Shown here: positions 1 through 59,280 of the stretch, piece by piece | How the letters are laid out: every line of letters starts with the position of its first letter | Numbering within the stretch: position 1 is the first letter of the stretch | Assembly: GCA_903822595.1 (NCBI GenBank) | Contig: CAIJPS010000019.1 | Span: 1-59,280 of the forward strand | From: an uncultured Chlorobiaceae bacterium | GTDB lineage: Bacteria; Bacteroidota; Chlorobiia; Chlorobiales; Chlorobiaceae | DNA: 59,280 nt | Direction of reading: 5' to 3' | Translations under genes and position numbers: made by a program | Notes under the pieces: model-generated | The model's input: only the letters and a program-made list of their open reading frames with translations | The model's database searches: none | Told to the model about the DNA's origin: nothing

Positions 1-77
1 ATTCCCTAATCTTTTGTGGTTCCAATCGTAGTGTTGGGCAAAAGAGAGCCGAACGATGAGTAACTGAGTCTTTTCTT

Positions 78-134
78 CTGAGCGCAACAAACTATCCATT
101 AATTTTCGGATGGTTTGTTGCGCTCAGTTTTTTT
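78..134 (+). terminator. Rho-independent terminator of an upstream unit
   Basis: A 20-bp stem (78-97 with 108-127, one G-U pair) is followed directly by seven T residues. It ends transcription entering from the left edge. The first 60 bases hold no recognisable gene end. Confidence 0.88.
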
Positions 135-216
135 AATCCCCAGTTCTTTTGCCTGATATCGTATATTTGGCAATCACCTATCAAAGAAGCTTAACCGTGC
201 TGCATTGAGTTTTATC

Positions 217-2793
217 ATGCAAAAAACCTCGTCACTGGCCTTTTTCTGCCTTCTCCTGTTTGAGGGTTCTCTTTTTTTTCAGGAGAATCTTCATGCTGCC
301 GCTATGTCGGGGCGGAGGCACCATGAGCGTCCCGTGACGAAGACGGCAGCGGCTGATTCGCTCTCCGGAACGGGGAAGTTCAAAAGCACCATTCTCTTTA
401 CAGCCCGGGATTCGGTTATCTACAATCTCGACAGGCGGAGCATGGAGCTGTGGGGAAAAGCAAATGTTGAGCATGATGATACCAGTATCAAGGCGCCAAA
501 AGTTATTATTGATCTCGATACCTCGCTGCTTCATGCATTCGGCGATGCAGACTCATCGAAAATCCCTTATGAGCCAGCTCTTTTTACGGATAGGGATGGG
601 AGTTTTCATTCCGAAACGATGAACTATAATTTTACAACAGGCAGGGGGGAGACCTCCCGTGTTTCCTCCTCTTCAAACGGGATATATTTTACGGGAGCGC
701 ATGTTTCGAGGCTTGAGGACGGTGAGATGATCATCAAGGATGGCATCTTCACCACCTGCGACGATGATGATCCGCATTTCTGGTTTTCCTCTTCCCACAT
801 GACCATTAATTCCAACAAAGGGATCATGGCGAAAGGGTTGGTCATGCATATCCGACCGGAGATTTTTTCGAAGCGACTGCCCGCCATGCCGATTCTGGCA
901 TTACCGTATATGTTTTTTCCGGTCAAGTCTGGCCGGTCATCGGGCTTTCTTGTTCCCCATCTCAGCAGTCATGACCAGAGTACCTTTTTGTCGAATCTCG
1001 GCTATTACTGGGCCATTAACGACTACATGGATCTCAGGGGAGAGGGTGATATCGCCTTCAACGGAAGCTGGCGACTTGGGGAGCGGTTCCGTTATGCAAA
1101 ACGCAATGCATTTTCCGGTGAGATTGCTGGTGAGTACAAAGAGTATCCCCTTTTTACTGACTGGAATGCAAGAATTGTTCACAATCAGGTTTGTGATCCC
1201 TCGACGCGCCTTGATGCCAACCTTCAGTTTCAGGGTACGCCGCATGATTACAACCTCAATTCCATTACTTCGGAGGCCATGGTGACCCAGCAATCCAATG
1301 CCCGGGCCACTCTGGCAAGAACTGTTCATGATGAGAACGGCATTGTAGCCCTTTTTTATAATAGGACTGACGGGTTGAGCTCTTTCGATCTCTCACAGAG
1401 TGTTGGAGCATCTTTCTATCAAAATCGGCTTTATCCCTTTCGTGATGGTTTTCAGGGAGATGACTGGAGATCGGATCTTTCTCTAACCAGCGGCGCTACG
1501 CTTGTCTCGCAGTTTTCCTCACAGAATAATGTCCCCTCTTCCGGATATTCAGCAACGCTCAATGGAGAGCTGGGGTATTACCGTGAATTTGGTTCATCCT
1601 CCAAAGCCCTCTTTACGCAGGGGTTCAGCCTGCAGGGTAGAAAACCCGATAATGGCCTTTTTGATGATACCTACAGCGGAACGAGCATCGTCTTCCCGTT
1701 GCGCATGCAATCCACTCTGTTCAGCCATTTCAATCTCAGTCCAAGCCTGACTTTTGTCCAGTCATTGCATCCGGATGGCGGAAACCAGGATTACTCAACA
1801 ACTATTTTTTCTGTTGATGCTGGTACAAGGGTTTATGGTGTCCTTGAGACAGGGTTTCTTGACAACCTTCTTGGTCTCAAGGCAGTGCGTCACACCTTTA
1901 TCCCTTCGATCACCTACACATGGAATCCGGCGTTTTCCGGAAGCGGGTACGATTACTCTCATCATCTCTATGACTGGCCATACCAGGGCACGATCAATGC
2001 AGCTCTTCCCGAGGGGCAGAGCACGCTTGGTTTTACGCTGAAAAATCTTTTTCATGGTAAATTCGGGGGTTCCCCATCTACACCGGAAGTTGACTCTTCC
2101 GTCGGTGATCATACGAAGGAGTTGCTTTCATTAAGTGTTTCGACGGGTTACAATTTTACGCCCGAAGCGTTTCATTTTCTCCCCTTGTCCGTTACGGCAT
2201 CAAGCAATGCCCTTTCGGAAAACCTGCTGTTCAGTGCGGGCTCCATGTATGATTTTTACAGTTATGATCCGTTGACCGGGGTCAGGGGTAACCGTTTCAG
2301 CAGTGGCGATGGTAACGGATTGCTCCGTTTTGTCAAGGGATTTCTCGACATGAGTTTCAGTTTACAGGGGGGGGAGCAGGTTGCATCGACTGCATCACCC
2401 TCCAGTTCGCCACTGTTGATGAATACCCTTCAGACTTTTTTCAACATGGGTAATTTCAGTAACGTCGATTATAGTCTTCCCTGGGAACTCAGGTTTTCCC
2501 TCTATCTGCAAGCTGACAGGAGTACTTCCCTTGATCAGGAGACAACCTCGCTGATCAATGCCGCGGCGAAGGCGGCACTTTCAAAAAACTGGCAGGTTGC
2601 CCTCAATAGCGGGTATGATCTTCAAAACGGTGCGCTGGTTTTACCCATGTTCCAGATTTCCCGCAATCTTCACTGCTGGCAGATGAGTGTTCAGTGGGTG
2701 CCTTTCGGCCAGTTCCGGAGCTATGCTCTCGAAATTGGCCTGAAAGCCCCGGAATTGAAGGATATCCACTTCAGACAGTCAGGTATGCGGTAG
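217..2793 (+). CDS. lptD: LPS-assembly outer membrane protein LptD
   Basis: Outer-membrane beta-barrel that receives lipopolysaccharide from the periplasmic LptA-type bridge and places it in the outer leaflet. The N-terminus is a signal peptide (hydrophobic core FFCLLLFEGSLFF). Residues of about 50-190 form an OstA/LptA-like beta-jellyroll (VIYNLDRRSMELWGKANVEH and the following strands). The remainder is a long aromatic-rich barrel with alternating strands, about 860 residues in all, normal for the Bacteroidota/Chlorobiota version. I prefer ATG 217; an in-frame TTG at 205 lies 12 bases upstream behind a weak AAGAAG, so the start is not settled. It ends 6 bases from the convergent hydrolase gene. 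Confidence 0.85.
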   Translation: MQKTSSLAFFCLLLFEGSLFFQENLHAAAMSGRRHHERPVTKTAAADSLSGTGKFKSTILFTARDSVIYNLDRRSMELWGKANVEHDDTSIKAPKVIIDLDTSLLHAFGDADSSKIPYEPALFTDRDGSFHSETMNYNFTTGRGETSRVSSSSNGIYFTGAHVSRLEDGEMIIKDGIFTTCDDDDPHFWFSSSHMTINSNKGIMAKGLVMHIRPEIFSKRLPAMPILALPYMFFPVKSGRSSGFLVPHLSSHDQSTFLSNLGYYWAINDYMDLRGEGDIAFNGSWRLGERFRYAKRNAFSGEIAGEYKEYPLFTDWNARIVHNQVCDPSTRLDANLQFQGTPHDYNLNSITSEAMVTQQSNARATLARTVHDENGIVALFYNRTDGLSSFDLSQSVGASFYQNRLYPFRDGFQGDDWRSDLSLTSGATLVSQFSSQNNVPSSGYSATLNGELGYYREFGSSSKALFTQGFSLQGRKPDNGLFDDTYSGTSIVFPLRMQSTLFSHFNLSPSLTFVQSLHPDGGNQDYSTTIFSVDAGTRVYGVLETGFLDNLLGLKAVRHTFIPSITYTWNPAFSGSGYDYSHHLYDWPYQGTINAALPEGQSTLGFTLKNLFHGKFGGSPSTPEVDSSVGDHTKELLSLSVSTGYNFTPEAFHFLPLSVTASSNALSENLLFSAGSMYDFYSYDPLTGVRGNRFSSGDGNGLLRFVKGFLDMSFSLQGGEQVASTASPSSSPLLMNTLQTFFNMGNFSNVDYSLPWELRFSLYLQADRSTSLDQETTSLINAAAKAALSKNWQVALNSGYDLQNGALVLPMFQISRNLHCWQMSVQWVPFGQFRSYALEIGLKAPELKDIHFRQSGMR

Positions 2794-2799
2794 CCATTT

Positions 2800-3681
2800 T
2801 TATGCAGGAATTTCAATCAGGTCGAGGATCCATGCCAGCCGTTTGTTAAACTCTTCATGGGCATCGTGGTGGATACAATGCGATGCTTTCGGAATGATAA
2901 ATGCTCCGGCCTGCGGCAGCAGTTGCTGAAATTCCGGGATGATTTTATGTGGCGGAAGTGAGATATCTTCTGCCCCCCAGACAAGGAAAGCCGGTCCGTG
3001 GTAGTTGCAGGGTTTAACAAGGTGGTCGAGCCTGAAATCAAGAGGTCTTTTGGATGGTGAGAGATAAGAGAACTGAGCCCCTTTGTCCTGAAGTGGCTGA
3101 GTGAACTGGTTGATCAGTTTGTCATCAACCTTGCGTTGATTATAGTATGTGGGCATAAGGCTCTGGCCAACGGCAACGGGATTGGCAAAAGCGGCCAGAA
3201 GCATTTCACCGATGAGAGGTGACGCGACGAGTCCGAAGAAAAGACTGTTCATGCCATCCATCGTGTCGGCAAAAAGGCCCGATGGGTTGACGAGAACAAG
3301 CGCCTTGACTTTTTCGGGCTGATGGTGGGCAAAGTAGATGGCACTTGCAGCACCCATTGAATGGCCGACAATAATGACCGAATCAAGCTTTTTCATATAG
3401 AGAAAAGTCTCAATCTGTGAGGCGAAGAGTTCAAGACAGTAGCGCACATTGGGTTTCTGTGATTTTCCGAAGCCAATTAAATCCATGGCGTAGATTTTAT
3501 GGTCAGGGGCAAATTCAGGAATATTAAGATCCCAGTGCTCAATCATTCCGCCGTAGCCGTGAAGAAAAAGAAGGGGAGTTTTTTTTTCGTGATGCTCTCC
3601 GAACTCCTGGTACCGGATTTTTGCCTCGTTTTCAGGTGCGAATTGCCAGAGAAAATATTGATCTTTCACAGTGCTCTTCAT
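2800..3681 (-). CDS. Alpha/beta-fold hydrolase
   Basis: A 293-residue single-domain alpha/beta hydrolase without a signal peptide, so probably cytoplasmic. The visible family features are the HGYGG oxyanion loop near residue 41, the nucleophile elbow GHSMGAA with Ser108, an acid in [10 protein letters not shown] and the C-terminal histidine in SHCIHH. A lid segment lies between about residues 135 and 220. The substrate cannot be told from the sequence; in phototrophs such enzymes include esterases and the BchO type, but nothing here proves a pigment role. It stands alone, convergent with lptD and divergent from the Rrf2 gene across a 133-bp gap. Confidence 0.75.
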
Positions 3682-3779
3682 GATAAAAATCAGTGATTGC
3701 GGATGATAAAGCTTGACTTGAAGAGCAATATAGTTTTTTCAGGCAAGAGAAAAGATATTTGGTTTCTACAGAAAATAGG

Positions 3780-3800
3780 GTTAAAATAATCCTGTTTAAC
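3780..3800. promoter_or_regulatory. Possible Rrf2 operator palindrome
   Basis: A perfect inverted repeat GTTAAA-N9-TTTAAC ends 14 bases before the start codon of the Rrf2 regulator. The position suits autoregulation, as is usual for IscR-like proteins, but the arms are short and AT-rich and may be chance. Confidence 0.3.
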
Positions 3801-3814
3801 TAAATAATGATGCA

Positions 3815-4228
3815 ATGCTTCAGGTTTCAAGAAAATTTGAATATGGGCTCCATGCTGTAACTTATTTGGCTACAAAGGGTCTTGGTCGGGTGGTGACTGT
3901 AAAGGAGATGGCTGACGAGCTCGGCTTTTCACAGGAGTTTCTTTCCAAGGCGATGCAGAGTCTTAAAAGGGCTGGCATTGCCACCTCTGTCCAGGGGGTA
4001 AAAGGGGGGTATATGCTCGACAAGGCGATTACTGAAGTCACGGTTGCCGATATTGCTCTTGCCATCGAGGGAAAGCCGCATTTGGTGCGTTGTGGAGTAA
4101 CGGCGGATTGCTGTGAAATATTCTCATCGTGTCATCACAGGGGGTATATGAATACCCTGCAGTATAAAATCCAGGACCTTTTGAGAGCGACTACCATTCA
4201 TGCACTTCTTCAAGAGATAGAGCGGTGA
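3815..4228 (+). CDS. Rrf2/IscR family transcriptional regulator
   Basis: A 137-residue winged-helix regulator. The helix-turn-helix spans roughly residues 25-60 (VKEMADELGFSQEFLSKAMQ) and the wing has the GVKGGY motif typical of Rrf2 proteins. The effector region holds Cys93, Cys99, Cys100 and Cys106. IscR binds its 2Fe-2S cluster through three cysteines with the same spacing (92, 98, 104), so an Fe-S or redox/NO sensing role is likely. No isc or suf genes lie beside it; its neighbours are the divergent hydrolase and uvrA 117 bases downstream. The target genes are unknown. The ATG at 3815 is chosen because the two closer upstream ATGs are out of frame. Confidence 0.82.
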   Translation: MLQVSRKFEYGLHAVTYLATKGLGRVVTVKEMADELGFSQEFLSKAMQSLKRAGIATSVQGVKGGYMLDKAITEVTVADIALAIEGKPHLVRCGVTADCCEIFSSCHHRGYMNTLQYKIQDLLRATTIHALLQEIER

Positions 4229-4345
4229 GGGCGGCATGGACAAAAACTTTTTTTTCCTGAGCTTCCACGCCTTTGTTTCTTATCTTCGAGGCAAGCGGAA
4301 CTCTTTTCCGAAGCGATTACTATCGAAACAAGATGATATTGAAAG

Positions 4346-7192
4346 ATGACCACTCATAGGCTCAAGCATTCAGCAGTCGCTGAAACGAGTCTGCCGGATA
4401 TCGTTCTTAAAGGCATTAATACCCACAATCTTCGGAATATTTCGGTCTGTATTCCCCGCAACAAGTTTGTTGTGCTGACGGGGGTCAGTGGATCGGGAAA
4501 ATCAAGCCTCGCTTTCGATACTCTCTATGCAGAAGGTCATCGTCGCTATGTGGAATCCCTTTCAGCTTACGTGCGTCAGTTTCTTGAACGTATGCCGAGG
4601 CCTGATATTGAAAGTGTTGAAGGAATTGCCCCGGCCATAGCCATTGAGCAGAAACCGATCCCGAAAAATCCACGTTCCACTGTTGGTACGGTGTCGGAAA
4701 TTTATGACTATCTCCGTCTGCTCTATGCCCGTATTGGCAAGATCTATTCTCGTGATACCAATGAACTTGTCTTGAAGCACACCCCGGATGATGTGAGCTT
4801 GCAGGCCGGATTTTTTGAAGAGGGCACAAAATTTTATGCCGGTTATTTTTTCCCGGCTCATCAGGATGCTGGCCATCATACCTGCCCGGTGCAGGATGAA
4901 ATAGCAAATCTTCTGAAAAAGGGTTTTTTCCGGGTGGTTGCCGGGGAGGAGATTCTTGATCTCAACCAGGATTCGGCCTGCAAGCGGGTGCTTGAGATGC
5001 CGAATGCCGAGCGTTCTGCTCTTCTTGTGCTTGTTGATCGTTTTGTGGCACGTAATGATGAGAAGGTGTTCAGCCGGGTCTCACAGGCGGCGGAAAGTTG
5101 TTTCAACGAGTCTGGCGGGTATGCTGTCCTGAAGGTTATGGGAGGCAAAACCTATCTCTTCAGCGATCGGCTCGAACTGAATGGTATTGAATATCAGGAA
5201 CCCTCTCCCCAGCTTTTTGCCTTCAACTCACCGATTGGTGCCTGTACGACCTGTCAGGGGTTTGGCCGTATTGCCGGTATTGATGAAGATGCCGTTGTGC
5301 CCAACAAGTCTCTTTCGCTCGAAGAGGGCGCTCTTGCCTGCTGGAATTCGGAAAAGTACCGATGGAATCTTCATGCCCTTCTCGACCATGCCGATGATCT
5401 TGGTATCCCTGTTGATCTGCCCTATGAAAAGCTCTCCTACGAGCAGAAGGAGATTATCTGGAAGGGTACTTCGGATAATCGCTATGAGGGGATCAGGCCC
5501 TTTTTTGCTGAAATAGAGAAGGATGCCGGTTACAAGATGCACTATCGGGTCTTTTTGAGCCGTTACCGCGGTTACGCTACCTGTCCTGATTGCGAAGGGA
5601 GTCGCCTTAATCCTGATGCGAGATTTGTCAGGGTTTCCGGACGTGATATCGCTGAGGTTTCACGCATGAATATTGCCGATGCGTCCGATTTTTTCCGCAA
5701 CCTCAACATTTCTCCCTTCGACAGAAAGGTGGCTGAGGTTATTTTGCAGGAAATCATCAAGCGTCTTGGCTATCTGCTCGATGTGGGATTGAACTATCTC
5801 ACCCTTGACCGCCTGACCCACACCCTGAGTGGTGGCGAGTTTCAGCGCATCAATCTTTCTACCTCTCTTGGTTCTCCGCTTGTCGGAGCCATCTACATTC
5901 TTGACGAGCCGAGCATAGGGTTGCATCAGAGTGATTCTGCCCGTCTGATTACGTTGCTCAGAAAGCTGCGTGATCTGGGTAATACCGTCGTTGTTGTGGA
6001 ACATGACCGCGAAATTATTGAGGCTGCCGATGAGGTGATCGACCTCGGCCCCTATGCCGGTCGTCTTGGAGGCGAGGTGGTTTTTCATGGTTCGATAGCG
6101 GCCATGAAGGAGTTCGGTACTTCGCTGACCGCCCAGTACCTCAATGGCAAGAAACAGATCGTGGTGCCGACAATTCGCAGAGTGGTGGATTTCAGTTCCT
6201 GTATCGAGATTATCGGTGCCATGCAGAATAACCTGAAAAACATCAATGTCCGCTTTCCTCTTGCTGTCATGACCTGTGTGACCGGGGTGAGCGGCTCAGG
6301 GAAGTCTACCCTGGTCAATGATATTCTCAACAAGGGTATCATGAAGGAGAAGGTTGGCTTGAAGGAGAAGGTCGGAACGCACCGCTCAATTTCGGGTGGA
6401 TGGCTGGTTGACCGTGTAGAGCATGTCGACCAGTCCCCCATTGGAAAGTCAAGCCGCAGTAACCCCGTGACCTATCTGAAAATTTTTGACGACATCAGAA
6501 CCCTTTTTTCCCAGACAAAGGATGCCCGGCAAAGGGGGCTGAAGGCAGGTTATTTTTCCTTCAACATTCCCGGTGGTCGTTGTGAAACCTGTGCCGGAGA
6601 GGGTAGTGTCCATATCGAGATGCAGTTTCTGGCTGATATAGAGGCCGTCTGTGAGGATTGCGGAGGCCTGCGTTACAAGGCAGAGACCCTTGAAGTAAAG
6701 TACAACGCCCTATCCATCGCGGAGGTGCTTGATTTGACGGTCGAGGAAGCCATCACCTTTTTCAGCAAGGAGAGGGGGATTGCCAAAAAACTGATGGTGC
6801 TCGATGAGGTAGGGCTTGGCTACATCAGGCTTGGTCAGTCTTCAAGCTCCCTTTCCGGCGGTGAGGCCCAGCGCCTGAAGCTGGCAAGCTTCATTGCCCA
6901 TGCCGATGCAGCGCATACGCTCTTTATTTTTGACGAGCCGACAACCGGTCTGCATTTTGAAGATATCAAAAAGCTCATCGGCTGTTTTGAAAAACTGCTT
7001 GAACAGCATAACACCCTTGTGGTTATCGAACACAATCCCGACATCATCATGCAGGCTGACTGGGTTATCGACCTTGGACCGGGGGCAGGGGATAAAGGAG
7101 GCTCTCTTGTTGCTGAAGGAACTCCGGAGGAGATTGCTCTCAGAAAGGACTCGCTGACCGGATGCTATCTCCTGCCTTCGCTCGAACGTTGA
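4346..7192 (+). CDS. uvrA: UvrABC system protein A (Bacteroidota/Chlorobiota-type paralogue)
   Basis: ATPase of nucleotide-excision repair that scans DNA for damage and loads UvrB. Two ABC modules are visible: Walker [10 protein letters not shown] at residues 46-54 and GVSGSGKST near 650, two LSGGE signatures and two DEPS/DEPT Walker B boxes. The second zinc module is intact (CETC...CEDC). In the first, only the second pair (ACTTC) remains; the CXXC expected just before it is replaced by a cysteine-free stretch ([13 protein letters not shown]). That feature recalls the UvrA paralogue common in Bacteroidota rather than E. coli UvrA. The inserted region at about residues 140-260 is also divergent, so UvrB contact may differ. 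No other uvr gene is nearby. Confidence 0.9.
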
Positions 7193-7210
7193 GCAGGCTT
7201 TTTCAGCCAC

Positions 7211-7495
7211 TCAACTCCTCATCGGATCGTCTTCAAGCGCACCGCCATGCAGCCTGATATGCGGGAAGTGTGATGCTGCCGTGCGCTCTACCCAAACCGA
7301 CTCTCCCTTGCTGAACTCGCTCTCGTTTTCAGTGACCGAGAGGCGGTTTTTCGCCAGAGCGACGATTTCCTGCAAAAGAAGGGCGAACTGCCGATCTTCG
7401 GTTGTCGCAATATCGTCGTGCATTTTCGATTGTAAACTACCCAGCTTTTCCATAGTGACCTTTCCGATGGTGCTGTAATAAAGTGCCTGGTTCAT
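7211..7495 (-). CDS. Conserved-looking hypothetical protein
   Basis: A 94-residue acidic soluble protein that I do not recognise. It has a predicted helical centre (residues 14-50) and no signal peptide or membrane segment. The ATG at 7495 is preferred, because the longer version would begin with a GTG inside the CIRCE operator. It runs divergently from groES and convergently with uvrA, ending 18 bases from the uvrA stop. It may share the CIRCE region, but nothing shows it is a heat-shock gene. Confidence 0.5.
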   Translation of the reverse strand: MNQALYYSTIGKVTMEKLGSLQSKMHDDIATTEDRQFALLLQEIVALAKNRLSVTENESEFSKGESVWVERTAASHFPHIRLHGGALEDDPMRS

Positions 7496-7581
7496 TGTTA
7501 TTGTGAAAGTGAAAACCTCTCTCTCCGCGGCAAAGAAACTGTTTGGAAGGAAGAGTAATTTTGTTATTATTAGGTGTTCTT

Positions 7582-7608
7582 TTAGCACTCGCGCTCTTTG
7601 AGTGCTAA
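7582..7608. promoter_or_regulatory. CIRCE operator (HrcA binding site)
   Basis: Exact match to the CIRCE consensus: TTAGCACTC, nine-base spacer, GAGTGCTAA. It lies 71 bases before groES, so groESL is expected to be repressed by HrcA and induced by heat or misfolded protein. The hrcA gene is not in the window. Confidence 0.96.
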
Positions 7609-7679
7609 AAGTTATAAACTCTCAACATTCAGTCAATAGTATCTTACTATTAAATCTAAAACCCAAACAAGAGAAGACA

Positions 7680-7967
7680 ATGAACTTGAAACCCTTATCC
7701 GATCGAGTTATTGTTAAGCCTGCAGCGGCGGAAGAAAAAACCAAAGGCGGCCTTTACATTCCTGATACCGGGAAAGAAAAACCGCAGTATGGTGAAGTTG
7801 TAGCTGTAGGAGCAGGTAAAATTGCCGACAATGGCCAGTTGCTTGAAATGCAGGTCAAGGTAGGCAGTAAAGTGCTGTATGGCAAATATTCCGGTACCGA
7901 AGTGAGCGTGGAAGGTGATGATTACCTCATCATGCGCGAATCGGACATTTTTGCTATTCTCGGCTGA
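7680..7967 (+). CDS. groES: Co-chaperonin GroES
   Basis: A 95-residue Cpn10 that caps the GroEL ring and closes the folding chamber. The [14 protein letters not shown] start, the mobile loop around residues 18-32 ([12 protein letters not shown]) and the roof segment are typical. The ATG at 7680 follows GAGAAG at a suitable distance; a longer frame reaching back into CIRCE is an artefact. It forms an operon with groEL 44 bases downstream, under CIRCE control. A second, divergent GroES-like protein lies at 49.2 kb. Confidence 0.97.
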
Positions 7968-8011
7968 TCTGTAATTAACTTTTTTTTAACCTACTGGAGG
8001 AACGCGTTACA

Positions 8012-9655
8012 ATGACTGCTAAAGATATTCTTTTTGATACTGAAGCCAGAGCAAAACTTAAAGTTGGCGTTGATAAACTGGCCAATGCCGTAAAAGTTAC
8101 CCTCGGACCTGCCGGACGTAACGTTTTGATCGACAAAAAATTCGGTGCACCGACCTCAACCAAGGATGGCGTTACCGTTGCAAAAGAGATCGAACTTTCT
8201 GACCCCTTTGAAAATATGGGTGCCCAGATGGTTCGTGAAGTTGCTTCAAAAACCAGCGATGTTGCCGGTGACGGTACAACAACCGCTACGGTGCTTGCTC
8301 AGGCAATCTATCGTGAAGGCCTGAAGAATGTAACTGCAGGCGCTCGTCCGATTGACCTCAAGAGAGGCATCGACCGTGCTGTTAAAGAGGTTGTGCAGGA
8401 GCTGAGAAACATCAGCCGCAGCATCTCCGGTAAAAAAGAGATTGCCCAGGTTGGTACCATCTCTGCCAACAACGATCCTGAAATCGGTGAACTGATTGCC
8501 GAAGCGATGGACAAGGTCGGCAAAGACGGTGTTATCACCGTTGAAGAGGCCAAAGGCATGGACACCGAATTGAAGGTAGTTGAAGGTATGCAGTTTGACC
8601 GTGGTTACCTTTCACCGTACTTCGTGACCAATCCTGAGACCATGGATGCCGAACTCGAAGATCCACTGATTCTTATCTACGACAAGAAGATCAGCAACAT
8701 GAAAGAGCTGCTTCCTATTCTTGAAAAATCAGCACAGTCCGGTCGTCCGCTTCTGATCATTTCAGAAGATATCGAAGGCGAAGCTCTTGCTACCATTGTT
8801 GTCAACAAGCTTCGTGGCACCCTGAGAGTATGTGCTGTCAAGGCTCCTGGCTTCGGCGATCGCCGCAAAGCCATGCTTGAAGACATCGCAATTCTTACCG
8901 GTGGTACCGTTATTTCCGAAGAGAAAGGCTACAAGCTCGAAAATGCAACCATTGCTTACCTCGGCCAGGCCGGTCGCGTGACCATCGACAAAGACAACAC
9001 CACGATTGTCGAAGGCAAGGGCGGCGCTGAAGAGATCAAGGCACGCATCAACGAAATCAAGGGACAGGTTGAAAAATCTACCTCCGATTACGATACAGAA
9101 AAATTGCAGGAGCGTCTTGCAAAACTTTCAGGCGGCGTTGCTGTCCTCAACATCGGAGCTTCAACCGAAGTCGAGATGAAAGAGAAAAAAGCCCGTGTTG
9201 AAGATGCACTTCACGCAACCCGTGCCGCTGTTCAGGAAGGTATCGTCGTTGGTGGCGGTGTTGCCCTGATCCGTGCGATCAAGGGTCTTGACCGTGCCAT
9301 TGCAGACAACGAAGATCAGAAGACCGGGATTGAAATTATCCGTCGCGCACTTGAAGAACCTCTTCGCCAGATTGTGGCAAACACCGGCACCACCGATGGC
9401 GCTGTTGTTCTTGAGAAGGTCAAGGCAGGAACCGGTGATTTTGGTTTCAATGCCAGAACCGAACAGTACGAAAACCTGGTTGAAGCAGGTGTGGTCGATC
9501 CTACCAAGGTAACCAGAAGCGCTCTTGAGAACGCCGCATCGGTTGCCAGTATCCTTTTGACCACCGAAGCAGCAATTACCGACATCAAGGAAGAGAAATC
9601 CGACATGCCCTCAATGCCTCCGGGCGGAATGGGTGGAATGGGCGGCATGTATTAA
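8012..9655 (+). CDS. groEL: Chaperonin GroEL
   Basis: The 547-residue ring chaperonin that folds cytoplasmic proteins with ATP and GroES. The ATP-site motifs [12 protein letters not shown] and AGDGTT context, the apical substrate-binding domain in the middle and the C-terminal flexible GGM tail ([10 protein letters not shown]) are all present. A strong GGAGGA ribosome site precedes ATG 8012. The length is standard, so this is a bona fide GroEL. The transcript is closed by the UUCG hairpin 30 bases downstream. Confidence 0.98.
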
Positions 9656-9680
9656 TTTCGGCGCCTCCATACTCTATAAA

Positions 9681-9710
9681 AAAAGCCAGCCTTCGGGTTG
9701 GCTTTTTTTT
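9681..9710 (+). terminator. Terminator of the groESL operon
   Basis: Stem GCCAGCC (9685-9691) pairs with GGTTGGC (9696-9702) across a UUCG tetraloop, extended by A/T pairs and followed by eight T residues. Confidence 0.93.
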
Positions 9711-9719
9711 GTTACTATT

Positions 9720-9748
9720 GACTCTATTATACAGTCTTTATTAGAGTC
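9720..9748. promoter_or_regulatory. Palindrome before antitoxin relic
   Basis: Inverted repeat GACTCTA (9720-9726) and TAGAGTC (9742-9748) sits 20 bases before the Phd-like start codon. Type II antitoxins normally bind such palindromes; here it may be a leftover operator. Confidence 0.3.
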
Positions 9749-9767
9749 GAATCAGGAGACTGATCTC

Positions 9768-9926
9768 ATGAAATACAGCACTTCAATCAAGCCCATCAGT
9801 TTTTTGAAAACTTCTTCTCGAACGATTGATACGTGGATAAGGGCTGCCAAACATTTCCATACTCACAGAATAATATTCAACCATTGCCGATGGCATCGAA
9901 AAACAGGTACTCAACATTTCAGATAG
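9768..9926 (+). pseudogene. Phd/YefM-type antitoxin remnant
   Basis: The first 20 codons (MKYSTSIKPISFLKTSSRTI) match the conserved N-terminus of Phd/YefM antitoxins, which bind DNA and neutralise RelE or Doc toxins. After that the reading frame becomes unrelated and stops at 9926, giving 52 residues instead of about 80-90. A good CAGGAG ribosome site precedes the ATG, so it was once expressed. No matching toxin follows; instead a relic sequence shared with 11243-11298 overlaps its end. Confidence 0.6.
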
Positions 9927-9946
9927 TCGAGAGCGTTACGTACTTT
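9891..9946. repeat. 56-bp relic repeat, copy A
   Basis: This 56-bp stretch reappears at 11243-11298 in the same orientation, with an identical 20-base core (tcaacatttcagatagtcga) and ten scattered mismatches. In one frame both copies read GIEK..[xx]NISDSR, so they look like fragments of the same small coding sequence that I cannot name. Confidence 0.65.
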
Positions 9947-10007
9947 TGATAAACAGACAGTGGAGAGATATTATGTTAAATCTGGACATTTTTAACGGTA
10001 TTTAGTT

Positions 10008-10196
10008 ATGGATACTCCAAAGGCCGAAGTATCAAGCATGTTGCAAACTTTTTCTGACGACGTATAAATTGAGTATATACAGCGCCATTTGTACGTTCTT
10101 GAGAAAGTTAATCGTGGTCTTGAGCGAGTTGAAACTGAAGGTGCAATTTCACATGACGCGGCAAAAGATCGTTTGAGTCGATGGCTTGTTTGTTAG
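10008..10196 (+). pseudogene. Antitoxin gene with internal stop codon
   Basis: A 63-codon frame interrupted by TAA at 10065-10067. The part after the stop (IQRHLYVLEKVNRGLERVE and the end LSRWL) resembles the small antitoxins that pair with ParE/RelE toxins, and the part before it (MLQTFSDDV) fits their usual LPDD-type segment. A single substitution in the codon after Val19 would explain the stop. The frame overlaps the downstream toxin frame by 16 bases, the arrangement of an intact toxin-antitoxin pair. It is presumably non-functional unless the stop is read through or translation restarts inside. Confidence 0.65.
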
Positions 10197-10357
10197 CATG
10201 GTCACCCGAAGCTCTTGAAGATGTTGAGCTGATTGCCTCTTTCGTAGAGCGCGGTTCGCTTTGGTATGTTAAAATTGTTGCCTCAAAAATTGTCAGTACC
10301 GCTGAATTTATACCACTTAATCCTGAAATCGGACCGATGCACCCTCTGAAAGGGTAA
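10181..10357 (+). pseudogene. Truncated ParE/RelE-like toxin
   Basis: A 58-codon frame starting at ATG 10181 inside the antitoxin end. WSPEALEDVELIASFVERGS and the following YVKIVASKIV are typical of the N-terminal half of ParE/RelE toxins, and IPLNPEIGPM matches their central turn. The frame then stops at 10357, so the C-terminal strands that carry the active surface are missing; full toxins have about 95-100 residues. A different frame runs on to 10431 but does not read as the lost half. Best seen as a dead toxin. Confidence 0.65.
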
Positions 10358-10471
10358 AAGAATTTGATGAAGAGTTTGATGAAGTTTTTAGGATGTTTAA
10401 TGCAACAAAAGCAAAAAGCGAAAATGTGTAATGATGTGAAAACTGACGATGAGTATTGCGGCGCGGCATCT

Positions 10472-10885
10472 TCAGGGAATTTCCCGCATTAAAGGCTGAA
10501 ATCCTGCCTGGGCAAAATGTTTGTCAAAGGTCAACGCTTGCAAAATTCCTTTTTCTTTCATGACAACAAACGATACGCAATCAATAAACCCCCACTCTTT
10601 ATCGTGCCGGGTTTGGTACAGTTTGAACGCCTGCTGAAATAATTCAGGGTTCAGGTGAATGATTTCCGTATCCTCTGACTGCAAAAACTCGTTGATAATC
10701 TTTATGGATTCCTGTTTATACCCTTTTGCCAGGGCGTTTCCAATTTCAAGGAGCACAACGTCAGTCGTCAGGAATGAGGAGCCTTCCAATCGTTCCGAAA
10801 GTTCAAGAGCCTGGCGATGATATTGATCTCGACGATTGACTAACCCGACAACGAACAAGGTATCAAGAAAGATTGGTTGAGGCAT
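10472..10885 (-). CDS. PIN-domain protein, probable VapC-like toxin
   Basis: A 137-residue PIN nuclease. The acidic set is in place: Asp in PIFLDT near the start, Glu in LLEIGNAL, Asp in WGFIDC and Asp in LTFDKHF. PIN toxins cleave RNA, often tRNA, using metal ions held by these residues. I use ATG 10885 (MPQPIFLD), because a longer start would run through the antitoxin gene, which overlaps the PIN start by 23 bases. The small upstream partner supports a type II toxin-antitoxin pair. Both genes look intact, unlike the relics beside them. Confidence 0.78.
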   Translation of the reverse strand: MPQPIFLDTLFVVGLVNRRDQYHRQALELSERLEGSSFLTTDVVLLEIGNALAKGYKQESIKIINEFLQSEDTEIIHLNPELFQQAFKLYQTRHDKEWGFIDCVSFVVMKEKGILQALTFDKHFAQAGFQPLMREIP

Positions 10886-11090
10886 TTTTTTCTCCGGATA
10901 GGTAGAGATCGAGATTTGCTGCAAAATCTTCCGGAGCATCAATCTGAATCTGACGGAGTTTTGTCATTAAACCGGGCTTTTTTTGCGGCTGTTTTGATTG
11001 AACAAACAGGGTGATGACCTGGTAAAGATCCTTTAGCCAGACCTCTTCAATCTGGTCGATTTCGCTATAAATCAGCTCTTTTGTAGTCAT
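10863..11090 (-). CDS. Small antitoxin-like protein (DUF2281-like)
   Basis: A 75-residue protein beginning MTTKELIYSEIDQIEEVWLK, the kind of helical N-terminus seen in DUF2281 proteins encoded just before PIN toxins. A near-perfect AGGAGG site eight bases upstream fixes ATG 11090. It precedes and overlaps the PIN gene, so translation is probably coupled, as in type II pairs where the antitoxin comes first. It has no obvious DNA-binding fold, so its role as antitoxin is inferred from gene order. Confidence 0.65.
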   Translation of the reverse strand: MTTKELIYSEIDQIEEVWLKDLYQVITLFVQSKQPQKKPGLMTKLRQIQIDAPEDFAANLDLYLSGEKNASTNLS

Positions 11091-11365
11091 TATTCCACTC
11101 CTCCTTGTTCTGGATTTTTCGGAAACAGTGTGCATGTCAATTCGTTATACCGTCAAGCATAACTGAAAATATGCAGATTCTGCCACAACCTCAAGCGTGT
11201 AATCAGGGAATAAACGAAATCACACATCTCAAACACGCTACGTGGCATCGAAAAAGGGGCAATCAACATTTCAGATAGTCGAAGGTGTTGTGTACTTTCG
11301 TGAAAAGGGTTATGCTTGCCTTGCAACACAACAAGTTCCATGTAACATACAAGATGTAGATATTC
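11091..11365. other. Intergenic region between PIN pair and queC
   Basis: A 275-base gap holding the promoter side of the minus-strand PIN pair, the second copy of the 56-bp relic and the queC leader. I see no convincing gene and no preQ1-type riboswitch structure. Confidence 0.5.
11243..11298. repeat. 56-bp relic repeat, copy B
   Basis: Partner of 9891-9946, about 82% identical and in the same orientation. The two copies bracket the toxin-antitoxin remains and the PIN pair, which marks the likely extent of the accessory island. Confidence 0.65.
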
Positions 11366-12061
11366 GTGTCAATAACACAACCAAAAGCAGTCGTTCTTCT
11401 AAGCGGAGGAATGGACAGCCTTGTTACCACGGCAATGGCTCATGAGCAAGGTTTCGAGCTTGCGGCCATGCATGTCAATTACGGGCAGCGTACGTGGCAG
11501 AGGGAGCTGGAGTCGTTCCGCTCTATCTGTAGCCATTACAACATAGAGCAGTGCCTTGAAGTCAATGCTGATTTTCTTGCCCGGATTGGCGGCTCTTCCT
11601 TGACCGACTACTCCATGCCTGTGGGCGGCGCTGATCTTCAGGGCTCATCCATTCCCACCAGTTATGTCCCATTCCGCAATGCCGGTTTTCTCTCGATGGC
11701 CGTCAGTTGGTCGGAAGTGATCGGTGCCAGCAAGATTTTTATCGGAGCGGTTGAGGAGGACTCCTCAGGTTATCCCGACTGCCGCAAGGTCTTTTATGAG
11801 GCGTTCAATACCGTCATAGAGCTTGGCACGAAACCGGAAACAGAGATTGAAATTCTGACACCGCTTATCGAGATGCAAAAATCGGAGATTGTCCGAAAAG
11901 GCATTGAGCTTCAGGTGCCGTTTGCATTGAGCTGGTCATGCTATAAAAGTGAGGGGAGTGCCTGCGGTCTCTGCGACAGTTGCGCACGTCGGCTTCGCGC
12001 ATTCGCCCATGCGGGTTTACCCGATCCGATTGATTATGAAGAGCGTCCGCTGTATATTTAA
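11366..12061 (+). CDS. queC: 7-cyano-7-deazaguanine synthase QueC
   Basis: ATP-dependent conversion of 7-carboxy-7-deazaguanine to preQ0, a step of queuosine tRNA modification. The N-terminal PP-loop ([10 protein letters not shown]) and the C-terminal zinc cysteines (SWSCYKSE plus CGLCDSC) are present, and 231 residues is normal. The only reasonable start is GTG 11366, with a weak ribosome site. queA, which acts later in the same pathway, lies at 29.7 kb, so the pathway is scattered. Confidence 0.93.
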
Positions 12062-12112
12062 GCCGTCACAGCAAGAGAGAGCAATAATCACCATCAAATC
12101 ATACGTTTAGTC

Positions 12113-12799
12113 ATGAAACCTGTTTCAGCACTATCCTCCGGTTCCGGGTCGCTCAATGCACGCTTTAACCAGTCATTTGCTCTTATGGGAGCCATCTGGA
12201 TACTCGGCCTTGTCGGTCATTTTACACCGCTGCTTGAATGGCCCGCTCTTGCCCTTTACGTAATCGGATCCATCAGCCTTGTGCTTTATCGGGGCAAAAC
12301 GGGTGGAGAGTGGCAGGAGATGTATCTTGCCGGGGGAGATCTTCGAAAATCCCTTTTGTGGGGAGGTATTGCAGGATTTGTTCTTTTCGCAATGGATATT
12401 ATAAATACTGTGCTCTATTACAAAAACGGTGGTGCACCAATGTCCGGGATGCAGTTTATTCTCGTTAACCGTTCTTTTCTCTATTTCTTTCCTGTGCTTG
12501 TTTTAGCCGAAGAGTTTTTGTGGCGGGGCATCATGTTTTCCGCCATGATTGAGCGGGGATTCAACAAGCATCTGACGGTCTTTTTAACCGCCATATTCTA
12601 TGTAATCAACCATTTTGCCGTTGCCCCGGTTGGTATGAAAGAGCGTGCGCTTATGGCAATGATGGCTTTTCCGATCGGCATTCTCGGCGGCTATCTTGTT
12701 CTGAAAACGCGGAATGTTTGGGGAAGTGTTCTGGTGCACATGATTACCATGCTCTCCATGATGCTCGACATTTTTGTTATTCCACAACTCTTGCATTGA
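12113..12799 (+). CDS. CPBP family intramembrane metalloprotease
   Basis: A 228-residue integral membrane protein with six or so hydrophobic helices. The CPBP (CAAX protease/bacteriocin-processing) motifs are visible: EEFLWRG with the paired glutamates, NHFA and SVLVHM with the metal-binding histidines. Family members cleave proteins within the membrane, some in self-immunity to bacteriocins. No peptide gene is adjacent. trpA follows after 11 bases, which suggests co-transcription without an obvious functional link. Confidence 0.78.
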   Translation: MKPVSALSSGSGSLNARFNQSFALMGAIWILGLVGHFTPLLEWPALALYVIGSISLVLYRGKTGGEWQEMYLAGGDLRKSLLWGGIAGFVLFAMDIINTVLYYKNGGAPMSGMQFILVNRSFLYFFPVLVLAEEFLWRGIMFSAMIERGFNKHLTVFLTAIFYVINHFAVAPVGMKERALMAMMAFPIGILGGYLVLKTRNVWGSVLVHMITMLSMMLDIFVIPQLLH

Positions 12800-12810
12800 T
12801 TGGTTCCGTT

Positions 12811-13614
12811 ATGTCCATAAACAGAATTACCACTCTTGTGGCGCAGGACAAAAAGCTCCTGATTGCCTATTATATGCCCGAATTTCCGGTTATTGGCGCG
12901 ACGCTTCCGGTGCTTGAGGCGCTTGAAAAGAGCGGTGCCGATATCATTGAGCTCGGCATGCCTTACTCTGACCCGATTGGCGATGGCCCGGTGATTCAGG
13001 ATGCAGCTCATACCGCCATTCGCAATGGTGTAACCATCAAGTACCTTCTTGAGCTGGTACGCAGGGCCCGCCAGGGCGAAGGGTGCCGGAAGATTACTGC
13101 ACCAATCCTTCTCATGGGCTACTGTAATCCCGTGATTGCCTATGGTGTCGATGGCTTTTTGCATGATGCTGTTGCAGCGGGAGTTGACGGGTTGCTGATT
13201 CCTGATCTTCCACCCGAAGAGGCCGCAGATTTTCTTGAAAAAGCTAAAAAAGTTGGACTTACAGTTGTTTTTCTTGTTTCACCGGTTACTCCGCCTGAAA
13301 GGATAGAGTTGATCGACAGCCTCTCAACCGATTTTTCCTACTGTCTTGCCGTCAATGGAACAACGGGTACGGCAAAGCTTTCTGATGCACCAACCGGGGA
13401 AACGGTTGATGACTATCTGAAAAGGGTGCGCCAGCATACAAGGAAAAAATTTGTTGTCGGCTTTGGCATCAAGGACAAGACGCGAGTGGAGTCCATGTGG
13501 CAGCTTGCAGACGGTGCTGTTGTGGGGAGTGCACTTCTGGAGCATATTGCAGGCTCGTCGACTCCTGAAGAGAGTGCCCGTCTTGCCGGTGAGTTTTGGA
13601 AAACGCTTCGGTAA
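12811..13614 (+). CDS. trpA: Tryptophan synthase alpha chain
   Basis: Cleaves indole-3-glycerol phosphate to indole and glyceraldehyde 3-phosphate, passing indole to the beta subunit. The 267 residues include the catalytic glutamate in IIELGMPYSDP and the catalytic aspartate in SDPIGDGPVIQ, the loop-6 region near residue 180 and the phosphate-binding FGIKD and GSALLEH segments. ATG 12811 is chosen over upstream starts that would overlap the CPBP gene. trpB is not nearby, and the next gene is a glycosyltransferase three bases on. Confidence 0.95.
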   Translation: MSINRITTLVAQDKKLLIAYYMPEFPVIGATLPVLEALEKSGADIIELGMPYSDPIGDGPVIQDAAHTAIRNGVTIKYLLELVRRARQGEGCRKITAPILLMGYCNPVIAYGVDGFLHDAVAAGVDGLLIPDLPPEEAADFLEKAKKVGLTVVFLVSPVTPPERIELIDSLSTDFSYCLAVNGTTGTAKLSDAPTGETVDDYLKRVRQHTRKKFVVGFGIKDKTRVESMWQLADGAVVGSALLEHIAGSSTPEESARLAGEFWKTLR

Positions 13615-13617
13615 TCG

Positions 13618-14628
13618 ATGCATTATCCTTCAATCGATATCATTATTCCCTCTTACCGGAGGCGCGACATGCTTGAGTGCTGCCTTGATTCGCTCGAACA
13701 GACCAGTTACCCCTCCATGGGTATCATTGTGGTCGATAATGGAGGAACGGAGGCGGGCCTTGTTTTTCTTGTGAAGCGTTATCGCAATGCGCGTCTGTTG
13801 CGGCTTCCTGAAAACAGGGGCTATGCTGGCGGCTGCAACGCCGGGCTGAAAAGCTCTACGGCAGATTATGTCGTATTCATGAATGACGACACGGAGCATG
13901 ACCCGTTGTGGCTTGAGCGGCTTGTCACTGCTGCTCTTGCCGACAAACACATTGGTGCCTTGCAGCCGAAAATTCTTTCACTGAAGCCATACCGCAAGGG
14001 AAAAAAGGTTTTTGATTATGCCGGTGCGGCTGGCGGCATGATTGACCGTCTTGGTTATCCCTGGTGTCTTGGCCGGACATTTTCCGGGGTTGAGTCGGAC
14101 AATGGCCAGTATGAGAACGGGCAAGAGATTTTCTGGGCATCAGGTGTTGCGATGTTTGTCAGAAGGGCAGTGGTCGAAGAGATTGGCGGGTTTGATGAGG
14201 ATTTTTTCATGCAGATGGAGGAGATTGATCTCTCCTGGCGGATGAAGCTTGCCGGTTATCGTGTTCTTTCGGTTCCTTCGTCGGTCGTGCTGCACGAAGG
14301 GGGAGCGTCGCTGGCAGCAGGTTCGGCAGAAAAAATATATTTCAACCACCGCAACAACATTTCCATGCTTCTGAAGAACCGGGGCATGGCAGGGCTTCTG
14401 TGGGTGCTTCCGCTGCGCCTGTTGCTCGATGTTGCGGCTGCGCTCTTTTATCTCACACAGTTTCCAGGAGTGCTGAAAAAAGCAGGGGCGGTGTTCCGTG
14501 CATGGTCTTTCAATATCCGGACTCTTGCTGCTACCATAAAGAAACGCCGTACGATACAGGCGTCAAGGGTGGTTGATGAGCGTACCATTTTTCGTCATGC
14601 TCCGCTATCACTCCTTCTCAGACGGTAA
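13618..14628 (+). CDS. Family 2 glycosyltransferase (rhamnosyltransferase-like)
   Basis: A 336-residue GT-A enzyme. IDIIIPSYRR opens the nucleotide-sugar fold, NDDTEHD is the metal-binding DXD region, and FDEDFFMQMEEIDLSWRMK matches the ED-type acceptor/base motif of WbbL/rhamnosyl-type GT2 proteins. A hydrophobic helix near residues 255-280 suggests membrane contact. It probably adds a sugar to a surface polysaccharide or LPS, but the acceptor is unknown. It is coupled to trpA by a three-base gap, and its 3' end overlaps the convergent SRPBCC gene by 21 bases. Confidence 0.85.
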   Translation: MHYPSIDIIIPSYRRRDMLECCLDSLEQTSYPSMGIIVVDNGGTEAGLVFLVKRYRNARLLRLPENRGYAGGCNAGLKSSTADYVVFMNDDTEHDPLWLERLVTAALADKHIGALQPKILSLKPYRKGKKVFDYAGAAGGMIDRLGYPWCLGRTFSGVESDNGQYENGQEIFWASGVAMFVRRAVVEEIGGFDEDFFMQMEEIDLSWRMKLAGYRVLSVPSSVVLHEGGASLAAGSAEKIYFNHRNNISMLLKNRGMAGLLWVLPLRLLLDVAAALFYLTQFPGVLKKAGAVFRAWSFNIRTLAATIKKRRTIQASRVVDERTIFRHAPLSLLLRR

Positions 14629-15264
14629 AGATTTCGCATTGTTTGATTCCGCCTGCTTTTTCATTGCGAGCATCATCAAGGGACAATCCCTGGTCTGTAC
14701 ATTTCTGACAGCAAACTGGGGGGCATAAAAATCCGGCTTTACTTCAGCCTTGTAGGTAAGAAATGTTCCTGATCCCTGCGGGTAATCGACCAACGTCCAC
14801 TCTCCCTGATAGACCTTGAAATCACCGGTAATTTGCTGAAAACGGAGGTGTGTCAGGTTCTCTCCCCACACTTTCATCTTTATGTAAACCTCCTTCGAGA
14901 AGATAAACATCCTGCTTTTTCCTTTCTCAAACATCACTTTTTCAATACCATTGTCCGAAATGATGCCGCTGTCGATAACATTCGGTACAAAATTTTTATG
15001 ATTATTATAATCGGTCAACACTTCCCAGACCTTTTTTGGAGGCGCTGCAATATAGATTTGTCCCTCAACGCCAGTAACTCCCTCCTGAAGATTTGACAGA
15101 GCGACAATGACCTCTCCGGTTAACAGTCTTGCTTTTTCTCCCGTTAAAGAGTCGGGATGAGTTGTCGCTACGGGAAGTGCCATGACAGGTGAGGTATGAA
15201 AAGAAAAGAGTATGGCTATGAGAGTCAGTATAAGGTGGCGCAATGGTTTGAAAAAGCTCTGCAT
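14608..15264 (-). CDS. Exported SRPBCC (START-like) domain protein
   Basis: A 218-residue protein with an N-terminal signal or anchor (LILTLIAILFSF followed by PVMALP) and a SRPBCC fold at residues 65-205, marked by VEGQIYIAAPPKKVWEVLTD. Such domains bind lipids or other hydrophobic ligands; the Coq10 and cyclase/dehydrase groups look alike. An exported form would act in the periplasm or on membrane lipids. It lies 19 bases downstream of the SDR gene on the same strand, so the two probably form an operon. Confidence 0.7.
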   Translation of the reverse strand: MQSFFKPLRHLILTLIAILFSFHTSPVMALPVATTHPDSLTGEKARLLTGEVIVALSNLQEGVTGVEGQIYIAAPPKKVWEVLTDYNNHKNFVPNVIDSGIISDNGIEKVMFEKGKSRMFIFSKEVYIKMKVWGENLTHLRFQQITGDFKVYQGEWTLVDYPQGSGTFLTYKAEVKPDFYAPQFAVRNVQTRDCPLMMLAMKKQAESNNAKSLPSEKE

Positions 15265-15283
15265 ATTAAATTTTTATATGTGG

Positions 15284-16327
15284 TTATCGTTGTTGTGAGG
15301 TGAGATGACCCCATTTCACCATGTCATTCACGGCTTCAGTCAGGCTTTTCTTGATCGGAATGAAAGAGAGAGCGAGTTCGCGCCGGATTTTTGAGTTGTC
15401 ATAGCGCATGGTACGACCAATATTGATACGGATATACGCGCCAGTATCCTTTGGTTGTGTAAAAGAGAGAGCCTTCATGAGCAAGGTGCCAATCTTTCCC
15501 GATAGATCAATTTTTGGCAGTGCGTATCCCCTGAACCCGGAGGATTTGAGCTGTGCTACAAGATCCCTCATGTGTATGGACTCAGCCGAGCAAAGGTAAC
15601 GACCGCTTGCCGTATCGGTTTCCATTGCAAAAATATGCGCTTTTGCTACATCCCGAACATCAACGAAACCCCAGTTCAGATCCATGATGCAAGGGTAAAC
15701 ACCAATCATGATATCACGGATAATCTGGTTGGAGGTATTGAGTGATGGTCCAAGTGAAGGGCCGATGACCATAAAAGGGTTTATGGCAACCAGATCAAAA
15801 GCGGGACGTTTTTTCATGATGAAATCCCATGCGGCAAGTTCAGCAACTGTTTTCGAGTAATGGTAGGGGTTCCTGTCAAGGGAGGACATGATATTCCAGT
15901 CTTTTTCGGTAAAGACTTTTTTACTGTCCGGCTCATCGGTAATGGCGGCAATTGAGGAGGTAAAAATTACTCGTTTTACGTCGCCCGATTTCAGGCAACT
16001 CTCAAGGAGAGTTTCTGTTCCATGAAGTGCAGGATCAACAAGATCAACTTGCGGGTTTTCGACATTGATTTTATAGGGGCTTGCCGTATGCATCACATAG
16101 TCGCAACCCTCGACGGCCTGGTCATAGGAACCCGCTGCAAGCAGGTCAGCTTCGACAAGTTCAAGCCGTTCCGCTGCTCCTGGAAGCCCAAGAAGAAACG
16201 GGTAACTCTGCGGGCTTTTGCGTACCGTTCCCCTGACGCGGTATCCCCGCTCAAGCAGTTCTCTGACGATATGGGCAGCAATAAATCCGGAAGCTCCGGT
16301 GACGCAAACTGGCTTGTTGCTCTTCAT
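15284..16327 (-). CDS. NAD(P)-dependent extended SDR (dihydroflavonol reductase-like)
   Basis: A 347-residue extended short-chain dehydrogenase. The Rossmann motif GASGFIAAH begins at residue 10, RKS at 37-39 suggests NADP preference, the catalytic tyrosine and lysine are in YHYSK and the serine in FTSSIAA. Overall it resembles dihydroflavonol-4-reductase and cinnamoyl-CoA-reductase-like bacterial enzymes, whose substrates are usually unknown. First gene of a likely two-gene operon with the exported SRPBCC protein. Confidence 0.8.
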   Translation of the reverse strand: MKSNKPVCVTGASGFIAAHIVRELLERGYRVRGTVRKSPQSYPFLLGLPGAAERLELVEADLLAAGSYDQAVEGCDYVMHTASPYKINVENPQVDLVDPALHGTETLLESCLKSGDVKRVIFTSSIAAITDEPDSKKVFTEKDWNIMSSLDRNPYHYSKTVAELAAWDFIMKKRPAFDLVAINPFMVIGPSLGPSLNTSNQIIRDIMIGVYPCIMDLNWGFVDVRDVAKAHIFAMETDTASGRYLCSAESIHMRDLVAQLKSSGFRGYALPKIDLSGKIGTLLMKALSFTQPKDTGAYIRINIGRTMRYDNSKIRRELALSFIPIKKSLTEAVNDMVKWGHLTSQQR

Positions 16328-16535
16328 GTTCTATTTATCAGTCAAAAATTGCAGTTGAAGGTGCTGCATTCAAGAGGTACTCTTCGCAGAAACAGCTATC
16401 CAGCAAATCTATCCCCCCGCTTAGGCATTCAGCCGCTTTGCATGTGCGTTTTGATGCGTCTGATGTACTGTATTCACAACCGTGCTCATAATGTACATCC
16501 AGTTTGGGAACTCTCCAATGTTTCTTGTGGAGTGT

Positions 16536-16940
16536 TTATTGTCCAGAAGAAAAGAGTGACCGGATTTCAGGGCTTACATCGGTTAGTCGGCCTGTTTTTC
16601 TCTCTACGGGACACCAGACTGTTCGAGCCACTGCAAGAAGCCGAAGATCGGAAGCGCGTAACATTTCGGTATGGCGGTCGAATGCCAGTCTGGATGCAGC
16701 ACCTATCCATGTTTGCACGAGAATCGTATCTCCTCTTATCGCCGGCTTTTTATAATCAATCTCATGGCGGCGCACTACCCAAGTCAGCGTCTCCTTTTCA
16801 TGGTGCGGGGCGATGGCGTTCCAGTGGGCAACAGCCGCATCCTGCACCCAGCGAAGATAGACAATGTTGTTTACATGCTCCTGAACATCGATATCATCTG
16901 GTTGCACATCGACTGTTACGGTAAAGCGCTCATGAATCAT
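16536..16940 (-). CDS. Acyl-CoA thioesterase (4HBT hotdog fold)
   Basis: A 134-residue single hotdog domain. DIDVQEHVNNIVYLRW is the 4-hydroxybenzoyl-CoA thioesterase-type active-site region, with Asp and His on the first helix, and the strand HEIDYKKPAIRGD is typical. It should hydrolyse a small acyl-CoA or acyl-ACP. It is followed by a 208-base gap before the SDR gene in which I see nothing specific. A 300-codon frame on the opposite strand (16022-16924) is a shadow of these two genes. Confidence 0.85.
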   Translation of the reverse strand: MIHERFTVTVDVQPDDIDVQEHVNNIVYLRWVQDAAVAHWNAIAPHHEKETLTWVVRRHEIDYKKPAIRGDTILVQTWIGAASRLAFDRHTEMLRASDLRLLAVARTVWCPVERKTGRLTDVSPEIRSLFSSGQ

Positions 16941-17160
16941 CGTTTCATTTCTGTTTGTTGATAATGAAATTATTTTTTATGCGCAAGCGTTTTACATCAT
17001 CAATGTTCCTGCCATTTTTTGCAAACACCCTTGTTTATGATTACAATAAAATAGGCAACGTTATACAAAACAGCCAATGAAGCAGGCGTGTTTTTTGTAA
17101 TGTCACAAGTTGTTTTTGGCCAGTTTTTCTGTTGGGAAAATCTTTAACCCATTCAAGGTT

Positions 17161-17667
17161 ATGATTGCATCATTTGAAGATCGTCTGTTAAGTGCACTGC
17201 GAGCCTTTAACCATATTCTGCATGCTCTTTTGGCCATAGCACTCGTGCTGGCAAGTATTATGGTGATGTGGGAGTTTTCCGTGGCTGTATTTCATTCTGT
17301 CGAGGTCAATAATCTTGCTCATGGTTTTCTTCAGGCTTTGGGTACTCTTTTTATCGTGTGGACCCTGTCAAGTTTGATTTCTGCTGAAATCAACTATGTC
17401 CAGACAGGAGTCTTTCATGTTGTTGTTTTCATTGAAGTTGCCATGATAACCCTGTTGCGTCAACTGATTGTCGAACCGGTAAGAACTGCGACTGCCGGGC
17501 AGAATGTCGAGCAGCTTTTTAATCCATGGCATTATGGCCTCTTGCTTGCATCATTGCTGGTTATCGGTATTCTCCACAAACTGGTGACCAGTTCCGAGAA
17601 AAAGAATCAGGAACAGGATGTATCGGGCACCCGATTGTCCAGTACCGGAAACCGTCCTCTTCTCTGA
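17161..17667 (+). CDS. PsiE-like membrane protein
   Basis: A 168-residue protein with four hydrophobic helices, matching the phosphate-starvation-inducible PsiE layout, with an N-terminal FEDRLLSALRAFNHILHALL helix and a conserved ISAEINY region between helices 2 and 3. PsiE proteins have no established biochemical role. I prefer ATG 17161 over a TTG 51 bases earlier, because family members begin close to the first helix. The tail after the last helix is hydrophilic. It converges on the cation transporter with a 109-base gap. Confidence 0.7.
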   Translation: MIASFEDRLLSALRAFNHILHALLAIALVLASIMVMWEFSVAVFHSVEVNNLAHGFLQALGTLFIVWTLSSLISAEINYVQTGVFHVVVFIEVAMITLLRQLIVEPVRTATAGQNVEQLFNPWHYGLLLASLLVIGILHKLVTSSEKKNQEQDVSGTRLSSTGNRPLL

Positions 17668-17776
17668 TTGCCACAGCTTTCCTGAATGCTCAAAATCCCA
17701 TTATATCAGATGTGGTACCAGGTTGCAGGATCACGTTTTTTCGCATGGGAAAGGACGGTCATTTTGTGGCTTGATG

Positions 17777-19162
17777 TCATGCAAAGAGCGGTTCTGCATG
17801 AATGATCACCCGCCCGGCGTTGGGCAGGGAGCGGTAGATTGCTCCTTCCAGTTGGCTGGTAAGGGAGTGTACCTCTTCAAGGAGCACCTCATCGTTGAAT
17901 GAGCAATGCAGGGTAATGAAAAGTTTCTCTTTGTCTGTTTTATGGATATGGATGTCGTGAACGTCCTGGATTTTCTCAATGCTTTGTGAAGCTTTGACAA
18001 TCGTGTTGTATGCGCGCTCTTTTTCTTCAGCCTGAAGGGAACCGCTCGAACGCTCTTCATTGCGAAGCGGATCAAGATGGATGCAGATATCCAGTTCTCC
18101 GTCGAACTCCCGGCGCAACTCCTCTTCAAGTGCATTAACGGTATTGTGCGCCTGCTTGATGGTGAGTTGCTGGTCTATTTCGACGTCAAAGGTAATGTGC
18201 GTCTTCTCTCCGGTGAGGTTTGTCGAAATGTTATGGGCGTGAAGGTTGTGATTGAGGCCAATGACGTGTACCCGTTCAGCGATGGTTTCGCTGTTGAGTG
18301 CAATGGGCCGGGTGTTGATGGTGATATCTCCTACGGAATACTTATCGCGTACCTTTTTCTCAATTTCGGCACAGATTGTCTGAACTTTTTCAACCGAAAG
18401 GGTTCTGTTTACACAGACGGCCATTTCAATGAACACCTGCGGCCCGGTTGGTTTTACCCTGATTTTGTCGATAGCGATTACTCCACCGACCGTCATGGTT
18501 ATCACCTCAATACCTTCGGCCAGTCCTTCCGGTGCAGCGTCTATAAGTACATCGATAGTTTTTTTTCCAAGGCTGAATGCGGCCCATCCAACCAATATGG
18601 CAACGGCAATACCGGCAACCGCATCAGCCCAGGTGATGCCGAGTGAGACAAAAACAAGACCGAGAAGTACAACCGCCGAGCTGAGAATATCGGAGCTGAA
18701 ATGCAGCGCATCGGCTTCAAGTGCCTGGCTGTTGGTCTCTTTCGCCACCTTTTTCAGAGCTCTCGAACGGGAAAAATCAACGACGATGGAGATGACCATA
18801 ATGGCCACCGCATACCAATACCAGGTGACATCGATCTCTGTTTTTCCGGCAAGCAGCCGTTCCACTGCGGTGTAGATGATCCAGACGCTTGTTACGACAA
18901 GAAGGCCGGTCTCAATGAGTGCTGAGACACTTTCAACCTTGGCATGTCCGTAGTGGTGTTTGCTGTCCGCCGGTTTATCGCTCATTTTGACGGCAAACAA
19001 GGTCAGGGAGGCTGCGCCGAAGTCAAGGGCAGAGTGTGCCGCCTCGGAAATGATACCAATACTTCCAGTCATCATACCGACCACAAGTTTCATGACTGTC
19101 AGAAGGAGGCTGGCCAGAACCGAGCTCAGGGCCACCTGTTGTTTTTTATGACTCTTTTCCAT
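17777..19162 (-). CDS. Cation diffusion facilitator with three C-terminal ZT-dimer domains
   Basis: A proton-coupled divalent metal exporter of the inner membrane, 461 residues from ATG 19162. Six membrane helices fill residues 10-205. The metal site reads H43-x3-D47 in helix 2 and H154-x3-D158 in helix 5, the HD-HD set usually linked with zinc or cadmium. A normal CDF protein ends with one ferredoxin-like cytoplasmic domain; here three follow one another (about 212-287, 292-366 and 382-459), all with the HDIHIH or NLHAHN type metal-sensing histidines in the last two. The longer frame upstream of ATG 19162 lacks family similarity. The extra domains are discussed in the findings. Confidence 0.88.
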   Translation of the reverse strand: MEKSHKKQQVALSSVLASLLLTVMKLVVGMMTGSIGIISEAAHSALDFGAASLTLFAVKMSDKPADSKHHYGHAKVESVSALIETGLLVVTSVWIIYTAVERLLAGKTEIDVTWYWYAVAIMVISIVVDFSRSRALKKVAKETNSQALEADALHFSSDILSSAVVLLGLVFVSLGITWADAVAGIAVAILVGWAAFSLGKKTIDVLIDAAPEGLAEGIEVITMTVGGVIAIDKIRVKPTGPQVFIEMAVCVNRTLSVEKVQTICAEIEKKVRDKYSVGDITINTRPIALNSETIAERVHVIGLNHNLHAHNISTNLTGEKTHITFDVEIDQQLTIKQAHNTVNALEEELRREFDGELDICIHLDPLRNEERSSGSLQAEEKERAYNTIVKASQSIEKIQDVHDIHIHKTDKEKLFITLHCSFNDEVLLEEVHSLTSQLEGAIYRSLPNAGRVIIHAEPLFA

Positions 19163-19577
19163 AAAGCCGTTTTTGCTTTCCCGGAGTTGTTGTTTACGAG
19201 TTTTCCATGTTTTTTTTGCATACCGGCATTGGCGCGTCAACAGCCATTGCCAGATCTTCACCGCATATAATAGCATGAATTGCCCTCACTTTATAATGCA
19301 GGGGGGCGGAATCGTGAGAACCCTGCAGTTTTTTGCTTTCAACAGCGGCCTCCAGAAAGGCCTCCCCAAAAGGGTACTCCATAGAAATAATAACTATTCC
19401 CATGTTTATTGTTTCTTGTTTTCATTGTATCTTTACCGTATTGGCGTTGGGGAAGTCAAAAAAAAGGTTCGGCAACCATATTCTTTACGCCCATGTCCTA
19501 TTCCGAAAAGAGCGTCTTGATGCTTGATTCTTTGTGTGAAAAGCGCGGGAATGTTTTGTTACTACGCGTTGGAGGAG
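19163..19577. other. Intergenic region before the TPR operon
   Basis: Contains the 5' side of the cation transporter, the doubtful 69-codon frame and the leader of the TPR operon on the other strand. No terminator, repeat or riboswitch structure stands out. Confidence 0.4.
19194..19403 (-). CDS. Possible small hypothetical protein
   Basis: A 69-codon frame just upstream of the cation transporter on the same strand, separated by 31 bases. I do not recognise it; it has no signal peptide, no membrane segment and no clear ribosome site. It could be a short co-transcribed protein or chance. Confidence 0.25.
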   Translation of the reverse strand: MGIVIISMEYPFGEAFLEAAVESKKLQGSHDSAPLHYKVRAIHAIICGEDLAMAVDAPMPVCKKNMENS

Positions 19578-21950
19578 ATGGTGAATAAAAAGCTTTGCCT
19601 GTCGAGTGGCTCATATCATCGTCTCTTATCCCTTGCAGCCATAAGGGTCGTTGCTCTCTTAGTCGTTCTCTGCTGTGCGGGGATTCAGGGAGGGGCGTTA
19701 TGGGCGGCAGTCAACAGGGATGCTGAAGAGCTTTACAGTACAGAAAATTATGAGTCCCTTCTTGCTGTTGCACGTCAAACGGTTGCGGTTGCTGAAAAAA
19801 ATACCGGTACTCTTCATCCTGATTTTGCCCTCACTCTTAATAACCTGGCAGTACTCTACTCTATCCATGGCCGTTATACAGAAGCCCTTCCTCTCCTCAG
19901 GCAGGCACTTGCCATCCGCGAAAAAATTTTCAGCCCTTTTCATCCCGATGTTGCCGTCAGTCTGAATAACCTGGCGGAGGTCTGCAAGGCTCAAGGGAAA
20001 TACAATGAGGCTGAAGCGCTCTACCTGCGAGCTCTCGCCATTCGCGAAAAAACCAATACACCGTTTCACCCCGATCTGGCCATCAACCTGGCAAACCTTT
20101 CGGAGTTGTATCGAGTACAGTGCCGCTATACCGAAGCAGAGGCATTTTGCAAGCGCGCACTCGCCCTTCGCGAAAAGGGTTCCGGTGCTTCCGCCTCCGA
20201 TGTGGCTCAAAGTCTGAACAACCTTGGGAGAATCTATGTTGCCGTAGGGCGTTTGGCAGAGGCCGAGGCACTCTATATGCGATCAATGACTGTCTGGCAA
20301 AAGAGCCTCGGCGCCGGGCATCCGGAGATCGCAAAACCCTTGAACAACATGGCAGAGTTGTATTGCATTCAGGGCCGTTATACCGAGGCTGAACCGCTCT
20401 ACCTGCGATCTCTCTCCATTCGGGAAAAAATTCTTGGTCAGGAACATCCTGCGGTAGCAACAAGTCTGAACAACCTGGCCGGGCTTTATTTTGTATTGGG
20501 GCGATATGCTGAAGCTGAACCGCTCTATCTGCGTTCACTTTCCATTCGGGAAAAAATCCTTGGCCCGGAAAATCCTGCGGTAGCAACAAGTCTGAACAAC
20601 CTGGCCGGGCTTTATTTTGTACTGGGTCGCTATGCCGAGGCTGAACCGCTCTATCTGCGTTCACTTTCCATTCGGGAGAAAATTTTCAAACCGAATCACC
20701 CTGATGTCATAACGGTCATGAACAACCTTGCCGGGCTTTATGCTTCTGAAAGCAAATACGCTGAGGCTGTTCGACTCTCGGCACGCGTGCTTGCCATTCG
20801 CGAAAAGCTCTTTGGAGCAGACCAGCCTGATGTGGCAACGAGTCTCAACAATCTTGCAGGGATATATTTTTCCGAGGGGAAGTATAAAAAGGCCGAACGG
20901 CTCTACCTGCGTGCGCTCGCCATCAGGGAAAAAAATTATAGCTCTTTTCATCCCGATCTGGCGGTAAGTCTGAATAATCTCGGTGAGTTGTATCGTTCGC
21001 AAAGTCGCTATACCGAGGCCTTATCGTGCTTCAGTCGTGGGCTTGCCATCCGCGAGAAGCTCTTTGGCCCACAGCATCCCAACGTGGCGGCGAGTCTGAA
21101 TAATATCGCACTACTCCACAAAAATAAAGGCAACTATGGTGAGGCCGAGCCACTCTATCAGCGTGCACTTTCCATCAGGGAAAAAACCTTTGGCCCGCTG
21201 CATCCCGATGTAGCAACGAGCCTCAACAACCTTGCCACGCTATACATTACCCAGGCCCGTTTTTCAGAGGCTGAACCCCTCTGCCTGCGAGCGAAATCCA
21301 TCAATGAAACGATATATGGCACTTTTCATACCAATACGGCTCTCTCCCTGAACAACCTGGCAGAACTGAGAAAAGCTCAAGGTAAATACGGTGAGGCAGA
21401 ATCTCTTTATCAACAGGCTCTTGCCATACAGGAAAAGCTTTTTGGTATCCAGCACCCTGATGTCGCATCAACGCTCAATAACCTGGCAGAGTTATACCGT
21501 CACCAGTCCCTGTATGGGAAGGCATTGACTTTTTGCAAACGCTCGCTGGCCATCCGCAAGCAGCTCTATGGTTCCGCACATCCTGATGTAGCAACAAGTC
21601 TGAACAACCTTGCCTTGCTCTACAGTGAGCAGCGCAAGTACAAAGAGGCTGCTCCGCTTTACCTGCGGGCTCTTTCCATCAGGGAAAAATTTATGGGAAA
21701 GAATCATCCTGATGTAGCAATGAGCATCAACAATCTTGTTGCGCTCTATACTGTAGAAGGCCGGTATAAAGAGGCTGAACCACTCTGCAGGCGCTCACTG
21801 GCAATTGCAGAGAATACCTTGGGGCCTGTTCACCCCAACGTCGCCATCATTCTTGAAAATCTGGCCTTTATCTGTCAGAAAACAGGACGGCAGAATGATG
21901 CTGAGAGAATGGAAAAACGCGCAACACTCATTAATGCTGAAAAACGATGA
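19578..21950 (+). CDS. Exported 17-repeat TPR protein (kinesin-light-chain type), copy 1
   Basis: A 790-residue protein. An N-terminal signal sequence (LLSLAAIRVVALLVVLCC) is followed by a short linker and 17 uninterrupted 42-residue repeats with the consensus HPDVATSLNNLAxLYxxQGRYxEAEPLYxRALAIREKxFGPx (consensus, not literal sequence). These are TPR_10/TPR_12-type tetratricopeptide repeats, protein-binding superhelices. Repeats 6 and 7 are almost identical in DNA. GGAGGAG at 19571-19577 decides the start, and ATG 19578 and GTG 19581 are both possible. The stop overlaps the next start (ATGA). No enzyme domain is present, so a periplasmic or surface scaffold is likely. Confidence 0.85.
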   Translation: MVNKKLCLSSGSYHRLLSLAAIRVVALLVVLCCAGIQGGALWAAVNRDAEELYSTENYESLLAVARQTVAVAEKNTGTLHPDFALTLNNLAVLYSIHGRYTEALPLLRQALAIREKIFSPFHPDVAVSLNNLAEVCKAQGKYNEAEALYLRALAIREKTNTPFHPDLAINLANLSELYRVQCRYTEAEAFCKRALALREKGSGASASDVAQSLNNLGRIYVAVGRLAEAEALYMRSMTVWQKSLGAGHPEIAKPLNNMAELYCIQGRYTEAEPLYLRSLSIREKILGQEHPAVATSLNNLAGLYFVLGRYAEAEPLYLRSLSIREKILGPENPAVATSLNNLAGLYFVLGRYAEAEPLYLRSLSIREKIFKPNHPDVITVMNNLAGLYASESKYAEAVRLSARVLAIREKLFGADQPDVATSLNNLAGIYFSEGKYKKAERLYLRALAIREKNYSSFHPDLAVSLNNLGELYRSQSRYTEALSCFSRGLAIREKLFGPQHPNVAASLNNIALLHKNKGNYGEAEPLYQRALSIREKTFGPLHPDVATSLNNLATLYITQARFSEAEPLCLRAKSINETIYGTFHTNTALSLNNLAELRKAQGKYGEAESLYQQALAIQEKLFGIQHPDVASTLNNLAELYRHQSLYGKALTFCKRSLAIRKQLYGSAHPDVATSLNNLALLYSEQRKYKEAAPLYLRALSIREKFMGKNHPDVAMSINNLVALYTVEGRYKEAEPLCRRSLAIAENTLGPVHPNVAIILENLAFICQKTGRQNDAERMEKRATLINAEKR
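20453..20690 (+). repeat. Recent 126-bp tandem duplication within TPR gene
   Basis: TPR units 6 and 7 of the first TPR protein are nearly identical at DNA level over about 110 bases (compare 20461 onward with 20587 onward), whereas other units share only the protein consensus. This indicates recent unequal exchange or conversion. Confidence 0.75.
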
Positions 21951-22441
21951 CAACAATGCCTGCAAAAAATTCGATCCTGCGATTTTTGCAGATCTTTTTC
22001 CCTTGCGCGCTGGCTGTGATGGCTGCTTTTGTTCTTTTTGCGGCGGAGCCGCTCAAATATGGAGACAACTATGAGGGCGGAAGAGTGGTCTATCTCCTTC
22101 CAATCGATAAAATGGAGAGGGGGAGAGTGCCTGTACCCGTACAACATGGGGTAATTGCTGCCATATCGGATTTACCAGCTACCCTCACCTGGTTTGATGC
22201 CAAAGCGACATGCGACAGTTTGACGTTAAAAGGTTTTACGGATTGGACACTGCCAGCCAAGGAGGATCTGAACAGGCTCTTTATAAGCAAGGAGGTTCTT
22301 GGAGGATTTCAGAATGAAGAGTACTGGAGCTCTTCGTCTTCTGAACCCGACAACGCCATGAGTCAGAACTTCTTTGACGGAAAAGAGAATATTCATTCCA
22401 GGGGAGAGCGCTTGCGGGTCAGGCCGATACGAAAATTCTGA
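21947..22441 (+). CDS. Exported DUF1566 (Lcl C-terminal-like) protein, copy a
   Basis: A 164-residue protein with an N-terminal signal or anchor (FFPCALAVMAAFVLF). The domain has the usual order: GGRVVYL, HGVIAA, the tryptophan-rich WFDAKATC helix, GFTDWTLPAKEDLNRL, EYWSSSSSE and the end RVRPIRKF. The family includes the C-terminal domain of the Legionella adhesin Lcl, but its function is mostly unknown. The ATG overlaps the stop of the first TPR gene (ATGA), so the two are probably made together. This is the only complete DUF1566 domain inside the operon. Confidence 0.75.
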   Translation: MTTMPAKNSILRFLQIFFPCALAVMAAFVLFAAEPLKYGDNYEGGRVVYLLPIDKMERGRVPVPVQHGVIAAISDLPATLTWFDAKATCDSLTLKGFTDWTLPAKEDLNRLFISKEVLGGFQNEEYWSSSSSEPDNAMSQNFFDGKENIHSRGERLRVRPIRKF

Positions 22442-22471
22442 TGTTGTATTTCTGTAAAAAAAAGTAGCAAT

Positions 22472-22831
22472 ATGATGACCATTGTTATCAACAAAGTTCT
22501 GATCCGACCAGTGACGTTCCTTCTGTTCACTGCTACGGGCATGATTACGCATTCCACACTATCCCCGGCGGAATTGCTCAAGGTCGGCAATACCTATGGG
22601 GGCGAGAGAGTCGCCGACATTTTTCAGCCAGGTGACCAGGATTATGCTGAAACGGCAGAACAGGCCGTAATTGTTGCAAAAGCCGATGCTTCCACCACTC
22701 TCTACTGGTCTGATGCCAAAACCTCAAGTGACAAGCTTGAGGGGATGGGTTACGGTAAAATAAATTTACCGGGCAAAGCGGGAAAAAAACAACTTGTCGA
22801 GGTTAACTTTCATCTACGCAAATCTTCATGA
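22472..22831 (+). CDS. Exported half-DUF1566 protein, copy b
   Basis: A 119-residue protein with a signal-like start (VTFLLFTATGMITHS). It has the N-terminal half of the DUF1566 pattern (GNTYGGERVADIFQPGD, VIVAKAD, LYWSDAKT, ending at the NLPGK step) but lacks the WSSS core and the VR-x-VR end. The hallmark GLIAA is replaced by VIVAK, shared with copy c. The stop overlaps the start of the second TPR gene (ATGA), so it is coupled and presumably translated. It may be a decayed copy or a separate short form. Confidence 0.55.
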   Translation: MMTIVINKVLIRPVTFLLFTATGMITHSTLSPAELLKVGNTYGGERVADIFQPGDQDYAETAEQAVIVAKADASTTLYWSDAKTSSDKLEGMGYGKINLPGKAGKKQLVEVNFHLRKSS

Positions 22832-25242
22832 AAAACCATCTGTGTATAGGTCAAAAAATGTGCCGATCAAATCTCCTGACATTCAAGACGCTGAAGAGAG
22901 ACGCAAACCTGTACCTTCGGATTGTAAGGATAAGCAACAGAACGGTATTGATGCTGTTCCTCATGCTCTTGAGCAGCGGAATCCATTGTTCGAAAATTGT
23001 TCATGCGGCAAACAACAAGGATGTCGATGAACGTTACCGGATCAATCGCATCAAAATTATCGCAGAAAAAGATTTAATCGATGCGGAAAAGAGAACCGGG
23101 GTGAACTCTTCCGATCTGGCCCTGAGTCTGAACAATATTGCAGGAATCTATTATGCCCAAGGCCTCTATGGCGAATCTGAAGTGCTTTTCAGGCGTGCGC
23201 TCGCCATCCGCGAAAAAATTCTTGACAGCTCTCATCCTGATCTTGCCACCAGCCTGAACAATATGGCGGAGTTGTATAAGGCTCAAGGCCGATATGCCGA
23301 GGCGGAACCACTCTACCTGCGTGCGCTCGCCATCCGCGAAAAGATCTATACCGGCAATAACCTTGATGTAGCAGTGAGCCTGAACAATCTGGCCGAGTAT
23401 TATGGTACAGTGGACAAGTATGGCGTCGCAACATCGCTCTCTCTGCGCTCACTGGCAATCCGCGAGAAACTTCTTGGTCAAGACCATCCTGATGTAGCGA
23501 TGAGTCTGAACAACCTTGGGAGGTTGTACTTTGCCCAGGGCCGGTACGCCGAAGCCGAGCCCCTCTTTAAACGGGCGCTGGACATCGATGAACGTGCGCT
23601 TGGCCAGAGTCACCCTGATGTTGTTAGGCCTCTGAACAACCTTGGAGAGCTCTATCAAATTCAGGGAAAATACCAGGAAGCTGAGCCTTTTTACCTTCGT
23701 GCACTGGCAATTCGTGAGAAAACCCTTGACCCGTTTGATCCCCATGTGTCAACAAGTCTCAACAATCTGGCGGGATTTTACTATGCCCAGGGACGCTATA
23801 CAGAGTCTGAATCGCTCTACCTGCGTGCACTCGCTATTCGGGAAAAAGTTCTTGATTCCAATGACCCCGACATAGCCACCAGTCTGAATAACCTCGGGGA
23901 GTTGTATAAAATGCAGGGTCGGTACCGTGAGGCAGAGCCGCTCTTCAAGCGAGCTCTGGCAATCCGGGAAAAGGTTTTTGGTCTCAATCATTCCGAGGTA
24001 TCCATTACCCTGAACAGTCTTGCCGGGCTTTACTCTGTACAGGGAAGATATGCTGAAATTGAAGTTCTCTCCAAACGGGCGCTGGCCATCCGGGAAGCGG
24101 TCTTTGGATCCGATCAACCCGATATCGCCACATGCCTGAATAATCTGGCAGGATTTTACGCTCTCCAGGGCAGATATAAAGAGGCTGAACCGCTCTATCT
24201 GCGTGCATTGGCAATCCATGAGAAGACATTTGACCTGGCACACCCCCGTGTGGCGCAGATTCTGAACAACCTGGCTGAGTTTTACAAAACTCAGGGCAGA
24301 TATAAAGAGGCTGAACCGCTCTACCTTCGTGCACTGGAAATCAGGGAGAAGAGCTTTGGCCTTGAGCACCCTGATGTTGCAAAAAGCCTGAATAACCTGG
24401 CAACGCTTTACCGGGTACAGGAAAAATACCTCGCGGCATTACCACTCATAAAGCGGGCGCTGGCCATTCAGGAAAAAGTCCTCGGCCCTGACCATCCCGA
24501 TGTAGCGGTGAAGCTGAATAACCTGGCATCCCTTTACTATGCCCAGGGTCAATATGCACTGGCCGAGCCGCTTTTTAAACGTGCGCAGATCATTTTTGAA
24601 AAAACCCTCGGTTCTGACTCTCCCGATCTTGCTTTCAGCATCAACAACATTGCTGCTCTTTATTATGCCCAGGGCCGATACCGTGAGGTTGAACCTCTTT
24701 ACAAGCGTACGCTTTTGATTTTTGAGCATGCCTTTCTCTTGCCTTCAGCGGATGTTGCCCTGAGTCTGGATAATCTCGCTCAGTTGTTCCTTACCCAGAA
24801 GAGATACAAAGAGGCGGAGCCACTCTTCAGGCGAGCACTTGCCATTCGCGAAAAGCTCTTTGGCTCCCTTCACCCCGATGTGGCAATGAGTTTGAATAAT
24901 ATGGCGTTACTCTACAATGCCCAGGCCCAATATCGTGAGGCAGAGCCCCTTTTGAAGCGTTCACTTCAGATCTGGGAAAAAACTCTTGGTCTCGATCACA
25001 CCAATGTGGCGGTGAGTCTCAATAACCTTGCTGTCATTTATGTTGCCCTGGGTCAGTATAAAGAGGCTGAGCACTTGTCGCAGCGTTCACTTGCAATCAT
25101 CGAGAAAAATCTTGGCCCGATTCATCCAAATGTGGCGATGCTCCTTGATAATTTGGCGGTCATCTATGCAAATACCGGACGCCAAAGCGATGCTGACAAT
25201 ATGGAAAAACGGGCAACTGACATTCGTGCCATACATCGATGA
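22828..25242 (+). CDS. Exported 17-repeat TPR protein (kinesin-light-chain type), copy 2
   Basis: A 804-residue paralogue of the protein at 19578. After an unusually long basic N-terminus, a hydrophobic segment (TVLMLFLMLLSSGIHC) and a linker, 17 repeats of 42 residues follow, again ending in a cap with TGRQ and MEKRAT motifs shared with copy 1. The same repeat count and cap point to duplication of a complete gene. The start at ATG 22828 overlaps the stop of the half-DUF1566 gene; ATG 22858 would shorten the basic tail. No catalytic domain. Role inferred as a protein-binding scaffold outside the inner membrane. Confidence 0.82.
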   Translation: MKNHLCIGQKMCRSNLLTFKTLKRDANLYLRIVRISNRTVLMLFLMLLSSGIHCSKIVHAANNKDVDERYRINRIKIIAEKDLIDAEKRTGVNSSDLALSLNNIAGIYYAQGLYGESEVLFRRALAIREKILDSSHPDLATSLNNMAELYKAQGRYAEAEPLYLRALAIREKIYTGNNLDVAVSLNNLAEYYGTVDKYGVATSLSLRSLAIREKLLGQDHPDVAMSLNNLGRLYFAQGRYAEAEPLFKRALDIDERALGQSHPDVVRPLNNLGELYQIQGKYQEAEPFYLRALAIREKTLDPFDPHVSTSLNNLAGFYYAQGRYTESESLYLRALAIREKVLDSNDPDIATSLNNLGELYKMQGRYREAEPLFKRALAIREKVFGLNHSEVSITLNSLAGLYSVQGRYAEIEVLSKRALAIREAVFGSDQPDIATCLNNLAGFYALQGRYKEAEPLYLRALAIHEKTFDLAHPRVAQILNNLAEFYKTQGRYKEAEPLYLRALEIREKSFGLEHPDVAKSLNNLATLYRVQEKYLAALPLIKRALAIQEKVLGPDHPDVAVKLNNLASLYYAQGQYALAEPLFKRAQIIFEKTLGSDSPDLAFSINNIAALYYAQGRYREVEPLYKRTLLIFEHAFLLPSADVALSLDNLAQLFLTQKRYKEAEPLFRRALAIREKLFGSLHPDVAMSLNNMALLYNAQAQYREAEPLLKRSLQIWEKTLGLDHTNVAVSLNNLAVIYVALGQYKEAEHLSQRSLAIIEKNLGPIHPNVAMLLDNLAVIYANTGRQSDADNMEKRATDIRAIHR

Positions 25243-25320
25243 TCATATTATCCTGACGATGGCAACAGGAGAGGCGAGCCGTAGTACAGCACGGGATAAA
25301 ACTCTTTAACGTATTGAATC

Positions 25321-25710
25321 ATGAAACTCTTCGAGATAACAGGTGTGGTAAGGCTCTTAAAAGTGATCCTGTTTACGGGAACAGCTGTTGCTGCTCTTTC
25401 TGCTGTAGCACCTGCAGTACCGCTCAAGATAGGCGATGAAGCGGGCGGAGGTAAAGTAGCTTATATTCTGCAGCAAGGGGATGTTGGCTACCTTGACACC
25501 CCTGAACAAACCATGATTGTCGCCAAAGTTGATATAACCAGCCATCTTTTCTGGTCTGATTCAAAAATAGCATGTGAAAAACTGCAATGTCCCGGTTATA
25601 TTATCTCTTTACCCAAAGGGTTATTACGCAATAAAGAGGATGTTGCGGCTTCAGCGTCAGGAAGCAGTTTGGCTGGAACTCCAATGCTGACAAGTCGGTT
25701 ACGCCAATGA
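25321..25710 (+). CDS. Exported half-DUF1566 protein, copy c
   Basis: A 129-residue protein with a signal peptide (VILFTGTAVAALSAV then AVAPAVP). It shares with copy b the pattern LKIGDEAGGGKVAYI, a QQGD turn, EQTMIVAK and LFWSDSK, then ends with a stretch that has no family match. In the +2 frame the DNA near 25670 reads WNSNADKS, faintly like the lost WSSS core, so a frameshift in the 3' part is possible. Last gene of the block, 78 bases after the second TPR gene. Confidence 0.5.
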   Translation: MKLFEITGVVRLLKVILFTGTAVAALSAVAPAVPLKIGDEAGGGKVAYILQQGDVGYLDTPEQTMIVAKVDITSHLFWSDSKIACEKLQCPGYIISLPKGLLRNKEDVAASASGSSLAGTPMLTSRLRQ

Positions 25711-25975
25711 TCGCGTCTCTCCTTTAAAAGAGGTTATCCCCCCCCCTGTCGTTCCTGGCTTGTTAATGAAAAAGAGGTGGCTCTTTTGACCAATCCATGG
25801 CTTGTGCCCTCGGTCATGGATTGGGTGGTAAAAAAGGGATCGCCTTTTTTGCGTCCATGTTCAGGCTTTTTTGTATGTTCAAAAGGGTGTTTTTGCGTTT
25901 TTCTGCCAAACGTACGCTCCCTTCTGATGTTCTTGTTTAAATGGTGGTTAAGTTGTTTTAACAGATGTTCATGTT
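25711..25975. other. Intergenic region with three hairpins
   Basis: After the TPR operon come a nine-C homopolymer (25738-25746) and three successive inverted repeats: AAAAGAG/CTCTTTT (25770-25787), CCAATCCATG/CATGGATTGG (25790-25824) and AAAAAAGG/CCTTTTTT (25830-25850). The first and last end in T runs and could terminate the operon. The remaining 125 bases lead to bshA and show no clear promoter. Confidence 0.6.
25830..25850 (+). terminator. Probable terminator of the TPR/DUF1566 operon
   Basis: Eight-base stem AAAAAAGG/CCTTTTTT with a five-base loop; the 3' arm supplies the T tract. It is weak in GC but backed by the hairpins just upstream. Confidence 0.5.
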
Positions 25976-27112
25976 ATGAAAATAGGCATATCGTGCCATC
26001 ACACCTACGGGGGAAGTGGCGCAATTGCTGCCGAACTGGGCAAGGCGCTTGCTGCCAAGGGGCATGTTGTTCATTTTTTCAGTCAGGCGGCACCCTTCCG
26101 GCTTGGAGCTTTTTCGCGCAATATCTTCTGCCATGAGATTGAGGTGATGCACTATCCGCTCTTTGAGTGCCCCTTTTACTCTCTTGCCCTTGCCTCGAAA
26201 ATTGCCGATATCGCTCATTATGAAAAGCTGGATGTGGTTCATGCTCACTATGCTATTCCTCATGCCTTGAGTGCCATGCTTGCCCGTCAGATGCTTGAGG
26301 ACAAGTGTGCCGAATCGAAGTGTTTCAAGCTGGTAACCACGCTGCATGGTACTGATATAACGGTTGTGGGCGCTGACCGCGGGATGCAGGATGTTGTCAG
26401 GCTTGCCATCAACAAGTCCGACGGGGTGACGGCCGTTTCTGCCTGGCTGAAGGAGGAGACGGTCAGGATGTTCAGTCCGAAAAAGGAGATTACCGTCATT
26501 CCCAATTTTGTGGATACTTCACTTTTTTTCCGCTCTCCGAAACCGGAAATCCGTGAACAACTGGGTCTTGGGCAGGAAAAGATTGTTATCCATATCTCTA
26601 ATTTCAGGCCGGTAAAATGTATCGGCGATATTATCCGGGTTTTTTATGCCATAAGCAAGCGTATTGATGCGACACTACTGCTTGTGGGTGACGGGCCGGA
26701 ACGCAGTGATGCTGAAGTCCAGGTTCGCCAGTTGGGAATTGCTGGTCGGGTGCGCTTTCTTGGCAAGCTTGACGATATTGTTCCGCTGCTCTCTATTGCC
26801 GATATCATGCTGATGCCGAGCAACGTTGAGTCATTCGGTCTTGCAGCGCTTGAGGCCATGGCCTGCGGTGTACCGGTTGTGGCCACCATGGCGGGCGGTT
26901 TTCCCGAGTTTATTGTTCCGGGAACTCATGGCTATCTGCTTGCACCGGGAGATATTGCAGGCATGACAGAGAAAGCCCTTCTTTTGCTCTCGGATCACCC
27001 CCACTGGCTTGAGTGCTCCGAAGCCTGCGTTCAACAAGCAAAGCAGTATGAGACCGCTTTGCTTGTTGAATACTATGAGGCATATTATACCAGGCTTCTT
27101 GCAGAGGAGTAG
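25976..27112 (+). CDS. bshA: N-acetyl-alpha-D-glucosaminyl L-malate synthase BshA
   Basis: A 378-residue GT-B retaining glycosyltransferase (family GT4). The opening MKIGISCHHTYGGSGAIAAE and HFFSQAAPFRL are BshA hallmarks, as are THLHGTD-like TLHGTDITVVG, the NFVD loop and the C-terminal ESFGLAALEAMACG, which binds the nucleotide. BshA joins GlcNAc from UDP-GlcNAc to L-malate, the first step of bacillithiol synthesis; green sulfur bacteria are known to make the N-methylated form. bshB and bshC are not in the window. Other GT4 enzymes remain possible, but the N-terminus favours BshA. Confidence 0.85.
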   Translation: MKIGISCHHTYGGSGAIAAELGKALAAKGHVVHFFSQAAPFRLGAFSRNIFCHEIEVMHYPLFECPFYSLALASKIADIAHYEKLDVVHAHYAIPHALSAMLARQMLEDKCAESKCFKLVTTLHGTDITVVGADRGMQDVVRLAINKSDGVTAVSAWLKEETVRMFSPKKEITVIPNFVDTSLFFRSPKPEIREQLGLGQEKIVIHISNFRPVKCIGDIIRVFYAISKRIDATLLLVGDGPERSDAEVQVRQLGIAGRVRFLGKLDDIVPLLSIADIMLMPSNVESFGLAALEAMACGVPVVATMAGGFPEFIVPGTHGYLLAPGDIAGMTEKALLLLSDHPHWLECSEACVQQAKQYETALLVEYYEAYYTRLLAEE

Positions 27113-27125
27113 CGCGCTCTGTTTT

Positions 27126-28181
27126 TCAGTAGCGTTTGGTCGTCAGGAGTACACCCCGGTATTTTTCAAGGTTTTCGAGAACTTCACCCGTACCTCTGGC
27201 AACAGCGGTAAGGGGATCTTCGCTGATATGCACGGCAAGCTTGGTCTCTTCGCTGATTCTTTTGTCGAGCCCCTTGATGAGTGACCCGCCCCCGGCAAGG
27301 AAAAGTCCACGATCAAAGATGTCGGCTGAAAGTTCCGGCTTGGTCACTTCGAGGCTTTTTTTGATCGAGGTGATGATCTGGCCAATCGGGGTGGCAATTG
27401 CTTCCCGGATGGTCGCTGAGTTAACCTCCCGCTCTTCAGGAAGGGCGGTTACAAGGTTTCGGCCTCTGACCATCATGGTGAGCTCTTTTTCCAGCTTATA
27501 GGCCGATGCAATTTTTATTTTAACATCTTCTGCAGTACGTTCACCGATTGCCAGGCTGTATGCCTTGCGGAAGTGACGGACAATCGCGTTGGTAATATCG
27601 GTTCCGGCAACCCGAAGCGATTCGCCTGATGCAATGCCGCCGAGCGAAATAACCGCAATTTCTGTTGTGCCGCCTCCGATATCGACAATCATATTGCCCA
27701 TTGGTTCCTTGACGTCAATGCCGATACCGATCGCTGCGGCCATCGGTTCAGTCACCAGGTAGACCTCTTTGGCACCAACATGTTCGGCAGAGTCGCGTAC
27801 GGCCCGTTTTTCAACTTCGGTGATGCCCGACGGGATACCGATAACCATACGGCGGATTCCGAAAGAAAACTGGGTTTTTGTTTTATGGATCAGTCCCTTG
27901 ATCAGCTCTTCTGTTGCCTCATAGTCCGCAATGACGCCGTTGGCAAGGGGTCGGATGGTTAAAATGCCGGGATGGGTTTTTTCATGCATGAGCAGAGCCT
28001 CGTGCCCGATGGCCACAATTTTTCCTGTACTGCGTTCGCGGGCGACGATAGAGGGTTCATTTAAAACAACACCTTTACCCCGTATAAAAATCAATGTATT
28101 CGCTGTTCCGAGATCAATGGCTATGTCCCTGAACAGATTGCTGAAAAAGCTCATGTTCTCATGGTTCTGTATGTCTGTCAT
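27126..28181 (-). CDS. mreB: Rod shape-determining protein MreB
   Basis: Bacterial actin that assembles membrane-bound filaments and guides cell-wall elongation. The 351 residues show the actin-fold ATP-site motifs: IAIDLGTANTL (phosphate 1), VDIGGGTTEIAV (phosphate 2) and LAGGGSLIKGLD (adenosine). The short N-terminal extension before the fold (MTDIQNHENMSFFSNLFRD) may help membrane binding. Unlike many genomes, mreB is not followed by mreC; mreC, mreD and mrdA lie together 20 kb away. It ends 13 bases from the convergent bshA. Confidence 0.95.
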   Translation of the reverse strand: MTDIQNHENMSFFSNLFRDIAIDLGTANTLIFIRGKGVVLNEPSIVARERSTGKIVAIGHEALLMHEKTHPGILTIRPLANGVIADYEATEELIKGLIHKTKTQFSFGIRRMVIGIPSGITEVEKRAVRDSAEHVGAKEVYLVTEPMAAAIGIGIDVKEPMGNMIVDIGGGTTEIAVISLGGIASGESLRVAGTDITNAIVRHFRKAYSLAIGERTAEDVKIKIASAYKLEKELTMMVRGRNLVTALPEEREVNSATIREAIATPIGQIITSIKKSLEVTKPELSADIFDRGLFLAGGGSLIKGLDKRISEETKLAVHISEDPLTAVARGTGEVLENLEKYRGVLLTTKRY

Positions 28182-28410
28182 AGTGGCTTGGAATGGAGCG
28201 GGTTCAGGCTATATTCCAAGGTTTCAACTGAACTCTTAAGGTAGATTAATGCAACTTTTTTTTCAAATGAAAAAATTGTTTCAAGGGCTACTTTTTTATG
28301 CAATTTTCTTTACTCTTCAACTTATGGTGCGGGGTTTCGATAATTGGAGCTATTGAGTACATTGTTTCCAATGAAATTCTTGAGGCCAGATAACCAAAAA
28401 CAGGTAAAAA

Positions 28411-29697
28411 GTGTTGCGCCTATATCGATTTGCTGAAGAACGTTCAGCATTGAAAGAGCAGTTGAGCCGGAGCGTTACCTATGACGCCACTGTTCAGCTT
28501 GCCGTTGAAGACATTTTGCAGCAGGTACGCCAGAATGGAGATAGCGCTGTGCTGGATTATACGGAACGCTTTCAGGGAGTCCGGTTGACCGGGATGCTTG
28601 TTTCCCCGGATGCCATACAGGAGGCATATCGGCAAGCAGATCCGGCTTTTCTTGCCGTGCTTGAGGAGGCATACGGCAACATTGTGCGGTTTCATCAGCA
28701 CGAAGTAGAGAAAAGTTTTTTTTATGAAGCAGATGGGGGAGTACTGCTTGGCCAGAGGATAACACCCATGGAAAAAGCGCTGCTCTATGTGCCTGGTGGA
28801 CAGGCCTCTTATCCGTCATCGGTGCTGATGAATGCGGCACCGGCAAAAGTTGCCGGGGTCAAACATATTTTTATGACCACCCCCTGTGATGCAGCGGGGG
28901 CGGTAAACCCGAATATTCTGGCTGCTGCTGCGGTTGCAGGTATCAGTTCCGTTTACAAGCTCGGCGGTGCCCAGGCAATTGCGGCTTTTGCTTATGGTAC
29001 TGAAACCATTCCGAAGGTTGATATTATTACAGGTCCTGGCAATAAATACGTTGCGCTGGCTAAAAAGCAGGTATTTGGCCATGTCTCTATCGACAGCATT
29101 GCCGGTCCTTCCGAAGTGGTTATCATTGCCGACGAATCGGCCAATCCGGAATTTATTGTCCTTGACCTGTTTGCCCAGGCAGAGCATGATCCTGATGCTT
29201 CGGCCGTGCTGATTACCCATTCTGAATCGCTGGCCGCTGCTGTCATGGAGTGTGCCGAAGCTCGTCTTCCGGGAATGCTCCGAAGTGATATTATTGCTTC
29301 ATCGCTGGAGCATAACGGCGCCATTGTGCTTGTCGGCTCACTTGAAGAGGCTTGCGCAGTGTCGGATATGATTGCGCCTGAGCACCTTGAGCTGCATGTC
29401 GAACATCCCTGGGAGATATTGCCTGATATTCACCATGCGGGTGCGATTTTTATGGGAGGATACTCCTGCGAAACGGTCGGTGATTATTTTGCCGGCCCGA
29501 ACCATACGCTGCCAACCAACGGTACCGCCCGTTTTTTTTCACCACTTTCGGTGCGTGATTTTGTCAAGCACACATCGATTATCTCCTATTCAAAGAAGCA
29601 GATGCATCGTTGTGGCGAGAAAATTGCGGCCTTTGCTGATCGAGAAGGGCTTCAGGCACATGCCGAGGCTGTCCGGGCAAGATTGAGAGCGCTATGA
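28411..29697 (+). CDS. hisD: Histidinol dehydrogenase
   Basis: Catalyses the last two oxidations of histidine synthesis, L-histidinol to L-histidine with two NAD and zinc. The 428 residues include the [11 protein letters not shown] and [11 protein letters not shown] nucleotide segments, the zinc-site region AQAEHD and the catalytic glutamate/histidine segment APEHLELH, with [10 protein letters not shown] near the end. The start is GTG 28411 behind CAGGT. Its stop overlaps the queA start (ATGA), so translation is coupled to an unrelated tRNA-modification gene. No other his gene is nearby. Confidence 0.95.
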
Positions 29698-30719
29698 GGG
29701 TTGGTGATTTTGATTACGATCTTCCCGGAGAGAAAATTGCAAAATATCCGCCTCTGGAGCGAGGTTCAACCCGTCTTCTATTGCTTGACCGTCATTCCGG
29801 AGCTATCAAGCATGCCGCCTATGCCAGCCTTGACGATTGTTTGCAGCCTGGAGATCTTCTTGTTCTGAACAATACCAGAGTTGTCCGGGCAAGACTCTTT
29901 GCTTGCAAGTCAACAGGCGCGAAGATTGAACTGATGCTTCTTGAAAAGCACCGCGAGGAGCAAAGTCTGGTGCTTTACCGGGGAAATCTGAAAAAAGGCG
30001 ACAAACTCATTGCGCACGATCATGAACTGCTGGTGGTCGATCTTGTCGATCATGGAATTGCCCGCATTGCTGCCGGTGGCGGGCGATCACTCTGTGACCT
30101 GTTCGAGTGTTTCGGGGAGGTGCCCATTCCTCCCTATCTTAAACGAGAGGCGGAGGAGGTTGACCGGGAGCGCTACCAGACGGTTTTTGCCGAATTACCC
30201 GGCTCGGTTGCGGCACCGACGGCATCGCTGAACATGACCCCGGAGCTGATTGACAAGCTTCGCCGCAAAGGTGTGGACATGGTGACACTCACGCTGCATG
30301 TTGGTCTGGGCACCTTTCTTCCAGTCAGGGCAGATGCGATCGAAGAGCATGTCATGCACCGTGAGTATTATTCAATACCACCGGAGTGTGCTGAAAAAAT
30401 TCGGAGGGAAAAAACTGCTGGCGGAAGGGTTGTTGCTGTAGGGACTACCGTTACCAGGGCACTCGAACATGCCGCAGAGCGCATTGAGATGTTTGAGGGC
30501 GATGAATCGCTGACAGGTGAAGCCGATATTTTTATCTATCCGGGATATCGATTCCGTATTATTGATTCTCTTCTGACCAACTTTCATGCGCCCCGCTCAA
30601 CGGTACTGTTGCTTACGGCGGCGTTTGCAGGCCCCGATAACCTGCGCAATGCCTACCGCGAAGCCCTTGCAAAAGGGTACACCTTTCTCAGTTATGGTGA
30701 CAGTATGTTCATTTGTTAA
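29694..30719 (+). CDS. queA: tRNA preQ1(34) S-adenosylmethionine ribosyltransferase-isomerase QueA
   Basis: Transfers and rearranges the ribosyl part of SAM onto preQ1 in tRNA to give epoxyqueuosine. The 341 residues show the family signatures [15 protein letters not shown] at the start, [36 protein letters not shown]-like [11 protein letters not shown], and [16 protein letters not shown] near the end. Starts inside the hisD stop codon. The other queuosine gene in the window, queC, is 18 kb away. Confidence 0.95.
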
Positions 30720-30867
30720 GATTTTGTTTCACATAATTTTTGTTCCCCTGTTTTTTCCTTAAAGAAACGGGGTGAAAGCTCTTTTTTTCCTAAAGAACTT
30801 AGTCATTGTCGGAGATGCGGAGTGTAGCTGTTTTTGGTTATACAAGGGAGGTATGGTATTTTTCAGA

Positions 30868-30897
30868 TTGTTGCTTATTGCCTGAGTGGTATATAAG
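30868..30897 (+). promoter_or_regulatory. Candidate promoter of acnB
   Basis: TTGTTG at 30868-30873 and TATAAG at 30892-30897 are 18 bases apart and lie 62 bases before the acnB start, in a 240-base gap after queA. Consensus-like only; green sulfur promoters are poorly defined. Confidence 0.35.
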
Positions 30898-30959
30898 TTT
30901 TCCCTGCTTTTTTTAGGATATACATTTCAAAACACACATAACTTTGGGAGATTGACCCT

Positions 30960-33530
30960 ATGAGTCTTGTAGACCAATATCGCGCGCATACCGAAGAGCG
31001 GGCTAAGCTCAGCATTCCACCCTTACCCTTGACTGTTGAGCAGACTCGTTTGCTCGTCAGTCTGCTCAAGCAGGATGTCGTCGAAGAAAAAGAGTATCTG
31101 CTTCAGTTATTCTGTGAGCATATCAGTCCAGGTGTTGATGATGCTGCGTTTGAAAAAGCTGCGTTTCTTGATGCCATTCTCAAAGGGGAGGCCTCATGTA
31201 CCGTTATCGACAACGTTGAGGCTATCAGAATTTTAGGAACCATGCTTGGTGGCTATAATGTCAAACCTCTTGTCGATGCGCTCAGCCATGTCGATTCGGT
31301 TATATGCAGCGAGGCCGCTTCAATGTTGAAAAAAACCCTTCTGGTCTATGATCTGTTTGACGTTGTTGTCGATCTCTCAAAAACCAATACTTATGCGGAG
31401 GAGGTACTCAAATCATGGGCCGAAGCAGAATGGTTTACCTCAAGACCCACGCTTCCTGAAAAAATGACCCTTACGGTTTTCAAGGTGCCAGGTGAAACCA
31501 ATACTGACGATCTTTCACCGGCCAGCGAAGCTTTTACCCGCAGTGATATTCCCCTTCATGCCCGTTGCATGCTCGGCACAAAAATAACCGATCCGATAGG
31601 AACCATTGCCGAATTGAAAACAAAAGGTCATCCACTGGCTTATGTTGGCGATGTTGTTGGTACCGGATCAAGCCGGAAGTCCGGTATAAACTCGGTTCAG
31701 TGGCATATCGGCAATGATATTCCTGCTGTACCGAATAAACGTACCGGTGGCGTGGTGATTGGCAGTATTATTGCCCCTATTTTTTTCAATACGGCGGAAG
31801 ATTCCGGGGCTTTGCCCGTTCAGGCTGATGTGACGGCAATGGAAACGGGTGATGTTATCGATCTTTACCTTTCCCGTGGTACCATAGAGAAGAACGGTGA
31901 GGTCATCGCACGTTTTGAACTCTCACCGAATACGATTGCTGATGAGGTGCGTGCCGGAGGACGTATTCCGCTCATTATTGGCAGGACCCTGACCAGAAAG
32001 GCCCGCAAGGCGCTCGGATTAGGAGAGGAGAGCCTCTTTTTGCGTCCGGAACAGCCCGCAGACAATGGTAAAGGGTACACACTTGCACAGAAAATGATCG
32101 GCAAGGCTTGTGGTCTGCCGGGTGTGCGTCCCGGGATGTACGTCGAACCGGAGACACTGACGGTTGGTTCACAGGATACAACAGGGGCCATGACCCGTGA
32201 TGAGGTCAAAGAGTTTGCTGCACTCAGCTTCAGTGCCGATCTTTTTATGCAGAGTTTTTGCCATACATCAGCCTATCCCAAGCCCTCTGATGTCAAATTG
32301 CATAGAAGCCTTCCCTACTTTATCATGAGCAGAAGCGGCATTTCGCTTAAACCAGGGGATGGGGTTATTCATACTTGGCTGAACCGTATGGTGTTGCCCG
32401 ATACGCTCGGTACCGGTGCTGACTCACATACCCGTTTTCCAATCGGCATCTCCTTTCCCGCAGGTTCAGGGCTTGTGGCCTTTGCAGGTGTTACCGGATC
32501 CATGCCCCTCAACGTTCCTGAGTCGGTGCTTGTCCGTTTTACGGGTGAATTGCAGAAAGGGATAACGTTGCGGGATCTTGTCAACGCCATTCCCTATGTG
32601 GCCATAAAGCAGGGTTTGTTGACCGTGGAGAAGAAAGGCAAGAAAAACGTTTTTGCGGGCCGTATTCTTGAAATAGAGGGGCTGCCGAAACTCAAGGTTG
32701 AGCAGGCCTTTGAGCTCAGTGATGCTTCTGCTGAACGGAGTGCTGCAGCATGTACGGTCCGGCTCGATAAAGAGCCGGTTATTGAATATCTGAGCTCGAA
32801 CGTCAAATTGCTTGAAGAGATGATTGAGCAGGGTTATGGTGATGCTGAGACGCTGCAGCGTCGTATTGGCAAGATGGAGGCCTGGCTTGACAACCCTTCT
32901 CTTCTTGAGCCTGATGCTGATGCCGAGTATGCTGAGATCATTGAGGTCGATATGAACAAAATCACAGAACCGATTCTTGCCTGTCCCAACGATCCTGACG
33001 ATGTCATGACGCTCAGCGAAGTGCTGCGTTCCGATACTATGCCGAAAGTCATTGATGAGGTCTTTGTCGGAAGCTGCATGACCAATATCGGCCATTTCCG
33101 CGCCCTCGGCGAAATTTTGCGGAACCAGGGTGTTGCACCTGTCAAGCTTTGGATTGTTCCTCCCACGAAGATGGATATGATAAAACTGGTCGGGGAGGGT
33201 TATTACTCAATATTTGGCGCTTCCGGCGCTCGTATTGAGCGCCCGGGATGTTCATTGTGCATGGGTAATCAGGCGAGGGTCGCCGATAATGCCGTAGTCT
33301 TTTCGACCAGCACGAGGAACTTCGATAATCGCATGGGCACCGGAGCACAAGTCTATCTTGGTTCAGCGGAGCTTGCCGCCGTTTGCGCACTTCTTGGCCA
33401 TCTGCCGAATACGGATGAATATATGGAGATTTTTAGTCGTCATCTCTCAGGTGAAAAGGAAAAGAATATTTATCAGTATCTTAACTTTCACCAGCTTGAA
33501 AAAGCAGAATTAGAGTTGCTTGTTGAGTAA
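30960..33530 (+). CDS. acnB: Aconitate hydratase B
   Basis: Interconverts citrate and isocitrate through a 4Fe-4S cluster; in green sulfur bacteria this is part of the reductive TCA cycle for carbon fixation. The 856 residues follow the AcnB order: N-terminal HEAT-like helical domain (1-160), swivelling domain with TNTDDLSPA (about 165-375), then the cluster-binding core. Cys706 (GSCMTNIG), Cys764 and Cys767 (CSLCMGN) match E. coli AcnB cysteines 710, 769 and 772 in spacing. AcnB may also dehydrate 2-methylisocitrate. Single gene with its own promoter region. Confidence 0.96.
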
Positions 33531-33671
33531 AAAAAACATTTATTAAGGCGGGATGTGGAAATTTTTTGCATATTCCGCCATGCAGTAGGCTTTTGAAAAG
33601 TCGCTGTTTTTTTTTATTATTCGAGAGCTGATGAAGCTGTCAATTATCAAACAACAAAAATAATAATAGCA

Positions 33672-33887
33672 ATGAAAAAACTTTTCATTTTCCTCTTTCT
33701 TTTAAGCTCCGTTTCTTTCGTGGGCTGCGCAAAAAAAGAAGCTCCTGTTGAAGCACCTGCAGCACCTGCAGCCGAGGCACCAGCAGCACCAGCAGCACCT
33801 GCAGCAGCACCTGCCGCTGAAGCACCTGCAGCAGCACCTGCAGCAGCACCTGCAGCCGAGGCACCAGCAGCACCTGCAGCAAAATAA
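33672..33887 (+). CDS. Small Ala/Pro-repeat lipoprotein
   Basis: A 71-residue protein: lipoprotein signal peptide with lipobox SFVGC (Cys19), a KKE spacer, then about 45 residues made only of Ala, Pro and Glu in units such as APAAPAAE. After acylation it would be a short flexible tether on a membrane, similar in build to many tiny proteobacterial Ala/Pro lipoproteins of unknown role. The DNA is a slippage-prone repeat of gcagcacct-like nonamers. It stands alone between acnB and a strong terminator. Confidence 0.75.
   Translation: MKKLFIFLFLLSSVSFVGCAKKEAPVEAPAAPAAEAPAAPAAPAAAPAAEAPAAAPAAAPAAEAPAAPAAK
33741..33885 (+). repeat. Imperfect nonamer repeat (Ala/Pro codons)
   Basis: Reiterated gcagcacct/gcacctgca units encode the lipoprotein tail. 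Copy number is likely to vary between strains. Confidence 0.8.
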
Positions 33888-33910
33888 GTTTCCGGCTTTC
33901 CGGTTTCTTG

Positions 33911-33947
33911 AAAAGAGACAGAACTCGCGTTCTGTCTCTTTTTTTTT
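33911..33947 (+). terminator. Terminator of the small lipoprotein gene
   Basis: Perfect 14-bp stem (33911-33924 with 33929-33942), four-base loop and a T tract. It shares the core AGAGACAGAAC with the hairpin at 34107. Confidence 0.93.
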
Positions 33948-34106
33948 GTGCAATTTGAAGCCGCCAGGAGTGTGACAGACTGCCAAGAGCATGGCAGCCA
34001 GTTGCCATCTGTCGATGGACTGGTGTGCAAGAAGCTGAAGGGGGAAAAAACGGGGTACTGGAGAGGTGAGTGGAATTTCGCCAGAGTCATTTCATTTCAG
34101 ACAAAA

Positions 34107-34141
34107 AAAAAGAGACAGAACTTGTGGACTGTCTCTTTTTT
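34107..34141 (-). terminator. Bidirectional terminator after tRNA-Gln
   Basis: A 12-bp stem (34107-34118 with 34129-34140) has T tracts on both strands and lies just 3' of the minus-strand tRNA-Gln. Core AGAGACAGAAC is repeated from 33914-33924. Confidence 0.85.
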
Positions 34142-34148
34142 TACTTTG

Positions 34149-34222
34149 CTGAGGAGGCAGGACTCGAACCTGCAAATTGCCTGATCCAGAATCAGGAGCC
34201 TTACCAATTTGGCCACTCCTCA
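34149..34222 (-). tRNA. tRNA-Gln (anticodon CTG)
   Basis: Minus-strand cloverleaf: acceptor TGAGGAG/CTCCTCA, D stem GCC/GGC, anticodon arm CCTGA-TTCTGGA-TCAGG with anticodon CTG, T arm GCAGG-TTCGAGT-CCTGC. The CCA end is not encoded. Confidence 0.93.
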
Positions 34223-34279
34223 ATAGTGAGGTGAATATATTAAAAAATAATTTATTCCAATTCTCTTTTTTTCTTTTTT

Positions 34280-35173
34280 TCAAAGAATGGTGAGAAGAAC
34301 CGGAATAAGAATCATTGCTGCGATCATCGATGAGGCGACCAGTGTAGCGGTGAATTCACGGTCAGTTTTTTCCCTCGAAGCGAAAGCCAAGCTGCTGAAC
34401 CCTGCCGGAGCGGAAGCAGAGAGTACCACAATGGCCCGGTCAAGCCCTTCAAGGTGAAACAGGCTGGCAAGCCATACTCCGAGAGCAAGGCCGAGAAACA
34501 TGCGCAGGGCTACGGCGGCAGCCAGATGGAGCGGGTTTATTTTTGCTATACTGAATGATGCTCCGAGTCCAAGAAGGATCAGTGGTATGGTGAGCCCCCC
34601 GATAGAGTGCAGCACTGCTGCCGCAATGGGGGTGGGACGCAGGGCGAACACATTCATTACAAGAGCTGCAATCAGGGCCAGGAGAGGGGAAGAGGTGATA
34701 AGCTTGCGACCCGGAGGGTTTTCTGTGGCATCTCCACACCTGCTGGCAAGAGAGCTTGCGATGGTATAGGCTGAAATTCCATTCGGAATATCGAATACGA
34801 ACAGGCGTGCAAGGCCGTCGTCTCCATAAAATGATTGAATAAAGGGCATGACAAAGCCCAGATTCATGATTATTGAACCGCTCACCAGTAAAGCAGAGGA
34901 CTTTTTCGGCATGCCAAGTGCTTTTGCGGCAAGCATGGCGGCAGCAAACGTCAAAAGGATAAGAAGCGCAGAGATGAGAGGAAGAAAAGACATTGCTGAA
35001 CTTATAACGACAAAGGGAAGGACGGAAAGCAGGAGTGCTGGAAGTGTCAGATGGTAAACGACTTTAAAAAGAACATCTGCACCATGATCATCGAGCACTG
35101 AGGACTTGCGCAACACGATTCCAAGAAAAAATGTTGCAAATGCAGGAGCCAGAAGAAAGGCAAGGTCAAACAT
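34280..35173 (-). CDS. AEC family permease
   Basis: A 297-residue membrane protein with about ten hydrophobic helices in two similar halves, as in the auxin efflux carrier (AEC) family. Supporting segments are FFLGIVLRK near the start, NLGFVMPFIQ in the middle and IPLILLGLGASF in the second half. Bacterial members export small organic acids such as malate or malonate; the substrate here is unknown. ATG 35173 is preferred, because a longer GTG start would overlap tRNA-Arg. It sits within the tRNA cluster on the same strand. Confidence 0.8.
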   Translation of the reverse strand: MFDLAFLLAPAFATFFLGIVLRKSSVLDDHGADVLFKVVYHLTLPALLLSVLPFVVISSAMSFLPLISALLILLTFAAAMLAAKALGMPKKSSALLVSGSIIMNLGFVMPFIQSFYGDDGLARLFVFDIPNGISAYTIASSLASRCGDATENPPGRKLITSSPLLALIAALVMNVFALRPTPIAAAVLHSIGGLTIPLILLGLGASFSIAKINPLHLAAAVALRMFLGLALGVWLASLFHLEGLDRAIVVLSASAPAGFSSLAFASREKTDREFTATLVASSMIAAMILIPVLLTIL

Positions 35174-35219
35174 TGCTGAGAGAGAAAAGCCGTTAGGCGA
35201 AATACAGGGGAGAGAGTTG

Positions 35220-35293
35220 TGCACCCGAGAGGAGTCGAACCTCTAACCGTCTGATTCGTAGTCAGATACTCTATCCAGTTGAGCTACGGGTGC
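35220..35293 (-). tRNA. tRNA-Arg (anticodon ACG)
   Basis: Minus-strand cloverleaf with acceptor GCACCCG/CGGGTGC, anticodon arm TCTGA-CTACGAA-TCAGA (ACG) and T arm AGAGG-TTCGACT-CCTCT. The ACG anticodon is normally edited to ICG. Confidence 0.94.
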
Positions 35294-35302
35294 ATTTTTT
35301 CT

Positions 35303-35379
35303 TGGTAGCGTGTACGGGATTCGAACCCGTGATCTTCGCCTTGAGAGGGCGATGTCCTGGGCCACTAGACGAACACGCC
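35303..35379 (-). tRNA. tRNA-Glu (anticodon CTC), CCA encoded
   Basis: Minus-strand cloverleaf closely resembling tRNA-Glu (TCGTCTAG, GGCCCAGGAC). Anticodon arm TCGCC-CTCTCAA-GGCGA gives CTC, and the T arm is ACGGG-TTCGAAT-CCCGT. ACCA follows in the gene; the first pair is a G-T wobble. Confidence 0.92.
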
Positions 35380-35413
35380 AGGTATTTTCTCTATCCAATC
35401 ACTCACAATTTCG

Positions 35414-35487
35414 TGGGCCCTGTAGGACTTGAACCTACGACCCAGCGATTATGAGTCGCTTGCTCTGACCAACTGAGCTAAGGGCCC
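35414..35487 (-). tRNA. tRNA with CAT anticodon, probably Ile2 (lysidine)
   Basis: Minus-strand cloverleaf with acceptor GGGCCCT/AGGGCCC and anticodon arm AGCGA-CTCATAA-TCGCT. The anticodon arm and D arm match bacterial tRNA-Ile2, whose C34 is changed to lysidine by TilS to read AUA, rather than elongator or initiator Met tRNA. Confidence 0.85.
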
Positions 35488-35564
35488 TCAATGCTTGGCT
35501 TTAGAGGCAGTTAATATAATGTATCACCGGTAATATCCAAAAAAATAATCTTCTTTTTTCCATG

Positions 35565-36839
35565 TTACTCAAATTCATTATACTTTTCGCGGCTGATATC
35601 GGCTCCAAGGCTGTTCAGTTTTATTTCGATCTTCTCATACCCCCTGTCGAGGTGATAGACTCGCAGCACTTCCGTCGTCCCTTTTGCAACAAGTCCAGCA
35701 AGAACAAGACTTGCTGAAGCTCTCAGATCGGTTGACATGACTTTTGTGCCTGAAAGGAGTTGAGGCCCGTGAACAACCGCCTGATTTTTGAGAATTTCGA
35801 TATGGGCACCAAGCCGGTTCAGTTCAGGAATATGGTTGAACCGTTCGTGATAGACCTTGTCGGTAACGTGACTGGTTCCTTCCGCCTGTGTCATCAGGGC
35901 AATCCATTGGGCCTGCATGTCGGTTGGAAAGGCGGGATAGGGTTTCGCGGTGATATCGGTCGGGACAAGCTTTTCAGGGCTTTTCAGCGTTATGCTGTTT
36001 TCGGTTGTTTCAATGCTGCAACCCGCGTGCACAAATTTTTTCAGTACCGCCTTCATCTGTTCGGGTTCAACGCCGTTTACCGTAATCTCTCCTCCGGTTA
36101 TGGCTGCTGCTGCAAGCAGGGTGCCCGCTTCAATTCGGTCAAACACATTATTAAACTCAATGGCTTTGAGCGAATCACTACCCTCTATTTCAAGTTCTGT
36201 TGTTCCTGTTCCCCTGATTGTTGCGCCCATGGCAGTGAGAAAGTGGCAGAGAGTCTCAATTTCCGGTTCTGCAGCAGCATTACTGATGGTTGTTGTTCCC
36301 TCGGCAAGCACCGCTGCCATAAGAGCATTTCCTGTTGCTCCGACAGAAGAGATCGGGAAATTGATATGCCCTCCTCGCAGTTTTCCCCCCTGGATCGAGG
36401 CATCAATAAACCCGGTTTCAATGGTAATTGTTGCACCGAGTTTTTCCATGGCCATTAAATGAAGGTCAATGGGGCGCGGTCCGAAAGCGCACCCTCCGGG
36501 AAGCGAGACCCTTGCATGACCAAATCTTGCAAGCATCGGCCCGAGTACATAGATTGATGCCCTCATTTTTTTTACCAATTCGTAAGGCGCCTGGAGACTT
36601 TTTACGTTTTGTGATGAAACTCTCAGCGTATTGTCCTCAAAAGTTGTTTCAGCACCCAAATGATGCAGAAGCTGGGTAAACGTCATGATATCCTTAAGAT
36701 CAGGGATATGATGAAGGGTAAAGGTTCCGTTCCCGGAAAGCAGTGTTGCGGCAATAATCGGTAAAGAGGTATTTTTTGAGCCTGAAGCGGTTATGCTTCC
36801 GGAGAGTCGGCGACCGCCCCTGATGACAAGCTTGTCCAT
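35565..36839 (-). CDS. murA: UDP-N-acetylglucosamine 1-carboxyvinyltransferase
   Basis: First committed step of peptidoglycan synthesis: adds enolpyruvate from PEP to UDP-GlcNAc. The 424 residues form the two inverse alpha-beta domains; [15 protein letters not shown] holds the conserved Lys22-Asn23, and the catalytic cysteine is present as Cys117 in GGCAFGPRP, so the enzyme should be sensitive to fosfomycin. Separate from other mur genes, with its 3' end facing the tRNA cluster. A 232-codon frame on the opposite strand is a shadow. Confidence 0.96.
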
Positions 36840-37018
36840 GTATTGATGGCTGATGAAAAACGGATAGTTACCATTATTTCAGGTCAAGAAAAACAAAATA
36901 TTTTTTTCACTCACCGTTTGCGAAGAAAAGATTTTATCCTTTACCTTGAACTGATGTTTTTGTTGTGTTTTTAAAATGGTTTCTATTGACCATGTTATTT
37001 ACAGAGAGTTGAATTTTA

Positions 37019-38578
37019 ATGCCTGGGGATTTTTTTATGACCTTGATCGTCACATCTGCCTTTTTTGTCAGAGCGTTGCGGATAGCAGCAGTTTTATTTT
37101 TGCTCTTGCCGGGTATGTCGCTATCAGCATCAGCCGCTTTGCCGAGAAACAGCGAGATATCAAGGATCATGAAAGAGCGGGCCGCCGTAGAACAAAACCT
37201 TGCCAGCCTGAAACTGCAGCTTCTGGAGTACCAGTCAAAACTGAATACAACGACACATAAGGAGAAACAGTCCTTCAGGGTACTCGAAAGTATCCGAAAC
37301 CAGATTCTTGTGCTTGAAAAGATGATCAGTGAAAACCAGAGCTATCTCAAAAAGCTTGACAGGGATATTGATCGCTTGAGCAATGAGCTTCAGGGAAATC
37401 GCCAGATGTACGGACGGGTTTCCGATGATTTTCGCAGAACTGTTGTGTCGGCCTACAAATATGTTGGAAATAGCGAGATAGAGCATTTATTTGCTTCCGG
37501 TTCAGTTTCCAAAGCTCTGGTTCGGGCGCAATACATGGGCTTTTTTACCCGGGCAGTCCACCGAAATGTCAACAATCTGCAGCAGGCTGCTGCCAATCTT
37601 GAAAACAGTCGGCTTGCGCTTGAACAAAGCTATCAGCAAAAAGCTGAAATGGTCAGGCAGCAGGAGCGGCAGTTGAAAAGCTGGGCGGTCAGCAAAAAAG
37701 AGAAAGAGGTCGTGCTTGACCGGTTAAAGCAAAACAAGGAAGAATATCTTTTGCAGCTCGCCTCTGTCCAGAAAAAACGCATGCAACTGCAATCAAGGAT
37801 AGAGTCACTGATTCTTGCCGAGCAGCGTGCGGTGGAGGCAGAGCGTGAACGGCAGAGGAAAGTATATGAAGCAAAGAGGCTTAAGGCTCAACGTCTTGAG
37901 GCGAAGAGGCTTACGGCGCAACGTCTTGAGTTTGAGCGTCTTGAAGCTGAACGCCGGAGAGCTGAACGTCTTGAAACAGAACGTCGGGCGGCTGAACATC
38001 CTGAATCCAGGCAGGTACGTGTGAAAAAGAAAAAATCTTTCCGGCAGAAGCCGTTGCCTGTTATAGCTACAAAAGAGATGGAACCGGCGCAAAAAACAGA
38101 GGTGAAAAGCCCGGAAAAAGAGAGTGCCGCACCGCCGCCCAACATGGATTCTCCTGAACTGGAAAAGGTTTCAGCAGATTTTGACAGCGCTGGAGGTACG
38201 CTGCCGTGGCCTGTTCGCAATGGTGTTGTCGCTCACAAGTTTGGAGTGGTTCAGGACAAGGATCTTAAAATAGTTACGACCAATAACGGGATCGATATTT
38301 CTGTTCCTGCCAGCACCCAGGTAAGAGCGGTTTCCGGTGGCAAAGTTGTCCAGATTGCCTTTCTTCCTACCTTTGGCAATATTGTGATTATCCGCCATCC
38401 GAAATCCTACCTTACCGTGTATGCTAATCTTGCCCGTTTGAATGTTGTCAAGGACGAGCTTATCAAGTCACAGCAATTGCTTGGCGTTTCGGGTAGAGTG
38501 GCTGAAGGCAATTCAGTTGTCCATTTTGAGATATGGAAAGGGCGTGTCAAGCAGAATCCTGCAAAATGGCTTCGATAG
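37019..38578 (+). CDS. EnvC-like murein hydrolase activator (degenerate M23/LytM)
   Basis: A 519-residue exported protein. A signal peptide (AAVLFLLLPGMSLSASA) is followed by a long coiled coil (residues 45-290), a low-complexity Arg/Glu/Leu-rich stretch made of 5- and 10-residue repeats (about 280-330), a Pro/Lys linker and a C-terminal LytM domain (about 400-518). In the LytM domain the zinc ligands are incomplete: the HxxxD histidine is Asn (NNGID) and the HxH motif reads VVH. It should therefore activate amidases at the septum rather than cut peptidoglycan itself, as EnvC does. An alternative start is ATG 37037. Confidence 0.82.
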   Translation: MPGDFFMTLIVTSAFFVRALRIAAVLFLLLPGMSLSASAALPRNSEISRIMKERAAVEQNLASLKLQLLEYQSKLNTTTHKEKQSFRVLESIRNQILVLEKMISENQSYLKKLDRDIDRLSNELQGNRQMYGRVSDDFRRTVVSAYKYVGNSEIEHLFASGSVSKALVRAQYMGFFTRAVHRNVNNLQQAAANLENSRLALEQSYQQKAEMVRQQERQLKSWAVSKKEKEVVLDRLKQNKEEYLLQLASVQKKRMQLQSRIESLILAEQRAVEAERERQRKVYEAKRLKAQRLEAKRLTAQRLEFERLEAERRRAERLETERRAAEHPESRQVRVKKKKSFRQKPLPVIATKEMEPAQKTEVKSPEKESAAPPPNMDSPELEKVSADFDSAGGTLPWPVRNGVVAHKFGVVQDKDLKIVTTNNGIDISVPASTQVRAVSGGKVVQIAFLPTFGNIVIIRHPKSYLTVYANLARLNVVKDELIKSQQLLGVSGRVAEGNSVVHFEIWKGRVKQNPAKWLR

Positions 38579-38655
38579 ATAACGATGGTTATGGGCGTTA
38601 AAAAACTTTTTTCTGCAATTTTTACACTCTTGCTCAACTTTTGGATGGCTCAATT

Positions 38656-39489
38656 ATGAAGGTACAGGATCTCCATCTCGATTATCAAATAGTCGAGGAT
38701 ATTCTCAAGGCGTTTCTTTTCAATGAGCTTCGCAAGTTTGGATTCAGTTCTGTTGTGCTTGGCCTTTCAGGTGGTATTGATTCCGCTGTTGTCTGTGAAC
38801 TGGCCGTCCGCGCACTTGGCAGGGAGAATGTTCTGGGGCTCATGATGCCCTATGCGTCAAGCAGTCCGGAAAGTCTTGAACATGCCGAGCTGATGATTCG
38901 TAAACTCGGCATCAAGGCTGAAGAGATTCCGGTGACGCCCGTTGTTTCCGCTTTTTTTCCCTCTGTGCCTGAAAATCAGTTATTGAGAAGAGGCAATATC
39001 ATGGCCCGTACCAGGATGATTTTGCTCTACGATGTTTCTGCAAGAGATGGCAGGCTTGTTACCGGAACAAGCAACAAAACCGAACTGTTGCTTGGTTACG
39101 GTACCCTGTTCGGCGATATGGCTTCGGCGATCAATCCCATCGGTGACCTCTATAAAACCCAGATAAGGGGGCTTGCCCGTCACCTCGACATCCCTGAGCC
39201 TCTTATTGTCAAGGCACCCTCGGCCGATCTTTGGGAAGGACAGAGCGACGAGGATGATCTCGGATTCAGTTATGAATCGGTTGATCGGCTCCTCTATATG
39301 ATGCTTGAAAAAAGAATGGATAAAACAGCCATCCTTGGCGAAGGGGTGGAGGAGCCTTTTTATGACCGTGTCAGGAAGATGGTTGTCCGAAACCAGTACA
39401 AAAGGATGATGCCCGTCATCGCCAAAATTTCCGGACGTACACCCGGCATCGATTTTCGTTATGCTCGAGACTGGCAGGAGGTGAGGTAG
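38656..39489 (+). CDS. nadE: NH3-dependent NAD(+) synthetase
   Basis: Last step of NAD synthesis: amidates nicotinate adenine dinucleotide with ammonia and ATP. The 277 residues carry the PP-loop [11 protein letters not shown], the [14 protein letters not shown] nicotinate site and the [14 protein letters not shown] acidic segment. There is no glutaminase domain, so the enzyme uses free ammonia. ATG 38656 (MKVQDL) is chosen; a TTG 15 bases earlier is less likely. It converges on nadB, the first enzyme of the de novo route, 55 bases away. Confidence 0.94.
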
Positions 39490-39509
39490 GGGCACGCTGA
39501 GGCGTGCCT
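39490..39509. terminator. Hairpin between convergent nadE and nadB
   Basis: Perfect seven-base stem GGCACGC (39491-39497) and GCGTGCC (39502-39508), with loop TGAG and a short TTT. Directly after the nadE stop; probably its terminator, although the T run is short. Confidence 0.55.
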
Positions 39510-39544
39510 TTACGATTCCGTGTAATGATATGATAACGCGGTGG

Positions 39545-41140
39545 TTAAAACGATCTCAAAACCGTGTCGATCAAAAAATGCTTGTCGTCTTTTCCTGGAT
39601 AATCGGTTGTATAATGCAGCCCCCGTGATTCACGGCGCTTGATGGCACTTTCGATGATCAGACTTGCCACCTTGATGATATTTCTCAGTTCAAGAATCTG
39701 TGTTGTGATCTTTGTTTTTTTGTAGTAGGATTCGGTTTCCTCCTTGAGAAAATCAATCCGGCGGTTTGCACGCTGCAAGCGCAAATCACTGCGGACAATA
39801 CCGACATAATCGTTCATGACCTGCTGCGCTTCCCGTTTGTTGTGGGATACCAGAATCCACTCTTCGGGATTGACGGTTCCGGTATCGTCCCAGTCCGGAA
39901 AAGCGACGTTGTTGTTCCGTTGATGAAGCTCTTCGCAGATATCGAGATAAGCTCTCCATGCGAAAACGAGAGCTTCAAGCAGAGAGTTGCTTGCAAGGCG
40001 GTTTGCACCATGAACACCGGTACAACTTGTCTCACCACAGGCATAGAGCCGTGCTATGGTTGTTTTTCCCCTCTCATCGGTTCGTATGCCGCCGCATGAA
40101 TAGTGTGCGGCAGGAACGACGGGGATCATCTCCCTGGTCATATCGATACCGAAGCTGAGGCAGGTTTGATAAATATTGGGAAAATGTTCCTTTGTTTTTT
40201 CAGGGTCTATGTGCGTCACATCGAGGAAAACGCACTCCTCGCCGCTTTTTTTGATCTCCGAGTCGATGGCACGGGCCACAATGTCACGAGGTGCCAGATT
40301 CAGGCGTTTATCATATTTGTGCATGAATTCCTGACCGTTTTTCAGTCTCAGGATTCCTCCGAATCCCCGGACAGCTTCCGAAATCAGAAATGATTTTGCT
40401 TTCGGATGGTAGAGAGCGGTTGGATGAAACTGGATGAACTCCATATTGGCAATTTCAGCTCCGGCCCGATACCCCATCGCGACTCCATCTCCGGTGGCTA
40501 TCTCGGGATTGGTAGTGTAGGGATAAATGTGGCCGAGCCCTCCAGACGCAAGCATCGTGATTTTTGCAAGAATCTTTTTTGGCTGTCGCTGCCTTGAATC
40601 GAGCACGTAAGCCCCGTAACAGTTGATGTCATTTGTTTTAATGCCGAGGTGATGCTCCGTCAGCAGCTCAATGGCAAAATGGTGTTCAAGCAGGGTGATA
40701 TTGGGATGGCTGTTGATACGATCGAGAAGCGCTGTTTCAACCTCCCGTCCGGTCAAATCCTGTGCGTGGACAATGCGGCTTCTTGAGTGGCCGCCCTCTT
40801 TGCCAAGATGGAGATGATCATGGTCGGAGGTTGTAAAGTTGACACCAAGTTCAATAAGGCGCTGTATGTGCCGGGGACCCTCCTTCACCATAAGGGAGAC
40901 CATTTCATGGTTGCACAGCCCTGCTCCGGCATCAAGGGTGTCGGCAATATGCAGCTCTGCACTGTCGTTGCGATCGATGGTGGCAGCGATTCCCCCCTGA
41001 GCCCAGTTCGTATTGGAGGTGGAGCTCTCTTTTTTTGTGATAATCGTTACTTTGGCGTGATCGGCCATATGAATGGCAAAATAGAGCCCGCCTATGCCGC
41101 TGCCGATCACCAGAACATCAGTTTTGATCGATTCAGTCAT
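39545..41140 (-). CDS. nadB: L-aspartate oxidase
   Basis: Flavoenzyme that oxidises L-aspartate to iminoaspartate for quinolinate synthesis by NadA. The 531 residues show the FAD dinucleotide fold [12 protein letters not shown], the [20 protein letters not shown] segment, the substrate-side [18 protein letters not shown] and a C-terminal helical domain. The fumarate reductase family is similar, but these motifs point to NadB, which can use oxygen or fumarate as acceptor; fumarate would suit an anaerobe. nadA is at 49.7 kb and nadE is convergent. Confidence 0.94.
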
Positions 41141-41251
41141 TACAGTGGTGTACTCAGTTTGTTAAAAAAGTTATCGAATAGAAAATACCATAGCCGATAG
41201 TAATATCCGTTATGGTCTCTGCTTAAAAGGGGATAAATTTCCGGTTACCGG

Positions 41252-41860
41252 TTATTTTTTTTGTTTCAGGCTTTTCAGTGCGCTGACGATGATAAGGACA
41301 ATTCCTGCAAGAATAATCGTGTGCAGGTATTGGACAATATCGGGAAAGAGGCGCGCAATAAAGTAACCCATCAGTGTAAAACAGAGAACCCAGATGAGAG
41401 AGCCGCAGAGACTGAAAAACAGAAACACCCTGAAGGGCATGGCCGTTACACCAGCGAGAGTTGCCGAAAAGCTTCGAACAATCGGCACAAATCGCGCAAG
41501 AAAAACGGTTTTTGACCCATGTTTTTGATAAAAGGCCTCAGTTTTAAGCAAGTGTTCTCGATGAAAGAACCTTGAATTCTTTTTTGCAAAGATGGTTGTT
41601 TTGAGCTTTTTGCCAATAAAATAGCCTGTTGCATCACCCAGAATCGCTCCACATGCAAGGATTGAAAGAACAAGGAAGATATTGAGACTTCCAGACGCAG
41701 CGATGAGCCCTGCGGTAATAAGCAGAGAGTCACCCGGTAGAAAAAAACCCGCAAACAGACCAGTTTCGGCAAAGATAATAAGAAAGAGTAGCAGATAGCC
41801 GCCCCAGAGAATCAACTCCTCAAGGCTACGGATATTCTGGAATGATGCAAGAAAAATCAT
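41252..41860 (-). CDS. DedA family membrane protein
   Basis: A 202-residue integral membrane protein. [20 protein letters not shown] and [18 protein letters not shown] are the two conserved DedA/SNARE-associated segments, with the acidic and arginine residues needed for function. DedA proteins move lipid carriers such as undecaprenyl phosphate or phospholipids between leaflets and support envelope integrity. Single gene; the 91-base gap to nadB on the same strand leaves co-transcription possible. Confidence 0.88.
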
Positions 41861-41907
41861 GAGTGGTTACTGAAATAATGGGTTGTTGCCCGTACGGCCT
41901 CCAATAA

Positions 41908-41949
41908 CAAACGGGGAACAGGTCGTCGTGACGGCCTGTTCCCCGTTTG
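41908..41949. repeat. Strong 15-bp hairpin
   Basis: CAAACGGGGAACAGG (41908-41922) pairs perfectly with 41935-41949 around a 12-base loop. A plus-strand T run follows five bases later. It lies between two minus-strand genes, so it has no plus-strand gene to terminate. On the minus strand no T run follows. Confidence 0.7.
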
Positions 41950-42033
41950 GCAAGTTTTTTTCAAACACCAGTGCAACCCTCTTTCCGGTGAAAATTCTCA
42001 GCGTTCAGCTTTCGGAAAGCGGGCAGATAGCCA

Positions 42034-42579
42034 TTATGGCAGGAGAACGGCACACGAAATGACCGTTGTCCAGAGACCATTTTCACCCTCTGCGGTTTCG
42101 GTGATATTGTAGGAATTGATGATTTTGCCACTCATTTTATAAATACCCTCGCGTTCATCCCAGTCCTTGTTGGGATCAAACTCAATGCCGAGGGTTGTTG
42201 CAAGCATCGTTGCGGCCAGGTCTTCGGCATATTCGCCAGACTGTTCGGCGGACTCTCCGAACGGATGGTGTTCCGACAGATAACCGTACTGTGTATCGTC
42301 GGCAGGAATGGCAACGCCGACAGAAGCAGCAATAAGACGATTGAACTCATTGGTTGAATTGCGTGCCATGACTGCAAAGGTGATCTGTCCCGGAGAGAGC
42401 AGTTTTACACCCTCTTCTACACTGATGCGCTCGCAATGGGGAGGGAAAATACTTGAAACCGTAACCAGATTGCATTTTTCGATTTTTGCCTCTCTCAGGG
42501 CAAGCTCGAATGAAGAGAGATATTCCTTGTGGTGTCCCACACCTTTGGTGAAAAATACTTTTGTTGGAACAAATGACAA
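42034..42579 (-). CDS. pdaD: Pyruvoyl-dependent arginine decarboxylase
   Basis: Converts arginine to agmatine for polyamine synthesis. The proenzyme cuts itself before a serine to create a pyruvoyl group; the site is the TVSSIFPP segment near residue 41, and the later [13 protein letters not shown] stretch belongs to the active-site face. 181 residues is normal for the PvlArgDC family found in archaea, chlamydiae and green sulfur bacteria. It is 80 bases downstream of tyrS on the same strand and may be a separate unit. Confidence 0.92.
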
Positions 42580-42659
42580 TGCCGTGCCTCCGGATTAAGA
42601 TGTTTGTATAAGCGATGACAGTCCCGAAATTGACGAATTATAGGAAAAAGCTATCGTAT

Positions 42660-43880
42660 TCAAAATGTTTTTCTTGAGGCCACTTTAAAAAACCTTCTTT
42701 TTCCCGCCCGGATGATTTTTGGCTCAACACTGAGCTCAATCAGCTCGTCAATCTCTTCGATTTTTCTCTCATCAACCAGAACCGATTTCTGTTGAATCAT
42801 TCGTCTTGCATCACTTTTTGAAACGGCAGCTCCAAGAGTCATCAAAAGGTCGATGATCGGTATTGATTGTTCATCAAACTCGAAAAGCTCAATATGATCC
42901 GGTGCTTTTTTATGAATAAAGAGCTGATCAAAATGGTTTTCAGCGTCTTGTGCGGCCTCTTCCGAAGAGTAAAAAGCCGCAATTTTCCTGGCCAGCGCCC
43001 GTTTTGCCGCTCTCGGGTTTTCCGTTATCTGCTCAAATATTTCAGCAATACTTTGCTCTGTGTGTGGTACCAGAAGTTTGCAGTATGTCGCAATGAGCGT
43101 GTCCGGAATTGAGAGTACCTTGCCATACATATCGGCAGGTGAGTCGTTGAAGCAGATCGCGTTGCCGAGCGATTTTGACATCTTTTCCTTTCCATCAGTA
43201 CCTACGAGCAGCGGCATGGTTATGCAGACCTGGGGAGCGATTCCATACTCCCGCTGCAAGTCACGACCGACAAGAAGGTTGAATTTCTGGTCAGTACCGC
43301 CAAGCTCGACATCGTTTTTCAGATGCACCGAATCCATTCCCTGAGCAAGGGGATAGAGAAACTCATGAACCGAAATCGGTTCCTGCCCACGATAGCGGCG
43401 TTCGAAGTCGTCACGCTCAAGCATCCGGGCCACCGTATAGTGGCTTGAAAGCTTGATGACATCAGCAAAACTCATCTTCCCAAGCCAATCGGAGTTATAG
43501 CAGATGGTGGTTTTTTCAGGGTCAAGAATTTTCGATGCCTGTTCGAAGTAGCTTAAACCGTTCTCCCTGGCCTCTTCGGCTGAAAGCTGAGGTCTTGTCT
43601 TGCTTTTGCCTGAAGGGTCCCCGATCATGGCGGTAAAGTCGCCTATGATCAGAATGGCTTCATGACCAAGATCCTGGAACTCCCTGAGTTTGCGAAGCAC
43701 AACGGAGTGCCCGAGATGGAGATCGGGCCTTGAGGGGTCAGCTCCAAACTTTATCTTGAGCGGTTTGCCTGATTGAGCGCTGAAAGTCAGTTTTTTTTCA
43801 AGCTCCTCTTTATTGCTGAGGATCTCGATGGTGTTGCGCTCAATAATATCAACCTGCTCCTTTACGGATGGGAAATGCAT
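42660..43880 (-). CDS. tyrS: Tyrosyl-tRNA synthetase
   Basis: Class I synthetase charging tRNA-Tyr. The 406 residues hold the HIGH-type motif HLGHS, the KMSKS loop and a C-terminal S4 RNA-binding domain ([21 protein letters not shown]). It is the longer TyrZ-like form rather than the E. coli type, judged by length and by the presence of an intact KMSKS. Last gene of the mreC-mreD-mrdA-FAD oxidase-smpB-tyrS operon, 19 bases after smpB. Confidence 0.95.
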
Positions 43881-43899
43881 GAACTTGTTTTTTTTTGTT

Positions 43900-44373
43900 T
43901 TAATATTGCTTTTTTATCTGCTCCATCTGCCGCTGGTTTTCCCGCGCCTTGATCGTTTCGCGCTTGTCGTAGAGCTTTTTGCCTTTCGCTATGGCAAGTT
44001 CAATTTTCAGGAGCCCTTTCGAGTTAAAAAAGGCCTTCAACGGTACCAGTGTGAGCCCCTTTTCGCTGATTTTTGCCTCGATTTTGCGAATCTCCTCTTT
44101 ATGCAGCAGCAGTTTTCGGCTCCGTTTCGCTTCAATCAGCTCCATCCGGTTATGCTCATAAGGCGTAATCTGCATGCCTTCAAGCCAGATCTCATTACGA
44201 AGGATAATGGCAAAGCTGTCGCTGAGGCTCGCTTGCCCCAGACGCACCGACTTTACTTCGCTGCCGAAAAGCTGGATACCGGCAACGAGGGTATCGAGAA
44301 TTTCAAATTCGAACCTGGCCTTTCTGTTTTGAATGGCCTGAACATATTGCTGAGTCTGTTGCTTTTTTGCCAC
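43900..44373 (-). CDS. smpB: SsrA-binding protein SmpB
   Basis: Binds tmRNA and brings it to stalled ribosomes for trans-translation. The 157 residues form the OB-fold core ([24 protein letters not shown]) and the basic C-terminal tail ([12 protein letters not shown]) that enters the decoding centre. It lies eight bases after the FAD oxidase and 19 before tyrS on the minus strand. The tmRNA gene itself is not visible in the window. Confidence 0.96.
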
Positions 44374-44381
44374 CGTGATCG

Positions 44382-45869
44382 TTAATGAATTTCAGTTTCA
44401 AGATATACGGCAGGGATAAGATTTCCCCGATTGAGCACCAGAAAAGGATCCAGATATTTTTTTACCCGAACCATCTCCTCTATACCGCTTTCCTGATACA
44501 TCCCGGCAAGATACTCCGCCTTGAGCTTGCCGATGCCATGCTCCGCCGAAAGTGTTCCGCCCAGCTCAAGAACCTTGCCGACAAACTTCCGGTAGAGAGC
44601 CTTTGCCTGTACAAACTCTTCGTGGTTACGCGGCAGGATGTTCAGGTGTACATGAGCATTCCCTATATGCCCGAAAATAATATAGACAAAGCCCTGTTGT
44701 TCGCAAGAACTGCGATAACAATCGAACAGTTCACGAAACCGGTCATCCGGAACGGCCATGTCGGTGCTGATTTTGCTCTCATACTGACGACTGAGCCAGT
44801 CGTTGACGATCAGCGGTAATGCGTGACGAAACTCCCGTAACCGCTCCTGTTCGTCACGGTCGAGTGCCATCCACGATTCGTCGGTCATGGCATTGCATCG
44901 CTCCATCAGATCGAAGAGTATGTCAAGATCGTACTCTTCTCTCTCCGGTGCGGTTTCCAGCTCGAAAAATATTGCGCCTTCGCTCGTGCCGGGCACTTCA
45001 GGATACTTTGCAGCAAGAAATTCCAGCGAATGATTATCAAAAAACTCTATCGCCCGTGGTGAAATGCCGTTTTCCGGATTTTTAAGCAGGTCAACAAACC
45101 CAAACAGCTCCTCAATGTTCCTGAAGTAAACCAGGCAGGAGATAAGGGTTGACGGAAGGGGAATAAGCATGAGATCCGCCTCGGCGATAACTCCAAGTGT
45201 TCCTTCAGATCCGATAAAGAGGTCAATCAAATCCATTCCCTCCTCTGAAAAGTACCCTGCATTATGTTTTGATGTATCAGGCATACGATAACCGGCTCTT
45301 TTGAAGCTCATCTCCCTGCCAGAAGGAAGGCTGAAGCGGAAGATGCCCTCTTCGTCAGCCCGGCAGGCCCCGCGTGAAAGATTGAGCTTCTCTCCCTGGG
45401 CCATGATAACAAGGATTCTTGCAACATGGTTTCGGGTCGGGCCATATTTGAAGCTTCTTGCCCCTGAAGAGTTGTTCGCGATTGTGCTTCCCACAAAGCA
45501 GAGCTTTTCAGTTGGGTCGGGTGGATAAAACCAGCCGGAGCGCTCCACTTTTTTCTGGAGATCGTCAAGGAGCACTCCAGCCTGCACCGTGATGTATGCC
45601 CTGTTATCGGAGAGTGGCACGGGTTCACCGATCCGGTCCAGTTTTTGCATCGAAATAACATACTCTCCCAGAGGGATTCTGCCTCCGGTCGTTCCGGTTC
45701 CGTTTCCGGCAATGGTAAACCGGCGGTGCTCCCCGACTGCACTCTTGAGCAGTTCGGCAAGCTCATCCACCGTTTCCGGGAAAAAAACACCGGGAGTATG
45801 ACCGCTCTTCAGATTGCTCGTATCCTCAAGGAACCCCTTGATCGATGCGGGATCATGCTTATAAATCAT
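44382..45869 (-). CDS. FAD-linked oxidase (GlcD/D-lactate dehydrogenase type)
   Basis: A 495-residue flavoprotein with a PCMH-type FAD domain ([44 protein letters not shown]) and a C-terminal FAD-oxidase_C domain with the [13 protein letters not shown] metal/substrate motif and a final [10 protein letters not shown]. Relatives oxidise D-lactate, glycolate or other 2-hydroxy acids. No Fe-S domain is fused. ATG 45869 overlaps the mrdA 3' end by 11 bases, so it is translated within the cell-shape operon, with no obvious link to cell-wall work. Confidence 0.88.
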
Positions 45870-47793
45870 TCTGCTGTGTTTGTCCGATATTGCTTTTGTT
45901 CTTTTCGCTACTGAAAGGTTCGGCACTCTTGATGGCTTTTTCAGGCTGAACCACCGGCAGTTTTTTTTCTGTACTATCCTGTTGCTGCACGGAGGCCGCA
46001 GGGGGTGTTATCCCTTTTTTTACAGATATAACCGGTAATTTCTCTCCTTTAACGTAATAACGGATAAGTTCACGGGCAATCGGAGCTGAAATGGCTCCGC
46101 CGAAACCGGCGTTTTCGACAAGAATAGCCAAAGCAATTTTAGGGTTTTCCACCGGGGAAAAAGCAATAAACCATGCATGATCTTTGCCGTGGGGGTTTTG
46201 TGCGGTTCCGGTTTTTCCTGCAACGGTTACACCGGGGACTTGTGCCAGCGTTCCCGTACCTCTCTCCACAACACCAATCATGCCGTCATGAATAAGATCG
46301 AAGGTTTGTTTTGAAACCGGAAGCTGTTCTTTATCATAACTGTATGCGACATAAGTACCGGAAGCCGTATCCCGATAGCCGTTGACGATATGAGGCTGGT
46401 AGAGCGTTCCGTTGTTCGCAAGAGCCGCTGCGTAGGCAGCAAGCTGCACAGGAGTGGTGCCAAGTTCCCCCTGGCCAATCGCAAGGCTGACCAGATATCC
46501 TTTTGTCCATTTATTTTCGCCGTACCGTTCATTATAGTAGTCGGTTGATGGCAGAAGTCCTGCTCGCTCGCCGGGCAGATCAATCCCTGTTTTTTCTCCA
46601 AAACCGAACATCGAGCCGTACTTTGTCCAGTTGTCAAAACCGACATTAAAAATCAGGTTATAAAAATAGACATTCGAAGAAACGGTAATGGCCTCTCTCA
46701 TATCTACCCATCCATGGCCCTTGCCTTCGTTACTGAGAAATCTTCTGTGTCCGAAGAGGAAAACGCCGTTATCAAGTATTTTTTTTTCCGGATCAAATTT
46801 CTTTTCCTCAAGTGCAGCCATAGCAAGAATCATCTTGTAGATGGAGCCGGGCGGATAGACCGCCTGAACGGTACGGTTAAAGAGTGGCTTATCCGGAGAG
46901 GTGACAATATCGTTCCATCCTTTGCGATCGGTAGAACCATTGAAAATATCAAGATCGTAATCAGGAGCGCTCGCAAGGGCAAGAATACCGCCGTTTGATG
47001 GGTCAATGGCGACAACAGCTCCGGATTTTCCGGTTTTTCTCAGCAGTTGTTCGGCAAGCTGCTGCAAACCCGTGTCGATAGAGAGGTAGAGATCGTCCCC
47101 CTTCAGCGATGCGAGATCACTTCTCCCATTATCGTATTTTCCGGCGTATTTTCCGAGAGGGGTAACCATTTCAAACCGGGCACCTTTCTGTCCTCTCAGC
47201 TCCTCTTCATAAAATTTTTCCAGTCCACTGTACCCGATTTTGTCATCCTGAGTATACCCCTGTTCGGCCAGTTCCTCAAGTTTTTCCTTGGGTACGGAGC
47301 GTGAATAGCCAAAAAGGTGGGAACCAAAAAGGGAGTCAGGATAGAGCCGCTTGTTGTCGATCTCGATATGCACGCCAGGAAGCTGCCAAAGATTTTCACT
47401 TACTCTTGCTATCGCAATGGTATCGAGGTTGCGGCTGATGATTACGGCTGAAAAACGGTTGAATGCATATCCTTTTCTGATAATTTCAGCCAGTTCCTCT
47501 TCCGGTTTTTGCAAAAGCATTGCAAGGAAAGCCGTTCGATCTTTTTTGAATTCAGAAGGAATAATTTTGATCGTGTAGAGCGGCTGGTTATCGACCAGGA
47601 TAACACCATTCCGGTCGATCATGCGCCCCCTTGGTGGCTGAACCCAGATCCTGCGGATGCTGTTTGTTGTTGAAATTGAGCCGAGCTGCTGATAATTGAT
47701 TACCTGCATGTAGAAAAGTCGGCCGAAAAGCACTCCAAAAACCCCGATCACAAAACATGATACGAGCATAATGTTTCGCTGAGGTTTATCCAT
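45859..47793 (-). CDS. mrdA: Penicillin-binding protein 2
   Basis: Class B PBP (monofunctional transpeptidase) of the elongation machinery. One N-terminal membrane helix (IMLVSCFVIGVFGVLFG) is followed by the dimerisation domain with PPRGRMIDRNG, then the transpeptidase domain with PGSIYK (active-site Ser in SxxK), SSN and KTGTAQ, all intact. The C-terminal tail of about 60 residues is Lys/Gln-rich and disordered. It follows mreD by three bases, in the classical mreC-mreD-mrdA order. Confidence 0.95.
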   Translation of the reverse strand: MDKPQRNIMLVSCFVIGVFGVLFGRLFYMQVINYQQLGSISTTNSIRRIWVQPPRGRMIDRNGVILVDNQPLYTIKIIPSEFKKDRTAFLAMLLQKPEEELAEIIRKGYAFNRFSAVIISRNLDTIAIARVSENLWQLPGVHIEIDNKRLYPDSLFGSHLFGYSRSVPKEKLEELAEQGYTQDDKIGYSGLEKFYEEELRGQKGARFEMVTPLGKYAGKYDNGRSDLASLKGDDLYLSIDTGLQQLAEQLLRKTGKSGAVVAIDPSNGGILALASAPDYDLDIFNGSTDRKGWNDIVTSPDKPLFNRTVQAVYPPGSIYKMILAMAALEEKKFDPEKKILDNGVFLFGHRRFLSNEGKGHGWVDMREAITVSSNVYFYNLIFNVGFDNWTKYGSMFGFGEKTGIDLPGERAGLLPSTDYYNERYGENKWTKGYLVSLAIGQGELGTTPVQLAAYAAALANNGTLYQPHIVNGYRDTASGTYVAYSYDKEQLPVSKQTFDLIHDGMIGVVERGTGTLAQVPGVTVAGKTGTAQNPHGKDHAWFIAFSPVENPKIALAILVENAGFGGAISAPIARELIRYYVKGEKLPVISVKKGITPPAASVQQQDSTEKKLPVVQPEKAIKSAEPFSSEKNKSNIGQTQQNDL

Positions 47794-47796
47794 CGG

Positions 47797-48288
47797 TCAG
47801 TTTACCAGTGATTGTTTTAAAAACAGACGTCTCAGGATCACAGCAAGAATAAGATTGAAAAGTGACTCAAGAGCACCAAAAACAAAGAGCCGGTAAGCCA
47901 GCGAAAGGCCCAGAGGATTCTCGCCAGCGGCCATGATGGCATTGGTACAGAGTCCGGCTGCAATGACAGCTCCATAGAATTGTCTGGATTTCTGTTTTAT
48001 GGTTGCATGGCTCCCTTTAGGTGTCAGAAAAAAACCGGCTATAAACCCTCCGACTGTTCTTGCCAGCATATGCAAACCCATGTTTCCCGATAAGAGCCCT
48101 GTAATCACGCCCGCTGTAAACCCGAAACTTGTACTGGTATTTTGATTGGTAGTTACGGCAATTAGGGCAAGGAAAATAGTGATGGCATCGGGGGAGACCA
48201 TGAAAAATGTTAGATGGGAAAAGCCCAGCACCTGCACTACCGAGACGATGCAGAGCAAAGCAAGAGAGAGAGGGATATTTCTTGTCAC
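47797..48288 (-). CDS. mreD: Rod shape-determining protein MreD
   Basis: A 163-residue protein with five or so hydrophobic helices, placed between mreC and mrdA. MreD is poorly conserved in sequence, and its identity rests mainly on size, topology and position. It works with MreC and RodA/PBP2 in cell-wall elongation. Gaps are 18 bases to mreC and three to mrdA. Confidence 0.85.
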   Translation of the reverse strand: MTRNIPLSLALLCIVSVVQVLGFSHLTFFMVSPDAITIFLALIAVTTNQNTSTSFGFTAGVITGLLSGNMGLHMLARTVGGFIAGFFLTPKGSHATIKQKSRQFYGAVIAAGLCTNAIMAAGENPLGLSLAYRLFVFGALESLFNLILAVILRRLFLKQSLVN

Positions 48289-48306
48289 AAGGTCAGTATA
48301 TAGGAA

Positions 48307-49149
48307 TTAACGAATCTTTTTGTTTTCGGTGCTATCGACCATGATTGCCATTTTTTCCGGTTCGATTTTCAGCGGGGCAACCAGCACCTGGCTCAAGGAT
48401 GAAAAATCAACGGCAAGTCGGACATCAACCAGGTAGAAGAGGTTGTCGGGTGTTATCCGTACCACCCTTCCGACAGGAATGCCTCGTATCGAAAAGGAGC
48501 TGAAGTCGGAGGTAACTATCCGTTCGTTAACTTTAAGACGGCTGCTTATAGGTATGTGTTCAACCTGGGCGATGAACTCCCTGCCTCCGCTCCAGGAGAG
48601 AAGACCCGTACTGCCGCATGAGTCAGCCACAACGCTGACCTTGAAATCAGGGTGGATAACCGGCATTACCCGTGCATAGTTTTCGGACACAGCGGTCACT
48701 CTCCCGACCAGTCCCTCCGGAACCAGAACGGTCATGTCTTTTTTAATTCCTTTGCTCCAACCGGCATCAATCACCAGCATGTTCTCCCGATCACTGAATT
48801 TGCGATCAACAACCCTTGCCATGATAAACCCTGAGGAGTTGAAGGTCGTGTCGGCAACTATTTTCCGGCGGTTCCGTTCATCAACAGCCGCAGTTTCAAG
48901 GGAGAGTACCCTCGAAAGCAGATTGGTGTTGAGTCGCATCAGCCGATCATTTTCGCTTTTCAGGGTAAACATCGAACTGAGGCTCACCAGCTTTTCGTTG
49001 ATGGCTGTGCTGAACTCAATGCTGCCGGTGCGCAGCGTTGTCATCAGGTCATCATGCTGAAGTTTCATGAAGAGGAGTGCTATGGCGCAGTAACACACAA
49101 AAAGCACCCAGGGATTGTACTTGATAAAAAGAGTGAAAAACTTCCTCAC
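48307..49149 (-). CDS. mreC: Rod shape-determining protein MreC
   Basis: Bitopic inner-membrane protein of 280 residues that binds PBP2 and activates elongation. One N-terminal helix (WVLFVCYCAIALLFM), a coiled coil around residues 60-90 and the periplasmic beta domain with ARVVDR, INAGSNKGI-like VIDAGWSKGIKKDM, GLVGRV and SGRGGLLSW-like segments. First gene of the six-gene minus-strand operon; divergent from the GroES-like gene across 79 bases. Confidence 0.93.
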   Translation of the reverse strand: MRKFFTLFIKYNPWVLFVCYCAIALLFMKLQHDDLMTTLRTGSIEFSTAINEKLVSLSSMFTLKSENDRLMRLNTNLLSRVLSLETAAVDERNRRKIVADTTFNSSGFIMARVVDRKFSDRENMLVIDAGWSKGIKKDMTVLVPEGLVGRVTAVSENYARVMPVIHPDFKVSVVADSCGSTGLLSWSGGREFIAQVEHIPISSRLKVNERIVTSDFSSFSIRGIPVGRVVRITPDNLFYLVDVRLAVDFSSLSQVLVAPLKIEPEKMAIMVDSTENKKIR

Positions 49150-49228
49150 GGTTCATATTCCGTTTTTTTTATTACATTTTCCTCATCAAACGCAAAGGTG
49201 CCCGGTCAACAGGTCAAGATGCAAACAT

Positions 49229-49618
49229 ATGACTCAAAGTGTGAATATAACAGATAAATTTATTGTTGTCGGCGATAGAGTGTTAATCAAACCAAAATCT
49301 CTTGGCGAGAGAACAAAATCAGGCATTTACCTTCCTCCGGGTGTTCAGGAAAAGGAGAAAATACAGACAGGCTACATCATCAAGACCGGTCCAGGCTATC
49401 CGGTTGGCCCACCTCCCGAGTCGGACGAACCATGGAAAGAGCGCGTTTCAGCCGCCCAGTACATACCGCTTCAGGCAAAGGTCGGTGATATGGCTATTTT
49501 TATACAGAACAGCTCCTATGAGATTGAGTATGAAGAGGAGCGATACATTATTGTCCCGAATTCGGCTATTCTCCTTCTGATCAGGGAAGATGACGATCTT
49601 GACTACTATCTCAAGTAA
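49229..49618 (+). CDS. Second GroES-like co-chaperonin homologue
   Basis: A 129-residue divergent Cpn10 protein. VVGDRVLIKPKSLGERTKSGIYLPPG aligns with the N-terminal GroES strand and mobile loop, and KVGDMAIFIQNSSYEIEYEEERYIIVPNSAILLL with the C-terminal part. Between them about 30 extra residues (residues 55-85, Pro/Glu-rich, with PGYPVGPPPESDEPWKER) replace the short roof region. No CIRCE precedes it and no second groEL is nearby. It may cap GroEL for special clients or act alone. ATG 49229 is used; an upstream frame runs into mreC. Confidence 0.75.
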   Translation: MTQSVNITDKFIVVGDRVLIKPKSLGERTKSGIYLPPGVQEKEKIQTGYIIKTGPGYPVGPPPESDEPWKERVSAAQYIPLQAKVGDMAIFIQNSSYEIEYEEERYIIVPNSAILLLIREDDDLDYYLK

Positions 49619-49663
49619 GGGCCTCGTCCTGCCTTTGCTTGCAATCACAGAGTAAACCAGACC

Positions 49664-50638
49664 ATGACCAAAGATTTTGCTTCAACAAGCGCCGGTACTG
49701 CCTCTCTTTCGCACGAAGAGCTTTTCAGGCGGATCAATGCGCTGAAAAAAGAGATGAATGCCCTTGTTCTTGCCCATTATTATACCGTTCCTGAAATACA
49801 GCAGGTTGCCGACATTGTTGGCGACAGCCTTGCCCTTGCCCGTGCAGCAGAAAAGACTGATGCCGACGTGATTGTTTTTGCAGGGGTCTATTTTATGGCC
49901 GAAACCGCCAAAATCCTCAATCCCGGAAAACTGGTGCTGATGCCTGATGCACACGCCGGTTGCCCACTTGCCGACAGTTGCCCCTCTGCCGAATTCAGGA
50001 AATTCAAGGCAGAGCACCCCGGTGCCATCGTCATTACCTATATTAATTCGACTGCCGAAATCAAGGCACTCTCCGACATTACCTGCACCTCCTCCAATGC
50101 CGAAGAGATCATTCGCCAGATTCCCCAAACCCGGCAGATCATTTTTGGCCCCGACAGAAACCTCGGTGGCTATCTGTCAAAAAAACTTGGCAGGGAGATG
50201 ATTTTATGGCAGGGTTATTGTTACGTTCATGATGACTTCTCCGAATCCTGTATTCTCAAAGCCTGCAGGGAGCATCCCGATGCGGAACTCATCGCCCATC
50301 CCGAATGCCGCGAAGAGGTGCTTCGCCACGCATCATTTATTGGCTCAACGAAGGCGCTGCTGCACTATACCGTTGCAAGTTCCACCAAAACCTTTCTTGT
50401 TGCAACCGAGCCTGGAATACTCTATGAAATGCAGAGGCGTTCCCCACTCAAAACCTTTCTTCCTGCGCCCAAGGATCCTGGCAACCCCCGAATGCTCTGC
50501 ACACAGATGAAGCAGAATACCCTTGAAAAGCTCTACCATTGCATGCTCACCCGCAAACCGGAGATTGTCGTTGATGAAACACTTCGTCTCGCATCTCTCG
50601 GTTCTATAATGAGAATGCTTGAAATGTCTCCAGCGTAA
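49664..50638 (+). CDS. nadA: Quinolinate synthase A
   Basis: 4Fe-4S enzyme that condenses iminoaspartate from NadB with dihydroxyacetone phosphate to quinolinate, the second step of NAD synthesis. The 324 residues show [25 protein letters not shown], the cysteine-containing AGCPLADSC and the HPECREEV cluster region, consistent with three cysteine ligands. It lies 45 bases after the GroES-like gene on the same strand, so the two may be co-transcribed. Confidence 0.94.
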
Positions 50639-50698
50639 GGTTGCCATGAAGCCCGCTACTGGCTGGATCTACGATAACGCTGAAACAAGGAGTTCGTA

Positions 50699-51412
50699 AT
50701 GCGCACCCTGTCACGAGGAATGGTTTCTCTTACAACGTTTCTCACACTGATGTTCTCTTCACTGCCAGCTTTTTCCTGGCACGACAAAACCCACCTCTCT
50801 GTCGCCGAGGCAGCAGGCTTTGAGCTCTGGTACAGCGCGGCTGCACCCGATGTTGCCAAGTCGAAGAGTGAGTTCATGCCTGTAGAAGGGAAAAACCACT
50901 ACTACAACAACATTGCAGGGAAAGAGGTTGATGAATCCCTGGTTATGGGGCAGGTTGATCGCTACAACAAGCCGGATGACATGGAGGGACACCTCTATGG
51001 CGCAATCATCGGAGCTGTCAGGGCTTATCAGGCAGAGAAAGCAACCGGCAAATATGCCGAATATCCGCTCGTATTCTGTGCGCATTACATTGCCGATCTT
51101 TCTATGCCACTGCATAATACCCCCTATGACGACTTCAACAAAAACCGCCACAGCATCAATGACGGCATCATCGAAAGCAGCGTCAGGAACAACATCGGCT
51201 ACATCCAGCGCAACATCGAGGATATTACCATCAGGAACGAATCTGATTTTGCCCGTGAAATAGCCAAAGTCGCCAACACTGCCCGCAACCTTGGCTTCAG
51301 AATACGGGAAGAGAAGAGGGATATGACCCAAAACGAGGCCTATCTCCAGGTCATCCGCAGCGCCTCACTCTTGAAAGCGGTGCTGAAATATGCTGGCAAA
51401 AATCCCGTATGA
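50699..51412 (+). CDS. Exported zinc-dependent phospholipase C / S1-P1 nuclease-like protein
   Basis: A 237-residue protein with a signal peptide predicted to be cut at AFS-W, leaving WHDKTH as the mature N-terminus. In this superfamily the N-terminal Trp amino group and a nearby His bind the trinuclear zinc site, and HYIADLSMPLHN gives the HxxxD...H motif that completes it. Substrate could be phospholipid or single-stranded nucleic acid; the length is closer to the phospholipase group. Its 3' end is followed 28 bases later by the pentapeptide gene, so the three genes to 55.4 kb may be one unit. Confidence 0.72.
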   Translation: MRTLSRGMVSLTTFLTLMFSSLPAFSWHDKTHLSVAEAAGFELWYSAAAPDVAKSKSEFMPVEGKNHYYNNIAGKEVDESLVMGQVDRYNKPDDMEGHLYGAIIGAVRAYQAEKATGKYAEYPLVFCAHYIADLSMPLHNTPYDDFNKNRHSINDGIIESSVRNNIGYIQRNIEDITIRNESDFAREIAKVANTARNLGFRIREEKRDMTQNEAYLQVIRSASLLKAVLKYAGKNPV

Positions 51413-51440
51413 GCGGTTCCATAATCTTTTTTATCTAACA

Positions 51441-52532
51441 ATGGCCAATTCTGAACACCTGAAGCTCCTTAAAGAGGGCGTTACCGTCTGGAACCTCTGG
51501 CGCCAGGAGCATGCGCCTATCCGACCTGATTTGCATGATGCCTCCCTCGCATCACTTGATCTGCGGGGCGCAAACCTTGCCGACGCGGAGCTTGGCGGGG
51601 CAAACCTCGCAAAAGCCAATCTTGCAGGGGCAAATCTCACAGAATCGGATCTGAGCGGGGCCGATCTGCGCGGAGCCGACCTCAGCAGAAGCAACCTCAC
51701 CGGAGTTAATTTCAGCAAAAGCACCATCGATATTTGCACCATTTATCGCGACATCCAGGGGTGCGATATTGGTGTCAATGGTCTCTATTCCCCCCTTACC
51801 GACTCCGCAGCCCTGCTGAGAATCGATCCTCCAGGGAACTCCATGCAGGGAGCCAACGCCGATGCCGTCATCGAAAGCCTTCGCCACGCCCGCAAGCTCC
51901 ACACCTTTTCCCTCCTGCTTGCAGGTATTGCCATGCTCTTTATTGTCATCAAACCGAAAACCATCACCTTGCCCTACCTTGCCGGATCGTTCAAGTTCGA
52001 CGACATCAGCTATGCCTTCCTGGCCATGATCCTCTCCACCGTGCTCTTGAGCCAGGTCTCCTCTTTTATCGACTCAGCACTGCAAGGGGCACGCTATCTC
52101 AATGACCGCAGGTCGGCGATGCTCGTCGGCCACTTTCCCTGGCTCCTCTCAAAGTATGAAAGTGAACCGACCAACCGGCGGCAGTCGAAAATCATGCGAT
52201 TTTTTCTTGTTTTTCACCCCGCAGTCTATCTCTATTTTTTCCTGAAATGGGATCTGCTCTTCAGCGGAAACTGGGAAGGCATCATGCAGCACTACCAGGA
52301 GATGCCGGTCATTTTTGCCGAATATCTGCTTCCGGTTTTCTATATTATCCTTATCAAGCTCTGCCGCCACATTTTCCGGCTCTCTGAAGGGTTCCAGAAA
52401 CCAATCCTTTTCGATACCGAAACCGAGCGCGGACGACACACCGAGATGGAGCGCCTCGCTGAAGCTGTCGAAAAACAGGCGTCACGAACAGCCGAGCTTG
52501 TCGAACTCATGCGCAAAAGGGAAGGGTTATGA
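51441..52532 (+). CDS. Pentapeptide-repeat membrane protein
   Basis: A 363-residue protein. Residues 37-95 are about eleven tandem pentapeptides of the A(D/N)LxX type (DLRGANLADAELGGANLAKA and onwards), which fold into a right-handed beta helix. Residues 150-320 contain about five hydrophobic segments, and a charged C-terminal coiled coil (ERLAEAVEKQASRTAELVELM) follows. The stop overlaps the start of the histidine kinase (ATGA). ATG 51441 is preferred; a longer frame would overlap the phospholipase gene. The function of the fusion is unknown; the tail may dock the kinase. Confidence 0.75.
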   Translation: MANSEHLKLLKEGVTVWNLWRQEHAPIRPDLHDASLASLDLRGANLADAELGGANLAKANLAGANLTESDLSGADLRGADLSRSNLTGVNFSKSTIDICTIYRDIQGCDIGVNGLYSPLTDSAALLRIDPPGNSMQGANADAVIESLRHARKLHTFSLLLAGIAMLFIVIKPKTITLPYLAGSFKFDDISYAFLAMILSTVLLSQVSSFIDSALQGARYLNDRRSAMLVGHFPWLLSKYESEPTNRRQSKIMRFFLVFHPAVYLYFFLKWDLLFSGNWEGIMQHYQEMPVIFAEYLLPVFYIILIKLCRHIFRLSEGFQKPILFDTETERGRHTEMERLAEAVEKQASRTAELVELMRKREGL

Positions 52533-55411
52533 AGGATCGTATGGAGCAAAAACGGATGCAGGAAGAACTCTGCAACTTGAACCGCGCACTTCAGGCAATC
52601 AACAGGTGCAATCAGGCTCTCCTTCGTGTCACGAATGAGATAGAATTATTGAATAATATCTGCCGCATTGTGATCGAAACCGGTGGTTACCGGATGGCGT
52701 GGGTCGGTAATGTTGAGCATGACGAAGCAAAAAGTGTATGCCCGGTAGCCCAGGAAGGTTTTGATGATGGGTACCTGCAGACGCTCAGACTCTCATGGGC
52801 AGATGTTGAACGTGGACGAGGACCAACAGGAATAGCAATCCGTACAGGTCTGCCATCTTGTACACATAATGTGCAGTTTGATCAGCGATTAGAGCTATGG
52901 AGAGAGGAAGCTATAGCTCGTGGTTATGCTTCAATTTTGAGTTTACCCTTGAAAGCAGAGAACAAGGTTTTCGGAGTTTTAACTATTTATTCCTCCTACC
53001 CGGACGCATTTGATACTGAAGAGATCCAATTGCTTGACTCACTGGCTGAAAACCTCTCTTATGGAATCACCATGTTGAGAATCCGTAAGGAAAACGAACT
53101 GGTCGAAAAGCAACTGAAGCAAAGTGGGGCGCGTTACCGAAGCCTCTTCCAGAACAAGCATAACGTCATGCTGATCGTTGATCCGGAAGATGGCTCGATT
53201 GTTGATGCCAATCCTGCTGCAGTCAGCTTCTATGGATGGGAGCTGTCTGAACTGTGCCGGATGAAAATCAGCCAGATTAACGTGTTGTCGGAGGAAGAGG
53301 TAAGAGCAGAAATGGCAGAGGCATCCCTGCGAAAGAGAAATTATTTCCTTTTTCGCCATCGTCTGGCTGACGGATCAATCCGCTATGTCGAAGTGTTCAG
53401 TGGTCCCATTCTTTTTCCGGAAAAACCCCTCCTCTATTCCATCGTTCACGATATTACCGAGCGCAAGCAGATCGAAAAAGCATTGAATAACAGCGAAAGA
53501 AGGTTTCGCTCCATTACAGAACAAATTGTCGAAATGGTTTATGTTACCGACGACAAGGGACGGTTAACCTATGTCTCATCCGTTATGGAAACAATGTTTG
53601 GCTATAAAGCGCATGAAGCTATCGGCCATTTTTTTACCGAATATCTTGCTGAGGAGGAGATTGGGCGAGCTCTTGTCATATTCAAAAACGTTCTGCAGGA
53701 TTGCTCAGTCGATCAGGTGAGTGAGTTTCAGTTCAGAAAAAAAAATGGTTCATTCTTTTACGGTGAAGTTCATCTCCGCCATTACGAGGATAATGACATT
53801 GTTGGTATGATCGGACTGATTCGTGATATTACAAAGCGGAAACGGTATGAGCAGGAGATACTCGAAAGCAAGGAGTTTCTCAGCGATATCTATGAAGCAG
53901 TCAATCACTCGATCTTTGTTGTCGATATTCAGCCTGACGGCACCTATCGTTTTAAAGGCATTAACCCGCTGCATGAAAAACTGACAGGTCTCAGGAGTGA
54001 TGAAATTGCCGGAAAAACACCCGATCAGTTTCTTGCTCCCGCTCTTGCTGCATCGATTAATCATCATTACGACGATTGTGTACGGGCGGGCAAGTCAATT
54101 CAGTATGAAGAGGTGTTGTGCTTCGGCCAAAAAGAGTTGTTATGGGATACCGTGTTGAACCCGGTTCGCAATGCGAGTGGCAAGATCCACAGAATTATTG
54201 GCACCAGCACCAACATCACGGAACGCCGCCAGAACGAAGAGGAGAGAGCCAAACTTGAAGCTCAGCTTCAGCAGTCACAGAAAATGGAGATGGTCGGACG
54301 GCTGGCTGGAGGAATAGCCCATGATTTCAACAATATGCTCACCGTTATTCTCGGCCACTCTGAAATGGCCCTTGAAGAGTTTGACCCATCCCAGACAGCC
54401 TATGCCGATCTTGATGCTATCCGCGACGCGGCAACCCGTTCTGCCGATCTGACCCGGCAACTCCTTGCCTTTGCCCGAAGGCAAATTGTCATTCCCATAA
54501 CTCTTGAGCTGAACGCAGCAATCGAAGAGATGCTTCCCATGCTGCGGCGCCTCATCGGTGAACATATTACGCTGGTATGGATTCCTGACTGCAAAAACTC
54601 CCATTTAAAAATCGATCCGTCGCAGATCGACCAGATTCTTGTCAACCTCTGTGTCAACGCACGTGATGCCATATCCGGTAACGGCAAAATCACGATCGAA
54701 TGTTGCAGCCACCAGACGCCCAAAATTGCCGGTGAAGCATCCAGTTCTGGAGGTCTCTCTGATGACTATGTGACACTTTCTGTACGTGATGATGGATGTG
54801 GTATTGACCAAAACGATATCCAGCACATTTTTGAGCCCTTTTTCACCACCAAAGAGCATGGAAAAGGTACCGGACTTGGACTTTCAATGGTTTACGGGAT
54901 TGCCAAACAAAACAATGGCACCATCGAATGCCAGAGCGAGCCGGGAAAAGGAACGACCTTCACCGTTCACCTGCCCTTGTACAGAGTCCAGCCGGAAGCC
55001 GATCAGGATGTTAAGGCGGAGCAACCGCTCCATAAAGGCCATGAGGTCGTCCTGCTTGTGGAAGATGAACCGGGCATTCTCAAGCTCAGCAAGCTTATCC
55101 TTGAGCGCAACGGTTACAAAGTGCTTGATGCCGGAACATCTGCAGAGGCCATAGCGAGTGCGGAAAATTACAAAGGCACGATTGACCTGTTGTTGACGGA
55201 CGTGATCATGCCCGAAATGAATGGATCTGAACTCTCAAAAAAGCTCCACGCATCTCGACCAGAACTCAAAACCCTCTTTATGTCAGGCTACACTGCTGAC
55301 GTTATTGCCCACAACAGTGTCCTTGAAAGTGGGGTTAACTTTATCCAGAAGCCCTTCAACGTCAAATCGTTGACCACAGCCATCTATAAAATCCTGCATC
55401 CGGGAAAGTGA
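52529..55411 (+). CDS. Hybrid sensor histidine kinase (GAF-PAS-PAS-PAS-HisKA-HATPase-REC)
   Basis: A soluble 960-residue hybrid kinase with no membrane helix. Order: GAF (about 30-185), PAS with PAC (205-315), PAS (325-440), PAS (455-575), HisKA with His598 in GGIAHDFNN, HATPase_c (about 700-805: NLCVNARDA, DDGCGI, GTGLGLSMVYGI) and a receiver with Asp891 in LLLTDVIMPE. The H-box is of the NtrB-like HDFNN type. No separate output regulator is adjacent, so the receiver must relay to a distant protein. Coupled by ATGA to the pentapeptide membrane protein. Confidence 0.88.
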   Translation: MKDRMEQKRMQEELCNLNRALQAINRCNQALLRVTNEIELLNNICRIVIETGGYRMAWVGNVEHDEAKSVCPVAQEGFDDGYLQTLRLSWADVERGRGPTGIAIRTGLPSCTHNVQFDQRLELWREEAIARGYASILSLPLKAENKVFGVLTIYSSYPDAFDTEEIQLLDSLAENLSYGITMLRIRKENELVEKQLKQSGARYRSLFQNKHNVMLIVDPEDGSIVDANPAAVSFYGWELSELCRMKISQINVLSEEEVRAEMAEASLRKRNYFLFRHRLADGSIRYVEVFSGPILFPEKPLLYSIVHDITERKQIEKALNNSERRFRSITEQIVEMVYVTDDKGRLTYVSSVMETMFGYKAHEAIGHFFTEYLAEEEIGRALVIFKNVLQDCSVDQVSEFQFRKKNGSFFYGEVHLRHYEDNDIVGMIGLIRDITKRKRYEQEILESKEFLSDIYEAVNHSIFVVDIQPDGTYRFKGINPLHEKLTGLRSDEIAGKTPDQFLAPALAASINHHYDDCVRAGKSIQYEEVLCFGQKELLWDTVLNPVRNASGKIHRIIGTSTNITERRQNEEERAKLEAQLQQSQKMEMVGRLAGGIAHDFNNMLTVILGHSEMALEEFDPSQTAYADLDAIRDAATRSADLTRQLLAFARRQIVIPITLELNAAIEEMLPMLRRLIGEHITLVWIPDCKNSHLKIDPSQIDQILVNLCVNARDAISGNGKITIECCSHQTPKIAGEASSSGGLSDDYVTLSVRDDGCGIDQNDIQHIFEPFFTTKEHGKGTGLGLSMVYGIAKQNNGTIECQSEPGKGTTFTVHLPLYRVQPEADQDVKAEQPLHKGHEVVLLVEDEPGILKLSKLILERNGYKVLDAGTSAEAIASAENYKGTIDLLLTDVIMPEMNGSELSKKLHASRPELKTLFMSGYTADVIAHNSVLESGVNFIQKPFNVKSLTTAIYKILHPGK

Positions 55412-55647
55412 AGCCTGTTACCCGTTCGGGATCGCACGATACCGCTACTATTCACCACGCCCATTTTAAAATGACCTATTGAAGCCAGCCTGTTTTGCCC
55501 CTTGGTCACTTGTTGGTCAGGTTGAAGTGTCTGGGTGGCAGGCAGCATGTTCAGCAACATTTTTTCACTTCCGCTTGCAGTCGATATGAAGAAAATTCGT
55601 ATTTTCCCATCGAGGTTTACTTTATAACTGATAAATCTGGAGCTGTT

Positions 55648-56241
55648 ATGAAAAACAAAGTGATCGGTCTTGCTGCCGCGGTTTTATTATCTCTGGCGTC
55701 ACCGTCAGAAAAGGTGATGGCAGCCGACAAAAAAACGGCGATTGATTTTACAACCGCGTTTATTTTCAGCCCTAACTATCGTGATTTTGTTGATAGCCAC
55801 TATTCCAGCACTACAGGTGTTGGTGGATGGGTAGGCGTGGGTGCAGGGATTACCTTCAATCTTGATGATCAATTGAGCCTGACACCGGGTGTCGATCTTT
55901 TCGTGAACCAGCTTAAGATTGATTATTACGGCGGCTACTACCATTCTTCAGAAACCTATACCAATACGATATTTCTTCCAAAAATTACAGGACGTTACCA
56001 ATTTCAGCCTGATTCACCATCTCCTTTTATCGAGGCCGAGCTGAATTATAATATTCCTGGCAGCGATTGGTTTGATTTCGAGTCTGGCGGTGTTGGTTGT
56101 GCAGGAATGTTGGGTTATCAATTTAAGGCTCCCTTGAGAATCTCGGCTGGTTACGAATATATTCCGGTGAAGACAGGTTTTTTAAATACCGATTCAGTAA
56201 ATATGGGAGGTTTTGTTATCAAGGCAGGATTCTCTTTCTGA
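55648..56241 (+). CDS. Outer-membrane beta-barrel-like protein
   Basis: A 197-residue exported protein. The signal peptide VIGLAAAVLLSLASPSEKVMA is followed by strands with alternating aromatic residues (GWVGVGAGITFNL, LPKITGRYQFQP, FIEAELNYNI, RISAGYEYIPV) and a terminal FVIKAGFSF with the C-terminal Phe typical of outer-membrane barrels. About eight strands, in the OmpW/OmpX-like size class. No closer family is visible. ATG 55648 follows GGAG at a good distance. Single gene. Confidence 0.7.
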   Translation: MKNKVIGLAAAVLLSLASPSEKVMAADKKTAIDFTTAFIFSPNYRDFVDSHYSSTTGVGGWVGVGAGITFNLDDQLSLTPGVDLFVNQLKIDYYGGYYHSSETYTNTIFLPKITGRYQFQPDSPSPFIEAELNYNIPGSDWFDFESGGVGCAGMLGYQFKAPLRISAGYEYIPVKTGFLNTDSVNMGGFVIKAGFSF

Positions 56242-56426
56242 GGGAAATAATTCAGGAAAAGGAACTTCTTGCTTGCAGCAGTGACCCGTCATAATGGTGA
56301 CGAAGGGGTGGTATTCTGCGCGTGGTTTTTTGTGCAGTTTTTTACCAGTGCACGGCAAATATTCTGCCACCACGCGCAAGCAAGAGGGTTGTGGCAGACG
56401 CGAAAGCGTAATTCCCCCTTGTTTCT

Positions 56427-57887
56427 ATGAGCAACGATATTTCACAACTCTCCCCCAGGGTGGTATGGAATAATTTTTACCTGCTTACCCAAATTCCCCG
56501 AGTCTCCGGAAAAGAGGAAAAAATCAGGGATTTTATCTCTGATTTTGGTAAGAACCTTGGATTGGAGACTCTTGTTGACGAATCAGGCAACGTCCTTATT
56601 CGCAAACCTGCTCTACCGGGCATGGAAAATCGGAAAGGGGTGATTTTGCAGGGGCATCTTGATATGGTGCCGCAAAAGAACCTTGGCAAGCTCCACGATT
56701 TTGCAACAGAGCCGATCGAAACCATTCTGGATGGTGACTGGGTGCGTGCCAATGGGACAACCCTTGGTGCCGATAACGGTATGGGCGTTGCCGCTATTCT
56801 CGCGGTGCTTGAATCCAGTGAGTTGCTGCATGGCCCTCTTGAAGCGCTTTTCACCAGTAATGAGGAGAACGGCATGACGGGTGCCTTTGGACTCAAACCC
56901 GCTCTGCTCAAGGGAGATATCCTCTTGAACCTGGATTCTGAAGATGAGGGTGAACTCTTTATCGGATGTGCCGGTGCCAGTAACGGGAAGATGAGCTTCA
57001 GGTACCGCGAAGAGCCGCTGGCGGGTGACTGGAGGGGTTTTATGATCAGGGTAACCGGCCTGAAGGGTGGTCACAGTGGTCTGGATATTCACCTGGGACG
57101 TGGCAATGCCAACAAGATCATGAACCGTATCCTCTATCATGGTCATTTGCATCACGGATTGCGTCTTGCTTCCATTGACGGGGGAAGCCTCCGTAACGCC
57201 ATTCCGCGCGAATCGTTTGCCCATGTTGCTCTTCCGGGTTCGATGGCACAGGCGTTCCTTGGCAGCCTCCCCCTTATCATCGGCACCATAAAAGAGGAGC
57301 TGTTATCGGTTGAGCCAACCCTGAATATTGAGGCAGCGCCCGATTGTACTCCCGGATCGGTTATTGAAGAGGGCGTTTTTGTTCGGTTCCTGAATGCGCT
57401 CTATGCCTGTCCGAATGGGGTGATGCGCATGAGCAGCGACATGGCTGACCTGGTTGAAACATCCAATAACCTTGCTATTGTAAAATCCCTCCATGGCGTT
57501 ATTACCGTTGAGACCTTGCTTAGAAGTCTGGTTGATTCTGCGAAAGTTGATCTTGAAATCATGATCAAAAGCATCTTTGATCTTGCCGGAGCAGACTCGC
57601 TCTTTGATGGGCGCTATCCCGGCTGGAAGCCCGATTACGCGTCGTCGATCCTGCAAGTCATGCAGGAGATTTATCACACAAAATTCAGCGAAATCCCCAA
57701 AACAAGGGCGGTTCATGCCGGTCTCGAATGCGGGATTATGGGCCGCACCTACCCTGATTGGGAGATGATCTCTTTTGGTCCGACCATTCGGTTTCCTCAC
57801 TCTCCTGATGAAAAGGTATACATTCCCTCCGTCCAAAAATTCTGGGAGTTGCTTGTCGAGACACTCAGGACTATACCGTTTTTATAA
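56427..57887 (+). CDS. pepD: Aminoacyl-histidine dipeptidase (PepD, M20C)
   Basis: Cytoplasmic zinc peptidase that hydrolyses dipeptides such as carnosine-like X-His. The 486 residues contain GHLDMVPQK (metal His and Asp), GADNGMGVAA (bridging Asp), TSNEENGMTGAFGL (general base Glu), LDSEDEGE and, near the end, GLECGIMG and IRFPHSPDE (last metal His). These are the M20 dinuclear zinc ligands in order. A single gene; the preceding gap (56242-56426) contains an 8-bp inverted repeat GCGCGTGG/CCACGCGC of uncertain meaning. Confidence 0.92.
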   Translation: MSNDISQLSPRVVWNNFYLLTQIPRVSGKEEKIRDFISDFGKNLGLETLVDESGNVLIRKPALPGMENRKGVILQGHLDMVPQKNLGKLHDFATEPIETILDGDWVRANGTTLGADNGMGVAAILAVLESSELLHGPLEALFTSNEENGMTGAFGLKPALLKGDILLNLDSEDEGELFIGCAGASNGKMSFRYREEPLAGDWRGFMIRVTGLKGGHSGLDIHLGRGNANKIMNRILYHGHLHHGLRLASIDGGSLRNAIPRESFAHVALPGSMAQAFLGSLPLIIGTIKEELLSVEPTLNIEAAPDCTPGSVIEEGVFVRFLNALYACPNGVMRMSSDMADLVETSNNLAIVKSLHGVITVETLLRSLVDSAKVDLEIMIKSIFDLAGADSLFDGRYPGWKPDYASSILQVMQEIYHTKFSEIPKTRAVHAGLECGIMGRTYPDWEMISFGPTIRFPHSPDEKVYIPSVQKFWELLVETLRTIPFL

Positions 57888-58076
57888 TCGGTGAAGTTCG
57901 TTTTAATACTTCAAGCTGCGATTAATTTTTTCCCCATCAGTGCGGCCCAACAAAAAACAAATCCGGTGACGTTTCGGGTTTTATTAAATTTCGTATTATA
58001 AAGACTTCCTCGGTTACAACGGGTAATGTAGGGATGAATACACATCACAATTCCAATAACCACAGCGACAATCATT

Positions 58077-58706
58077 ATGAAATTCCCTGCAAAAGAACCA
58101 TTTAATTGGATATGGATTACGGTACTGTTTGCAGGTCTGTGTATGGTGACGGTTACAGCACAATCCTTTGCCGTAACCATCGGTGACAAGTATAACGGAG
58201 GTATCGTTTTTTATGTCGATGATACCGGTCAGCATGGTCTGATAGCCGCCACAACAGATGCAAGTGACAGCTATTGTGATGCCTGGAATGGAAATACCTA
58301 TGCGGGAGAGTATACCTGGAGTACCGGCCAGTGGAAAGTTGTGAAGAAAAGGGATTATGCGTTCAAAAAAATAGATGATACAAGTACTGCGATTGGTCAG
58401 GGAGCAGAAAATACAAGAAAGATATTGGCAAAATATCCAGCAGCAATCTATCCCAATAGCGCAGCCGCAGTTGCAGCGGCATATCGCGGTGGCGGGTATA
58501 GCGACTGGTTTTTGCCGAGCAAGGATGAACTGAACCTGCTCTATCTTCAAAAGGGTGTTGTCGGCGGTTTTGTCGATCACAATTACTACTGGAGTTCATC
58601 GATGAATAGCTGGAATTACGCCTGGGCACAGTATTTCAGCACGGGTCTTCAGTATTTCAACAATATGTCGTACTACAATCGGGTTCGGGCTGTACGGGCT
58701 TTTTAA
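58077..58706 (+). CDS. Exported DUF1566 (Lcl C-terminal-like) protein, complete
   Basis: A 209-residue protein with a signal peptide (VLFAGLCMVTVTAQSFA) and a full DUF1566 domain: YNGGIVFYVDDTGQHGLIAA, DWFLPSKDELNLLY, NYYWSSS, a WAQYFSTG loop and the end NRVRAVRAF. It is the intact relative of the shorter proteins in the TPR operon 33 kb upstream, but stands alone here between pepD and a transposase fragment. Function unknown; the family includes surface adhesins. Confidence 0.78.
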   Translation: MKFPAKEPFNWIWITVLFAGLCMVTVTAQSFAVTIGDKYNGGIVFYVDDTGQHGLIAATTDASDSYCDAWNGNTYAGEYTWSTGQWKVVKKRDYAFKKIDDTSTAIGQGAENTRKILAKYPAAIYPNSAAAVAAAYRGGGYSDWFLPSKDELNLLYLQKGVVGGFVDHNYYWSSSMNSWNYAWAQYFSTGLQYFNNMSYYNRVRAVRAF

Positions 58707-59012
58707 TTATGTGCAAAAGGGGAGTGGCCATCGAGTCGGTCAACGCGAGTGATAGCCTGAATAATTCATGATAGCCACAAAAATCGAAATTTGAAGTAAA
58801 AAACGGAACTTCTCATTGCTGTGGTCAGATAAATAATGTCGTCATCTCAAATGAACTCACTTGCAGGAGTTTATAACCAACTAAAAACAGCACTTAATAG
58901 TCTGAAAAAGCAGGCGATATTACACAGAGCCTGTACCCGTCCCGTGTGGCAAGTGAGTCTTGCTGCATGGGTGTAAAATATATGAGTCTTCATCCTGTTG
59001 CCAGTTGTCGCC
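58707..59012. other. Non-coding stretch before transposase end
   Basis: About 300 bases with no supported gene. The insertion-sequence end with its terminal repeat should lie here, but I cannot place it without the other end. Confidence 0.4.
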
Positions 59013-59280
59013 TTACGACATAGCTGGGGGTGGCCAAGGCTGACGACGCAAATGTTCAAATATCGCCAGACATTTTGAGAGGATCCACTGGTGCGGGTAT
59101 GCCGTGGGCAAATGCACACTGATTTTTGTTTTTCGCTCAATGATTCTTGCTCCTATTTTCAAGAGTTTCAAGCCAATAGTGTCAAAGGTCGCCGTAGCCA
59201 TGCTGGTTCCCTTGAGCATGTTGGATCGGAAACTGTGCAGCAAAACATAAGCTGCTGAATGCAAAAACAGCCGGAACTGG
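59013..59280 (-). mobile_element. C-terminal part of IS1380-type transposase (cut by window edge)
   Basis: The last 88 codons of a minus-strand frame that enters from beyond the right edge. QFRLFLHSAAYVLLHSFR, ATATFDTIGLKLLKIGARI and VHLPTAYPHQ match the C-terminal end of IS1380-family DDE transposases. Whether the element is complete outside the window cannot be told. The stop codon and tail look normal. Confidence 0.75.

Follow-up and report, generated by a model that had tools for sequence, protein, structure and literature searches.

A linked TPR and truncated DUF1566 cassette in Chlorobiaceae as a candidate exported recognition module

Exported TPR scaffolds and lipoproteins, such as Tgl, PilW and PorW/SprE, serve surface assemblies. 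A second known form of the TPR solenoid, that of the kinesin light chains, is built from 42-aa repeats carrying an Asn pair. The third relevant part is the C-terminal domain (PF07603, also Lcl_C or DUF1566) of the Legionella collagen-like adhesin Lcl, which has been described as trimeric and glycosaminoglycan-binding (PMC11162425). Here we analyse a cassette, carried on a 59,280-nucleotide stretch of DNA from an uncultured Chlorobiaceae bacterium (the window), in which TPR and DUF1566-type proteins are encoded side by side. Both domain types are common, and the cassette is a new combination of known parts. The original prediction knew of no described system of this form, and the literature searched agrees, as a linked module of an exported TPR protein and a truncated lectin-like protein is absent from it: nothing joined Chlorobium and DUF1566, and the titles returned for DUF1566 with tetratricopeptide concerned only Legionella and Leptospira.

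The cassette lies between ordinary flanks, with a CDF cation transporter gene on the left and bshA (bacillithiol synthesis) on the right, the latter followed by a gene labelled MreB-like from its sequence, not by family search. Five same-strand genes had been predicted, and all five ORFs were found at those positions, in the order TPR1, FULL, HALF1, TPR2, HALF2. The genes group into two units, TPR1-FULL-HALF1 (19578-22831) and TPR2-HALF2 (22828-25710), and the features are as follows.

19302..25840 (approximate ends), no strand: stretch missing from relatives with an empty site, in which the CDF gene adjoins bshA
19578..21950, + strand: TPR1, 790 aa from the ATG at 19578, a TPR solenoid with a signal-like N-terminus
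21947..22441, + strand: FULL, 164 aa, a complete Lcl_C/DUF1566 protein with a C-type-lectin-like predicted fold and a signal-like N-terminus
22472..22831, + strand: HALF1, 119 aa, a truncated DUF1566 relative with the N-terminal part only, without Pfam match
22828..25242, + strand: TPR2, 804 aa, a TPR solenoid of seventeen 42-aa registers with a signal-like N-terminus
25321..25710, + strand: HALF2, 129 aa, a truncated DUF1566 relative, constant companion of TPR2
25789..25852 (approximate), + strand: two hairpins 3' of HALF2, a probable transcript end before bshA

Both of the ATGA overlaps noted earlier, TPR1/FULL at 21947 and HALF1/TPR2 at 22828, are present in the sequence and recur in relatives, while 30 bases separate FULL from HALF1 and 78 bases separate TPR2 from HALF2. 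For TPR1, the ORF list also holds an alternative TTG start at 19524. The hairpins at about 25789-25852 are not among the terminators listed by a simple terminator scan.

As predicted, no catalytic domain was found in the TPR proteins. At 790-804 aa they are long rather than giant. The label TPR17 has to be replaced: the best Pfam models for both proteins are TPR_10/TPR_12 (E 1e-188 to 1e-201), whose curated cut-off is passed by the 42-aa repeats and which score far ahead of TPR_17. Each protein contains seventeen 42-residue registers without insertion, counting the last, cap-like one, and Asn occupies repeat positions 2 and 3 in 30-31 of 32 TPR repeats. By sequence, the nearest solved structures are kinesin light chains, with which the repeat length and the Asn pair are shared; in contrast to these, the proteins described here are bacterial and probably exported, have seventeen registers and contain no coiled coil. 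The repeats of TPR1 match those of TPR2 only weakly (0.55 on register versus 0.51 off), and conservation of individual repeats between the two paralogues is therefore not claimed. Tgl, PilW and PorW/SprE give weak NCBIfam matches, all far under the family cut-offs, and differ in that we saw no clear lipobox and no linked pilus or secretion genes here. Similarly, the TPR protein of the FxSxx-COOH system (NF040586) was considered and rejected: the scores of 374.6 and 315.2 exceed the cut-off of 300, but the match is to TPR repeats only, the best stretches listed cover no more than 399-694 and 441-797 of the 830 profile positions, and the genes of that system were not found beside the TPR locus. 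Another type of TPR protein with an exported-type N-terminus, nearly identical there between two loci (L048:3064-4623 and L046:1-1017), has no DUF1566 gene in the stretches read, and a 1158-aa protein on contig C34 of the same genome as the window (L050:4708-8184) combines similar TPR repeats with a different N-terminus that lacks a signal.

FULL passes the curated cut-off of Lcl_C/DUF1566 (PF07603; 46.9 versus 34.9 bits) and has the same domain as the C-terminal part of Lcl (profile E 9e-20). AlphaFold2 models it well from about residue 66 to residue 164, and the top structural match is the Lcl C-terminal domain (PDB 8q4e; Foldseek E 8e-9), followed by C-type-lectin-like folds. However, FULL differs from Lcl in having no collagen-like region and in being linked to TPR and HALF genes, and of the five basic positions mutated to study binding by Lcl (PMC11162425), four are non-basic in FULL by manual comparison. 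By sequence FULL does not qualify as an Lcl-type glycosaminoglycan-binding collagen-like adhesin, reaching 43.7 against 500 bits with the NCBIfam Lcl model, over the last domain only.

Profile alignment shows the HALF proteins to be homologous to FULL over its N-terminal part alone. About residues 1-110 of FULL are matched by the HALF profile (E 6e-33), the remainder of the domain is absent, and no Pfam or NCBIfam family model matched HALF1 or HALF2. The AlphaFold2 model of HALF1 was unusable (pLDDT 47, no confident fold). The lectin-like character proposed earlier thus stands for FULL, by structure comparison, while fold prediction for HALF gave no usable model.

Conserved TPR/DUF1566 neighbourhoods are not restricted to this genome. 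Of 86 Chlorobiaceae genomes, counting the one studied here, 10 carry the unit, with a total of 19 TPR-HALF pairs placed in at least five chromosomal flank contexts. Because the arrangement is conserved in ten genomes, it reflects more than chance. Most carriers with named records are metagenome-assembled genomes of uncultured Chlorobiaceae, and no match of HALF grade was found outside the genus when 296 genomes of the phylum were sampled. All strong HALF matches sit beside a TPR gene, the next-best matches being longer FULL-like proteins, and no secretion machinery is linked in the flanks of these loci. This genome has three loci of the type: the window, C14 (TPR, HALF, FULL; also in G058, G061 and G079) and C24 (TPR, HALF; also in G068). 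Genome G079 carries all five genes with the order and both ATGA overlaps of the window. TPR-FULL-HALF occurs in G053, G055, G058 (two loci), G061, G068 and G074, with TPR-FULL-HALF-FULL in G057 and TPR-HALF in G066, and the TPR-FULL overlap is kept in G055, G068, G058 (C85), G053, G061 (C259) and G057. HALF is more constant across units than FULL, which is optional. The constant pairing that the original prediction saw between TPR and DUF1566 proteins therefore holds for HALF (the 19 pairs) and fails for the complete DUF1566 protein. Many DUF1566 genes in this genome lie away from any TPR gene; the product of one of them, a further small Lcl_C protein of 209 aa with a signal-like N-terminus (window 58077-58706), has no TPR neighbour that could be found within the window.

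The history of the site is visible in relatives. At 18 of 30 inspected loci the CDF gene directly adjoins bshA with no cassette between them, homology to these empty sites ending at about 19301 and resuming at about 25841, and the close relative G068 is empty here and carries a unit elsewhere. G066 retains an intact TPR2-HALF2 behind a TPR1 stump fused to the HALF1 end, while G053 keeps TPR1-FULL-HALF1 followed by only the first codons of TPR2 and a broken HALF2. These two natural deletions indicate that all five genes have long been present together at this site and that the units were lost separately. Other copies are damaged, with a truncated TPR1 in G058:C9 and a frameshifted FULL in G058:C85. 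Trees of TPR and HALF recover the same groups with strong support; this agreement fits co-duplication and is no proof of binding.

All cassette genes are under purifying selection, yet they change several times faster than the neighbour gene bshA (dN/dS 0.04-0.09). In pairwise comparisons of the window genes with their orthologues, dN/dS was 0.16-0.34 for the TPR genes, 0.33-0.44 for FULL, 0.26 for HALF2 and 0.35-0.59 for HALF1, the least constrained gene, which reaches 0.79 between close relatives; HALF4 gave 0.21. A constrained but fast pattern of this kind would suit exposed or partner-facing proteins, in which it is often seen. The C24-type locus showed a much lower dS in its TPR gene (0.09) than in its HALF gene (0.25) between G000 and G068 (L045:6990-9641, L101:7421-10072), suggesting that the TPR part was recombined or transferred.

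Export signals had been proposed for all five products, and a home-made heuristic did find signal-peptide-like N-termini on every one. This heuristic is simple and its result is suggestive: 3 of 23 relatives did not pass it, and of 39 other ORFs in the window 7 passed a stricter version, which leaves Sec export of the five products likely rather than proven. Elsewhere in the genome, kinases, a phosphatase and a TIR protein carry Lcl_C after a predicted membrane helix. On contig C74, a cluster of Ser/Thr kinases and a PP2C phosphatase bear the domain at the C-terminus in a receptor-like arrangement (L055:3576-5045, 7754-9304 and 9444-10907; L056:1656-3014), and on contig C29 a TIR domain, a predicted membrane helix and Lcl_C are joined in one protein (L057:2318-3595).

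The heritable core of the cassette consists of HALF and a TPR solenoid whose repeat number is stable, with the complete Lcl_C protein as an optional third part, and its units have been duplicated, placed at different sites and lost separately under purifying selection while evolving fast. Our preferred reading, to which we give a probability of about 0.4, is an exported recognition module of one Chlorobiaceae clade, with a TPR and HALF core, an optional Lcl_C protein and, here, two tandem unit copies. Sec would export all five products from the cytoplasm. The TPR groove, with the Asn pair of kinesin-light-chain-type repeats, may then hold HALF, an incomplete domain that is probably unable to fold alone; we infer this because the linkage is constant, the Asn pair is kept and HALF lacks part of the domain. 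The resulting TPR-HALF scaffold could work in the periplasm or on the cell surface, where it would present or escort lectin-like subunits, and the fast evolution might reflect changing ligands or partners. An outward-facing position is suggested because of the signal-like N-termini and because Lcl_C stands behind a predicted membrane helix elsewhere in this genome. It is tempting to go further and speculate that an exported TPR solenoid with a fixed number of repeats has a truncated lectin domain as its dedicated subunit, by which lectin-like proteins are arrayed or completed in a surface recognition system outside the cell, although we consider this doubtful, and the earlier idea that the TPR scaffolds count DUF1566 subunits found no support.

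The main rival to this module is a co-inherited neighbourhood whose products do not interact, in which exported, fast-evolving genes are transcribed and duplicated together without forming a physical complex and the HALF genes are shrinking relics of FULL-type genes. We regard this as a real, if minority, possibility. Linked duplication alone would yield the agreement of the TPR and HALF trees, and HALF1, the least constrained gene, has neither the C-terminal part of the domain nor a predicted fold. The module reading is further weakened by the loose constraint on HALF1, by the lack of a confident HALF model, by the simple signal heuristic with its failures among relatives, by the absence of the cassette from most of the family and by the damaged copies. 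However, the HALF frames are open in all groups, HALF2 and HALF4 show the constraint given above, HALF is retained more constantly than FULL, and unit composition is kept at five kinds of site, all of which speaks against this rival. The linkage is strong and the original interpretation partly supported, with the physical TPR-DUF1566 assembly as its hypothetical part.

A chaperone role, in which the TPR proteins carry DUF1566 proteins through the periplasm to the outer membrane or surface and stay outside the final structure, would suit the TPR-type groove and the pairing, in each unit, of one TPR gene with a small exported partner; the DUF1566 proteins without TPR neighbours and the lack of linked secretion machinery make it unlikely. 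Fast evolution, repeated copies and presence/absence variation are also what a conflict module would display, be it a contact-dependent effector with its partner or a defence system, but we think this quite improbable, as no toxin, nuclease or defence domain was found; anti-phage defence was rejected, PADLOC giving generic TPR matches only. Finally, DUF1566 is mentioned in published surveys of diversity-generating retroelements and reverse transcriptases are present in the genome, so that FULL could be the variable lectin-like target of such an element. This idea is barely plausible and was rejected, as a search of the genome for a second, template-like copy of the FULL 3' end found none, the best other match spanning 27 bases.

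If the proteins of the preferred exported module do bind one another, the cassette would be a candidate adhesion or cell-contact system for these Chlorobiaceae, and the orphan HALF family would gain a role. It would also offer a clean test case of whether a TPR groove can hold half of a C-type-lectin-like domain.
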